A DNA stretch of 39,982 nt, from contig CALWFV010000034.1 of the NCBI GenBank assembly GCA_944377745.1, positions 1 through 39,982 on the forward strand. Reading direction: 5' to 3'. This stretch comes from an uncultured Mediterraneibacter sp. GTDB taxonomy: Bacteria; Bacillota; Clostridia; Lachnospirales; Lachnospiraceae. The notes below the pieces were generated by a model. The model was not told the DNA's origin. It did not search any database and worked only from the letters and a program-made list of their open reading frames with translations. A program made the translations under genes and the position numbers. Positions 1-39,982 of this stretch are shown here, one piece after another. How positions within the stretch are numbered: position 1 is the first letter of the stretch; each line of letters opens with the position of its first letter.

Positions 1-18
1 AAAAATTGACACAAAAAA

Positions 19-40
19 TGCAGGTTTTATGCGGCCTGCA
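19..40 (+). terminator. Stem-loop at left edge, possible terminator
   Basis: A 6-bp perfect stem (tgcagg, 19-24, with cctgca, 35-40) is followed by aggtattttt. It could end a gene lying left of the window, such as an excisionase of the same element. The stem is short, so this is a weak call. Confidence 0.35.
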
Positions 41-94
41 AGGTATTTTTCTATTATTCAACTGTCAAACTCCCGAGAAACAGGTTTCAGGTAA

Positions 95-123
95 TTGCAT
101 TAAAGCAGGGATAGAAGTATAAT
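95..123 (+). promoter_or_regulatory. Probable sigma-70 promoter of the integrase
   Basis: TTGCAT (95-100) and a consensus TATAAT (118-123) are separated by exactly 17 bp. Transcription would start near 130, about 40 nt ahead of the integrase start codon. This is read by eye; no start-site data are available. Confidence 0.55.
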
Positions 124-170
124 ATTAAGCGTCAAACGGTATAGTCCTTGCGGCAGAAAGGAGCGTAAAG

Positions 171-1376
171 TTGGGCAAGGACTTACAAGGTAAACAGTTG
201 CCGACAGGCATTATGCAGAGACCGAATGGAACATATCGGGCGAGGTTCAAATATAAAGGTGAAAAGTATACTCTGGACAATGCAAATTTAAAAGAACTGA
301 TTGAGCAAATGGAAGAGCTCAAATATGAGGTGAAGCACGGGATCAGGGGAAAAGGAGACAATCTTACTCTTGACTCTTGGTTTGATGTCTGGCTGAATAC
401 TCACAAGAAAAAGTCGATCAAAGAGAGCACGCTATCCCGATATGATTACTGCTATAAGAACTATGTGCAGGAAAGGCTCGGAAAAAGGAAACTGGCAGAT
501 TTTAAACCAATACTGCTAGAACGGCTGTTTCAAGAAATGGCAGACGATAATTACAGTACAAAGACAATCCGTGATATTTATAATATCCTTAGTGCTATGT
601 TCAAGTATGCAGTACATAACCGGATTATTTCATTTAATCCCTGTGACGGGGTGGAACTCCCTAAGACAAAGAAAAAGCCGATCCGTGTTCTGTCTGTTGA
701 AGAACAGGGTGAAGTACTGAGATATGCACAGGACAGATTATATGAAAATCTGATCGTAACTGCATTAGGCACAGGAATGCGCGCCGGCGAACTCTTAGGA
801 TTGTCGGAAGATGACCTGAATTTTAAGAAACGGGAGATCACGATCAATAAGACGCTCGTATACATAAAAGACCTGTCAACCGGAAAATATGTGTTTAAAT
901 TTCAGACACCAAAGACAGAGAGCGGAAAGCGCGTGATCCCGATGCAGGAAAGCGTATACAAGGCATTGAGAAAGCAGAGAACGCAGAAAAAAGAAATGCA
1001 GATCGCGTCTGATGCATGGGAGCCGTTAAGGGGATTTGAAAATCTTGTGTTTGTCAGCAGGAACGGAAAACCAGTGTCAGAGCATGCTTTTCAGTCTGCA
1101 CTCGACTGGATCGTAAATGCGATCAACAAAGATCGTCAGAAACAGGCTGAGAAATACAAAACAGATTTTGTACCAATGGCACATATCTATCCTCACGTAC
1201 TCCGGCATACATTTGCAACGCGATGTTTTGAGGTGGGAATCGAGGCAAAGACAGTCCAAAAGTATCTCGGTCATTCTTCCGTGGCGATCACGTTGGATAT
1301 TTATACACACGTTACGGATGATAAGGCGAAAGAAGATATGAATAAACTGGAAGAACTCTACAAAAAGATCATATAG
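171..1376 (+). CDS. int: Tyrosine recombinase (integrase) of an integrative element
   Basis: A 401-residue site-specific recombinase of the Tn916/lambda Int type. It would cut and rejoin DNA at att sites to integrate or excise a mobile element. The N-terminus (about 12-60) has the small three-strand arm-binding fold typical of Tn916 Int, with a R-x-N-G-T-Y-R-A-R-F-like run. A SAM-like core-binding domain follows (about 65-155), then the catalytic domain (about 170-390). The full active set is visible: Arg204 in GTGMRAGEL, Lys248 in TPKTESGKR, His342 and Arg345 in PHVLRHTFATR, His368 in LGHSS and nucleophile Tyr378 in DIYTHV. The start is TTG at 171, chosen because AAAGGAG lies 6-7 nt upstream and no nearby ATG is in frame. 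The gene stands alone and reads toward 1380-1620. In such elements int commonly sits at the end and reads outward, so the element body probably lies left of the window. Confidence 0.93.
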   Translation: MGKDLQGKQLPTGIMQRPNGTYRARFKYKGEKYTLDNANLKELIEQMEELKYEVKHGIRGKGDNLTLDSWFDVWLNTHKKKSIKESTLSRYDYCYKNYVQERLGKRKLADFKPILLERLFQEMADDNYSTKTIRDIYNILSAMFKYAVHNRIISFNPCDGVELPKTKKKPIRVLSVEEQGEVLRYAQDRLYENLIVTALGTGMRAGELLGLSEDDLNFKKREITINKTLVYIKDLSTGKYVFKFQTPKTESGKRVIPMQESVYKALRKQRTQKKEMQIASDAWEPLRGFENLVFVSRNGKPVSEHAFQSALDWIVNAINKDRQKQAEKYKTDFVPMAHIYPHVLRHTFATRCFEVGIEAKTVQKYLGHSSVAITLDIYTHVTDDKAKEDMNKLEELYKKII

Positions 1377-1480
1377 CAATTCTATAAATAACTATCTACC
1401 ACCGCAATATTCCAGATGATAACAAAAGGGTGCCCGAAAGGTGCCCCAAGAGTTCAAAGCGGAGAGCCGAGAACGGCGAA

Positions 1481-1512
1481 AACCCGCTAACCACAAGGGC
1501 TAACGGGTTTCG
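1481..1512 (+). terminator. Stem-loop after integrase
   Basis: aacccg (1481-1486) pairs with cgggtt (1504-1509), with further imperfect pairing inside, and a short T run follows. It lies 100 bp after the integrase stop. It could be the integrase terminator or part of the attachment-site region. Just upstream, ggtgccc occurs twice 11 bp apart (1429-1435 and 1440-1446). Confidence 0.45.
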
Positions 1513-1542
1513 TGTTGTTATAGTTATCTAAAGGAATGAGAG

Positions 1543-1617
1543 TAAAGTTCGACATCTTGGGTTTCCCCAAGATGTCTCTACTTTATGAGGGGGGAGATAG
1601 TTGTTTATCAACTATCT
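1543..1617. repeat. Two adjacent perfect inverted repeats in the putative att region
   Basis: gacatcttggg (1551-1561) and cccaagatgtc (1566-1576) form a perfect 11-bp stem with a 4-nt loop. A further pairing, taaagt (1543-1548) with acttta (1580-1585), extends it. Next to it agatagttg (1595-1603) and caactatct (1609-1617) form a perfect 9-bp stem. These may be recombinase-binding arms, a bidirectional terminator or the element-chromosome junction. The rest of 1377-1736 holds no convincing gene; 1620-1736 is AT-rich and featureless to my reading. Confidence 0.5.
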
Positions 1618-1736
1618 GCTACATAGTATAGACAGAAAATGTGTCTAAAATATGTTTAAAATCTAAAAGAAAAAGAAAAAAGTTTAATGAATCATAAAGT
1701 GATTTGCCTGAAGTGGAAGTCAGACCGACTGCCGGA

Positions 1737-2717
1737 TCATGGAATACGCAGCGTGTTTCCGGCATAGATCCGGTTAGGATCCGAGATCCCGTTGAGGTTT
1801 GTGAGAGCGCTGACCGTGGTGCCGAACCGTGCGGCGATCTCACTCAGCGTATCTCCGGACCGGATCGTATAAGTTTTATAGGAAGCACCGCTTTCTGGGA
1901 CTTTGATCGTATTTCCCGCATAGATGCGGTCCGGGTCGGAGATCTTGTTGATCCGGGTGAGTTCGGAGACTGTGGTGCCGAACCGTGCGGCAATGCCGCT
2001 CAATGTATCTCCCGGCTGGATCACATAGGTGATATAATCCGCGGAGGGGGAAGGCGACGGCGCGGGGGAGGGAGCAGGCGAAGTTCCGGAGAGATGGTTA
2101 AGCCCCGCGTTTCGGATGACGGAAGGAAAATCTACATAGCTTATGTCAAGGTCCACATTCCCGCTGATGCCGGGGACGCTTCCCAGGCTGGTGTACTGCC
2201 ACATATCGCAGTCCGTGCCGTCGAAAGTATCCGTATAGCGCGCGTACCAGAGAGAATACCGTTTCGCAAGGTCTTCTCCCAAGTACTGGTCCAGAAAGTT
2301 CCGGTTGCTGTAGAACATGGCAAAATACTTTTTCTCCTCGATCCGGCTGCAGAAACTCTGTACAAGCTGCCTTGCTAGGGCAGGAGTGAATGTGACTCCT
2401 TCTCCGGCAGCGTAATCCACGGTTGCCTGTTCGATATCATAGCAGACCGGGTATTCCAGCTTATAGTCTGAGATCACATTGATGCATCCATCCGCCTCCT
2501 GCACTGCGGATGACGGGCTGGTGGCGTAGCAGAACCAGTATGCGCCGATGGGAAGCCCGATCCGGTTGCATTCGGCGGCGTTTCGGCGGAACTGCGGGTC
2601 AACGGTGTTGGATCCATAGCCGGCGCGGAGCATGGCAAATTGATACCCTGCCGCTTTTACCTGCTCCCAGTCCACTTCCCCCTGAAATTTGCTGACGTCA
2701 AGTCCTTTTATGCTCAT
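1737..2717 (-). CDS. GH25 lysozyme with two C-terminal LysM repeats
   Basis: A 326-residue cell-wall hydrolase predicted to cleave the MurNAc-GlcNAc bond of peptidoglycan. Residues 1-200 form the GH25 (Chalaropsis-type muramidase) domain: it opens GLDVSKFQG with Asp7 and has the catalytic-type Asp94/Glu96 pair in CYDIE. A Pro/Ser/Ala linker follows (about 215-230), then two LysM modules (about 231-275 and 282-326). Both carry the GDTLSxIAARFGTTVSxL core and an RIYAGNT end, and the two are close to each other, as after a recent duplication. The start is ATG at 2717, with AAAGGA about 10 nt upstream; a TTG 18 nt further upstream would lie on top of that site and is rejected. No signal peptide is visible, so it would need a holin or lysis for release, as in phage endolysins. 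It sits alone, downstream of the ABC transporter on the same strand. Confidence 0.9.
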   Translation of the reverse strand: MSIKGLDVSKFQGEVDWEQVKAAGYQFAMLRAGYGSNTVDPQFRRNAAECNRIGLPIGAYWFCYATSPSSAVQEADGCINVISDYKLEYPVCYDIEQATVDYAAGEGVTFTPALARQLVQSFCSRIEEKKYFAMFYSNRNFLDQYLGEDLAKRYSLWYARYTDTFDGTDCDMWQYTSLGSVPGISGNVDLDISYVDFPSVIRNAGLNHLSGTSPAPSPAPSPSPSADYITYVIQPGDTLSGIAARFGTTVSELTRINKISDPDRIYAGNTIKVPESGASYKTYTIRSGDTLSEIAARFGTTVSALTNLNGISDPNRIYAGNTLRIP

Positions 2718-2831
2718 AGAAAAACATCCTTTCAATAACCTGCGCCGGGAGAAGCCTCAGGAGAGGCAGATGCCCCGGCGCAATGCATTTGTGATATCAA
2801 TATATGAACAGAAAAGGAAATGGTGAGACTG

Positions 2832-2879
2832 TAAGGGGCGCAAAAAATAAGGGGCGCAAAAAATAAAGGTGTGCAAAAA
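2832..2879. repeat. 16-bp tandem repeat, three units
   Basis: Two perfect copies of taaggggcgcaaaaaa (2832-2847 and 2848-2863) are followed by a diverged third (2864-2879). On the minus strand this lies 10-57 bp after the ABC transporter stop and gives repeated T tracts. It may act in transcript ending or simply be a slippage product. Confidence 0.7.
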
Positions 2880-2888
2880 TACAGCAGG

Positions 2889-4925
2889 TTATTCCGCAGT
2901 CCGCAGCCGGTCTACCACGGACTCCTTTCTGGCGTTTGCATAGCACGCTGCCGGTACCGCCAGGGAGATGGCGACCAGGAACGGTGCACACACGGCGACG
3001 GGCAGCAGGGTGAACCGCCAGGTGAAGACATCCATCTGTCCTGCGAACGCCTGGACCAGCGCGTATCCGATGCCGACCCCGGCTGTACAGGTGATCAGAA
3101 GGGAGAGCAGGGCATACCACAGTCCTTCCCACTGGAGCATCCGGCGCTGCTGCACCCCGGTCATGCCTACGGACTCCATCATTGCAAGTTCCTGCCTGCG
3201 GGAGAGGACGGAGGTGGCGGTCACGTTGATGAAGTTGAGCAGTCCGATCAGCGCAAGGATGATGCTTAAGGTCCCTCCTGTCACGGCATAGGTCTGTTTC
3301 AGATTGTTGAACTCCTGCTGATAATCCGCCTTTGTCCGGCAATCCATATCCGGGTTTACCTTCTCACAGTAATCCTCAAGCCAGGTCTCTACTGCCGCCT
3401 GCCGGTCATCCTCTGCGTTGAATACGGTCTTCATGGGCTGCCGGTCGCCGAACTGAGTCAGAAATTCCGTGTCCGGAAGGATGAATTCTTCGGACATCAG
3501 TCCATACCGCTGGGAACTCAGCGCCGTGGGCATCTGGGCTACGGCGAGCACAGTATATTTTTTTGAGGCAGCATCGCCAAATTCAATGGTGACTTCATCA
3601 CCCGGCTCAAGGAAGGGCATGGATGTTTCTCCGTCCAGGGAAAAGGTATTTACAAGTACATAATCCCCGCTTTTGAACTTTTCCCATTCAAAATCTCCTT
3701 CCTCCGGCGTGATGTACCGGGCTGCATTCTCGTTCACTCCGTACACATCGACATTGGTCCGGTGGGAAGTCCTGACATAATCGAAGGCATTCTCCATAAT
3801 GGGATCGGAAAAATATTCGCTGTTTTCGGGAGCGTCCATAATCTGCTCTACCGCCTCCCATTCGGTGTCGGAGTAGTTGTGCACGGTTCCGGCAAGATAG
3901 ATATTTCCAATGTCAGTAATTCCTTTCTGAGAAGAAAGTTCATCTTGGAAATCTTCGGTCACGCCCTCATAGTCTGTTTCGGGTGAACTGAAATTGTAAA
4001 TAGAGGCGCTGGATACCTCAAAATCTGTCAGCAGCTTGTCGGAGAGATATTTGTCCATGTCAAATCCTGTTACGGTTGTATAGACGCTGTTGAGCAGGAT
4101 CAGGCTCAGCGACAGGGAGAGGACCACCAGGACCAGTTTCCGCCTGCTGCGTCCCAGATTAGCCAGCGCCATGCTCAGAGGCGTCGTTTTTCTCGTCTTC
4201 CGCGATTTTTTCCGCACGCTTGTTTCCGTAAACCGGACTGCTTCCACCGGGGAGACTTTTGCGGCGATCCTGCCGTCCTCGATGCGGATGATCCGGTCAG
4301 CGGTCTGGGCGATTTCTTCGTTGTGCGTGATCATCACGATGGTCTGCCCGAACTGTTCGCCTGTTACTTTCAGAAGGCTTAAGACGTCCTGGCTGGTGGC
4401 GGAGTCCAGGTTGCCGGTTGGCTCATCCGCAAGGATGATCGCGGGTTTTGCGGCAAGGGCGCGGGCGATGGCGACTCTCTGCTGCTGCCCGCCGGAGAGC
4501 TGCCCGGGCAGGCTGTTAAGCTTCTGTTCCAGCCCCAGTATCCCGACGATTTCCCGGATAAAATCCCGGTCGACCCGGTTTCCGTCCAGTTCGATAGGCA
4601 GGGTGATATTTTCCTCTGCATTCAGGACGGGTACAAGGTTGTAGCTCTGAAAAACGAAACCGATCTTCCTTCTGCGGAAGATGCAGAGGGCGTCGTCCTT
4701 AAGAGAGAAGATATCCTTTCCGTCAACAAACACTTTCCCGGCGGTGGGACGGTCAAGCCCTCCAAGCATGTGGAGAAGGGTGGACTTGCCGGAGCCGGAC
4801 GTCCCGACGACTGCGACGAATTCTCCCTGCTTTACGGAGAGGGATACCCCGTCCAGGGCGCGGACCTGGTTAGGTCCTGTACCGTAATATTTCCTAAGAT
4901 CTTTTGTCTCTAAGATGTTCTGCAT
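2889..4925 (-). CDS. ABC transporter, fused ATPase and MacB/FtsX-type permease
   Basis: A 678-residue protein carrying both halves of a MacB-like efflux or mechanotransmission ABC system. The ATPase (1-225) has Walker [10 protein letters not shown] (41-49), Q-loop VFQSYN, signature LSGGQQQR (143-150), Walker [12 protein letters not shown] (164-174) and H-loop His201. A basic linker leads to a first membrane helix (about 264-286), an extracytoplasmic domain of about 250 residues, and three more helices near the C-terminus (about 545-570, 600-630, 640-665). The last four-helix part carries the FtsX motif [13 protein letters not shown]. Such proteins usually export peptides, antibiotics or lipids, or pass conformational signals across the membrane; the substrate cannot be read here. 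It has full family length and starts at ATG 4925 after AGGAGGCAG. The upstream kinase/regulator genes on the same strand and 21-bp direct repeats between them suggest direct control by that system. Confidence 0.9.
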
Positions 4926-4976
4926 AAGTCTGCCTCCTTCTGTTTCAAGACGCGCTCGCGGGTCTTTTGCGTATGA

Positions 4977-5012
4977 TAAAAAGTCTATCCACTTTTATGA
5001 ATAGACTTTATC
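4977..5012 (-). repeat. Inverted repeat in the ABC transporter leader
   Basis: Read on the minus strand, an A/T-rich stem (agtctat paired with atagact, extended on both sides by gataaa/tttatc-type pairing with a 2-nt slip) is followed by a short T run. It lies 50-85 bp ahead of the transporter start. It could be an attenuator, a weak terminator after the kinase gene, or a dyad operator. Confidence 0.5.
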
Positions 5013-5051
5013 ACAATAATCTTTCCTGACGCTTTCTGAAATCTAACGGTT

Positions 5052-5093
5052 TTGAAAGATTCGGAAAATAAGTTGAAAGGATCGGAAAATAAG
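5052..5093 (-). promoter_or_regulatory. 21-bp tandem direct repeats, likely response-regulator operator
   Basis: ttgaaagattcggaaaata+ag (5052-5072) is followed directly by a second 21-bp copy with two mismatches (5073-5093). A 21-bp period is two helical turns, the usual spacing for a dimer of an OmpR-family regulator. The array lies between the kinase stop and the ABC gene, about 130 bp ahead of the transporter. On the minus strand TAGATT follows the last repeat by about 5 nt and could be a -10 site. Binding by the regulator at 5998-6699 is inference. Confidence 0.5.
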
Positions 5094-5099
5094 GGGGGG

Positions 5100-5966
5100 T
5101 CAGGACTTGCGCAGGAAAATGGAGAAGTCCGCGCCCGATTCTGACTCCGCGAAAAAAGCGTCAGCCTTCGGGCTGACCTTGATATACCCGCCTTCTTTGC
5201 GTATAATCTCGCGGGCAAGGCTAAGCCCCAGCCCTACGCCTTCTTTTTCGCGGAACCGGGGGCTTCGGTAGAATCGTTCGAACAGATGGGGGATCTCATC
5301 TTCGGTGACGCCTGGACCCTGGTCTGAAACCCGGATACGGACAAACATGGAGTATTCCTCGACGCGGACCGTGACACAGCTCCCGGAAGGAGTATATTTG
5401 ACCGCATTATCCAGGATGTTGTACAGAGCTTCCGCGGTCCATTTCCGGTCAAAGCGTGCCCGGATTTCTTTGTCACATCCCCGGATATCAAAGGATACAT
5501 TTTTTTCAGAGAGCTTTGCTTCCGCACGTTCCAGCGCGTCGCGGATCAGAGGGGCGACAGGCTGGTCTTTGGCGGAAAGCTGTATGGTCCCGGTCTCAAG
5601 ACGTGAGATTTTCACGAGAGACTGGATCAGGAACTCCAGAAGTTCTGTCTCATGGATAAGGTGGCGGATCAGTTCCCGGTCGTCCCCTTCCAGACGTTCA
5701 TCAAGAATGTCTTCATACAGCCGGAGGTTCGCGAGGGGAGTTTTGATTTGGTGGGAGATATCAGAGACCAGTCCCTGGATAGAGCTGCGCTCCTGCTCCA
5801 GTTTTTCCCTGTTAAGTGCAGAGATGCTTAAGAAACGCATCCATTTCGTCTCGAGGCGGGAGAGTTCGGTTTCGTTATAATCAGATTCACGGAACCTGCC
5901 TTCCAAGGCGGCGTCCAGCATCTGATCTAAAAGCTCAAGGGTATGTTTGGTTCCAAAGCGGTGCAT
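5100..5966 (-). CDS. Soluble sensor histidine kinase
   Basis: A 288-residue histidine kinase that would phosphorylate the regulator encoded 31 bp upstream. The DHp helix carries the phospho-acceptor in SDISHQIKTPL (His72). The HATPase domain (about 175-288) shows the N box (ALYNILDNAVKYTP), the G1 box (VSDQGPGV), the F box (LFERFYR) and the G2 box (GVGLGLSLA). No membrane helix is present anywhere, so the kinase must sense a cytosolic cue or work through a partner such as the adjacent ABC protein. The start is ATG 5966, chosen for AGGAGG 9 nt upstream; an extended reading to 6110 would run back into the regulator gene without a ribosome site. The DHp motif resembles the kinases found next to peptide-resistance ABC transporters. 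Confidence 0.87.
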   Translation of the reverse strand: MHRFGTKHTLELLDQMLDAALEGRFRESDYNETELSRLETKWMRFLSISALNREKLEQERSSIQGLVSDISHQIKTPLANLRLYEDILDERLEGDDRELIRHLIHETELLEFLIQSLVKISRLETGTIQLSAKDQPVAPLIRDALERAEAKLSEKNVSFDIRGCDKEIRARFDRKWTAEALYNILDNAVKYTPSGSCVTVRVEEYSMFVRIRVSDQGPGVTEDEIPHLFERFYRSPRFREKEGVGLGLSLAREIIRKEGGYIKVSPKADAFFAESESGADFSIFLRKS

Positions 5967-5997
5967 GTTTTTCGCCCTCCTGTTCGCAGCGGGTGTG

Positions 5998-6699
5998 TTA
6001 TTTCCAGACGTAACCGATCCCATAGACGTTCCGGATATGGACCGGATGGGATGGGACGTCCTCAAGTTTTGCCCGCAGGCGGCTGACCGCCACAGAAAGG
6101 GCGTTTTCATCCACGTATTCCGTACCGTCCCAGACTGATTCTATAAGGCGTTCCCGGGGAACCGTGTTCCCGTGGTTTTCAAGGAGAGTGAGCAGGAGCC
6201 GCTGCTCGGTCCTGCTAAGTGAGAGCTCCCTGCCGTCTTTCTCAAACCGCTGGCGCGCGGGATCCAGGAGCAGAGAGTCGTCCTGATACAAAACCGGTTT
6301 ATCGGAAACGCCGGGGGCGCCTGCGCTGTTCTGCCGCCCGGCGCTGATCTTCAGCAGGTTTTCAATCCGGGCTCTTAAGACCGCCAGGCTGAACGGCTTG
6401 GTCACGTAGTCGTTGGCGCCCAGCTCAAATCCCATGACTTCGTTTACTTCAAGGTCATTGGCGGTGAGGATCAGGACAGGCGTATCGGACCGGCGCCGGT
6501 ACTCCCGCAGAAACTCATAACCGTTCCCGTCGGGGAGGTTCAGGTCCAGGATAAGAAGGCCAAACGTTTTGGATCTGACAGCGGTCCTTGCTTCTGACAG
6601 GGTGCTGCAGCCTGTAAAATGATAGTTTTTATTTCCGAGTCCGATGGCAATGCCGGTGTTCAGACCTTTATCGTCTTCGATGATCAGGATCTCTGTCAT
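5998..6699 (-). CDS. OmpR-family response regulator
   Basis: A 233-residue two-domain transcription regulator. The receiver (1-118) has the acidic pair Glu8-Asp9/Asp10, phospho-acceptor Asp52 in LILDLNLPDG, Thr79 in ILTAND and Lys101 in VTKPF. The winged-helix DNA-binding domain (about 138-230) ends in the usual VRNVYGIGYVW-type hairpin. It is first in a minus-strand set followed by the kinase and the ABC transporter, so the three form a sensing-response unit. Starts at ATG 6699 with GAGAGAGGAA upstream. Confidence 0.92.
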   Translation of the reverse strand: MTEILIIEDDKGLNTGIAIGLGNKNYHFTGCSTLSEARTAVRSKTFGLLILDLNLPDGNGYEFLREYRRRSDTPVLILTANDLEVNEVMGFELGANDYVTKPFSLAVLRARIENLLKISAGRQNSAGAPGVSDKPVLYQDDSLLLDPARQRFEKDGRELSLSRTEQRLLLTLLENHGNTVPRERLIESVWDGTEYVDENALSVAVSRLRAKLEDVPSHPVHIRNVYGIGYVWK

Positions 6700-6961
6700 A
6701 GGGGCGGTTCCTCTCTCTCATTAATTCTGGCATCATTAATATAGCACAGGCGGGAGGGCGGGGCAACGGGAGAAAGCTGTTAAAGTGCGCTGATCACATA
6801 GGGGTACAGGGTTACAGAGGATTACAGGGGAGTTCGGGGGATTCTGCCTAAGAGGGGTGATAAAGAGAGAAGATTACGTTATAATTGAGGAGAAGCAAAA
6901 AATCCGTGACCCGGCTCAAAAAGGGGAGGGGCGGGCTGACGGAGAAAGACGGAGGAGATTT

Positions 6962-7780
6962 ATGGGCTTTTCGCACGAGCTGGTCGTCCCGGATGAGGGG
7001 CTGCCTTTTAAAATATTTCTGTTTGAGGGACGGGAGGGAAACTATCACCGGGAAAAACACTGGCACCGGTCTGTGGAGATCTTTGCGGTTTGCCGGGGAA
7101 GCCTGGGATTTTATCTGGAAGACAGGCTGTGGGATCTTTCGGAGGATGAGTTTATGATCGTAAACTCCAACGAGGTACATGCCATCGATTCGCCGGAGCC
7201 TAACGAGACGGTGGTGCTCCAGATCCCCTTGAAAATGTTTGAAAATTATTTTACAGGGGAGCAGTTTATCTGGTTTACCCATGAACCGGGAAAAAGGGAC
7301 GAGAGGTTTATGGACCTGGTAAAAGAGCTGTATCAGGTACACTGTGAAAAAGGATGCGGTTATGACATGAAACTGAGAAGCATCTTTTATAACATTATGT
7401 ATCTCCTGGTGAAGGATTACCGGCTGACGGAAGTGGACGAGGGATTTATGAGGAGGAACAGGAACCTGACCCGCCTTTCCTCCATCACATCCTATATGAA
7501 AGATAATTATACGGGGGACCTGTCTCTGGAGGAGACTGCGAGGATCTTCGGGTATTCTCCCACATACCTTTCGCGGATGTTCCAGAAGTATGCGGGGATC
7601 ACTTTTAAGAGCTATCTGCAGAGCATCCGCCTGGGCTATGCGGTCAAGGATCTGGAGAGCGGCAGATACAGCGTCACGGAGGCGGCAATCCGGAACGGGT
7701 TTTCGGGAAGCAAGGCGCTTGCCAGGGCATTTCAGAAAAAATACGGGGTGCTTCCAAGTGAGTATAAGAAGAAAAGATAA
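6962..7780 (+). CDS. AraC-family transcription regulator
   Basis: A 272-residue regulator with an N-terminal cupin sensor (about 10-110; HWHRSVEIFAVCRGSLGFYLE is the typical first strand set) and a C-terminal pair of helix-turn-helix motifs (about 170-270). The second recognition region contains FSGSKALARAFQKKYGVLPSEYKK. ATG 6962 is preferred because GGAGGA lies 6 nt upstream and the cupin begins just after it; an in-frame GTG at 6857 would add 35 mostly charged residues. It reads toward the cupin/isomerase/kinase genes and ends about 100 bp before them, so it is their likely activator, sensing the sugar or its isomer. Confidence 0.88.
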   Translation: MGFSHELVVPDEGLPFKIFLFEGREGNYHREKHWHRSVEIFAVCRGSLGFYLEDRLWDLSEDEFMIVNSNEVHAIDSPEPNETVVLQIPLKMFENYFTGEQFIWFTHEPGKRDERFMDLVKELYQVHCEKGCGYDMKLRSIFYNIMYLLVKDYRLTEVDEGFMRRNRNLTRLSSITSYMKDNYTGDLSLEETARIFGYSPTYLSRMFQKYAGITFKSYLQSIRLGYAVKDLESGRYSVTEAAIRNGFSGSKALARAFQKKYGVLPSEYKKKR

Positions 7781-7883
7781 GAAATGGGCATTAAAAAGCC
7801 AATAATTAGGTCGTAAACGGAGTGTAAAGTTGATAAAATGACCTCAACAGGCTGTGAAGCAGAACTGAAGGAGGTTGAGGACA

Positions 7884-8498
7884 ATGAAGATAATGGAACT
7901 GACCGACGAGTCCTTTGGAAAGTACGGCAAGGTGGTCACAGAGTTTTCTTTTGAGAAGATCTTAAAGGAGATGGAACACACCCCGCTGCCAAAGGAGGTC
8001 GTCTATGTTCCCTCTGTGGAGCATCTGGAGGAGGTGCCGGAAGCGGAGGAGATCTGTAAAAAAGGGTTCGGGGGACTGCCGATCCAGATCGGGTACTGCA
8101 ACGGAGACAACCATAAGCTGAATGCGCTGGAGTATCACAGAAGCTCCGAGATCGATATCGCGGCGACGGACCTGATCCTTCTGCTGGGGAGGCAGCAGGA
8201 TATCCAGGAAGGCGATATCTATGACACTGCGAAGGTGGAGGCGTTCTTTGTCCCTGCAGGGACAGCGGTAGAACTGTATGCGACAACGCTCCACTATGCG
8301 CCATGCAGCGCGGCGGAAGGCGGATTCCGCTGTGTGATCGTGCTCCCCAAAGGAACCAACGAGGATCTGCCCTTTGAGCCGGCGAAGGAAGGAGAAAACC
8401 GCCTTCTCACCGCTGTGAACAAATGGCTGATCGCCCACGGGGAAGCAGGGATCGAAGGCGCTTTCTGCGGGCTGGAGGGAGAGAACCTGGAAGTCTGA
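7884..8498 (+). CDS. DUF4867-family cupin protein
   Basis: A 204-residue protein I place in the DUF4867 family, a predicted cupin often found beside fucose/arabinose-isomerase-like and xylulokinase-like genes. The region NKLNALEYHRSSEID (about 75-90) and the later FFVPAGTAVELYATTLHYAPC supply His, Glu and His residues placed like cupin metal ligands. This resembles D-lyxose isomerase and other sugar-epimerising cupins, so an isomerase or epimerase role on a free sugar is reasonable but not shown. Start: ATG 7884, 9 nt after AAGGAGG; a TTG at 7875 directly abuts that site and is rejected. First gene of a three-gene set with the isomerase (93 bp downstream) and kinase. No signal peptide, so cytosolic. 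Confidence 0.78.
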   Translation: MKIMELTDESFGKYGKVVTEFSFEKILKEMEHTPLPKEVVYVPSVEHLEEVPEAEEICKKGFGGLPIQIGYCNGDNHKLNALEYHRSSEIDIAATDLILLLGRQQDIQEGDIYDTAKVEAFFVPAGTAVELYATTLHYAPCSAAEGGFRCVIVLPKGTNEDLPFEPAKEGENRLLTAVNKWLIAHGEAGIEGAFCGLEGENLEV

Positions 8499-8591
8499 GT
8501 GTGTGATCTGCCCGGAAATGTACGGTGGCAGGAAGATTTCGGAAAAAGGTTACATATTTTTTACATATCATATAAAGAGGAGGAACCAATC

Positions 8592-10076
8592 ATGAACAAC
8601 ATGCCAGAATTAAAGATCGGAGTCGTAGCGGTGAGCAGGGACTGCTTCCCGGAGAGCCTTTCCGTAAACAGGAGGAAAGCGCTGATCGATGCCTACACAA
8701 AGAAATACGGAGAGGGAACGGTCTATGAATGTCCGGTCTGCATCGTCGAGAGCGAGATCCATATGGTACAGGCTCTCGAAGATATCAAGAAAGCAGGGTG
8801 CAACGCTCTTGTGGTTTATCTTGGAAACTTTGGACCGGAGATATCGGAAACATTGCTTGCGAAACATTTTGATGGACCGAAAATGTTCATCGCTGCCGCT
8901 GAGGAGACGCAGGACGACCTGGTACAGGGAAGGGGAGACGCTTACTGCGGTATGCTCAACGCAAGCTATAACCTGAAGCTGCGCAATGTAAAAGCGTACA
9001 TACCGGAATACCCGGTGGGAACGGCAGAGGAATGCGCTGACATGATCCATGAGTTTGAGCCGATCGCCCGCGCGGTAGTAGGCCTGAATAACTTAAAGAT
9101 CATCAGCTTCGGGCCGCGCCCGCTCAACTTCCTTGCATGCAACGCCCCGATCCAGCAGCTTTACAACATCGGAGTTGAGATCGAGGAAAACTCAGAGCTT
9201 GACCTCTTTGAGGCGTTCAATAAGCATGAGGGCGACGAGAGGATCCCGGCAGTCGTAAAAGAGATGGAAGAGGAACTGGGCGCCGGAAACAAGAAGCCCG
9301 AGATACTGACAAAGCTGGCGCAGTATGAGCTTACGCTGAAGGACTGGGTGGAAGAGCACAGAGGATACCGTAAATATGTGGCGATCGCCGGAAAATGCTG
9401 GCCCGCATTCCAGACACAGTTCGGGTTCGTCCCCTGCTATGTAAACAGCCGCCTGACTGCCCAGGGGATCCCGGTTTCCTGCGAGGTCGATATCTACGGA
9501 TGCTTAAGCGAGTTCATCGGAACAGTGGTAAGCCAGGATGCAGTGACTCTTCTGGATATCAACAACACAGTTCCTGCTGACATGTACAAGGAGAGCATTG
9601 AAGGGAAATTCCCGTATACACAGAAGGATACTTTCATGGGATTCCACTGCGGGAATACCGCTTCCGGCAAGCTGTCGTCCTGTGAGATGAGATATCAGAT
9701 GATCATGGCAAGGACGCTTCCGGAGGAAGTGACACAGGGTACTCTGGAAGGAGATATCGTGCCGGGAGACATCACGTTCTACCGTCTGCAGAGCACATCC
9801 GACAATAAGCTGAGGGCGTATGTGGCCCAGGGCGAGGTGCTTCCTGTGGCGACAAGATCCTTCGGATCCATCGGCGTGTTCGCAATCCCGGAGATGGGAA
9901 GGTTCTACCGCCATGTGCTGATCGAGAAGAACTATCCGCATCACGGAGCGGTGGCGTTCGGGCATTTCGGAAAAGAACTCTTCGAGGTGTTCAAATACAT
10001 CGGCGTTCCGGTCGAGGAGATCGGATACAACCAGCCGGCAGGTGTGAGATATCCCACAGAGAATCCCTGGGGATAA
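8592..10076 (+). CDS. L-fucose/L-arabinose isomerase-family protein
   Basis: A 494-residue ketol-isomerase-type protein of the FucI/AraA superfamily, which interconverts aldoses and ketoses with a divalent metal. The C-terminal half shows the expected acidic and His residues: CEVDIYGCLSEF (Glu/Asp), TLLDINNT (Asp), MGFHCGNT (His) and a late NYPHHGAVAFGHFG His cluster. It is shorter than classical FucI (about 590 residues) and nearer AraA in length (about 500), so L-fucose, L-arabinose or D-arabinose are all open as substrate. ATG 8592 follows AAAGAGGAGG at good spacing. Its neighbours are a cupin possibly acting on the same sugar and a XylB-like kinase. The intracellular fucosidase operon 6 kb downstream could supply L-fucose, but that link is inference. 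Confidence 0.85.
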   Translation: MNNMPELKIGVVAVSRDCFPESLSVNRRKALIDAYTKKYGEGTVYECPVCIVESEIHMVQALEDIKKAGCNALVVYLGNFGPEISETLLAKHFDGPKMFIAAAEETQDDLVQGRGDAYCGMLNASYNLKLRNVKAYIPEYPVGTAEECADMIHEFEPIARAVVGLNNLKIISFGPRPLNFLACNAPIQQLYNIGVEIEENSELDLFEAFNKHEGDERIPAVVKEMEEELGAGNKKPEILTKLAQYELTLKDWVEEHRGYRKYVAIAGKCWPAFQTQFGFVPCYVNSRLTAQGIPVSCEVDIYGCLSEFIGTVVSQDAVTLLDINNTVPADMYKESIEGKFPYTQKDTFMGFHCGNTASGKLSSCEMRYQMIMARTLPEEVTQGTLEGDIVPGDITFYRLQSTSDNKLRAYVAQGEVLPVATRSFGSIGVFAIPEMGRFYRHVLIEKNYPHHGAVAFGHFGKELFEVFKYIGVPVEEIGYNQPAGVRYPTENPWG

Positions 10077-10130
10077 TGAGTCCGCGGAGATATAAAAATA
10101 CAGTAAAGTAAAGATAGAGAAGTATAGCCG

Positions 10131-10167
10131 GACGACCGCATCCTCTTTTGGGGCGCGGTCGTCTTTT
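10131..10167 (+). terminator. Intrinsic terminator between isomerase and kinase genes
   Basis: gacgaccgc (10131-10139) pairs perfectly with gcggtcgtc (10155-10163), followed by TTTT. It lies inside the operon, 25 bp before the kinase gene, and would lower kinase expression or act as an attenuator. Confidence 0.65.
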
Positions 10168-10187
10168 AGAAAAAGGAGAATGAGAAC

Positions 10188-11645
10188 ATGTATTTTATAG
10201 GAGTCGACCTTGGGACATCCGCAGTCAAGCTGCTTTTGATGGATGAGAACGGTAAGATAGAAAAGATCGTATCAAAAGAATATCCCCTGTATTTTCCGCA
10301 TCCGGGCTGGTCAGAGCAGAAACCGGAGGATTGGTTCGCACAGAGCATGGCAGGCATCAAAGAACTGGTATCAGAGTGTGACAGGACCCAGGTGAAGGGA
10401 ATCAGCTTCGGGGGACAGATGCACGGTCTTGTGGCGCTGGATGAAAATGATGAGGTGATCCGCCCGGCGATCCTCTGGAATGACGGACGCACCGGAAAAC
10501 AGACAGATTATCTTAACAATGTCATAGGAAAGGAAAAACTTTCTAAATATACTGCAAATATCGCCTTTGCGGGCTTTACAGCTCCGAAGATCCTCTGGAT
10601 GAAAGAGAATGAGCCGGAGAATTTTGAACGCATCTGCAAGATCATGCTTCCCAAAGATTATCTTGCGTATAAGCTTTCAGGTACGTTCTGCACAGAGTAT
10701 TCCGATGCGTCGGGTATGCTCCTTCTGGATGTGGAGCACAAGTGCTGGTCAAAGGAGATGCTGGGGATCTGCGGCATCACGGAGGATCAGCTTCCGAAAT
10801 TATATGAGAGCTGGGAGCCGGTGGGATGCCTGAAACCGGAGATCGCACAGGAGCTTGGGCTTCCAGAGGACGTCAAAGTGATCGCGGGCGCCGGGGATAA
10901 CGCCGCGGCAGCGGTCGGAACCGCGACAGTGGGAGACGGCGGCTGCAACATTTCACTCGGAACATCCGGGACTCTCTTTATCTCCAGCAGGAACTTCGGT
11001 GTGGATGAGAACAATGCCCTCCACTCTTTCGCCCATGCGGACGGGAATTACCATCTCATGGGATGTATGCTGAGCGCGGCATCCTGCAACAAGTGGTGGA
11101 TGGATGAGATCCTTAAGACGACCGAGTATCAGAAGGAACAGGGAGGGATAGTAAAGCTGGGTGAAAACCACGTCTTTTACCTTCCGTACCTGATGGGGGA
11201 GCGTTCCCCGCATAACGACCCGGAAGCGAGGGCTGCATTTATCGGAATGAGCATGGATACCACAAGGGAGGATATGACCCAGGCAGTGCTGGAAGGCGTG
11301 GCATTCGGGCTGCGGGATTCCCTTGAGGTGGCGCGCAGCATCGGGGTTGACCCGAAACGGACGAAGATCTGCGGCGGCGGAGCTAAAAGCCCTCTCTGGC
11401 GTAAGATCATCGCCAATGTCATGAACATGAAAGTGGACATCATAGAGAGCGAGGAGGGACCGGGCTACGGCGCGGCAATCCTTGCGGCGGTGGGCTGCGG
11501 CGTGTATCCTTCCGTTGAGGAAGCGGCAAAGAAGTTGGTGAAAGTAGTCGCCACGGAGGAGCCGGATGCGGAACTGGCGGCGAAGTATGAAGAGAGATAC
11601 CAGAAGTTCAGGAAGTTTTATCCTGCGCTGAAGGGGATGTTCTGA
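10188..11645 (+). CDS. xylB: Xylulokinase-like FGGY carbohydrate kinase
   Basis: A 485-residue FGGY kinase that closely follows the XylB pattern and would phosphorylate D-xylulose or a similar ketose with ATP. It opens with the phosphate-1 motif GVDLGTSAVKLLL, has the substrate-contact segment FGGQMHGLVALDE and the catalytic Asp in AGAGDNAAAAVG. The adenosine motif CGGGAKSPLWRKIIANV, the family signature and full length (E. coli XylB has 484 residues) also fit. Starts at ATG 10188 after AAAAAGGAG. It follows the isomerase by 111 bp, with a terminator-like hairpin in between. With the isomerase the natural reading is aldose to ketose to ketose phosphate. No aldolase or epimerase is encoded next to it, so entry into the pentose phosphate pathway is more likely than a FucA-type cleavage. 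Confidence 0.88.
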   Translation: MYFIGVDLGTSAVKLLLMDENGKIEKIVSKEYPLYFPHPGWSEQKPEDWFAQSMAGIKELVSECDRTQVKGISFGGQMHGLVALDENDEVIRPAILWNDGRTGKQTDYLNNVIGKEKLSKYTANIAFAGFTAPKILWMKENEPENFERICKIMLPKDYLAYKLSGTFCTEYSDASGMLLLDVEHKCWSKEMLGICGITEDQLPKLYESWEPVGCLKPEIAQELGLPEDVKVIAGAGDNAAAAVGTATVGDGGCNISLGTSGTLFISSRNFGVDENNALHSFAHADGNYHLMGCMLSAASCNKWWMDEILKTTEYQKEQGGIVKLGENHVFYLPYLMGERSPHNDPEARAAFIGMSMDTTREDMTQAVLEGVAFGLRDSLEVARSIGVDPKRTKICGGGAKSPLWRKIIANVMNMKVDIIESEEGPGYGAAILAAVGCGVYPSVEEAAKKLVKVVATEEPDAELAAKYEERYQKFRKFYPALKGMF

Positions 11646-11653
11646 GGCAGTTT

Positions 11654-11707
11654 ACCGGGTGTTATCTGAAGGATTTTGGACTCTTCAGCTATGACACCCG
11701 GTTTTTA
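11654..11707 (+). terminator. Strong terminator after the kinase gene
   Basis: accgggtgt (11654-11662) pairs with acacccggt (11694-11702), with an inner stem ctgaag/cttcag, and then TTTTT. It closes the cupin/isomerase/kinase operon. Confidence 0.8.
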
Positions 11708-11719
11708 GTTTATCTGTTT

Positions 11720-12020
11720 TGATTCCCGAAAAACAGAAGCATCGGATCTTCGATATGTCATATGTCCTGCGGGATATCTCTGGCGGGGGACGTTCGGTCC
11801 TGTCTGACCGTCGAAGAACAGATTTCGTGCTCTGGGTTCAGAGCGGATTTCCAGTTATTGTTTGTGAAACGGATTAAAAAGTGAAGGAGTGATGCCGTTG
11901 GTCAAGACGCCGTAACAGTCCGGAGCTGTCCGGTTTTGATGGCCGGACTGTTGGAAAATTATCTGCTGCTGTGTTGCAACCGGAAAATGAATTGGCTATA
12001 CTGAAAGGAGAAATCCACGG
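11720..12020 (+). repeat. Leader block shared with the second Rpn gene (copy A)
   Basis: About 300 bp that match 24610-24906 with scattered changes, including a 7-bp tandem duplication (atatgtc) unique to this copy. The block holds a 6-bp hairpin (gctctg 11829-11834 with cagagc 11839-11844). It also holds a 7-codon ORF (11892-11915, MPLVKTP) behind GAAGGAG, and a 10-bp perfect hairpin (11914-11923 with 11943-11952) that overlaps its stop codon. No other gene is seen in the 375-bp gap. Confidence 0.7.
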
Positions 12021-12787
12021 ATGAGTGGAAGAAAAAACAAGACAGCCAGAGGCTGCAATGGCATCCGGCATTCGGAGCTGCGCTCCGGATCACGTTCTCG
12101 GAGGAGATCGAAAGGAAGGAATTGGAACTGCAGGAGGAATACCTGCTGAGCAAGAAACCTCCCCAGATCGATGTGCTCATTATCAAGAAGCGAAAGGATG
12201 CAATGATACGCAAGACGATCGGAAGGATATTCCGGCAGCACAATATTGTCGAGTACAAGGCGCCGGATGACAATCTGAGCGTAAATGATTTTTATAAAGC
12301 GTATGGATATGCCTGCTTTTACCAGTCGAATACGAACCGGATCAGGGAGATCGAGCCGACGGAGAACACGATCACGTTTGTGTGCAACCGTTATCCCCGG
12401 GAAATGGTGAAACACCTGAAAGAAGTGAGAGGAATGAGAGCGGAACAGCATTACAAAGGGATTTATTACCTGAAAGGCGATGCGGTTCCCATGCAGCTAC
12501 TGATCACCAGGGCGAACTGGAAGGAAATGGAGGTTGAAGAAGAAATGTGCGATGCATTGAGAGAATTGTTTGCTGATGAGTTGGAGAGAGAAAAAGAGAA
12601 AGCCAGGATTTCCGGGCACGCCCAGGGACGTGAAGAAGGCCGCGCCCAGGGACATAAGGAAGGCCGTGCGGAAGGACTCGAACTTGCGAAACGCATTTTC
12701 CGGCTTTCAGAAGAAGGAAAAACCGAGAAAGAAATCGCTGAAAAATGTGATATGACTATGGAGCAGGTGAGAGAGATCCTGGGGTGA
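12021..12787 (+). pseudogene. Broken Rpn-family PD-(D/E)XK nuclease gene (copy A)
   Basis: This aligns along its whole length with the intact gene at 24907-25890. ATG 12021 has the same ribosome site and first four codons, but one base is missing in the A run near 12030-12036, so the frame is lost and a stop follows within about 45 codons. The old frame stays open from about 12040 to 12787 (KKPPQIDVLIIKK and HNIVEYKAPDD nuclease motifs kept). A second lesion is a 144-bp in-frame loss at about 12500, between two CTGATCAC repeats present in the intact copy. An internal TTG at 12122 might still yield a shorter product, but it would lack the N-terminal helix of the nuclease fold. The tail (LSEEGKTEKEIAEKCDMTM) has diverged more than the rest from the intact copy. 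Confidence 0.85.
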
Positions 12788-12861
12788 AGACAGATTTGTA
12801 CTTCGTCGCATTACCAGTCAATCAAAGAAGAAAACCTAAAATATACGTAGTTTATTTAATA

Positions 12862-12907
12862 AACCGGAAGAAATTGCATGGATATGTAGATTTCCTCCGG
12901 TTTTTTA
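12862..12907 (+). terminator. Terminator between pseudogene and yesN
   Basis: aaccggaagaaat (12862-12874) pairs with atttcctccggtt (12890-12902) with a single G-U type mismatch, followed by TTTTTT on the plus strand. On the minus strand a weaker T-rich tail exists, so it may also end the convergent yesN transcript. Confidence 0.8.
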
Positions 12908-12932
12908 TGGAGCGATTTCCTCGAACCATTAT

Positions 12933-14465
12933 CTAATCAGATGATTTTGTGATATTGCCCTCTTTTTTCTTGAGTGCATATTCCTTTGGCGAGCATCCGG
13001 AGATCTTCTTAAAACGTTTGCTGAAATAGTAGATATCAGAGAATCCGGTCTTTTCTGCAATTTCTGATATTTTCAGGTTTGTTTCCCTCAGAAGCTTCCG
13101 GGCCTCGCCGATCCGCACTTCGGAGATGTATTGTAGAAGAGAAGTATGCTGTACCCGTTTGAATACACTGCCGAGATAGGTCGGATGAAGTTGAAAGTGG
13201 GCTGCTACTTCCGAGACTGAGAGCGAGGGATCTGCATAATTCTGACGAATATAACCGATGACTTTGTTGCAGAGCATTGTATCGGAGGGGGCGATGCAGC
13301 TTTCCCTGATACATTGCAGCCCATATGAAATACATTCCTCTTTTACGGTGTCAAGAGAATACTCGGATTCTAATATGGAGGAGACAAGGTCTCGGACGTT
13401 TTGGGAGGAATTTCCGGGCACAGAAAAATAAATATGATAAACATTAAAAATTTCAATGACCGTCATTTGCAGTAGTTCCGCCTCTTTTCTTTTACGCAGT
13501 GCGTAAAAAAGTTCGTCCAGATACTTGCGAAGAGCTGTTTCGTTCTGAGAGTTCAGCAGAGTCGGAAAATTTTTTCGCAATGTGATCACTTCTTCATATG
13601 TACCGGAATGTAATACCGCAGCGTCTGCTTTTTCCACACAGGAATGATCTTTAAAATACCGATCCATAAGACGGGCGGTACAGCAGCTGTAAGGGTCGGA
13701 CCAGTCTTCGGACACCGCAAACGGAGCGCTTACTGTAATGTATATGAATTCCTGGCAGGCGTCTGAGAGATCGGTCAGGAATGATACTGCGTGATCTGTT
13801 TCCTCCGGGGTGTGAAGAAAAATCTGTAGGATGTAAATATAATCTCCAATCTGGCGGTGATGGCACAGAAAACCGGAGCGGCGAAATCTGTCTGCCAACC
13901 CGGAAAGAGGACTGCCAGTGTTTTCCGATAGGAAAAATGCACAGAAAAAACTGAAAGAATAGCTGGAAAATTCAGGATAAGAAGCGCACAACTCTGCCCA
14001 GTTTGAGTCTGATGTGCGCACAGCTTCCAGTGCTGTGTTCTTTTTATATTCCTGATAGATGCGGACAGCAAGATCCCTGCGCTTTTCTGCTTCAAGAGAG
14101 GCGAGACAGTCTGAAAGCGCTTTCTCTAATTCTTCTGCGGATACCGGTTTGAGCAGATACTCTTTTACGCCGTAGCGAAGGAGAGAACGGGCATACTCAA
14201 AGTCATTGTATCCCGACAGGATAATGATATGGACATGAGGAAAACGTTCCTTTATGTATCTGGCGGTCTCGATTCCATCCATTTGTGGCATTTTAATATC
14301 CAGAAGAAGGATATCGGCATATACCGTTTCAAGCAGTTCTATCACCTGTTTTCCGTTCTCTGCTTCACCGGAAAATTCAAGGTCCAGAGTTTCCCATGGT
14401 ATGATCTTTTTAAGCCTTTGTCGAATAAAATATTCATCGTCAGCGATGATCAGTCTTGTTGACAT
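12933..14465 (-). CDS. YesN-type response regulator with AraC output domain
   Basis: A 510-residue two-component regulator. The receiver (1-120) shows Asp9/Asp10, phospho-acceptor Asp56 in ILLLDIKMPQMDG and Lys in EYLLKPVS. A long middle region of no clear motif (about 150-400) is usual for this family. The C-terminal 100 residues carry a double helix-turn-helix AraC domain (HPTYLGSVFKRVQ and TGFSDIYYFSKRFKKISG). ATG 14465 has AAGGGGG 7 nt upstream. It overlaps the kinase gene by 16 nt, so the two are co-translated. In Firmicutes such pairs usually control an adjacent sugar ABC operon; here that is the divergent fucosidase operon. Confidence 0.9.
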   Translation of the reverse strand: MSTRLIIADDEYFIRQRLKKIIPWETLDLEFSGEAENGKQVIELLETVYADILLLDIKMPQMDGIETARYIKERFPHVHIIILSGYNDFEYARSLLRYGVKEYLLKPVSAEELEKALSDCLASLEAEKRRDLAVRIYQEYKKNTALEAVRTSDSNWAELCASYPEFSSYSFSFFCAFFLSENTGSPLSGLADRFRRSGFLCHHRQIGDYIYILQIFLHTPEETDHAVSFLTDLSDACQEFIYITVSAPFAVSEDWSDPYSCCTARLMDRYFKDHSCVEKADAAVLHSGTYEEVITLRKNFPTLLNSQNETALRKYLDELFYALRKRKEAELLQMTVIEIFNVYHIYFSVPGNSSQNVRDLVSSILESEYSLDTVKEECISYGLQCIRESCIAPSDTMLCNKVIGYIRQNYADPSLSVSEVAAHFQLHPTYLGSVFKRVQHTSLLQYISEVRIGEARKLLRETNLKISEIAEKTGFSDIYYFSKRFKKISGCSPKEYALKKKEGNITKSSD

Positions 14466-16174
14466 TGTACTTCCCCCTTTCTTTTCGGGATCGTGATGAC
14501 GGTGATGCATCCGCCTTTCTCTCTGTTGTGTATGGTGAGCCCATACCGGCTTCCGTAGTAAAGCTGGATCCTCTGATGGATGTTCTTAATGCCGAAATGT
14601 CCGCTGTGCTCGGTCCACAGCCTGTCATAGTCAGAAGCGGAAAGCCCTTTTCCATTATCTTCTACCGAAAAACAGACAGAGTCTCCTTTTTCCTCTATCC
14701 GGACAGAAATATAACCGTGTCCGGGAAGTTCTTTTATCCCGTGATAGATACTGTTTTCGATGACAGGCTGGAGCAGAAGTTTGATGCACTGACATCCTTC
14801 CAGTGATTCCGGGCAGGAGATGGTGTAGTCGAATTTATTTATATAGCGGATCTGCATGATCTCCAGGTAAGAACGGGAAATATCTAATTCTTCTTTTACA
14901 GTGATATGCATCTGCCCTTTGCTGAGACTGGAACGGTAGAATGACGACAGACTCATGGTGAGGCGGATCAAAGTATCCTTTTCGTCAATCTCGGCAAGAG
15001 AACAGATGTTGTCAAGTGTGTTGTAAAGAAAATGTGGGTTCACCTGTTCCTGCAGCAGAGACAGAGACAACTGACGTTTCAGTTTTTCTGCCTCGATAAG
15101 GTCGTCCCGCATTTTGGTCTGGGTGGTGATCATACTGTTAAATGAATGGAACAGTGTAGAGATTTCCTCATTGTACGGCATGATATCAATGGGCTCCCAA
15201 CTTCCGCTCTTTACTTTTTGAATGTGGGCCACAAGATAGCTCAGCGGGGAGGTAACCCTCTGGGCTACTCGCTGTGATACATATACGCAGACTGCCATGA
15301 TCAGCATTGCTATTACAAGAGAGATTCCGAACAGAAGAAGCATGGAACCGAGGAAATCTGCAAAGGGAATCTGACTGACTATATACCAGTTCAGTGTAGG
15401 AAAGTAACTGTAAAAGATCAGATCTTTTCCCGAAAAGAAATATCCGGAGCCGGAACTGTCCAGTATTTCTTTGCCATATTGATAAGAAGTATTCAGTTCG
15501 GATGAAATATCCGTACTTTGTATTGTGCCTGATGAGTCAATCATAAAAATCCGCTGCTGTCCGTTCTGGTCGGCATAGATCCCGGAAATCGCGGATTCAG
15601 AGATGGAAATCTCCACATATCCCAACGGATCCCCTGTGGAGATATCGTAAAAGGGACGAAGAAGTGAGATGACCTTGAGCTGTTCACTTGCACTGCCGAC
15701 TTTGGTTCGTACACCTGCAGTCCAGAGAGAGTGATCCGGCAGATTTTTCAGATCGGCAGGAGTGGAAAAAGATTCGGAAGCCAGTATATATTCCCCGTTT
15801 GTAGAGTAGAGCCTGACAGAGTGGATAAAGGAGGTAGACTGTATGATCTGACAGATCTGTTGTCTGACGTTCAGTGTATCCTGCTGGTCAATATTGCCAC
15901 GGTTATAGTTTAGCATATAATTTTGAACCTGTGAGTCTGAAAGGACAGTTCTAGAATAGTTATCCACAGAGGTCAGATAGTACTGAAACTGTCCGGAAAT
16001 ATAATTCAGTTGGTGGAGGGAGTCCTCACTTTTTAAGGAAAATGAGTTATATAAGAAAACTCCGGAAGTCCCGATGAACAACAGAGCCATGAACAGAACA
16101 GCGGTCAGGACCATATTGCGGAAGTAATCAAAACGTATTGTTCCGGTGTTAAAACTGATGAGCTTTTTTTTCAT
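14450..16174 (-). CDS. YesM-type membrane sensor histidine kinase
   Basis: A 574-residue sensor kinase of the LytS/YesM class. The first membrane helix is at about 21-43, then an extracytoplasmic Cache-like sensor (about 45-270), a second helix (about 275-299), a HAMP linker (about 300-355), and the His_kinase domain with acceptor His381 in QEQVNPHFLYNTLDNI. The ATPase domain ends the protein (VIENSIYHGIKE; VEDNGKGL; HFGIKNIHQRI). ATG 16174 is chosen for AAGGAG 6 nt upstream. It is first in the yesM-yesN pair and has a near-perfect promoter. The sensor probably reads an external sugar or the loaded binding protein of the neighbouring ABC system. Confidence 0.9.
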   Translation of the reverse strand: MKKKLISFNTGTIRFDYFRNMVLTAVLFMALLFIGTSGVFLYNSFSLKSEDSLHQLNYISGQFQYYLTSVDNYSRTVLSDSQVQNYMLNYNRGNIDQQDTLNVRQQICQIIQSTSFIHSVRLYSTNGEYILASESFSTPADLKNLPDHSLWTAGVRTKVGSASEQLKVISLLRPFYDISTGDPLGYVEISISESAISGIYADQNGQQRIFMIDSSGTIQSTDISSELNTSYQYGKEILDSSGSGYFFSGKDLIFYSYFPTLNWYIVSQIPFADFLGSMLLLFGISLVIAMLIMAVCVYVSQRVAQRVTSPLSYLVAHIQKVKSGSWEPIDIMPYNEEISTLFHSFNSMITTQTKMRDDLIEAEKLKRQLSLSLLQEQVNPHFLYNTLDNICSLAEIDEKDTLIRLTMSLSSFYRSSLSKGQMHITVKEELDISRSYLEIMQIRYINKFDYTISCPESLEGCQCIKLLLQPVIENSIYHGIKELPGHGYISVRIEEKGDSVCFSVEDNGKGLSASDYDRLWTEHSGHFGIKNIHQRIQLYYGSRYGLTIHNREKGGCITVITIPKRKGEVQCQQD

Positions 16175-16219
16175 GACAGACTCCTTATAGTGCAAAGTGC
16201 ATGATTTGTATACCAACCC

Positions 16220-16248
16220 ATTATAGTGAGTTGGGATAATTTTGTCAA
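16220..16248 (-). promoter_or_regulatory. Consensus sigma-70 promoter of yesM-yesN
   Basis: On the minus strand TTGACA (16248-16243) and TATAAT (16225-16220) are separated by 17 bp, both exact consensus. Transcription would start near 16213, about 40 nt before the kinase ATG. Such a strong site suggests constitutive expression of the sensor pair. Confidence 0.75.
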
Positions 16249-16308
16249 AAACTGGTGAACAAAATTTATTTTATGTGGGAAATTGACAAAAAACATTGGA
16301 AATGAACA

Positions 16309-16337
16309 TTGTTAAAAAACAGTAAAAAATATATATT
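16309..16337 (+). promoter_or_regulatory. Probable promoter of the fucosidase operon
   Basis: TTGTTA (16309-16314) and TATATT (16332-16337) are 17 bp apart in an AT-rich stretch, about 50 nt before the fucosidase gene. The -35 is weak, as expected for an activated promoter. A better -35 (TTGACA, 16283-16288) lacks a matching -10. Confidence 0.45.
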
Positions 16338-16390
16338 TTAGACACGCAAATAAAGCATAGCCAAAGAACGGCAGGAAGGAGAGGGGATTT

Positions 16391-17680
16391 ATGAAGATCG
16401 ACAGGATTCCGGATACAAAGCAGCAGTGGTTCAAAGAGGCAAAATACGGACTCTTTATCCATTGGGGGCTCTATTCACTCCTTGCGGGAGAGTACAAGGG
16501 GAAAAAGACAGATCATATTTCGGAATGGATCATGAACAGTCTGGGGATTCCGGTTGAGGAATACGAAAAACTGGCAGAGCAGTTCAACCCGGACCACTTT
16601 GATGCAGATGAGCTTGTCCGCAGGGCAAAAGAAGACTGGGGGATGAAGTATATCGTATTCACCTCCAAACATCATGAAGGGTTTGCCATGTACCATTCTC
16701 AAATCAGCACCTATAATGTAGTGGATGCCACGCCGTGCCACAGGGATATTGTGAAAGAACTGGCAGACGCCTGCAGGAAATACGGGATAAAATTCGGGCT
16801 TTATTATTCACAGGCACAGGACTGGCATGATCCGAATGGATATGTATCTCACGCCATGAAGACAGAGGATCAGCTTCAGGACGATAATACAAAGAAAGAG
16901 TTTCAGTCTTATCTGGACGATAAGGTGAAGCCGCAGCTTAGAGAAATCCTGACACAGTACGGTGAGATATGCCTGATCTGGTTCGATACCCCGATGGGAA
17001 TGACGAAAGAGCAGAGCCAGGAGTGCATAGATCTGGTGAAATCGATCCAGCCGGATTGCATCATAAGCGGAAGGATAGGAAACCAACTGGGGGACTATAT
17101 GACGACAGGCGATAATTTCATTCCGAGACTTCCGTATGAAGGAGACTGGGAGGTCCCAGCTACCATGAACGACACATGGGGATACAATAAGGACGACCAT
17201 AACTGGAAGGATGCCGACAGTATTATCCGCCTCCTGGTGAAAATCAACAGCAGAGGAGGGAACTATCTGCTGAACATAGGACCGAAAGGGAACGGAGAAA
17301 TACCGGAAGAAAGTATTGAAATCCTTAATAAAGTCGGGAGATATGTGAGGGAAAACGGAGACGGCATTTTTGCCACCGAAACAATGGATGTTTATCCCTA
17401 TGAGCTGGACGGCGTGGAGTTTACCTGTAAGAAAAAACGTCTGTATGTCCATGTGTTTAAACCGATGAAACGACTGGAGATATTAAATTGTGCGAATCAT
17501 GTGACCAGGGCGTATCTGTTGAGAGATGGACGGGACGTTTCCTGTGTGAGCGAGATAAGCTGCGAGGGGGATCCGTGTGTATCGATCGAATTTCCGAGAG
17601 AGATGAGAAATGAAAAAAATTACTGCATCTGTCTGGAACTTGAGGAAGAGAAACCTGTATTTGAGCCATTAAGAGGCTGA
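16391..17680 (+). CDS. GH29 alpha-L-fucosidase, cytosolic
   Basis: A 429-residue retaining alpha-L-fucosidase of family GH29. The (beta/alpha)8 domain opens WFKEAKYGLFIHWGLYS and has the conserved FTSKHHEGFAMYHS strand, GLYYSQAQDWHDP and the nucleophile Asp199 in CLIWFDTPMG. The SRGGNYLLNIGPKGNGEIP segment marks the end of the barrel, and a short beta-sandwich follows. There is no signal peptide, so it must act on imported substrate. ATG 16391 sits behind AAGGAGAGG. It is the first gene of an operon with a sugar-binding lipoprotein and two permeases, which fits uptake of a fucosylated oligosaccharide or glyco-amino acid and release of L-fucose inside. Linkage preference cannot be read from the sequence. 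Confidence 0.92.
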   Translation: MKIDRIPDTKQQWFKEAKYGLFIHWGLYSLLAGEYKGKKTDHISEWIMNSLGIPVEEYEKLAEQFNPDHFDADELVRRAKEDWGMKYIVFTSKHHEGFAMYHSQISTYNVVDATPCHRDIVKELADACRKYGIKFGLYYSQAQDWHDPNGYVSHAMKTEDQLQDDNTKKEFQSYLDDKVKPQLREILTQYGEICLIWFDTPMGMTKEQSQECIDLVKSIQPDCIISGRIGNQLGDYMTTGDNFIPRLPYEGDWEVPATMNDTWGYNKDDHNWKDADSIIRLLVKINSRGGNYLLNIGPKGNGEIPEESIEILNKVGRYVRENGDGIFATETMDVYPYELDGVEFTCKKKRLYVHVFKPMKRLEILNCANHVTRAYLLRDGRDVSCVSEISCEGDPCVSIEFPREMRNEKNYCICLELEEEKPVFEPLRG

Positions 17681-17715
17681 AGATAAAACAAAAAAGTAAA
17701 AGGAGGAAAAAGAGC

Positions 17716-19044
17716 ATGAGAAACAAAGCAAAGAGAATCACGGCGGCAGCGCTGACAGGTGTGATGGCACTGGGACTTCTGGCAGGATGTGGCAGTTCCG
17801 GATCGGGAAGCGATTCTGGTTCAGGGGAAGAGGTGACGATACGTCTGTTGACACGTATGTCGGGGACAACACCTCAGGTAGATATTTATAATGATATTCT
17901 GGATGAGTTTAAAGAGAAGCATCCGGAAGTCAAGATCATTGACGATTCTCAGAGTGATGAATCAGCATATAATAACGTGCTTTCAACAGATATCGCATCC
18001 GGAGATATGGCAAACATTTTCCGGATCCAGGGAGTGGCAAATCTTGGAGAATATATCGATAATGGTCTGATCCTTGATCTGGAACCGTATCTTGAGGAAG
18101 ACGAAGAGTGGGGCGGAGGATTTACCGAGAGTTCGCTGGACTATTATCGGGTTCCTGGATACGATGGAGTATATGCTGTTCCGTATGAATCAGGACTGAT
18201 CGGTATGTACTACAATAAGGACCTGTTTGAGAAAGCCGGAATTTCTGAATTCCCACAGACCTGGACGGAGTTCCTGGATGCGATTGACAAGCTGAACGCT
18301 ATAGATGTGACTCCGATTGCGATAGGAACACAATCAACATATATGGCGGGGCATCTGCACAATCTTATCTCCTATAAATGGCTGGGGACAGATATTGCAA
18401 AACAGCTCGGATCCAGAGAGAAGAGTTGGACAGACAGTGACGTGGTGGAGACGCTTCAGTTTGTGAAAGATCTGATCGATGCAAATGCATTTGACCCGAA
18501 CTGCGCAGGTCTGACTGATACGATGGCGTTTACAGCATTTGAGACGGGAGAGGCCGCAATGGTCATCACGGGAGCCTGGAAGATCAGCGAATTCAAGGAT
18601 CCTTCCGTGTGCTCGGTGTCAGACAGTATAGAATTTGCCAAATTCCCATATTTTGAAGAAAAGCCGGAGTATAAAGATGAAGATATGCAGAACATGAGTC
18701 CGTATATGGTAAGCGGAAAACTGGAAGGAAAAGAGCTGGATCTTACGATCGAACTTCTTAAGATGCTGACAGATCAGGATGCAACAAAGAGATTTGCGGA
18801 AGAATCTGCGACACTCATTCCGAGAACAGACGTTACCTTTGACAGCGGCAAGATCGATCCATTGCTTCAGGAAGTGATCGATGACAGCAGTACATCTACC
18901 GGAATCGGTCAGGACGTCTTTGATTTTGATCCTCTGACTTCTATGCAGGACAGAACAAGGAATTCCATAGCGAGCATGTTTACAGGAGCAACTCCGGAGG
19001 ATGCGGCAGCAGAGATTCAGGCTGAGATAGACAGCAACCAATAA
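17716..19044 (+). CDS. ABC sugar-binding lipoprotein (extracellular solute-binding family 1)
   Basis: A 442-residue lipoprotein receptor for a CUT1-type importer. It has a lipoprotein signal peptide with lipobox LLAGC (Cys25) after a basic start and hydrophobic core, then a Gly/Ser-rich tether (26-37). The mature fold has the family features YAVPYESGLIGMYYNKDLFEKAGI and ETGEAAMVITGAWKISEF. ATG 17716 follows AAAAGGAGG. It lies 35 bp after the fucosidase and is followed by a strong hairpin and the two permeases. The ligand is presumably the glycan that the fucosidase trims. Confidence 0.92.
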   Translation: MRNKAKRITAAALTGVMALGLLAGCGSSGSGSDSGSGEEVTIRLLTRMSGTTPQVDIYNDILDEFKEKHPEVKIIDDSQSDESAYNNVLSTDIASGDMANIFRIQGVANLGEYIDNGLILDLEPYLEEDEEWGGGFTESSLDYYRVPGYDGVYAVPYESGLIGMYYNKDLFEKAGISEFPQTWTEFLDAIDKLNAIDVTPIAIGTQSTYMAGHLHNLISYKWLGTDIAKQLGSREKSWTDSDVVETLQFVKDLIDANAFDPNCAGLTDTMAFTAFETGEAAMVITGAWKISEFKDPSVCSVSDSIEFAKFPYFEEKPEYKDEDMQNMSPYMVSGKLEGKELDLTIELLKMLTDQDATKRFAEESATLIPRTDVTFDSGKIDPLLQEVIDDSSTSTGIGQDVFDFDPLTSMQDRTRNSIASMFTGATPEDAAAEIQAEIDSNQ

Positions 19045-19053
19045 AAGGACAGA

Positions 19054-19085
19054 GGATCCCGCCAGTGATGCTGAGCGGGATCCTT
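19054..19085 (+). promoter_or_regulatory. Intercistronic hairpin after the binding-protein gene
   Basis: ggatcccgc (19054-19062) pairs perfectly with gcgggatcc (19075-19083), followed only by TTTC. Hairpins here commonly protect the binding-protein mRNA or partly stop transcription, so receptor exceeds permease. Confidence 0.65.
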
Positions 19086-19103
19086 TCAGAAAGGGGAAAA
19101 AAT

Positions 19104-19994
19104 ATGCTGAAAATCAAGAGCAGAAAGATCAAGGCTGGGATTATGTTGTTTATTGTTCCGGCACTGTTGATCTATGTGGTATTCCAGATCATCCCGATAA
19201 TCGGCGCAGTGTTTTTTTCATTAGTAGACTGGAACGGGATTGCTGGCTCGGACATGACTTTCGTGGGACTGAAAAATTATATTGATGCGTTTCATGATCC
19301 GGACGTAATACTGTCGCTGAAAAATATGGCTAAAATGGTGATCGTAAGTGTGTTATTCCATACTCCGATCGCGCTTTTGATGGCAGTGGCAATCAATTCA
19401 AAGTGCAGAGGATACAGGGTATTTAAAGCGCTCTTTTTTGTACCGACTGTATTTCCGCTGACAGCGGTCGGTCTGATGTGGTATTTCATCTTTATGCCAA
19501 CAGGGGCTTTCAATGCGCTGCTTCAGACTGTCGGGCTTGATAATCTCGTTACATCCTGGCTGGTTAATGAGTCTACGGCAATGAATACGATTGTATTTGT
19601 AAATGTATGGGCAGGCGTTGGATATTACATGGTCATCCTTCTGGCAGGACTTACAACGATTCCTGAGGACCTGTATGAAGCGGCTGCTATTGACGGTGCG
19701 TCTGCAGTGCAGAGATTTTTTAACATTACGATACCGAACCTAAAACCTATTATTTCTATGTGCGTAATGATGGATATTATTGGTTCAGTCAAAGTATTCG
19801 ATCTTGTCTTCGCAATGACGCAGGGCGGCCCGAATGGTCTTACGAACCTGCCTACAACATTGATGTATAATGAGGCGTTCAAATACAGTCACTATGGCCT
19901 GGGAAGCGCAATAGGTATTCTGATCATGGTGATATGCACTGTGGCAACATTCGCGAGCAATTTTGTATCTGCTAAAGTAGGAAAGGAAGATTAG
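19104..19994 (+). CDS. Sugar ABC transporter permease, UgpA/LacF type
   Basis: A 296-residue inner-membrane permease, the first of the pair. About six hydrophobic helices are seen, starting with IMLFIVPALLIYVVFQIIPI. The cytoplasmic EAA loop that docks the ATPase is PEDLYEAAAIDGASAVQRFF followed by ITIPNLKP. The start is ATG 19104, after AAAGGGG; a GTG at 19065 would fall in the intercistronic hairpin and is rejected. No ATPase gene is in this operon, so a shared ATPase (MsmK type) encoded elsewhere is expected. Confidence 0.92.
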   Translation: MLKIKSRKIKAGIMLFIVPALLIYVVFQIIPIIGAVFFSLVDWNGIAGSDMTFVGLKNYIDAFHDPDVILSLKNMAKMVIVSVLFHTPIALLMAVAINSKCRGYRVFKALFFVPTVFPLTAVGLMWYFIFMPTGAFNALLQTVGLDNLVTSWLVNESTAMNTIVFVNVWAGVGYYMVILLAGLTTIPEDLYEAAAIDGASAVQRFFNITIPNLKPIISMCVMMDIIGSVKVFDLVFAMTQGGPNGLTNLPTTLMYNEAFKYSHYGLGSAIGILIMVICTVATFASNFVSAKVGKED

Positions 19995-20006
19995 GGGGTG
20001 AATAGC

Positions 20007-20876
20007 TTGGCTAGGAGAAAAAAGGAAAGTAAAAAAAGCAGCGGCATGAAGAAAAAAATGACGCCGGGAAGGGGACTGATGTATGTGCTGCTGCTCGTTG
20101 CGGCAATTATCTTTGCGGCGCCGATGCTGTTTACCGTAGTATCGTCTCTGAAAACGAAGGTAGAGATTTTTTCGGAGCCCTTTTCTCTTCCGGATGTGAT
20201 ACAGTGGGGGAATTATGTGGAAGCCTGGACAGGGGCGAATATGAGTGTTTATTTCCTGAACAGTATTATTCAGGCGGGGGCTACGGTCATCGTGCTTGCC
20301 ATTACGTCATCTATGGCTGCATATGTGTTGTCAAGATTTGATTTTAAATGTAACAAGTTCCTGATGCTTTTCTTTACGCTTGGGATGATGGTGCCAATGC
20401 ATACCGTGCTTGTCCCGGTATCTTATATGATAAGTGCATTGGGACTGAAAAATAATATCCCGGCGTTGATAATGATCTATACGGCGTTTAATCTTCCGTT
20501 CAGTATCATTGTCGTGACGAGCTTTATGAAAGGCGTCAACAAATCATTGGAAGAAGCGGCGCTTCTGGATGGAGCGAGTTATTTTCAGATTTACAAAAAT
20601 GTGATGCTTCCAATGACCGTTCCGGCGATTTCGACAATTTCTATTTTTAACTTTCTGAATGCGTGGAACAATATTTTATTCCCGCTGCTCTTTATCAACG
20701 ATAAAGAACTGAAGCCGATCGCACTTGGGCTTTTGAACTTTAATGGCGAGCGGGGAAGCGATTATGGACCTCTGATGGCAGCAATCGTGATCACGGTTGC
20801 GGTGCCGTTGATCCTGTATCTGCTCTTCCAGGAGAAAGTAGAGGGCGGTCTGGCAGCAGGAGCTGTCAAAGAGTGA
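20007..20876 (+). CDS. Sugar ABC transporter permease, UgpE/LacG type
   Basis: A 289-residue second permease. A basic N-terminus leads to six predicted helices, and the EAA loop NKSLEEAALLDGASYFQIYK lies before VMLPMTVPAI. The start is uncertain: TTG 20007 is preferred because AGGGGGTGA (19993-20001), one base from the ideal anti-16S match, is 6-8 nt upstream, while GTG 19998 lies within that match. It begins about 12 bp after the first permease, so the two are translationally linked. Confidence 0.9.
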   Translation: MARRKKESKKSSGMKKKMTPGRGLMYVLLLVAAIIFAAPMLFTVVSSLKTKVEIFSEPFSLPDVIQWGNYVEAWTGANMSVYFLNSIIQAGATVIVLAITSSMAAYVLSRFDFKCNKFLMLFFTLGMMVPMHTVLVPVSYMISALGLKNNIPALIMIYTAFNLPFSIIVVTSFMKGVNKSLEEAALLDGASYFQIYKNVMLPMTVPAISTISIFNFLNAWNNILFPLLFINDKELKPIALGLLNFNGERGSDYGPLMAAIVITVAVPLILYLLFQEKVEGGLAAGAVKE

Positions 20877-20897
20877 GGCGCACAGGGAAAATCGATA

Positions 20898-21755
20898 ATG
20901 GAAAAAATTAAATGTATCGCCTGCAGTATTCTTCTGAATACTGCAGGAATTCTTATCTATGCAGTTGGGATCAGCAGTTTTGCATCGCCGAATGAGATCG
21001 CTCCGGGAGGCGCCAGTGGTATTGCGATCCTCATAAATTATATGACGGGCTGTCCGATCGGTCTGTTTGTTTTTTTGTTCAATATTCCGTTCCTTCTGGT
21101 GATCGTGTGGAAAAGATATTTTTCCTTTGCATTTGTGTGCAGTACGCTTCTTTCAACAGCAGGTCTGTCTGTGATCACGGATATGATGTCGGCGTTGCAT
21201 TTTCCAATATATGACGGAAATCCGCTTCTTGCCTCAATGTTTAGTGGCGCGATGCTGGGAACGGGACTGGCTCTGGTCCATCTTGGGAGATCAAATACGG
21301 GAGGAATTTCTCTTGCAGGTCTGATCCTGCAGAAATGCAGTCCTCAGTTTCAGGTGGGAAAAGTGATCTCTGCACTGAATTTTGTAGTAGTGATCGCTTC
21401 TGTTTTTGTATATAGAAATATCGACAGTCTTCTTTATGCGGTCATCACGGTATATATATCAGGAGTGTTTATGGATCGTATTTTAGCGGATGCCGAGGCG
21501 AAATCTCTTTTGATCGTTATCGCACAGTCAACGGATAAGGTAAGGCAGGTGTTTCTGGATGAAGGGGAGGGCGTTACGGTCTTAAAAGGGGAAGGTGGAT
21601 ATTCAAACAGACGCCAAAGGGTGGTTATGTGTGTGACCGGGAAGCGGGAATCCGGAAAACTGCAGGAAAAAATAAGGAACGCGGATGATAATGCGCTTGT
21701 AATTGTTATGGAAGTACAGCATGTGACGGGAAAGCAGTTTGCACGGATTATATGA
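20898..21755 (+). CDS. YitT/DUF2179-family membrane protein
   Basis: A 285-residue integral membrane protein. Five hydrophobic helices span about 1-200 and include the family signature SFASPNEIAPGGASGIAIL and GRSNTGGISLAG. A soluble DUF2179 domain follows (about 205-285; LLIVIAQSTDKVRQVF through GYSNRRQRVVMCV). The molecular role of the family is not established. It starts 21 bp after the second permease and ends 13 bp before the transglutaminase-fold gene, so it belongs to the fucosidase operon, which is an unusual setting. It could export a product or by-product of glycan use, but nothing in the sequence proves this. Confidence 0.88.
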   Translation: MEKIKCIACSILLNTAGILIYAVGISSFASPNEIAPGGASGIAILINYMTGCPIGLFVFLFNIPFLLVIVWKRYFSFAFVCSTLLSTAGLSVITDMMSALHFPIYDGNPLLASMFSGAMLGTGLALVHLGRSNTGGISLAGLILQKCSPQFQVGKVISALNFVVVIASVFVYRNIDSLLYAVITVYISGVFMDRILADAEAKSLLIVIAQSTDKVRQVFLDEGEGVTVLKGEGGYSNRRQRVVMCVTGKRESGKLQEKIRNADDNALVIVMEVQHVTGKQFARII

Positions 21756-21768
21756 CAGGAGGTAGGAG

Positions 21769-24330
21769 ATGTTTTCAAAAGAGACAGAACGATGGATCGA
21801 ACAACAGTTTGAGGATTTTGTGCGGAGATTTCCAGAACTTGGGAGAGAAGTCAGCAGCAGGATAAGTGTGTATGGAGCGAGCGGGACGGATGAAGAAGAA
21901 ACGATATCCGGGGATGAGGTACGGTACCTTCTCAGGTATCTTTATGCGAATATGCCTCTCAGCGATGCGGTGGACTATCCGTTTGAGATTTTTCTGGAAT
22001 ATGCGGAACATGGCGCAATGCTGCTGAGGGACGGAATCTGGGACTGGAAAAAGGAAACTTCTGAGAGAAAAGGAGAAAGCTGTAAAAATGCGGAGGTCCT
22101 TTTCCTTGAATGTGTCGTATTTCATCGCGTAAATACAGAGGGGATCACACCTTGCAGGAGGCTTTTCTATGAGCAATTAAAAGACCGGATCATCGGTAAG
22201 AGCCTGAAAGATGCTATATTGGAGGTGAATTACTGGTGTGCGGAGGAAGTGGCATATCAGTGCAGTGATGACAGGACTCTGTCTGCAGAAGCCGTGTACC
22301 GGAGCGGAACCGGGCGGTGCGGGGAGGAATCGGTCTTTGCAGTCAACGCACTGCGCAGTGTGGGTATCCCGGCAAGACAGGTGTATGCGCACAGATGGGC
22401 ACATTGCGATGATAATCATGCATGGGTGGAAGTATGGTGTGAAGGTAAATGGCACTATCTCGGAGCATGCGAACCTGAGGAAATACTGGATAAAGGCTGG
22501 TTCACAGGCGCGGCTTCCAGGGCGATGATGATAAATTCTCGGATTTACGGAAATCAGACAAAAAAAGGAAAAACTGCAGTGGAGAGCTGTGATATGACAA
22601 CGGCATACCCGGAACTTGGACGTTATGCCTGTACCGTAGAATTCACCGTCCAGGTGGAAGACGCAGAAGGGAAGAAGATACGGAGAGCAGAGGTGTCCTG
22701 TGAACTTCTCAACTATGCGGAACTTGTTCCGGTCATTCGGGGAATCACGGATGAGAGAGGCATATTTAAGATGGAAAGTGGTAAAGGGAGCCTGATGATC
22801 TCTGCGAGGGCGGGAAATCTGGAAGGGAGCTGTGTCCTGGATCTTCGCAGTGAAAGAAAGTGCAGGATTATTGTGGAAGAAAAGGATTCATTTTATATGG
22901 ATGATGAGTGGGTCAGTTTCGATATGAATGCTCCGGCGGAGGATCCGGATCTTTTTCAGACAGGACTGCCTGAAAAAGAAGAGGAAGCGACAGGGAAAGG
23001 AAATATGGTTTCTCAGGGAGAAAAAAGGAAGGCACAGGCGCTGGAAAGATACGGACATAAGATGGAAAACATTGGAACTCCTCCTGGTAATATGGCTGAG
23101 ATCAGGCGTTTCCTTGAAGAGACGGATGGGGATATTTACTGGAAAGAAGCTCTTGTTGAAGATCTTTTGGAAAAGGATCTGAAAGACTGTACTGCGGAAG
23201 TCCTGCAGGATCATTTTACGGATGCGATGAGATGGAAATCAGAGTTTCCTGACCAGATTTTCAGGAAATATATCCTGGCGCCCAGGATAGAAAGGGAGCA
23301 GCCCGGCGCGTACAGAAAAGCGATCAGAGCCTTTTTTTCTGAAGCGGAAAAAGAAGCGTTCAGGAAAGCGCCCGGAGAGATAAGGAAATGGATCAGTGAT
23401 CATATTCAGGAAAAGACGGGACAGGAGTATCTGGAACTCACCACAACTCCGGAAGGGATGCTGAGATATGGATATGGAACCGAGCGGTCAAAAGAAATTC
23501 TGTTTGTTGCGATATGCCGGACACTTGGAATACCGGCAGAGCTTGACCCTGTGGATGGAGCAGCATATGTTCTTGGAGAACCCTCACTTCGTTCTGTGCC
23601 GGTCTGGTTCCGGAGCGAGAATGGAGAAAAATGGAGTTACGGACAGAACTGGACGGTGAGCCGAAGAATATCCCATGGCTGGAAAACCATGAACTTGAAG
23701 AAGAATCTGGAAAAAGACGGAAGGGTCTTTCTGCAGGAAGGGGAATATCGTGTGATCACGACAAACAGGCTGCCGGGAGGAGACCAGTTTGCTTCGGTGA
23801 TGCGCTTCCGGATAACAAAAGGAGAAGAAAAAACTATATATCTGAAGCTGCGCAGCGCGGATGTGGATGATCTGTTCATGAATATTCGGCTTCCGGATTT
23901 TACTCTGGATGGAGAGAGCGGAGAAGTGGTACCGGTCCAGAAGGAAATCGACTCATATGGAGAGCAGGTTTTTGTATGGCTGGATGCAGGAAAAGAACCA
24001 ACGGAGCATATTTTAAATGAAATCCGGGAAAGCGCCGATGAGTTTGCAAAATTGGGGAAAAGTCTCAAATTTGTTTTCGGAAACAGGAGCGGAGTTGGGG
24101 ACCCTACATTTCGGAAAACAGTCGGGGCACTGCCGGAAGCGGAGATATATTATGATGCAGACAACAGGAATCAGGAGATCCTTGCACGAAGAATGTACAA
24201 GGATCCCGGCGCAATGCCGTTTCTTCTTGTTGTGGATAAAAATAGGACAGGGGTCTATGCGGAAAGTGGATATAACGTTGGAACCGGGGAGATGCTGCTT
24301 CGCATTATGTCTGCTTTAACAGCAGAATGA
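21769..24330 (+). CDS. Large transglutaminase-fold protein, cytosolic
   Basis: An 853-residue protein with a transglutaminase-like cysteine domain (about 140-250). It has Cys184 in GTGRCGEESVF and His217 in DDNHAWVEVW, with the third acidic residue probably in YLGACEPEEIL (about 235). The GRCGE, HAWVE and W-H-x-x-CE spacing recalls the peptide:N-glycanase branch of the superfamily as well as bacterial cysteine proteases. A beta-sandwich of carboxypeptidase-regulatory type follows (about 270-380), then a helical region (about 400-540) and a second, Cys/His-poor transglutaminase-like repeat (about 545-620, RSKEILFVAICRTLGIPAELDP). A second beta domain and a C-terminal thioredoxin-like domain without a CxxC pair (about 720-850) complete it. 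No signal peptide or membrane helix. ATG 21769 follows AGGAGG. Last gene of the fucosidase operon, so it likely acts on the peptide part of an imported fucosylated glycopeptide; the reaction is unknown. Confidence 0.8.
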   Translation: MFSKETERWIEQQFEDFVRRFPELGREVSSRISVYGASGTDEEETISGDEVRYLLRYLYANMPLSDAVDYPFEIFLEYAEHGAMLLRDGIWDWKKETSERKGESCKNAEVLFLECVVFHRVNTEGITPCRRLFYEQLKDRIIGKSLKDAILEVNYWCAEEVAYQCSDDRTLSAEAVYRSGTGRCGEESVFAVNALRSVGIPARQVYAHRWAHCDDNHAWVEVWCEGKWHYLGACEPEEILDKGWFTGAASRAMMINSRIYGNQTKKGKTAVESCDMTTAYPELGRYACTVEFTVQVEDAEGKKIRRAEVSCELLNYAELVPVIRGITDERGIFKMESGKGSLMISARAGNLEGSCVLDLRSERKCRIIVEEKDSFYMDDEWVSFDMNAPAEDPDLFQTGLPEKEEEATGKGNMVSQGEKRKAQALERYGHKMENIGTPPGNMAEIRRFLEETDGDIYWKEALVEDLLEKDLKDCTAEVLQDHFTDAMRWKSEFPDQIFRKYILAPRIEREQPGAYRKAIRAFFSEAEKEAFRKAPGEIRKWISDHIQEKTGQEYLELTTTPEGMLRYGYGTERSKEILFVAICRTLGIPAELDPVDGAAYVLGEPSLRSVPVWFRSENGEKWSYGQNWTVSRRISHGWKTMNLKKNLEKDGRVFLQEGEYRVITTNRLPGGDQFASVMRFRITKGEEKTIYLKLRSADVDDLFMNIRLPDFTLDGESGEVVPVQKEIDSYGEQVFVWLDAGKEPTEHILNEIRESADEFAKLGKSLKFVFGNRSGVGDPTFRKTVGALPEAEIYYDADNRNQEILARRMYKDPGAMPFLLVVDKNRTGVYAESGYNVGTGEMLLRIMSALTAE

Positions 24331-24366
24331 AACGGATTTGGCAGATAATCTGGATGTAATTGAAAG

Positions 24367-24426
24367 AAAAACTGAATAGTGTATTTGCAAATGTTGCGAT
24401 AGTGACAAAACAAGTTTTCAGTTTTT
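24367..24426 (+). terminator. A/T-rich inverted repeat after the operon
   Basis: aaaaactgaa (24367-24376) pairs perfectly with ttcagttttt (24417-24426), giving a T-rich end after a 40-nt loop. A plausible first, weak terminator of the fucosidase operon. Confidence 0.45.
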
Positions 24427-24460
24427 ATAAATGCAGGGCAGGAATAGTAGTGTTGGTCTA

Positions 24461-24536
24461 AAACAGGTGCTTTAGTTCGGGAGTAATCGATATGTTGGAT
24501 GTCGGATATTAATCTTAGATTAAAGCGCCTGTTTTA
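24461..24536 (+). terminator. Long-loop terminator of the fucosidase operon
   Basis: aaacaggtgcttta (24461-24474) pairs with taaagcgcctgttt (24521-24534) with one G-U pair and a 46-nt loop, then a T-rich tail. The rest of 24331-24600 shows no gene. Confidence 0.6.
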
Positions 24537-24609
24537 TTAGTATGTGTGAATAGTATGGTGCAACAGAATATTGCTTGCTGTTGGCTTCATATGATGTTAT
24601 CCTGTCTTT

Positions 24610-24906
24610 ATTCCCGAAAGACGGACACATCAGATCATCGATATGTCCTGCGGGATATCTCTGGCGGAGGACGTTCTGTCCTGTCTGACCGCCGAAGAAC
24701 AGGTTTCATGCTCTGAGTTCAGAGCGGATTTCCAGTTTTTGTTTGTAACAGATTGAAAAACTGAAAGCGAAGGAGTGATGCCATTGATCAAGACGTCGTA
24801 ACAGTTCAGAACTGTGTATTTTTGATGGCTGGACTGTTGGAAAATTATCTGCCACTGTGTTGCAACCGGAAAATGAATTGGCTATACTGAAAGGAGAAAT
24901 CCACAG
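24610..24906 (+). repeat. Leader block shared with the first Rpn copy (copy B)
   Basis: About 300 bp matching 11720-12020. It keeps the small hairpin (gctctg 24710-24715 with cagagc 24720-24725) and the 7-codon ORF (24778-24801, MPLIKTS) behind GAAGGAG. The hairpin over its stop codon is also kept (24800-24809 with 24829-24838). Relative to copy A one stem pair has changed on both sides (G-C to A-U) and another has become G-U, so the stem is kept despite sequence change. Confidence 0.7.
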
Positions 24907-25890
24907 ATGAGTGGAAGAAAGAAACAAGACGGCCAGAGGCTGCAATGGCATCCGGCATTCGGAGCCGCGCTCCGGATCACGTTCGCGGAAGAGATCGAAA
25001 GGAAAGAGCTGGAACTGCAGGAGGAATACCTGCTGAGCAAGAAGCCTCCCCAGATCGATGTACTCATTATCAAGAAGCGGAAGGATGCATTGATACGCAA
25101 GACGATAGGAAGGATATTCCGGCAGCACAATATTGTCGAGTACAAGGCGCCGGACGATAATCTGAGCGTAAATGATTTTTATAAAGTGTATGGGTATGCC
25201 TGCTTTTATCAGTCGAATACGAACCGGATCAGGGAGATTGAGCCGACTGAGATCACGATCACGTTTGTGTGCAACCGTTATCCACGGGAAATGGTAAAGC
25301 ACCTGAAAGAAGTGAGAGGAATGAGAGCGGAACAGCATTACAAAGGGATTTATTACCTGAAAGGCGATGCGGTTCCCATGCAGCTTCTGATCACGCACGA
25401 ACTGACCCAGGAGGAGAATTACTGGCTGCAGAACCTGAGAACGAATCTGAAAGCAGGGGAAGAGATCAGCAGTCTGATCACAAGATATGAACCATACCGG
25501 GATTCAAAGGACTACGCTGCGGTGATGGATCTGATCACCAGGGCGAACTGGAAGGAAATGGAGGTTGAAGAAGAGATGTGCGATGCATTGAGAGAACTGT
25601 TTGCTGATGAGCTGGAAAGGGAGAAGGAGAAAGCCAGGATATCCGGGCATGCCCAGGGCCGTGCGGAAGGTCGCGCCCAGGGCCGTGCAGAGGGTCGCAC
25701 AGAAGGCCGAGCAGAAGGCCGAGCAGAAGGCCGAGCAGAAGGCCGAGCAGAGGGACATGAGGAAGGCCGTGCGGAAGGACTTGAACTTGCGAAACGTATT
25801 TTTCGGCTTTCGTCAGAAGGAAAATCGCAAGAGGAGATCGCAGAGGAATGCGGGCTGTCGCCGGAGCAGGTGAGAGAGATCCTGGAGTGA
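24907..25890 (+). CDS. Rpn-family PD-(D/E)XK nuclease, intact copy B
   Basis: A 327-residue protein of the Rpn/PDDEXK_2 group, often labelled putative transposase but really a nuclease family; E. coli RpnA members promote RecA-independent recombination. The nuclease core (about 10-150) shows Asp51 in KKPPQIDVLIIKK and Glu78-x-Lys80 in HNIVEYKAPDD, matching the catalytic D...ExK pattern. A helical middle follows, then a Gly-Arg-Ala-Glu repeat run (about 245-285, roughly ten units of G-x-x-E/Q) and a C-terminal helix-turn-helix-like tail (SQEEIAEECGLSPEQVREIL). ATG 24907 has AAAGGAG 11 nt upstream. It lies between the fucosidase operon and a two-component system, with its own leader block and terminator, as an independent unit. 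A decayed copy is at 12021-12787. Confidence 0.88.
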   Translation: MSGRKKQDGQRLQWHPAFGAALRITFAEEIERKELELQEEYLLSKKPPQIDVLIIKKRKDALIRKTIGRIFRQHNIVEYKAPDDNLSVNDFYKVYGYACFYQSNTNRIREIEPTEITITFVCNRYPREMVKHLKEVRGMRAEQHYKGIYYLKGDAVPMQLLITHELTQEENYWLQNLRTNLKAGEEISSLITRYEPYRDSKDYAAVMDLITRANWKEMEVEEEMCDALRELFADELEREKEKARISGHAQGRAEGRAQGRAEGRTEGRAEGRAEGRAEGRAEGHEEGRAEGLELAKRIFRLSSEGKSQEEIAEECGLSPEQVREILE

Positions 25891-25947
25891 AAAAGGTTTG
25901 GATTGTGATGTAATACAATTGAGAATTTAACTGTAATGGAGATAACA

Positions 25948-25990
25948 GGTGACTGTTGCATGGCAGATAAGTGCAGCAGTCACCTTATTT
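25948..25990 (+). terminator. Terminator of the Rpn gene
   Basis: ggtgactg (25948-25955) pairs with cagtcacc (25977-25984), with more pairing inside (tgc with gca), followed by ttatttctttatt. Confidence 0.75.
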
Positions 25991-26064
25991 CTTTATTCAG
26001 AGACAAAGTCGGATGCCGGATCAAAAGAGAAATTAATAATTTCCTAAGATTTCCCCTCATCCCT

Positions 26065-26093
26065 TTTAATAAATCCCCCTTATCATATATACT
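26065..26093 (+). promoter_or_regulatory. Possible promoter of the VanR-like system
   Basis: TATACT (26088-26093) lies 17 bp after a weak TTTAAT (26065-26070), 20 bp before the regulator start. The GGGAGGTGATG ribosome site follows at once. Confidence 0.35.
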
Positions 26094-26112
26094 GTAAGGG
26101 AGGTGATGAAAA

Positions 26113-26808
26113 ATGTACAATATATTAGTGTGTGACGACGACAGAGAGATCGTAGATGCGATAGAAATATATCTCAGCCAGGAAGGATACCGCATCCTCA
26201 AGGCATATGACGGGATTGAGGCGCTCAGCGTCCTTGAGAAGGAGGACGTGAACCTGCTGATCATTGACGTTATGATGCCGAAGCTGGACGGGATCAGAGC
26301 CACCCTTAAGATCCGAGAGAAGAACAGCATTCCCATTATCATCCTTTCGGCGAAATCCGAGGATGCAGATAAGATACTGGGACTCAATATCGGTGCCGAT
26401 GACTATGTGACAAAGCCGTTTAATCCGCTGGAGCTGGTGGCGCGTGTGAAGTCTCAGCTTCGCCGGTATACACAGCTGGGCGGAACCGTACAGGACAGAA
26501 AAGACAAGGTTTATGAAGTGGGCGGCCTGCGGATCAATGACGACCTGAAGGAAGTGACCGTGGACGGGGAGCCGGTAAAACTTACGCCGATCGAGTATAA
26601 TATACTGCTCCTGCTCATGAAAAACCAGGGGAGAGTATTTTCGATAAACCAGATTTATGAGTCGATCTGGAATGAAGAGGCGATCGGAGCGGACAATACT
26701 GTTGCGGTGCATATCCGGCATATCAGAGAGAAGATCGAGATCAATCCCAAAGACCCCAGATATCTCAAAGTCGTATGGGGCGTCGGATATAAGATCGAGA
26801 AAATGTAA
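26113..26808 (+). CDS. OmpR/VanR-type response regulator
   Basis: A 231-residue regulator. The receiver (1-118) has Asp8-Asp10, phospho-acceptor Asp in LLIIDVMMPKLDG (about 53), Ser in IILSAKSED and Lys in DYVTKPFNPLELVAR. The winged helix (about 130-230) has the EYNILLLLMKNQGRVFS and WGVGYKIEK hallmarks. ATG 26113 follows GGGAGGTGATG. It is followed 27 bp later by its kinase. The target genes are not evident; nothing else is co-transcribed within view. Confidence 0.92.
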   Translation: MYNILVCDDDREIVDAIEIYLSQEGYRILKAYDGIEALSVLEKEDVNLLIIDVMMPKLDGIRATLKIREKNSIPIIILSAKSEDADKILGLNIGADDYVTKPFNPLELVARVKSQLRRYTQLGGTVQDRKDKVYEVGGLRINDDLKEVTVDGEPVKLTPIEYNILLLLMKNQGRVFSINQIYESIWNEEAIGADNTVAVHIRHIREKIEINPKDPRYLKVVWGVGYKIEKM

Positions 26809-26835
26809 AAAAACGGGAGCGATGAAGGGAGATTT

Positions 26836-29436
26836 ATGAATAAATGGTATAAGAAGACAACTGCGAAAGCGGTTATTTTTCTGCTGGCAGTGCTCAGCGG
26901 GGCAGCCTTTGTGACAAGTCTGATCGGGGCGCTGACGATTGCCGGGACGGCAAATCCTGCGGAATTGTGGCATATATCGGATAAGGCGTTTGAAGATTCG
27001 GATGATTTCAATGCGCTGGTGGAAAATTCCATGATGAAGGTTTTGCAGCAGCTGCGGCTGGAGAATCTCTTTGAGACGGACGGGGCCTACAATCCGGATA
27101 AAGTGATCGATATCATAGAGTACAGTAAATCGGACAATATCAGCGGGGAGGATGTTTCTGGGGTTGCATATACGCTGGATGAACTGGAGAACTGGAGCGA
27201 GGATTATGCAAACGGCGAAGGGGATATCTACGATGACAATGGTGTGATCGTCTGCGAGAAGCCGGATGGAAGCTATTATTACTATTATCTGAATGATTTC
27301 CTCACGCTGTTTGAGAACGGACGGCTTGTCCTTGAGATGGAGGAGGGGGCTGATCCGGATATGTTCCTGAAGGGGCTGGAAAATGGAGAGTACACCACAT
27401 CGGGCCAGTATGATTTCAGGATACTTGATGATGAAAGCGGAGTACAGTATACGGACTGCTGGAACTTCGGAGAGTCTCTGAAAGAGAAATATCTCACTCA
27501 GAGCGGAAAAAACCTTCTGCAGGTAGTGAACGAAAATCCGCGCCTGAACGGGAAACTGTCGATCATCTATGACGATATCACTTCCGTGCTGAGCAGCCTG
27601 TATTCGGATATTCAGACATACAATAACGGGTGGGACTACCTGGCGGAGGGAAATACAAACCTTACGTATCTGTATATCAACGATGAGACGAAGCGGGTCG
27701 TGACAAACAGAAGTGACTATGAAAATTACGGGGAAGCTGCAGAGAATATTGAGAAGATGAAGACGGCGGATTCCGTGAAATATATGGTGGTATATCCACG
27801 CCTTAAAGACTTTGAGACAAATATGACAATCTCTGAGGCGGGCGAGTGGGATACAGTCAGAGCGTACAGCAACAGGAAAAATTTCAGCAGCACATTTGCA
27901 GTTTCGGTGAATACACAGTTCCCGATCCAGGATCAGTTTTATGAAGGAAAGCTGAACTATGATACCAATGTGCCGTATATCAGAAGTTCGCTGATCATTT
28001 CCATGGTTTCGGCAGTGGTTTTCCTCATAAGTATCGTATGGATCACTATAACTGCCGGGAGGCGGAGTGAAGATGACGAACTCCATCTGACCGCCTTTGA
28101 TCACTGGAAAACAGAGATAGCTGCTGCGCTGGTCATTTTTATATGGATCTTCGGGACATGGTTTTTCTCTATGACATGGAGCGGGATTGACATCGGCGTG
28201 ACCGATGCATTCTCATATGAAACAGCCGGTTTAGAATATCCGGTCTATTATTATTCCGGGCTGCTCACACAGGAATATGACCTTTTTGATTCTGTGGGAC
28301 TGTTCCTGTATGGAACGTTTACATTTCTCTGCTTTTTCTGCGGATATATCAGCCTTATCCGAAGAATAAAGGGTAAGAGACTGTGGCAGGACAGTGTGTG
28401 CCGGGCGGTGATACATTTTGGAACGGAGGTGGCTTCGGAGCGTTCCGCCACTGTAAAGGTAGGAATCCTTCTCGGGATATTTATCATCCTGCAGTGGTTT
28501 GCAATGGCTTCGAACGGCTCTGCACTGTTCGCGGTAGTTCTTCTGGCAGCGGATATTGCGGTAGTCTATGTGGTGCTCAGCAATGTGATCGCAAAGAACA
28601 GACTGAAGAAAGGAATCGAGGAGATTGCCACAGGAAATATGAATTATCAGATCCCGCTGAACGGGCTGAGGGGCGGGAACCGTGATCTTGCGGAGAAGAT
28701 CAATGACATCGGTAGTGGACTTAGCAAAGCGGTTGAGGAAGCCATGAAAAATGAACGGCTGAAGACTGACCTGATCACCAATGTGTCACATGATATCAAG
28801 ACGCCTCTGACATCGATCATCAACTATGTGGATATCCTGAAGCGCTCTAATATCAGTGATTCGAAGATACAGGGGTATCTGGATATTCTGGAGTCGAAGG
28901 CACAGAGGCTCAAGACCCTGACCGAGGACGTGGTGGAAGCGTCAAAGGTCAGCAGCGGGAATATTTCCCTGGAATATATGGATGTGGATCTGAGGGAGCT
29001 GGTTCAGCAGACAGAAGGAGAGATGGCAGAAAAATTTGAGGCCAGGAACCTGACGGTGGTGCTGAACATTCCGGAGGAACCGGCAGTGATCCATGTGGAC
29101 GGCAGAAGGATGTGGCGTGTCCTGGAAAACATCTTTGGGAACGCGGCAAAATATGCTATGCCGGGGACCAGGGTTTACGCGGATATGGTCCTGACAGAGG
29201 ATTCAGTAAATTTCACTCTGAAAAATGTCTCGGAGCAGCAGCTCAATATCACGGCGGATGAACTGACAGAGCGCTTTATTAGGGGGGATCTTTCCAGAAG
29301 TACGGAAGGGAGCGGCCTGGGACTCTCTATCGCAAAAAGCCTGGTGCAGATGCAGGGAGGAGAGTTTGAGCTGTATCTGGACGGGGATCTGTTCCGGGTG
29401 AATATCCGGTTTGCCAGGGCAAAAAATCCTGCTTGA
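26836..29436 (+). CDS. Large multi-pass sensor histidine kinase
   Basis: An 866-residue kinase. A first helix (about 11-37) is followed by an extracytoplasmic region of about 340 residues rich in acidic and aromatic residues, with no family I recognise. Several more helices span about 383-585 (around five), with a second short outside loop between two of them. A HAMP-like segment (about 590-640) leads to the DHp helix with acceptor His652 in NVSHDIKTPLTSIINYVDIL. The ATPase domain has RVLENIFGNAAKYAMPG and GSGLGLSIAKSL. ATG 26836 follows GAAGGGAG. It pairs with the VanR-like regulator. The elaborate membrane part suggests sensing of an envelope state or a lipid-soluble ligand; the cue is unknown. 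Confidence 0.9.
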   Translation: MNKWYKKTTAKAVIFLLAVLSGAAFVTSLIGALTIAGTANPAELWHISDKAFEDSDDFNALVENSMMKVLQQLRLENLFETDGAYNPDKVIDIIEYSKSDNISGEDVSGVAYTLDELENWSEDYANGEGDIYDDNGVIVCEKPDGSYYYYYLNDFLTLFENGRLVLEMEEGADPDMFLKGLENGEYTTSGQYDFRILDDESGVQYTDCWNFGESLKEKYLTQSGKNLLQVVNENPRLNGKLSIIYDDITSVLSSLYSDIQTYNNGWDYLAEGNTNLTYLYINDETKRVVTNRSDYENYGEAAENIEKMKTADSVKYMVVYPRLKDFETNMTISEAGEWDTVRAYSNRKNFSSTFAVSVNTQFPIQDQFYEGKLNYDTNVPYIRSSLIISMVSAVVFLISIVWITITAGRRSEDDELHLTAFDHWKTEIAAALVIFIWIFGTWFFSMTWSGIDIGVTDAFSYETAGLEYPVYYYSGLLTQEYDLFDSVGLFLYGTFTFLCFFCGYISLIRRIKGKRLWQDSVCRAVIHFGTEVASERSATVKVGILLGIFIILQWFAMASNGSALFAVVLLAADIAVVYVVLSNVIAKNRLKKGIEEIATGNMNYQIPLNGLRGGNRDLAEKINDIGSGLSKAVEEAMKNERLKTDLITNVSHDIKTPLTSIINYVDILKRSNISDSKIQGYLDILESKAQRLKTLTEDVVEASKVSSGNISLEYMDVDLRELVQQTEGEMAEKFEARNLTVVLNIPEEPAVIHVDGRRMWRVLENIFGNAAKYAMPGTRVYADMVLTEDSVNFTLKNVSEQQLNITADELTERFIRGDLSRSTEGSGLGLSIAKSLVQMQGGEFELYLDGDLFRVNIRFARAKNPA

Positions 29437-29715
29437 AATTTTAAAATCGATATGTTACCATAGCACTGTATGGAAAGCAGATATCAGGAAAGTTCTCCAT
29501 GCAAATATTTTACGCGGCGGAAAAGCTGCATTATTGATTGAGTTAAAAGCTCAAATTTTATAAGTTGGTTACTTTATAACCGGTGTGCATGATACGCATA
29601 CGCAACTTGTGAAACGGTCAATAAGAGTAGTAAAAGTAAAAATATTTGCTATATAGACTCTAACTCCTATATCTGTTTTATCTAAGGACGAATACAAAAG
29701 TTTTTCAGGATAAGA

Positions 29716-29772
29716 TATAATGAGATGACAGGACACAGGCCGGGTGCGCATGCCCCGGACCTGTGTCCTTTT
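29716..29772 (+). terminator. TATAAT box followed directly by a strong terminator-type hairpin
   Basis: ggacacagg+ccggg (29731-29744) pairs with cccgg+a+cctgtgtcc (29754-29768) with one bulged base, then TTTT. TATAAT at 29716-29721 would start transcription near 29728, right at the stem. The hairpin may end the kinase transcript, or be a 5' stem or attenuator at the head of the polyamine operon. The AT-rich stretch 29437-29715 shows no gene or clear RNA. Confidence 0.6.
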
Positions 29773-29780
29773 GCTTACCA

Positions 29781-29924
29781 GTCTGCACATGCGCCCAGGA
29801 TAATATGAGAAGCCATGCAGACGGGTCTGCAGATGGCGGCTCATATTATCCTGGGCATATGGCGGACGCCATGCAGCGAGAAGAAGCTGCGAAGCAGCGG
29901 AATCGAGCTGCAGCATGTGCAGAC
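29781..29924 (+). repeat. Nested palindromes in the polyamine operon leader
   Basis: Outer arms gtctgcacatgc (29781-29792) and gcatgtgcagac (29913-29924) are perfect 12-bp inverted repeats. Inside, 29793-29809 pairs perfectly with 29840-29856 (17 bp) and the stem continues through gccat/atggc and gcaga/tctgc to a cggg loop, making about 27 bp of pairing. The 28-bp inner palindrome (29812-29839) is repeated in altered form at 29943-29970. The whole lies 75-220 bp before the decarboxylase start. Confidence 0.75.
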
Positions 29925-29998
29925 GGACGGAAGAAGTGAGAAGCCATGCAGGCGAGCCGGCATATGGCGGCACAGGAAATCGGATTTGGAGGTTCACC

Positions 29999-31447
29999 AT
30001 GGATAAATTATCACAGAAAAGAGCGCCCATCTATGAGGCGCTGGAGCGTTTTCGGAGAAACAGGGTCGTCCCCTTTGATGTTCCGGGACATAAGCACGGA
30101 AGGGGGAACCCGGAGCTGGTGCAGCTTCTCGGGGAGCGGTGCGTCAGTATTGACGTCAATTCCATGAAGCCTCTGGACAACCTGTGCCATCCGGTTTCCG
30201 TCATCAAAGAGGCGGAGGAACTGGCGGCGGACGCTTTCGGGGCGGACCATGCGTTCCTCATGGTGGGCGGGACCACGTCGGCGGTCCAGTCCATGATCTT
30301 GTCCTGCTGTAAAAAGAACGATAAGATCATCATGCCGAGAAACGTGCACCGAAGCGCGATCAATGCGCTGGTACTGTGCGGGGCAAAGCCGGTGTATGTA
30401 AACCCGGATGTGGACCAGAGACTGGGAATCTCGCTGGGAATGAAGAGGGACGACGTGGTGAAAGCCATTGAAGAGAACCCGGACGCAGTGGCGGTATTGG
30501 TCAACAACCCCACCTATTATGGTATCTGTTCCGACCTGAGGGCTATCGTGAAGGCGGCTCACGAGAAAGGGATGCTGGTCCTGGCGGACGAGGCCCACGG
30601 GACACACTTTTATTTCGGAAAGGATCTCCCGGTCTCTGCAATGGAAGCGGGAGCGGATATTGCGTCGGTGAGCATGCACAAGTCGGGCGGCAGTCTGACG
30701 CAGAGTTCTTTCCTGCTGACCGGAAAGGGCGTGAATCCGGGATACATCCGCCAGATCATCAACCTGACCCAGACCACGAGCGGGTCCTACCTGCTCCTGT
30801 CAAGCCTTGATATTTCCCGGAGAAATCTGGCGCTCAGGGGCGAGGAGGCTTTCCACGGTGTGACAGCTCTGGCAGAGTACGCCCGGGAGGAAGTCAATCA
30901 GATCGGCGATTATTATGCCTTCGGAAGGGAACTGGTCAATGGGGACAGCGTCTATGACTTTGACCCTACAAAGCTGTCGATCCATACGCTGGATATCGGG
31001 CTTGCGGGAATCGAGGTATATGACATATTAAGGGATGAATACGATATACAGATCGAGTTCGGTGACCTGGGAAATATCCTTGCATATCTGTCCATCGGCG
31101 ACCGGATCCGGGAGGTAGAGCGTCTTGTAACAGCGCTTGCCGACTTGAAGCGGAGATATAAGAAGGATAAGGCGGGAATGCTCAGCCAGGAATATATTTC
31201 TCCGAAAGTGGTCATGACGCCGCAGGACTCGTTCTATGCGGAGAAAGAGTCGCTGCCTCTTGAGGAGACTGCGGGCAGGATCTGCAGCGAGTTCGTCATG
31301 TGCTACCCGCCGGGGATTCCGGTGCTTGCCCCGGGGGAGGAAGTGACGGATGAGATCATCAACTATATTGTATACGCGAAGGAGAAAGGCTGTTCCATGA
31401 CCGGACCTGAGGATGAAAGGATCGAGCGGCTTAATGTACTGATATAA
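29999..31447 (+). CDS. speA: Orn/Lys/Arg decarboxylase, short SpeA/YaaO type
   Basis: A 482-residue fold-type-I PLP decarboxylase. The PLP lysine is Lys228 in SVSMHKSGGSLTQSS. Other family marks are FDVPGHKHGRGN near the start, VGGTTSAVQSMI and LADEAHGTHFYF (Asp binding the pyridine ring, then His). It lacks the N-terminal wing domain of the large enterobacterial enzymes, as in Bacillus SpeA/YaaO. The agmatinase gene in the same operon points to arginine as substrate, giving agmatine; lysine or ornithine cannot be ruled out by sequence. ATG 29999 follows TTGGAGG; an upstream GTG in frame (29915) would translate the palindromic leader and is rejected. First gene of the polyamine operon, 19 bp before speE. 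Confidence 0.9.
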   Translation: MDKLSQKRAPIYEALERFRRNRVVPFDVPGHKHGRGNPELVQLLGERCVSIDVNSMKPLDNLCHPVSVIKEAEELAADAFGADHAFLMVGGTTSAVQSMILSCCKKNDKIIMPRNVHRSAINALVLCGAKPVYVNPDVDQRLGISLGMKRDDVVKAIEENPDAVAVLVNNPTYYGICSDLRAIVKAAHEKGMLVLADEAHGTHFYFGKDLPVSAMEAGADIASVSMHKSGGSLTQSSFLLTGKGVNPGYIRQIINLTQTTSGSYLLLSSLDISRRNLALRGEEAFHGVTALAEYAREEVNQIGDYYAFGRELVNGDSVYDFDPTKLSIHTLDIGLAGIEVYDILRDEYDIQIEFGDLGNILAYLSIGDRIREVERLVTALADLKRRYKKDKAGMLSQEYISPKVVMTPQDSFYAEKESLPLEETAGRICSEFVMCYPPGIPVLAPGEEVTDEIINYIVYAKEKGCSMTGPEDERIERLNVLI

Positions 31448-31466
31448 AGGAAGAGGGTGGAAGAAG

Positions 31467-32333
31467 ATGGAAATGTGGTTTTCCGACATGCACACAGACG
31501 GCGTAAAGCTGTCCATCAAGATTGAGGAACAGCTTTTCAGCGCACAGAGTGAAGTCCAGCGGATCGACGTCCTTGAGTCAAAGGACTTCGGGAAGATACT
31601 CGTGGTGGATGGGGACCTGATGCTGACAGAGAGGGACGAATTTATTTACCATGAGATGATCACGCATGTGCCTATGGCGGTGCATCCTGATGTGAAGGAA
31701 GTCCTGGTAGTCGGAGGGGGAGACGGAGGCGTTGTCCGGGAACTGATCAAGTACGATACCATTGAAAAGATTGATGTGGTGGAGCCGGATCCGCTGCTGG
31801 TGGAGGTGTGCAGGAAGTATATCCCGGAGATAGCAGGGAGCCTGAACGATGAGCGGGTGACGATCTACCATGAAGACGGGCTGAGGTTTATCCGTTCCAA
31901 GGGTGATGCCTACGACCTGATCATCATTGACTCCCCGAATCCGTTCGGCGCAGGGGAGGGGCTTTTTACGAAGGAATTCTACGGGAACTGCTATAATGCG
32001 CTCCACGAGGACGGCGTCATGATCAACCAGAATGAGAGCCCTTTTTATACGGAAGAAGCGTTCCAGTGCCAGCGGATGCACCGGAGGATCCTGGAGACAT
32101 TCCCTATCTGCCGGGTATACCAGGCGCATATCCCGTCCTACCCGTCGGGGCACTGGCTCTTTGGGTTTGCGTCGAAGAAATACCATCCTCTGGATGACCT
32201 GGATAAAGTCGGCTGGAAACTGAAGGGGATCCATACGAAATATTACGAGCCGAGGCTGCACGCAGGGGTGTTTGCCCTGCCTGCCTATGTGGAAGAGCTT
32301 CTGGAGGATGTGGAAAAGAAGGATGGAAGATAG
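31467..32333 (+). CDS. speE: Spermidine synthase (SpeE) homologue
   Basis: A 288-residue aminopropyltransferase-fold protein. It has the N-terminal beta domain and a Rossmann domain with VVGGGDGGVVREL (nucleoside binding), the LTERDEFIYHEM motif and YPSGHWLFGFASK near the end. Canonical enzymes have D-S-x-D-P at the catalytic loop. Here it is Asp155-Ser-Pro-Asn158-Pro (IIIDSPNPFGAGEGLF), so the second Asp, which helps hold the amine acceptor in characterised enzymes, is Asn. No AdoMet decarboxylase (speD) gene is in view to supply its usual donor. The operon also encodes the carboxyspermidine route, which makes spermidine without SpeE. A changed acceptor or donor is therefore possible. ATG 31467 follows a GAGGGTGG stretch; the stop overlaps or closely abuts the agmatinase start. 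Confidence 0.85.
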   Translation: MEMWFSDMHTDGVKLSIKIEEQLFSAQSEVQRIDVLESKDFGKILVVDGDLMLTERDEFIYHEMITHVPMAVHPDVKEVLVVGGGDGGVVRELIKYDTIEKIDVVEPDPLLVEVCRKYIPEIAGSLNDERVTIYHEDGLRFIRSKGDAYDLIIIDSPNPFGAGEGLFTKEFYGNCYNALHEDGVMINQNESPFYTEEAFQCQRMHRRILETFPICRVYQAHIPSYPSGHWLFGFASKKYHPLDDLDKVGWKLKGIHTKYYEPRLHAGVFALPAYVEELLEDVEKKDGR

Positions 32334-32337
32334 AGAA

Positions 32338-33204
32338 ATGTGGAAAAATGTTGTGGATTATATCGGCTGTGACGCAGAGTATGGGGAGGCAGATGTGGTA
32401 CTGTTCGGGGCGCCTTTTGATTCCACCACCTCGTTCCGCCCGGGAACCCGTTTTGCGGGACAGGCGATCCGAAATGATTCCTACGGGCTGGAGACCTACA
32501 GCCCGTATCAGGACATGGAACTGACGGAAGGTACTGTGTACGACTGCGGGGATCTGGACCTGGCGATAGGGGATTCCGGCAAAGTCCTGGAACAGATCAG
32601 GGAGACGGCGGAAAAGATATTCTGTGACGGGAAAATACCTTTTATGATCGGAGGGGAGCATCTGGTGACGCTGGGGGCGGTCCGCGCTGCAGCAAAAAGA
32701 TACCCGGACCTACATATCATCCATTTTGATGCCCATACGGATCTGAGGACAGATTACCTGGGGGTGGAGCTGTCCCATGCCTGTGTCATAAGGAGATGCT
32801 GGGAACTGCTCGGCGATGGGCGGATACACCAGCTTGGGATCCGGTCGGGAGAAAGATATGAATTTGACTGGGCGAGGAGCGGGCACACGGATTTTCATCC
32901 CTTTGTACTGGATGACCTGGAGGCGGTCCTGGAGAGTGTGGGAGACGCGCCGGTATATTTTACAGTGGACCTGGATGTGATGGATCCGTCCGTTTTTCCC
33001 GGGACGGGGACGCCGGAGCCCGGGGGCGTGGATTTCCTGACGCTCATGAGAGCCGTGACGAAGGTGTGCCGGGCTGCCCGCCTTGTGGGATGCGACGTGA
33101 ACGAGCTGTGCCCGCCCTGCGATCCGACCGGAGCCTCCACGGCTGCAGCGTGCAAGGTCATCCGGGAGATGCTGATCGCTATCGTGAACAAGAAAGGCAG
33201 ATAA
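32338..33204 (+). CDS. speB: Agmatinase (ureohydrolase family)
   Basis: A 288-residue ureohydrolase that would convert agmatine to putrescine and urea with two Mn ions. All metal ligands are visible: His in GGEHLVTLG, the Asp-His-Asp set in HFDAHTDLR, and the Asp pair in TVDLDVMDPS. FGAPFDSTTSFRPGTRFA and PEPGGVDFLT are typical of the agmatinase branch, not arginase. Two starts are possible: ATG 32338, used here (4 nt after speE), or ATG 32323, which would overlap speE by 11 nt; neither has a strong ribosome site, so translational coupling is likely. It takes agmatine from the upstream decarboxylase; it could also act on aminopropylagmatine if SpeE makes that. Confidence 0.9.
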   Translation: MWKNVVDYIGCDAEYGEADVVLFGAPFDSTTSFRPGTRFAGQAIRNDSYGLETYSPYQDMELTEGTVYDCGDLDLAIGDSGKVLEQIRETAEKIFCDGKIPFMIGGEHLVTLGAVRAAAKRYPDLHIIHFDAHTDLRTDYLGVELSHACVIRRCWELLGDGRIHQLGIRSGERYEFDWARSGHTDFHPFVLDDLEAVLESVGDAPVYFTVDLDVMDPSVFPGTGTPEPGGVDFLTLMRAVTKVCRAARLVGCDVNELCPPCDPTGASTAAACKVIREMLIAIVNKKGR

Positions 33205-33267
33205 ACTGGATAAGTGTTACAATATGAACAGCCAGATACATCAGAGAAACGAAAGGAGAAGATGGAA

Positions 33268-34470
33268 ATGGGAAAGATCATGATCATTGGATGCGGAGGA
33301 GTAGGAAGCGTGGCAGTGCAGAAATGCTGCCAGAACAGCGACGCTTTTTCTGAGGTGGTGATCGCCAGCAGGACAGTGTCAAAGTGCGACGCCCTGAAAG
33401 CAAAGCTGGAAGGAAAGACAAAGACGAAGATCAAGACCGTCCAGGTGGACGCGGACGACACGGCGATCCTGACAGCGCTGATCCGCCAGGAGAAACCGGA
33501 TGTGGTGCTGAACCTTGCGCTGCCGTATCAGGATCTCCTTATCATGGAGTGCTGCCTGGCGGCAGGCGTGCATTACATTGACACGGCAAATTATGAGCCG
33601 GAGGATACAGCGAAATTCGAGTATAAATGGCAGTGGGAGTACAGGGAGCGTTTTGAGAAGGCTGGGCTGACCGCTCTGCTCGGAAGCGGGTTCGACCCGG
33701 GGGTGACCGGCGTGTTTTCCGCATATGCCCTGAAGCACTATTTCGACGAGATCAACTATATTGATATCCTGGACTGCAACGCAGGGGATAACGGGTATCC
33801 CTTTGCTACAAACTTCAACCCGGAGATCAATATCCGCGAGGTGTCTGCAAACGGTTCCTACTGGGAGAACGGGCACTGGGTAGAGACGAAGCCGATGGAG
33901 ATCAAGCGCACATACAACTTCCCGGAGATAGGGAAGAAGGATATGTACCTGCTGCACCATGAGGAACTTGAGTCCCTGGCAGTCAATATCCCGGGCATCA
34001 AGAGGATCCGCTTCTTCATGACTTTCAGCGAGAGTTATCTGACCCACCTGAAATGCCTTGAGGACGTGGGGATGACGTCCATTGAACCGGTCATGTACAA
34101 CGGGCAGGAGATCATTCCGCTGCAGTTCTTAAAGACACTCCTTCCGGATCCGGCTTCACTGGGAGCGAGGACAAAGGGAAAGACAAACATCGGCTGCATT
34201 TTCATCGGAAAGAAGGATGGAAAAGAGAAAAAGCTGTACATCTATAACGTGTGCGACCACCAGGAATGCTACAAAGAGGTGGAATCCCAGGCTGTCGCCT
34301 ATACAACCGGAGTTCCGGCGATGATCGGCGCCATGCTGGTGATGAACGGGACGTGGAGACGCCCGGGCGTGTTCAATGTGGAAGAGTTTGATCCGGATCC
34401 GTTCATGGACGCCCTGAATAAGTGGGGGCTGCCGTGGAAGATTAGTGAGGATCCGGAGCTGGTGGATTAG
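33268..34470 (+). CDS. Carboxyspermidine dehydrogenase (saccharopine dehydrogenase family)
   Basis: A 400-residue NAD(P)-dependent enzyme. The N-terminal Rossmann motif is IMIIGCGGVGSVAVQKC. Further family segments are VLNLALPYQDLLIMECCLAAGVHYIDTANYEPED and GFDPGVTGVFSAYALKHYF, as in the CASDH branch, not lysine-pathway saccharopine dehydrogenases. It would condense putrescine with aspartate semialdehyde and reduce the imine to carboxyspermidine. ATG 33268 is 9 nt after AAAGGAG (33252-33258); ATG 33262 is too close to it. The decarboxylase for its product is the next gene, 214 bp on, beyond a giant palindrome. Confidence 0.88.
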   Translation: MGKIMIIGCGGVGSVAVQKCCQNSDAFSEVVIASRTVSKCDALKAKLEGKTKTKIKTVQVDADDTAILTALIRQEKPDVVLNLALPYQDLLIMECCLAAGVHYIDTANYEPEDTAKFEYKWQWEYRERFEKAGLTALLGSGFDPGVTGVFSAYALKHYFDEINYIDILDCNAGDNGYPFATNFNPEINIREVSANGSYWENGHWVETKPMEIKRTYNFPEIGKKDMYLLHHEELESLAVNIPGIKRIRFFMTFSESYLTHLKCLEDVGMTSIEPVMYNGQEIIPLQFLKTLLPDPASLGARTKGKTNIGCIFIGKKDGKEKKLYIYNVCDHQECYKEVESQAVAYTTGVPAMIGAMLVMNGTWRRPGVFNVEEFDPDPFMDALNKWGLPWKISEDPELVD

Positions 34471-34494
34471 AATCCTGCTCTGCGGAGGGGCTGT

Positions 34495-34620
34495 CCTGCC
34501 GGGAATTCTCATTGCGGACCCGCTTTCGCTCGGAAAAAAACGCAGCGGTACTAAGAGCGCAAAGGACGCGCTCTAAGTGCCGGCGTTTTTTTACGGTCCT
34601 TAATGAGAACACCCGGCAGG
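34495..34620. repeat. Giant palindrome with an embedded bidirectional terminator
   Basis: Outer arms: cctgccggg (34495-34503) with cccggcagg (34612-34620), ttctcatt (34506-34513) with aatgagaa (34602-34609), and ggacc (34516-34520) with ggtcc (34595-34599), separated by 2x2 internal loops. Inside, a seven-A run (34534-34540) and a seven-T run (34586-34592) flank a GC-rich stem ending in agagcgc/gcgctct (34554-34574). That core is a textbook terminator on both strands. Weaker pairing extends outward to about 34479 and 34637. It sits between two genes of the same pathway on the same strand. Confidence 0.8.
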
Positions 34621-34684
34621 AGCAGCTTCGCAGAGGGAAGTTTGCAGTTCGTCGGAGGAAGAGAAGTTTTGAAGGGAGAGGATT

Positions 34685-35908
34685 ATGGAGGGACGGGAAC
34701 TTAAGACGCCTTGTTTTGTGGTGCAGGAGAGGAAGATACGGGAGAATCTGGAGATCCTGAAGGGGATCGAGGAGGATACGGGATGTCATATCCTTCTGGC
34801 GCAGAAGGCATTTTCCATGTATTCCTTGTATTCCCTGATCGGGGAGTATCTGGACGGGGCGACGGCCAGCGGGCTTTATGAGGCGAGGCTGGGATATGAG
34901 GAGATGGGAAAGGAGAATCATATCTTCTCTCCGGCGTACCGGGCGAATGAGATGGACGAGATCCTCAGGTACTGTGATCACATCGTGTTTAATTCTCCTT
35001 CCCAGCTCGGGAAATACGGGGCGAAGGTGAAAGCTGCGGGGCGCAGTGTGGGGCTCCGCATCAACCCGGAATGCTCCACCCAGGAGGGGCATGCGATTTA
35101 CGATCCCTGCGCGCCATTTTCACGGCTTGGGACGACGCTGGAAACGTTTCGGCAGGAGCTATCAGAGGAGGACATCCGGAGTCTGGACGGACTGCATTTC
35201 CATACGCTGTGCGAACAGAACTCGGATGATCTGGAGGTGACGCTGAAGGCGGTGGAGGAAAAGTTTGGTCCTTATCTCCACGGGATGAAATGGGTCAATT
35301 TTGGCGGCGGACACCATATCACCAGACCGGATTATGACCGGGAGGTGCTCAAAAAATGCATTCGGCACATGCAGGAAACATATGGGGTGGAAGTTTATCT
35401 GGAACCGGGGGAGGCGGTGGCGCTGAACGCGGGGATCCTGCTCACGGAGGTGCTTGAGATCGTGGACAACGGGATGAAGATCGCCATCCTGGATACGTCG
35501 GCGGCGTGCCACATGCCGGATGTTCTGGAGATGCCCTACCGGCCGCCGCTCAAAGACGCGGGGGATCCGGCGGAGGAGTGCTCGGGCGAGAAAACAGAAG
35601 CAGAGGCACCGTCAGAGAATACGGTTGGAAGTGGAAAAGACGCGGGAGCATGTAACTCGGAGAAAACGTATGTTTACCGTCTCGCAGGTCCAACCTGTCT
35701 TGCGGGAGACGTGATCGGAGATTACTCCTTTGCCAGACCGCTGCAGTGCGGGGACAGGCTGGAGTTTCAGGATATGGCGATCTACACTATGGTGAAGACG
35801 AACACGTTTAACGGGATGAAACTTCCGGATATCGTCCTGGAGAGGGAGAATGGAACGTGTGAGGTTGTGCGAAGATTTGGATATGAAGATTTTAAGATGA
35901 GACTGTAA
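34685..35908 (+). CDS. nspC: Carboxyspermidine/carboxynorspermidine decarboxylase
   Basis: A 407-residue fold-type-III (alanine racemase-like) PLP decarboxylase. The PLP lysine is Lys41 in HILLAQKAFSMYS, with GLHFHTLCEQN, WVNFGGGHHITR and VYLEPGEAVAL as cofactor and barrel motifs, and the C-terminal GPTCLAGDVIGDY Cys that completes the active site. It would remove CO2 from carboxyspermidine to give spermidine. An insert of about 35 hydrophilic residues (about 290-326, Glu/Lys/Ala/Ser-rich) sits between EMPYRPPL and YVYRLAGPTC, where relatives have a short turn; it accounts for the length above the usual 375-380. ATG 34685 follows GAAGGGAGAGG. Last gene of the polyamine set, set apart from the dehydrogenase by a terminator-bearing palindrome. 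Confidence 0.9.
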   Translation: MEGRELKTPCFVVQERKIRENLEILKGIEEDTGCHILLAQKAFSMYSLYSLIGEYLDGATASGLYEARLGYEEMGKENHIFSPAYRANEMDEILRYCDHIVFNSPSQLGKYGAKVKAAGRSVGLRINPECSTQEGHAIYDPCAPFSRLGTTLETFRQELSEEDIRSLDGLHFHTLCEQNSDDLEVTLKAVEEKFGPYLHGMKWVNFGGGHHITRPDYDREVLKKCIRHMQETYGVEVYLEPGEAVALNAGILLTEVLEIVDNGMKIAILDTSAACHMPDVLEMPYRPPLKDAGDPAEECSGEKTEAEAPSENTVGSGKDAGACNSEKTYVYRLAGPTCLAGDVIGDYSFARPLQCGDRLEFQDMAIYTMVKTNTFNGMKLPDIVLERENGTCEVVRRFGYEDFKMRL

Positions 35909-36047
35909 AGGAAGTCAGTCTAAAGCACAGTTGCTGTAAACTGGAAGGGATAAGAGTTTGAATCAGTAAAATTATGATTAAAATATTGAATATAATTTTG
36001 CTGAGATGTATACTATAATAAATAAAAGGTGAACAGGAGGTGCTTTT

Positions 36048-36398
36048 ATGAATCGGGCAATACCAGATCTGGCGGAAAAACTTGTATCTATTTCTGACTT
36101 TAGCCATGGAAAAGCCGGAAAAATATGTTCGGATGTAGAAGATAATAACAGTGAATATATTATTTTAAAAAACAATCGTCCTTCTGCGGTGATCATATCA
36201 ATAAAAGAGTACAAAGATGCGCAGCAAAAAATAGAAATGCTGGAAAAAATACTCAATAAGATTGAAGATATGCGTCTCGCACGGCTGGCAGAAAAAAGAA
36301 AAGATTCTCCTACGTCTCCATTTGAAGAGCTTGTGAAAGAAGAAGGACTTACAATGGAGGAACTGGAAGCTCTTGCGGAAAGTGTGGAATTAGAATGA
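36048..36398 (+). CDS. Phd/YefM-family antitoxin
   Basis: A 116-residue antitoxin. The N-terminal Phd/YefM fold (about 5-70) includes VSISDFSHGKAGKICSDV and YIILKNNRPSAVIISIKEY. The C-terminal acidic helix part (75-116) would wrap and block the toxin. ATG 36048 follows ACAGGAGG. Its stop overlaps the toxin start (ATGA), the usual coupling in these modules. It probably represses its own promoter; a TATAAT (36014-36019) lies upstream without a good -35. Base composition is more AT-rich than the polyamine genes, as expected of an acquired module. Confidence 0.87.
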   Translation: MNRAIPDLAEKLVSISDFSHGKAGKICSDVEDNNSEYIILKNNRPSAVIISIKEYKDAQQKIEMLEKILNKIEDMRLARLAEKRKDSPTSPFEELVKEEGLTMEELEALAESVELE

Positions 36399-36751
36399 AA
36401 TGGGAGATCCGGATCGCAGATGAAGCGAGGAAAGAATACCGGAGACTGGAAGGCAGTGTGCGCCGTCAGGTTCTGGCGGGGATTTTAAAAGTATCCCGTG
36501 CGCCCCTTCCGGCACCAGACGGGTATGGAAAACCTCTGGGTAATAAGAACGGAAACAACCTTACCGGTTTTTTCAAGATAAAATACCGCGGGATAGGGAT
36601 TCGGGTAGTCTATACACTTAATATAGAAAAATATCTGATGAATATCGTGGTGATCTCCCAGCGGGATGACAATCTTTGTTATGATCTTGCAGGGAAAATG
36701 TATGAAAAGTATGGTGATAATATCTTCAGTGATATGTTTGAGGAACTATGA
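36395..36751 (+). CDS. RelE/ParE-superfamily toxin
   Basis: A 118-residue small basic protein with the RelE-type fold: IRIADEARKEYRRLEGSVRRQV helices, then GNKNGNNLTGFFKIKYRGIGIRVVYTL strands with conserved basic residues, and VVISQRDD near the end. It would cut mRNA at the ribosome if of the RelE type; a ParE-like gyrase target is less likely given the YefM partner. It overlaps the antitoxin gene by 4 nt and converges on the GntR gene only 15 bp away. Confidence 0.86.
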   Translation: MKWEIRIADEARKEYRRLEGSVRRQVLAGILKVSRAPLPAPDGYGKPLGNKNGNNLTGFFKIKYRGIGIRVVYTLNIEKYLMNIVVISQRDDNLCYDLAGKMYEKYGDNIFSDMFEEL

Positions 36752-36766
36752 CCGGGTTACGAGCCG

Positions 36767-37474
36767 CTATAACTGAAAGATAAACTTATCACTCCGGTAG
36801 ATCGTCCTCGCTACCTCCACCACGGTGCCTGCGGGCAGCGTCACACATTTACAGGTCAGTACAAGACAGGGAGCGTACCCTTTGACATTGAGAAGGGTGC
36901 GCTCTTTTTTGCTGAGCGAGGAGACAGTGAGCTGGGCGTTGGCTGTCTTCAGCTGGACGTAACCGCAGGAGTGGATATAGTCATACACGGAGGTGAGTGT
37001 TTTCCCGTCCTCTGCGATCCGGGGGAACAGGTCCTCCGGCAGATAGCTGATGTGGATGGCGGCAGGCTCCCCGTCCAGGATACGCAGCCGCGTGATCTTG
37101 TACACCGGCTCGTCAAAATCCACGTCGAGCATGCTGTGGATCAGGGAGTCGCCGCTGATCCTGCGGCACCCCACGTTCCGGGTCTCAAAGTTCAGTCCCA
37201 TTTCCCGCATTTTCTTGGAGAAACTTTCGTCGCTCATGGAGAGGCGGATCTTTTCCCGTTTCCCGGAGAAAAAGCTCCCGTATCCCTGCATGGAGTAAAC
37301 ATATCCCAGTTCTTTCAGACGCTCATAGGCCTTCCGGATCTCGGACCGGGGGACCTGGAAGCGGACTGCCAGCTTGTTCTCGCTGGGCATCTTTTCCCCT
37401 TTTGTATATTTATCATTCTGAAATTCTTTGATCAGCGTGTCAGCGATCAGTTCCCAGGTCCATTTTTTTGTCAT
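36767..37474 (-). CDS. GntR/UTRA regulator, probable phn repressor
   Basis: A 235-residue HutC/PhnF-type regulator. The N-terminal winged helix (about 5-75) has GEKMPSENKLAVRFQVPRSEIRKAYERL; the C-terminal UTRA ligand domain (about 90-232) has the typical VYKITRLRILDGEPAAIHISYLP and VVEVARTIYRSDKFIFQL. ATG 37474 is used because AAAGGAG lies 6 nt upstream; an ATG 57 nt further out lacks a site. It is divergent from phnG, 218 bp away, so it most likely controls the C-P lyase operon in response to a phosphonate or a breakdown product. Confidence 0.88.
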   Translation of the reverse strand: MTKKWTWELIADTLIKEFQNDKYTKGEKMPSENKLAVRFQVPRSEIRKAYERLKELGYVYSMQGYGSFFSGKREKIRLSMSDESFSKKMREMGLNFETRNVGCRRISGDSLIHSMLDVDFDEPVYKITRLRILDGEPAAIHISYLPEDLFPRIAEDGKTLTSVYDYIHSCGYVQLKTANAQLTVSSLSKKERTLLNVKGYAPCLVLTCKCVTLPAGTVVEVARTIYRSDKFIFQL

Positions 37475-37591
37475 GACGATCTCCTTTTTTGTGATGATTT
37501 CCTTTTTTGACGCTCTGCTTTTTTTTGACATTCTGCCTTTTTGAAAGATTATAACAATGTAAAAATGCTCCTACAATAGTCTGCCGATCAC

Positions 37592-37643
37592 TTTACAAAG
37601 GTTTTACGAAGAGCAGTTGGCAACTTTACAAAACATTTATAAG
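37592..37643 (+). promoter_or_regulatory. PHO-box-like 11-bp-phased repeats and -10 of the phn operon
   Basis: TTTACA (37592-37597), TTTACG (37603-37608) and TTTACA (37625-37630) begin at steps of 11 and 22 bp, as in PHO boxes bound by PhoB/PhoP (Gram-positive half-site TTHACA). TATAAG (37638-37643) lies 8 bp after the last one, the position of a -10 when the box replaces the -35. Transcription would start near 37650, about 40 nt before phnG. An alternative weaker site is TTGACA (37525-37530) with TATAAC (37550-37555) at 19 bp. Confidence 0.55.
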
Positions 37644-37691
37644 ATGCAGGACGTACCGGAGATGACTCCGGGAGACAGGAGGAGAACAGTG

Positions 37692-38138
37692 ATGAACAGG
37701 CGTGAAATGTCCGCCATCCTGGCAGGTGCTTCGGCGGAAGAGGTCAGAGCAGCGGCGGCGGGAATCAGGGACAGATATGAGATACAGATTCTGAAACAGC
37801 CACAGAAGACGCTGGTGATGGTCAAGGTGAGAGAGTCGGTAAAGAAGTCCCTCTTTTATCTCGGCGAGGTGCTGGCGACGGAGTGCATGGTGACAGTGAA
37901 CGGCGCAAAAGGCGCCAGCGTGATGGCGGGAGACAATTTCGAGAAATGCATCAACGCGGCGGTCATAGATGGATTCATGAATACGGAAAAGATGCCGGAG
38001 TGCGGGATCCCTGAGGAAGAGAGGGAGGCTCTCCGCAGCGAGATAAAGCGGCTGGGCGAGAAACAGAAAAAAGACAGAGAGAAGCTGAACCGGCAGATCA
38101 GAAAGTCGAAAGTAAACTTTAATGTGATGGGAGAATAG
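37692..38138 (+). CDS. phnG: C-P lyase subunit PhnG
   Basis: A 148-residue subunit of the carbon-phosphorus lyase core complex (PhnGHIJ), which frees phosphate from alkylphosphonates. It matches PhnG in length and in segments such as NRREMSAILAGAS, TLVMVKVRESVKKSLFYLGEVLATECMV and NGAKGASVMAGDN. ATG 37692 is about 8 nt after AGGAGGAG; an in-frame TTG at 37617 would add 25 residues that lie over the promoter region. Stop is 2 bp before phnH. Confidence 0.9.
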   Translation: MNRREMSAILAGASAEEVRAAAAGIRDRYEIQILKQPQKTLVMVKVRESVKKSLFYLGEVLATECMVTVNGAKGASVMAGDNFEKCINAAVIDGFMNTEKMPECGIPEEEREALRSEIKRLGEKQKKDREKLNRQIRKSKVNFNVMGE

Positions 38139-38140
38139 AG

Positions 38141-38734
38141 ATGGCAGAAGAGATCAGATCAGTATATCAGTTTGATTTTGTCCATGACGGACAGAAGGTG
38201 TTCCGGGAACTGCTGAGCGCTATGGCGAACCCCGGCCAGATCAGGAAGATCGGGGAACAGGCCGGGAAGTTCAAAGGAGATTATGCATCGCTGCTGGCGC
38301 TGGGATGCACACTCCTGGACAACGAAGAGAAGATGTATGTGGAGAAGAACCCCAGGCTGTCATCGGAACTGCACAACCTGACGCTGTGCAGGGAAGCAGA
38401 TCTGGATCAGGCGGACTATGTGTTCCTCTCCTCAGAGATGAACTACGGTTCCATGGAGCAGATCCTGAAAAATGTAAAGCACGGAACCTATGCGGATCCC
38501 CAGGAATCAGCGACGATCTTTCTTCTGTGCAGTGAGACGGAAGGAGAGGAAGAGATGACGCTGAGAGGTCCGGGAGTGGACGGCGAGAAGAAGGTCCGGG
38601 TGTATCCATATATCAGGAAGGTCATCCGGCTCAGGAACGATCTGGAGATCGAGTATCCTCTGGGCGTGGACCTGGTGTTTGTGGACGGCAGCGGAAATCT
38701 GATCGGGATCCCGCGCCTTGTAAAGATAGACTGA
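38141..38734 (+). CDS. phnH: C-P lyase subunit PhnH
   Basis: A 197-residue C-P lyase core subunit. Family features include VFRELLSAMANPGQI near the N-terminus, LLALGCTLLDNE, the ATIFLLC strand and the C-terminal PLGVDLVFVDGSGNLIGIPRLV. Its role is structural in the PhnGHIJ complex. ATG 38141 comes 2 bp after phnG; translation is coupled. A GTG/AAG-rich gap of 20 bp leads to phnI. Confidence 0.9.
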   Translation: MAEEIRSVYQFDFVHDGQKVFRELLSAMANPGQIRKIGEQAGKFKGDYASLLALGCTLLDNEEKMYVEKNPRLSSELHNLTLCREADLDQADYVFLSSEMNYGSMEQILKNVKHGTYADPQESATIFLLCSETEGEEEMTLRGPGVDGEKKVRVYPYIRKVIRLRNDLEIEYPLGVDLVFVDGSGNLIGIPRLVKID

Positions 38735-38754
38735 GAAGGGGGACGTGAGAAGAA

Positions 38755-39936
38755 ATGGCTTATGTAGCGGTTACCGGCGGAAGAGAGGCGATCGAGCAGT
38801 CTCTGAAGCTGCTGGAAATATTCAGGGAGAGCGGGGAGGACATCACCATCTCCTGCATTATGGAGAACATGGGGCTTCTGATCGACAAGATCATGAGCGA
38901 GGCAGGATTCTATTCCAGAGAATACGCGGCGCTGGCGCTGAAACAGTGCGAGGGAAGCGTGGAGGAGGCGGTGTTCCTTTTAAGGGCGTACCGGTCCACT
39001 CTTCCGAGAAACTACTATTCTAAGGTAGTAGATGCCTCAGGAATGAGACTGATCCGCAGGATCTCGGCGGCGTTCAAGGATATTCCGGGGGGACAGATCC
39101 TTGGTCCTACCTACGACTATTCTCACCGTCTTCTGGATTTCTCCCTGATGGACGGAGAGAAAAAGCAGGAAACGGCTGAAATGGATGCAGGAGCCGAGGA
39201 GCAGACGGAGCGGCAGACAAAAGATGCGGAGAGCAGCCTGCCGGAAAATGCCTTAGAAGAGTTGGGTGAGGAAGAGTCCGGCAGGGAAGAGTCGGGAGAG
39301 GAAGAATCAGGCGAGGATATCCGCTGCGGACGTGTGACGGATCTTCTGAAAGAGGAGGGCGTCATGGCAGAGGTGGAGGAAGACAACACGGAACCTTTCG
39401 ACGTGACGAGCAATCTTCTGACCTTTCCTGCGCCCAGGAGCGCGAGGCTCCAGACATTTGCAAGGAGCGATGCGGGATTCCTGGGAGGAGTGGCGTACAG
39501 CTCCATGAGAGGATACGGCGCGGTACATCCTACCGTATCAGAGCTGCGCTGCGGATACCTGGAAATCTGCGTGCCTTATGTGCTGGACGAGGAAGATGAG
39601 ATCTGCATCGGGGAGATCCTGGTGACTGAGGTGGAAGCGCTGGTGCCGTCCCACACGGAGACGGACGAGGAGTTCGCGAAGATGAGCCTGTCCGGCGGAT
39701 ACGGACTGATCTTCGGGAGAAATGAGAACAAGGCGATCGCCATGTCCATCGCGGACGCGAGCCTTGAGACGAAAGGGGACACGCCTTCCCAGGATGAAGA
39801 GTTTGTGCTGACACACGGGGACTGCCTTGAGATGAGCGGTTTCATCTCCCACCTCAAGCTGCCTCACTATGTAACATTCCAGTCCAGTCTGGACCGTGTC
39901 AGAGCAAAAGTCCAGCTAAGAAATGTCAAGAGGTGA
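38755..39936 (+). CDS. phnI: C-P lyase subunit PhnI
   Basis: A 393-residue subunit that, with PhnG, PhnH and PhnL in E. coli, joins the phosphonate to ribose in place of adenine. Seen motifs: MAYVAVTGGREAIEQS, YYSKVVDASGMRLIRRI, ILGPTYDYSHRLLDF, and late LTHGDCLEMSGFISHLKLPHYVTFQS. Compared with the E. coli protein (354 residues) there is an extra, strongly acidic stretch (about 137-187) with an EESG-REESG-EEESG repeat, placed before RVTDLLKEEG. ATG 38755 follows a GGGGGAC site. phnJ should follow just past the window. Confidence 0.9.
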   Translation: MAYVAVTGGREAIEQSLKLLEIFRESGEDITISCIMENMGLLIDKIMSEAGFYSREYAALALKQCEGSVEEAVFLLRAYRSTLPRNYYSKVVDASGMRLIRRISAAFKDIPGGQILGPTYDYSHRLLDFSLMDGEKKQETAEMDAGAEEQTERQTKDAESSLPENALEELGEEESGREESGEEESGEDIRCGRVTDLLKEEGVMAEVEEDNTEPFDVTSNLLTFPAPRSARLQTFARSDAGFLGGVAYSSMRGYGAVHPTVSELRCGYLEICVPYVLDEEDEICIGEILVTEVEALVPSHTETDEEFAKMSLSGGYGLIFGRNENKAIAMSIADASLETKGDTPSQDEEFVLTHGDCLEMSGFISHLKLPHYVTFQSSLDRVRAKVQLRNVKR

Positions 39937-39937
39937 T

Positions 39938-39979
39938 ATGAAAAAAGTTAAATTTTTTACAGTAGCGAAAAAAGGGTAA
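39938..39979 (+). other. 13-codon ORF after phnI
   Basis: ATG 39938 behind AGGTGAT opens a frame that stops at TAA 39977-39979 (MKKVKFFTVAKKG). It does not look like the start of PhnJ. It could be a tiny coupling ORF before phnJ, chance, or a sequence error; the window ends 3 bases later. Confidence 0.3.
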
Positions 39980-39982
39980 CCT

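Follow-up and report, generated by a model that had tools for sequence, protein, structure and literature searches.

The large nested palindrome in front of the speA-type gene of an uncultured Mediterraneibacter sp. is, with high probability, a copy of a dispersed repeat that probably lies passive in the 5' untranslated region (UTR) of this gene, and the polyamine element of the locus is most likely a conserved leader RNA upstream of it. The locus was studied within a window, by which we mean the whole stretch of DNA analysed, 39,982 nucleotides in length, where the palindrome and the parts of the repeat are located as follows:

29778..29936, plus strand: inserted copy of the dispersed repeat, with the ends CCAGTCTGC...GCAGACGGACGG and approximate outer limits
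29781..29792, plus strand: 5' arm of the outer helix P1 of the repeat, pairing with 29913..29924
29913..29924, plus strand: 3' arm of P1, 12 nt, 100% complementary to the 5' arm in an inverted-repeat search
29793..29856, plus strand: P2, a long stem specific to this copy, its tip of the conserved type (GCAGAC..GTCTGC), here without a U-tract
29858..29873, plus strand: P3 hairpin, ATGGC-GGAC-GCCAT
29874..29910, plus strand: P4 hairpin, CAGCGAGAAGAAGCTGCGAAGCAGCGGAATCGAGCTG
29937..29974, plus strand: fragment like the P2 tip and the 3' side of P2 (the recurring 28-bp unit), 84% over 38 nt

The initial annotation had described 29716..29998 as a nested palindromic leader of the polyamine operon, and its account of the structure is well founded. 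The outer arms of 12 nt are fully complementary, the inner inverted repeat (29788-29816 with 29833-29861) is 86% complementary over 29 nt, and the RNA from 29728 to 30001, the span for which it had proposed a fold, reaches -145.9 kcal/mol, whereas shuffles average -95.4 (z -10.7; none of 200 shuffles equalled it). The 28-bp unit that it saw recurring was found in both places, as the core of a 38-nt repeat of 84% identity (29806-29843 and 29937-29974), the second member of which is a piece of the same repeat element as the palindrome. The short words singled out there recur as well: of the four occurrences of GCCATGCAG in the window (0.38 expected; none of 100 shuffles reached four), three lie in this stretch, and CATATGGCGG has two exact occurrences, both inside the stretch. 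The terminator-type hairpin placed ahead of the nest is also present, with arms at 29730-29747 and 29752-29769 and TTTT at 29769-29772. The TATAAT at 29716-29721 exists too, but we have rejected it as a conserved promoter, because the closest related leaders read TATAACG at that place. An Rfam scan of the whole window returned no family at its gathering score, and at E<=10 the region 29400-30010 gave four weak matches, which belong to two microRNA families and one lncRNA family; a mir-7131-like hairpin was rejected at 33.3 and 32.5 bits against a gathering score of 74.

The palindrome belongs to a structured intergenic repeat family whose full copies, some 145-150 nt long, fold as a four-way junction. 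A covariance model of the repeat, R2, matches 36 places on 24 contigs of the own genome; since R2 was trained on copies from the searched genomes, matches to those copies arise by construction, including that of the window copy (29781-29922, 143.7 bits, E 5e-37), which was in the training set. BLASTN with 29700-30010 against the own genome hit 17 places, i.e. the query itself, its own reverse strand and 15 others, all of the latter within 29851-29930, the P3/P4 module. Among 40 relatives, BLASTN matches were found in 18 of the 24 congeners and in none of the 16 genomes of other genera; some congener matches fall in the leader portion of the query, and all 18 congeners also match the P3/P4 module. 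The wide R2 searches scored eight candidates per genome, so that their counts are lower bounds: at least 83 of 392 genomes and at least 47 of 173 genera in the order carry matches, and in a phylum sample of 398 genomes these came from at least the own genome and four genomes of the same family only. As the phylum sample is nearly free of matches, R2 does not fire on just any long hairpin. A palindromic mobile repeat had been one of the options in the initial annotation, which had also fixed in advance that many copies in the genome would speak against a leader role; many copies were found, and the repeat option is the one that these searches bear out. Rfam holds no match for the repeat family, nor does the literature that we searched, mostly other than subscription papers, contain a description of it.

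The copies that we read share one architecture, in which the outer P1 encloses a long P2 followed by the hairpins P3 and P4. P2 has about 26 pairs and a sequence private to each copy, with a tip conserved in type (GCAAGC..GCTTGC type), P3 is ATGGC-GGAC-GCCAT with variants, and P4 is CAGCGAGAAGAAGC...GCGGAATCGAGCTG. When 14 full-length copies are aligned, double-sided changes with pairing kept are seen in 34 of the 49 pairs, and 93.0% of the cells are paired against 73.7% in shuffles, none of 500 shuffles reaching any of the five measures; slid registers paired 32-45% of the cells, a control that leans towards the structure because this was derived from the same sequences. The most variable part is P2, where all 28 pairs show a double-sided change in some copy, and there is hardly any variation in P3 and in the outer portion of P4. 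For counts over copies, 60 distinct ones were used out of 78 R2 matches after short and duplicate matches had been dropped. The P3 and P4 motifs are both recognisable in 25 of 30 own-genome, 4 of 4 congener and 18 of 26 other-genus copies; one copy (L208) has neither. Since 8 of the 26 other-genus copies do not show both motifs, some of these matches may be other hairpin elements. Similar inserts of the form GATGCATTGAGC..TTGGCGAG..TCGAGCCTAGTGCGAAAG, which may be a nested element, occur in the P4 region of three own-genome copies (L166, L173 and L176). Tandem arrays with a period of about 130 or 75 nt occur at G000:C19:8954-9357 (L155, L162 and L163) and at G016:C9:53308-53583, the C19 array comprising three copies about 130 nt apart.

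Copies tend to sit immediately 3' of a co-directional gene: the distance from the stop codon of this upstream gene to the left end is 16 nt or less in 22 of 36 copies, compared with 4 of 25 right ends that come equally close to the stop codon of a gene on the opposite strand (Fisher p 0.0006); the 16-nt cut-off was picked after the distances were known, genes are mechanically called open reading frames (ORFs), the near-identical sites L197 and L205 were both counted, and tandem copies were kept. By eye, several other copies lie directly 3' of T-runs, as the window copy does. The genes beside the copies are unrelated to one another, presumably including ilvN-like and accB/fabZ-like ones (by eye, from their proteins). 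In many copies P2 is a strong stem with a U-rich 3' arm, as in intrinsic terminators: a T-run of five or more occurs in the 3' arm of 23 of the 60 copies and in the 5' arm of two, compared with a mean of 6.3 and a maximum of 14 copies when the 3' arms were shuffled 500 times, and 37 of the 60 have no T-run of five in this arm. The pattern is as would be expected of bidirectional intrinsic terminators. We have kept the strand asymmetry of P2 as evidence for a terminator only and rejected it as evidence for a function of the RNA, on which it is uninformative because a near-perfect palindrome has equal bias on both strands. Unlike in intrinsic terminators, P2 is embedded in a conserved multi-hairpin unit, and in the window copy its 3' arm has at most four T in eight positions and a longest T-run of two, too few for the U-tract of an intrinsic terminator. 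A terminator role would also leave the conservation of P3 and P4 unexplained, as both lie downstream of P2 and would often be untranscribed.

Orthologous sites (speA and ilvN-type) were examined in 30 of the 58 genomes of the genus. At the 3' end of a gene that we take, from its protein, to be ilvN-type, R2 recovers an intact copy in 4 of 30 congeners, at 115.9 to 150.1 bits, and nothing in 25, and one locus (L251) shows a weak R2 match on the opposite strand (23.5 bits); the end of the protein is identical with or without the repeat, and some of the empty sites are short (L253, L259). In three species with the repeat at this site, pairwise comparison of P2 gave 5, 6 and 4 doubly compensated pair changes, each with one one-sided change besides; the fourth species was omitted, its stem being of another length. 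These changes are a case of strong maintenance of pairing, which both selection and template switching between the arms fit. Transversions account for 12 of the 15 compensated changes; these cannot go by way of a G-U intermediate, and template switching between palindrome arms would produce them too. Another repeat, unrelated to the first (GTGCGGCTTTGCGAATGGCGC type, on either strand), was observed at ilvN-type 3' ends (L239, L250-L252) and in two speA leaders (L052, L047).

The compensated P2 changes in three species, the left ends abutting co-directional stops and the U-tracts of P2 could all be accounted for if the repeat were a functional RNA module selected at gene ends, as a terminator or a stabiliser of 3' ends, with little or no mobility and with old copies at shared sites. 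We regard this as a sizeable possibility but not the probable one, as the patchy presence at the ilvN-type site (4 of 30), the tandem array on C19 and the wide dispersal suggest spread, and the 12 transversions among the 15 compensated changes are also possible via template switching. Our preferred reading is that the family would spread as a non-autonomous element, with gene ends and transcription gaps as its landing sites, and that P2, with its A-rich 5' arm and U-rich 3' arm, may often act as a bidirectional intrinsic terminator. The limits on this reading of spread are that no clean target duplication was established and that the second fragment blurs the right end of the window copy. As to the word 'mobile' in the initial annotation, presence does differ between species at one orthologous site, but a search for Y1 transposases yielded no mobilising enzyme.

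Dispersed palindromic repeats of bacteria, such as REP/BIME, ERIC, RUP and BOX, are extragenic and often located at gene ends. The present family differs from them in its sequence, its larger four-way junction and its long copy-private stem. It nevertheless resembles REP sequences, and it is short, palindromic, extragenic and often directly 3' of T-runs or stops (by eye), which would suit a REP/RAYT- or IS200/IS605-type element mobilised through its hairpins by a Y1 (HUH) transposase. This origin is unlikely in our view: the four Y1 genes of the own genome lie on C43 (two), C46 and C53, the R2 matches lie on 24 other contigs, and a four-way junction of about 145 nt exceeds the size of REP units. 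A REP element with a linked Y1 transposase was rejected, as no contig of the own genome has both.

The conserved part of the speA leader lies upstream of the palindrome. The features of this region and of the genes that follow are:

29433..29461, plus strand: conserved predicted sigma-70-type promoter (TTGAAA 29433-29438, 17-nt spacer, TACCAT 29456-29461)
29468..29695, plus strand: conserved leader RNA of the polyamine operon, its closing helix P1 pairing GCAGATAT at 29477-29484 with ATATCTG at 29669-29675
29530..29660, plus strand: domain II of the leader RNA (model R1), 130 nt; an R1 match, the window copy being in the training set
29730..29772, plus strand: intrinsic-terminator-type hairpin, candidate attenuator (18-nt arms, 83% complementary)
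29999..31447, plus strand: speA-type gene (Orn/Lys/Arg decarboxylase family), first in the operon; best NCBIfam match PRK15029, 82.5 bits, far below cut-off
31467..34470, plus strand: speE, agmatinase and carboxynorspermidine synthase-type genes; TIGR00417 and TIGR01230 above cut-off, NF043000 at 418 bits against a cut-off of 800

The unit at 29468-29772 thus consists of an RNA of about 200 nt and then a terminator, with the promoter just 5' of it. In 27 aligned leaders, including that of the window, a TTG-type -35 box and a TACNAT-type -10 box are seen by eye in nearly all, L055 reading TAACAT. The terminator hairpin folds at -32.6 kcal/mol, and a hairpin with a T-run stands at the same place in related leaders (by eye). 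The leader RNA is present in 42 of the 58 genomes of the genus (fold z -4.6), and a full-length speA orthologue of at least 88% identity in 33, the own genome included. An exact 20-mer of the leader RNA occurs in 28 of 30 speA loci, and an exact 45-mer was found on 15 named contigs, eight of them from Mediterraneibacter (e.g. M. glycyrrhizinilyticus) and others from, among further carriers, Claveliimonas monacensis and Blautia caecimuris. For P1 of the leader RNA, the pairing energy of its two strands is -14 kcal/mol or lower in 26 of 28 leaders; L040, with an internal deletion, and L043, whose 5' end is missing, allowed no judgement. Downstream helices that could form in place of this P1 are present in the 28 leaders, and a common antiterminator helix, which was sought in all of them, was not found; as the alternative helices share no common place, we claim no switch mechanism. 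Three genomes (G005, G047 and G054; L092, L093 and L095) have contig ends within the leader RNA, a hint that each contains at least two copies of it. In the literature searched, which left aside most subscription papers, there was no description of a leader RNA of the window type.

Domain II reaches far beyond the genus. Within the order, R1 matches 53 of 392 genomes, from 26 of 173 genera, and in the phylum sample of 398 it matches 23 further genomes outside the order. In an alignment of 61 matches (56 distinct), fitted to the R1 model, 15 of 35 pairs show double-sided changes and 95.3% of the cells are paired, and none of 500 shuffles reached any of the measures. The first 24 sequences, all close to one another, had shown three pairs with double-sided changes (one of 500 shuffles as high) and a covariation score not above that of shuffles (455 of 500 as high), and the covariation support for domain II therefore comes from the wider set. 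A known RNA accompanies domain II in many of these leaders: the core of SpF59/ldcC RNA (RF02440) lies 14-36 nt 5' of it in 31 of the 39 other-genus loci scanned with Rfam, i.e. in 14 of 20 loci within the order, the scan covering 20 of the in-order R1 loci, and in 17 of 19 outside it. The leader in the window has no RF02440 match at the gathering score of 37.2 bits or, in 29400-30010, at E<=10; the core has no match in the own genome, is found in 3 of the 58 genomes of the genus, and in three divergent congeners stands directly before domain II. The window leader shares with the ldcC RNA domain II and a position upstream of the same kinds of gene, and differs from it in having no core; the Rfam model, of 54 positions, does not include domain II. 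What the window leader carries at 29530-29660 is thus the domain known from RF02440-bearing leaders, a companion outside the Rfam definition, and we regard the window leader RNA, judging by its sequence, as a relative of the ldcC RNA in a variant without the core.

The genes behind domain II are largely those of polyamine metabolism. Among 52 loci within the order (48 R1 matches and four congeners), R1 precedes a SpeA-type gene in 28, a SpeD gene in 19, a carboxynorspermidine synthase-type gene in one and others in four, as assigned by motif; these loci represent 52 of the 61 aligned matches, the nine left out being copies from the genus (four on the speA side, four on the potA side, and L080), and the matches in G061, G289 and G348 stood outside the locus analysis. 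Outside the order, all 19 loci examined lie before polyamine genes (6 SpeA, 6 SpeD and 7 carboxynorspermidine synthase type, by eye), the other four of the 23 genomes having yielded no locus. The SpeD representative scores above its NCBIfam cut-off, and that of carboxynorspermidine synthase scores below with a nearly full-length match. In 36 of the 52 loci a terminator-like site separates domain II from the ORF, compared with a mean of 2.75 and a maximum of 6 in 20 mononucleotide shuffles. In four species (L074, L076, L077 and L081) the leader RNA and terminator precede potA; the best speA match in these genomes is only a distant paralogue of 30-33% identity, the PotA of L076 scores above the TIGR01187 cut-off, and the genome from which L074 comes (G015) is 84% complete. 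At L080 (G012), an IS200-type transposase gene follows the leader RNA, and speA is found towards the end of C4, a different contig, without a leader-RNA match among those retrieved. No recognised polyamine gene follows R1 at L140, L145 and L152, the first of which has two tandem matches before an acetyltransferase-like gene (by eye).

Conservation, covarying structure, a place ahead of polyamine genes and an intervening terminator are features looked for in a polyamine riboswitch, and the leader RNA at 29468-29772, which has them, is most likely the polyamine-responsive element of this locus and a candidate riboswitch. From the leader RNA, the terminator and the gene context we infer a polyamine-responsive attenuator. 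A spermidine riboswitch is reported to be a variant of SAM-I that controls ldcC, speE, speB and other polyamine genes via a transcription terminator (PMC10853860). The present RNA is like it in leading polyamine genes and in having a transcription terminator, and unlike it in that no match to a SAM-I fold was obtained, as no Rfam family reaches its gathering score in the window and no SAM family is among the four leader matches at E<=10. With somewhat less than even confidence, we suggest that the leader RNA represents an undescribed class of polyamine riboswitch, in which the sensor would be domain II, outside the 54-nt ldcC model, would work without the ldcC core in the genus of the window and in some other genera, and would attenuate the transcription of speA, speD, carboxynorspermidine synthase or potA genes. 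Its own promoter and a terminator at which transcription could end (29772) would also suit a stand-alone small RNA whose position beside polyamine genes would be mere synteny; Rfam files SpF59, the family of its relatives, as such a small RNA. This is rather improbable, because the RNA precedes four different kinds of polyamine gene (those for SpeA, SpeD, carboxynorspermidine synthase and PotA) across the phylum, for which shared synteny is no explanation.

Against this background, the palindrome is a local addition between the leader terminator and the ribosome-binding site of speA, because 26 of 28 speA leaders are without a copy. Of 30 speA loci fetched, 28 have the conserved leader, and L045 and L057 have short contig ends upstream; R2 found an intact copy in the window only, a remnant in G003 (36.9 bits), nothing in the 26 leaders just mentioned, and at the contig end of L045 a partial match of 12.9 bits (E 0.11). 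A palindrome conserved as part of the polyamine leader was rejected on this count, which also leaves the polyamine-sensing switch proposed in the initial annotation unsupported for the palindrome: although the palindrome is located in the 5' UTR between terminator and ribosome-binding site and its fold is very stable, it is very improbable that it is itself such a switch or an RNase III-processed leader regulating speA, as most speA leaders lack it, its copies adjoin unrelated genes, and what speA leaders conserve is the upstream RNA. The dispersed-repeat reading would have the window copy landing between the attenuator-type terminator and the speA ribosome-binding site, where it is most likely a passive insert in the 5' UTR and not a sensor, as its P2 has no U-tract.

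One locus thus yields two structured elements absent from Rfam. The repeat family offers a clean system for studying how palindromic stems change and yet stay paired, by selection or by template switching, and it also raises the question whether terminators travel around genomes. The leader RNA makes polyamine sensing testable, as domain II stands before biosynthesis genes in some species and before an importer gene in others, and natural leader variants with and without the ldcC core are available for comparison.
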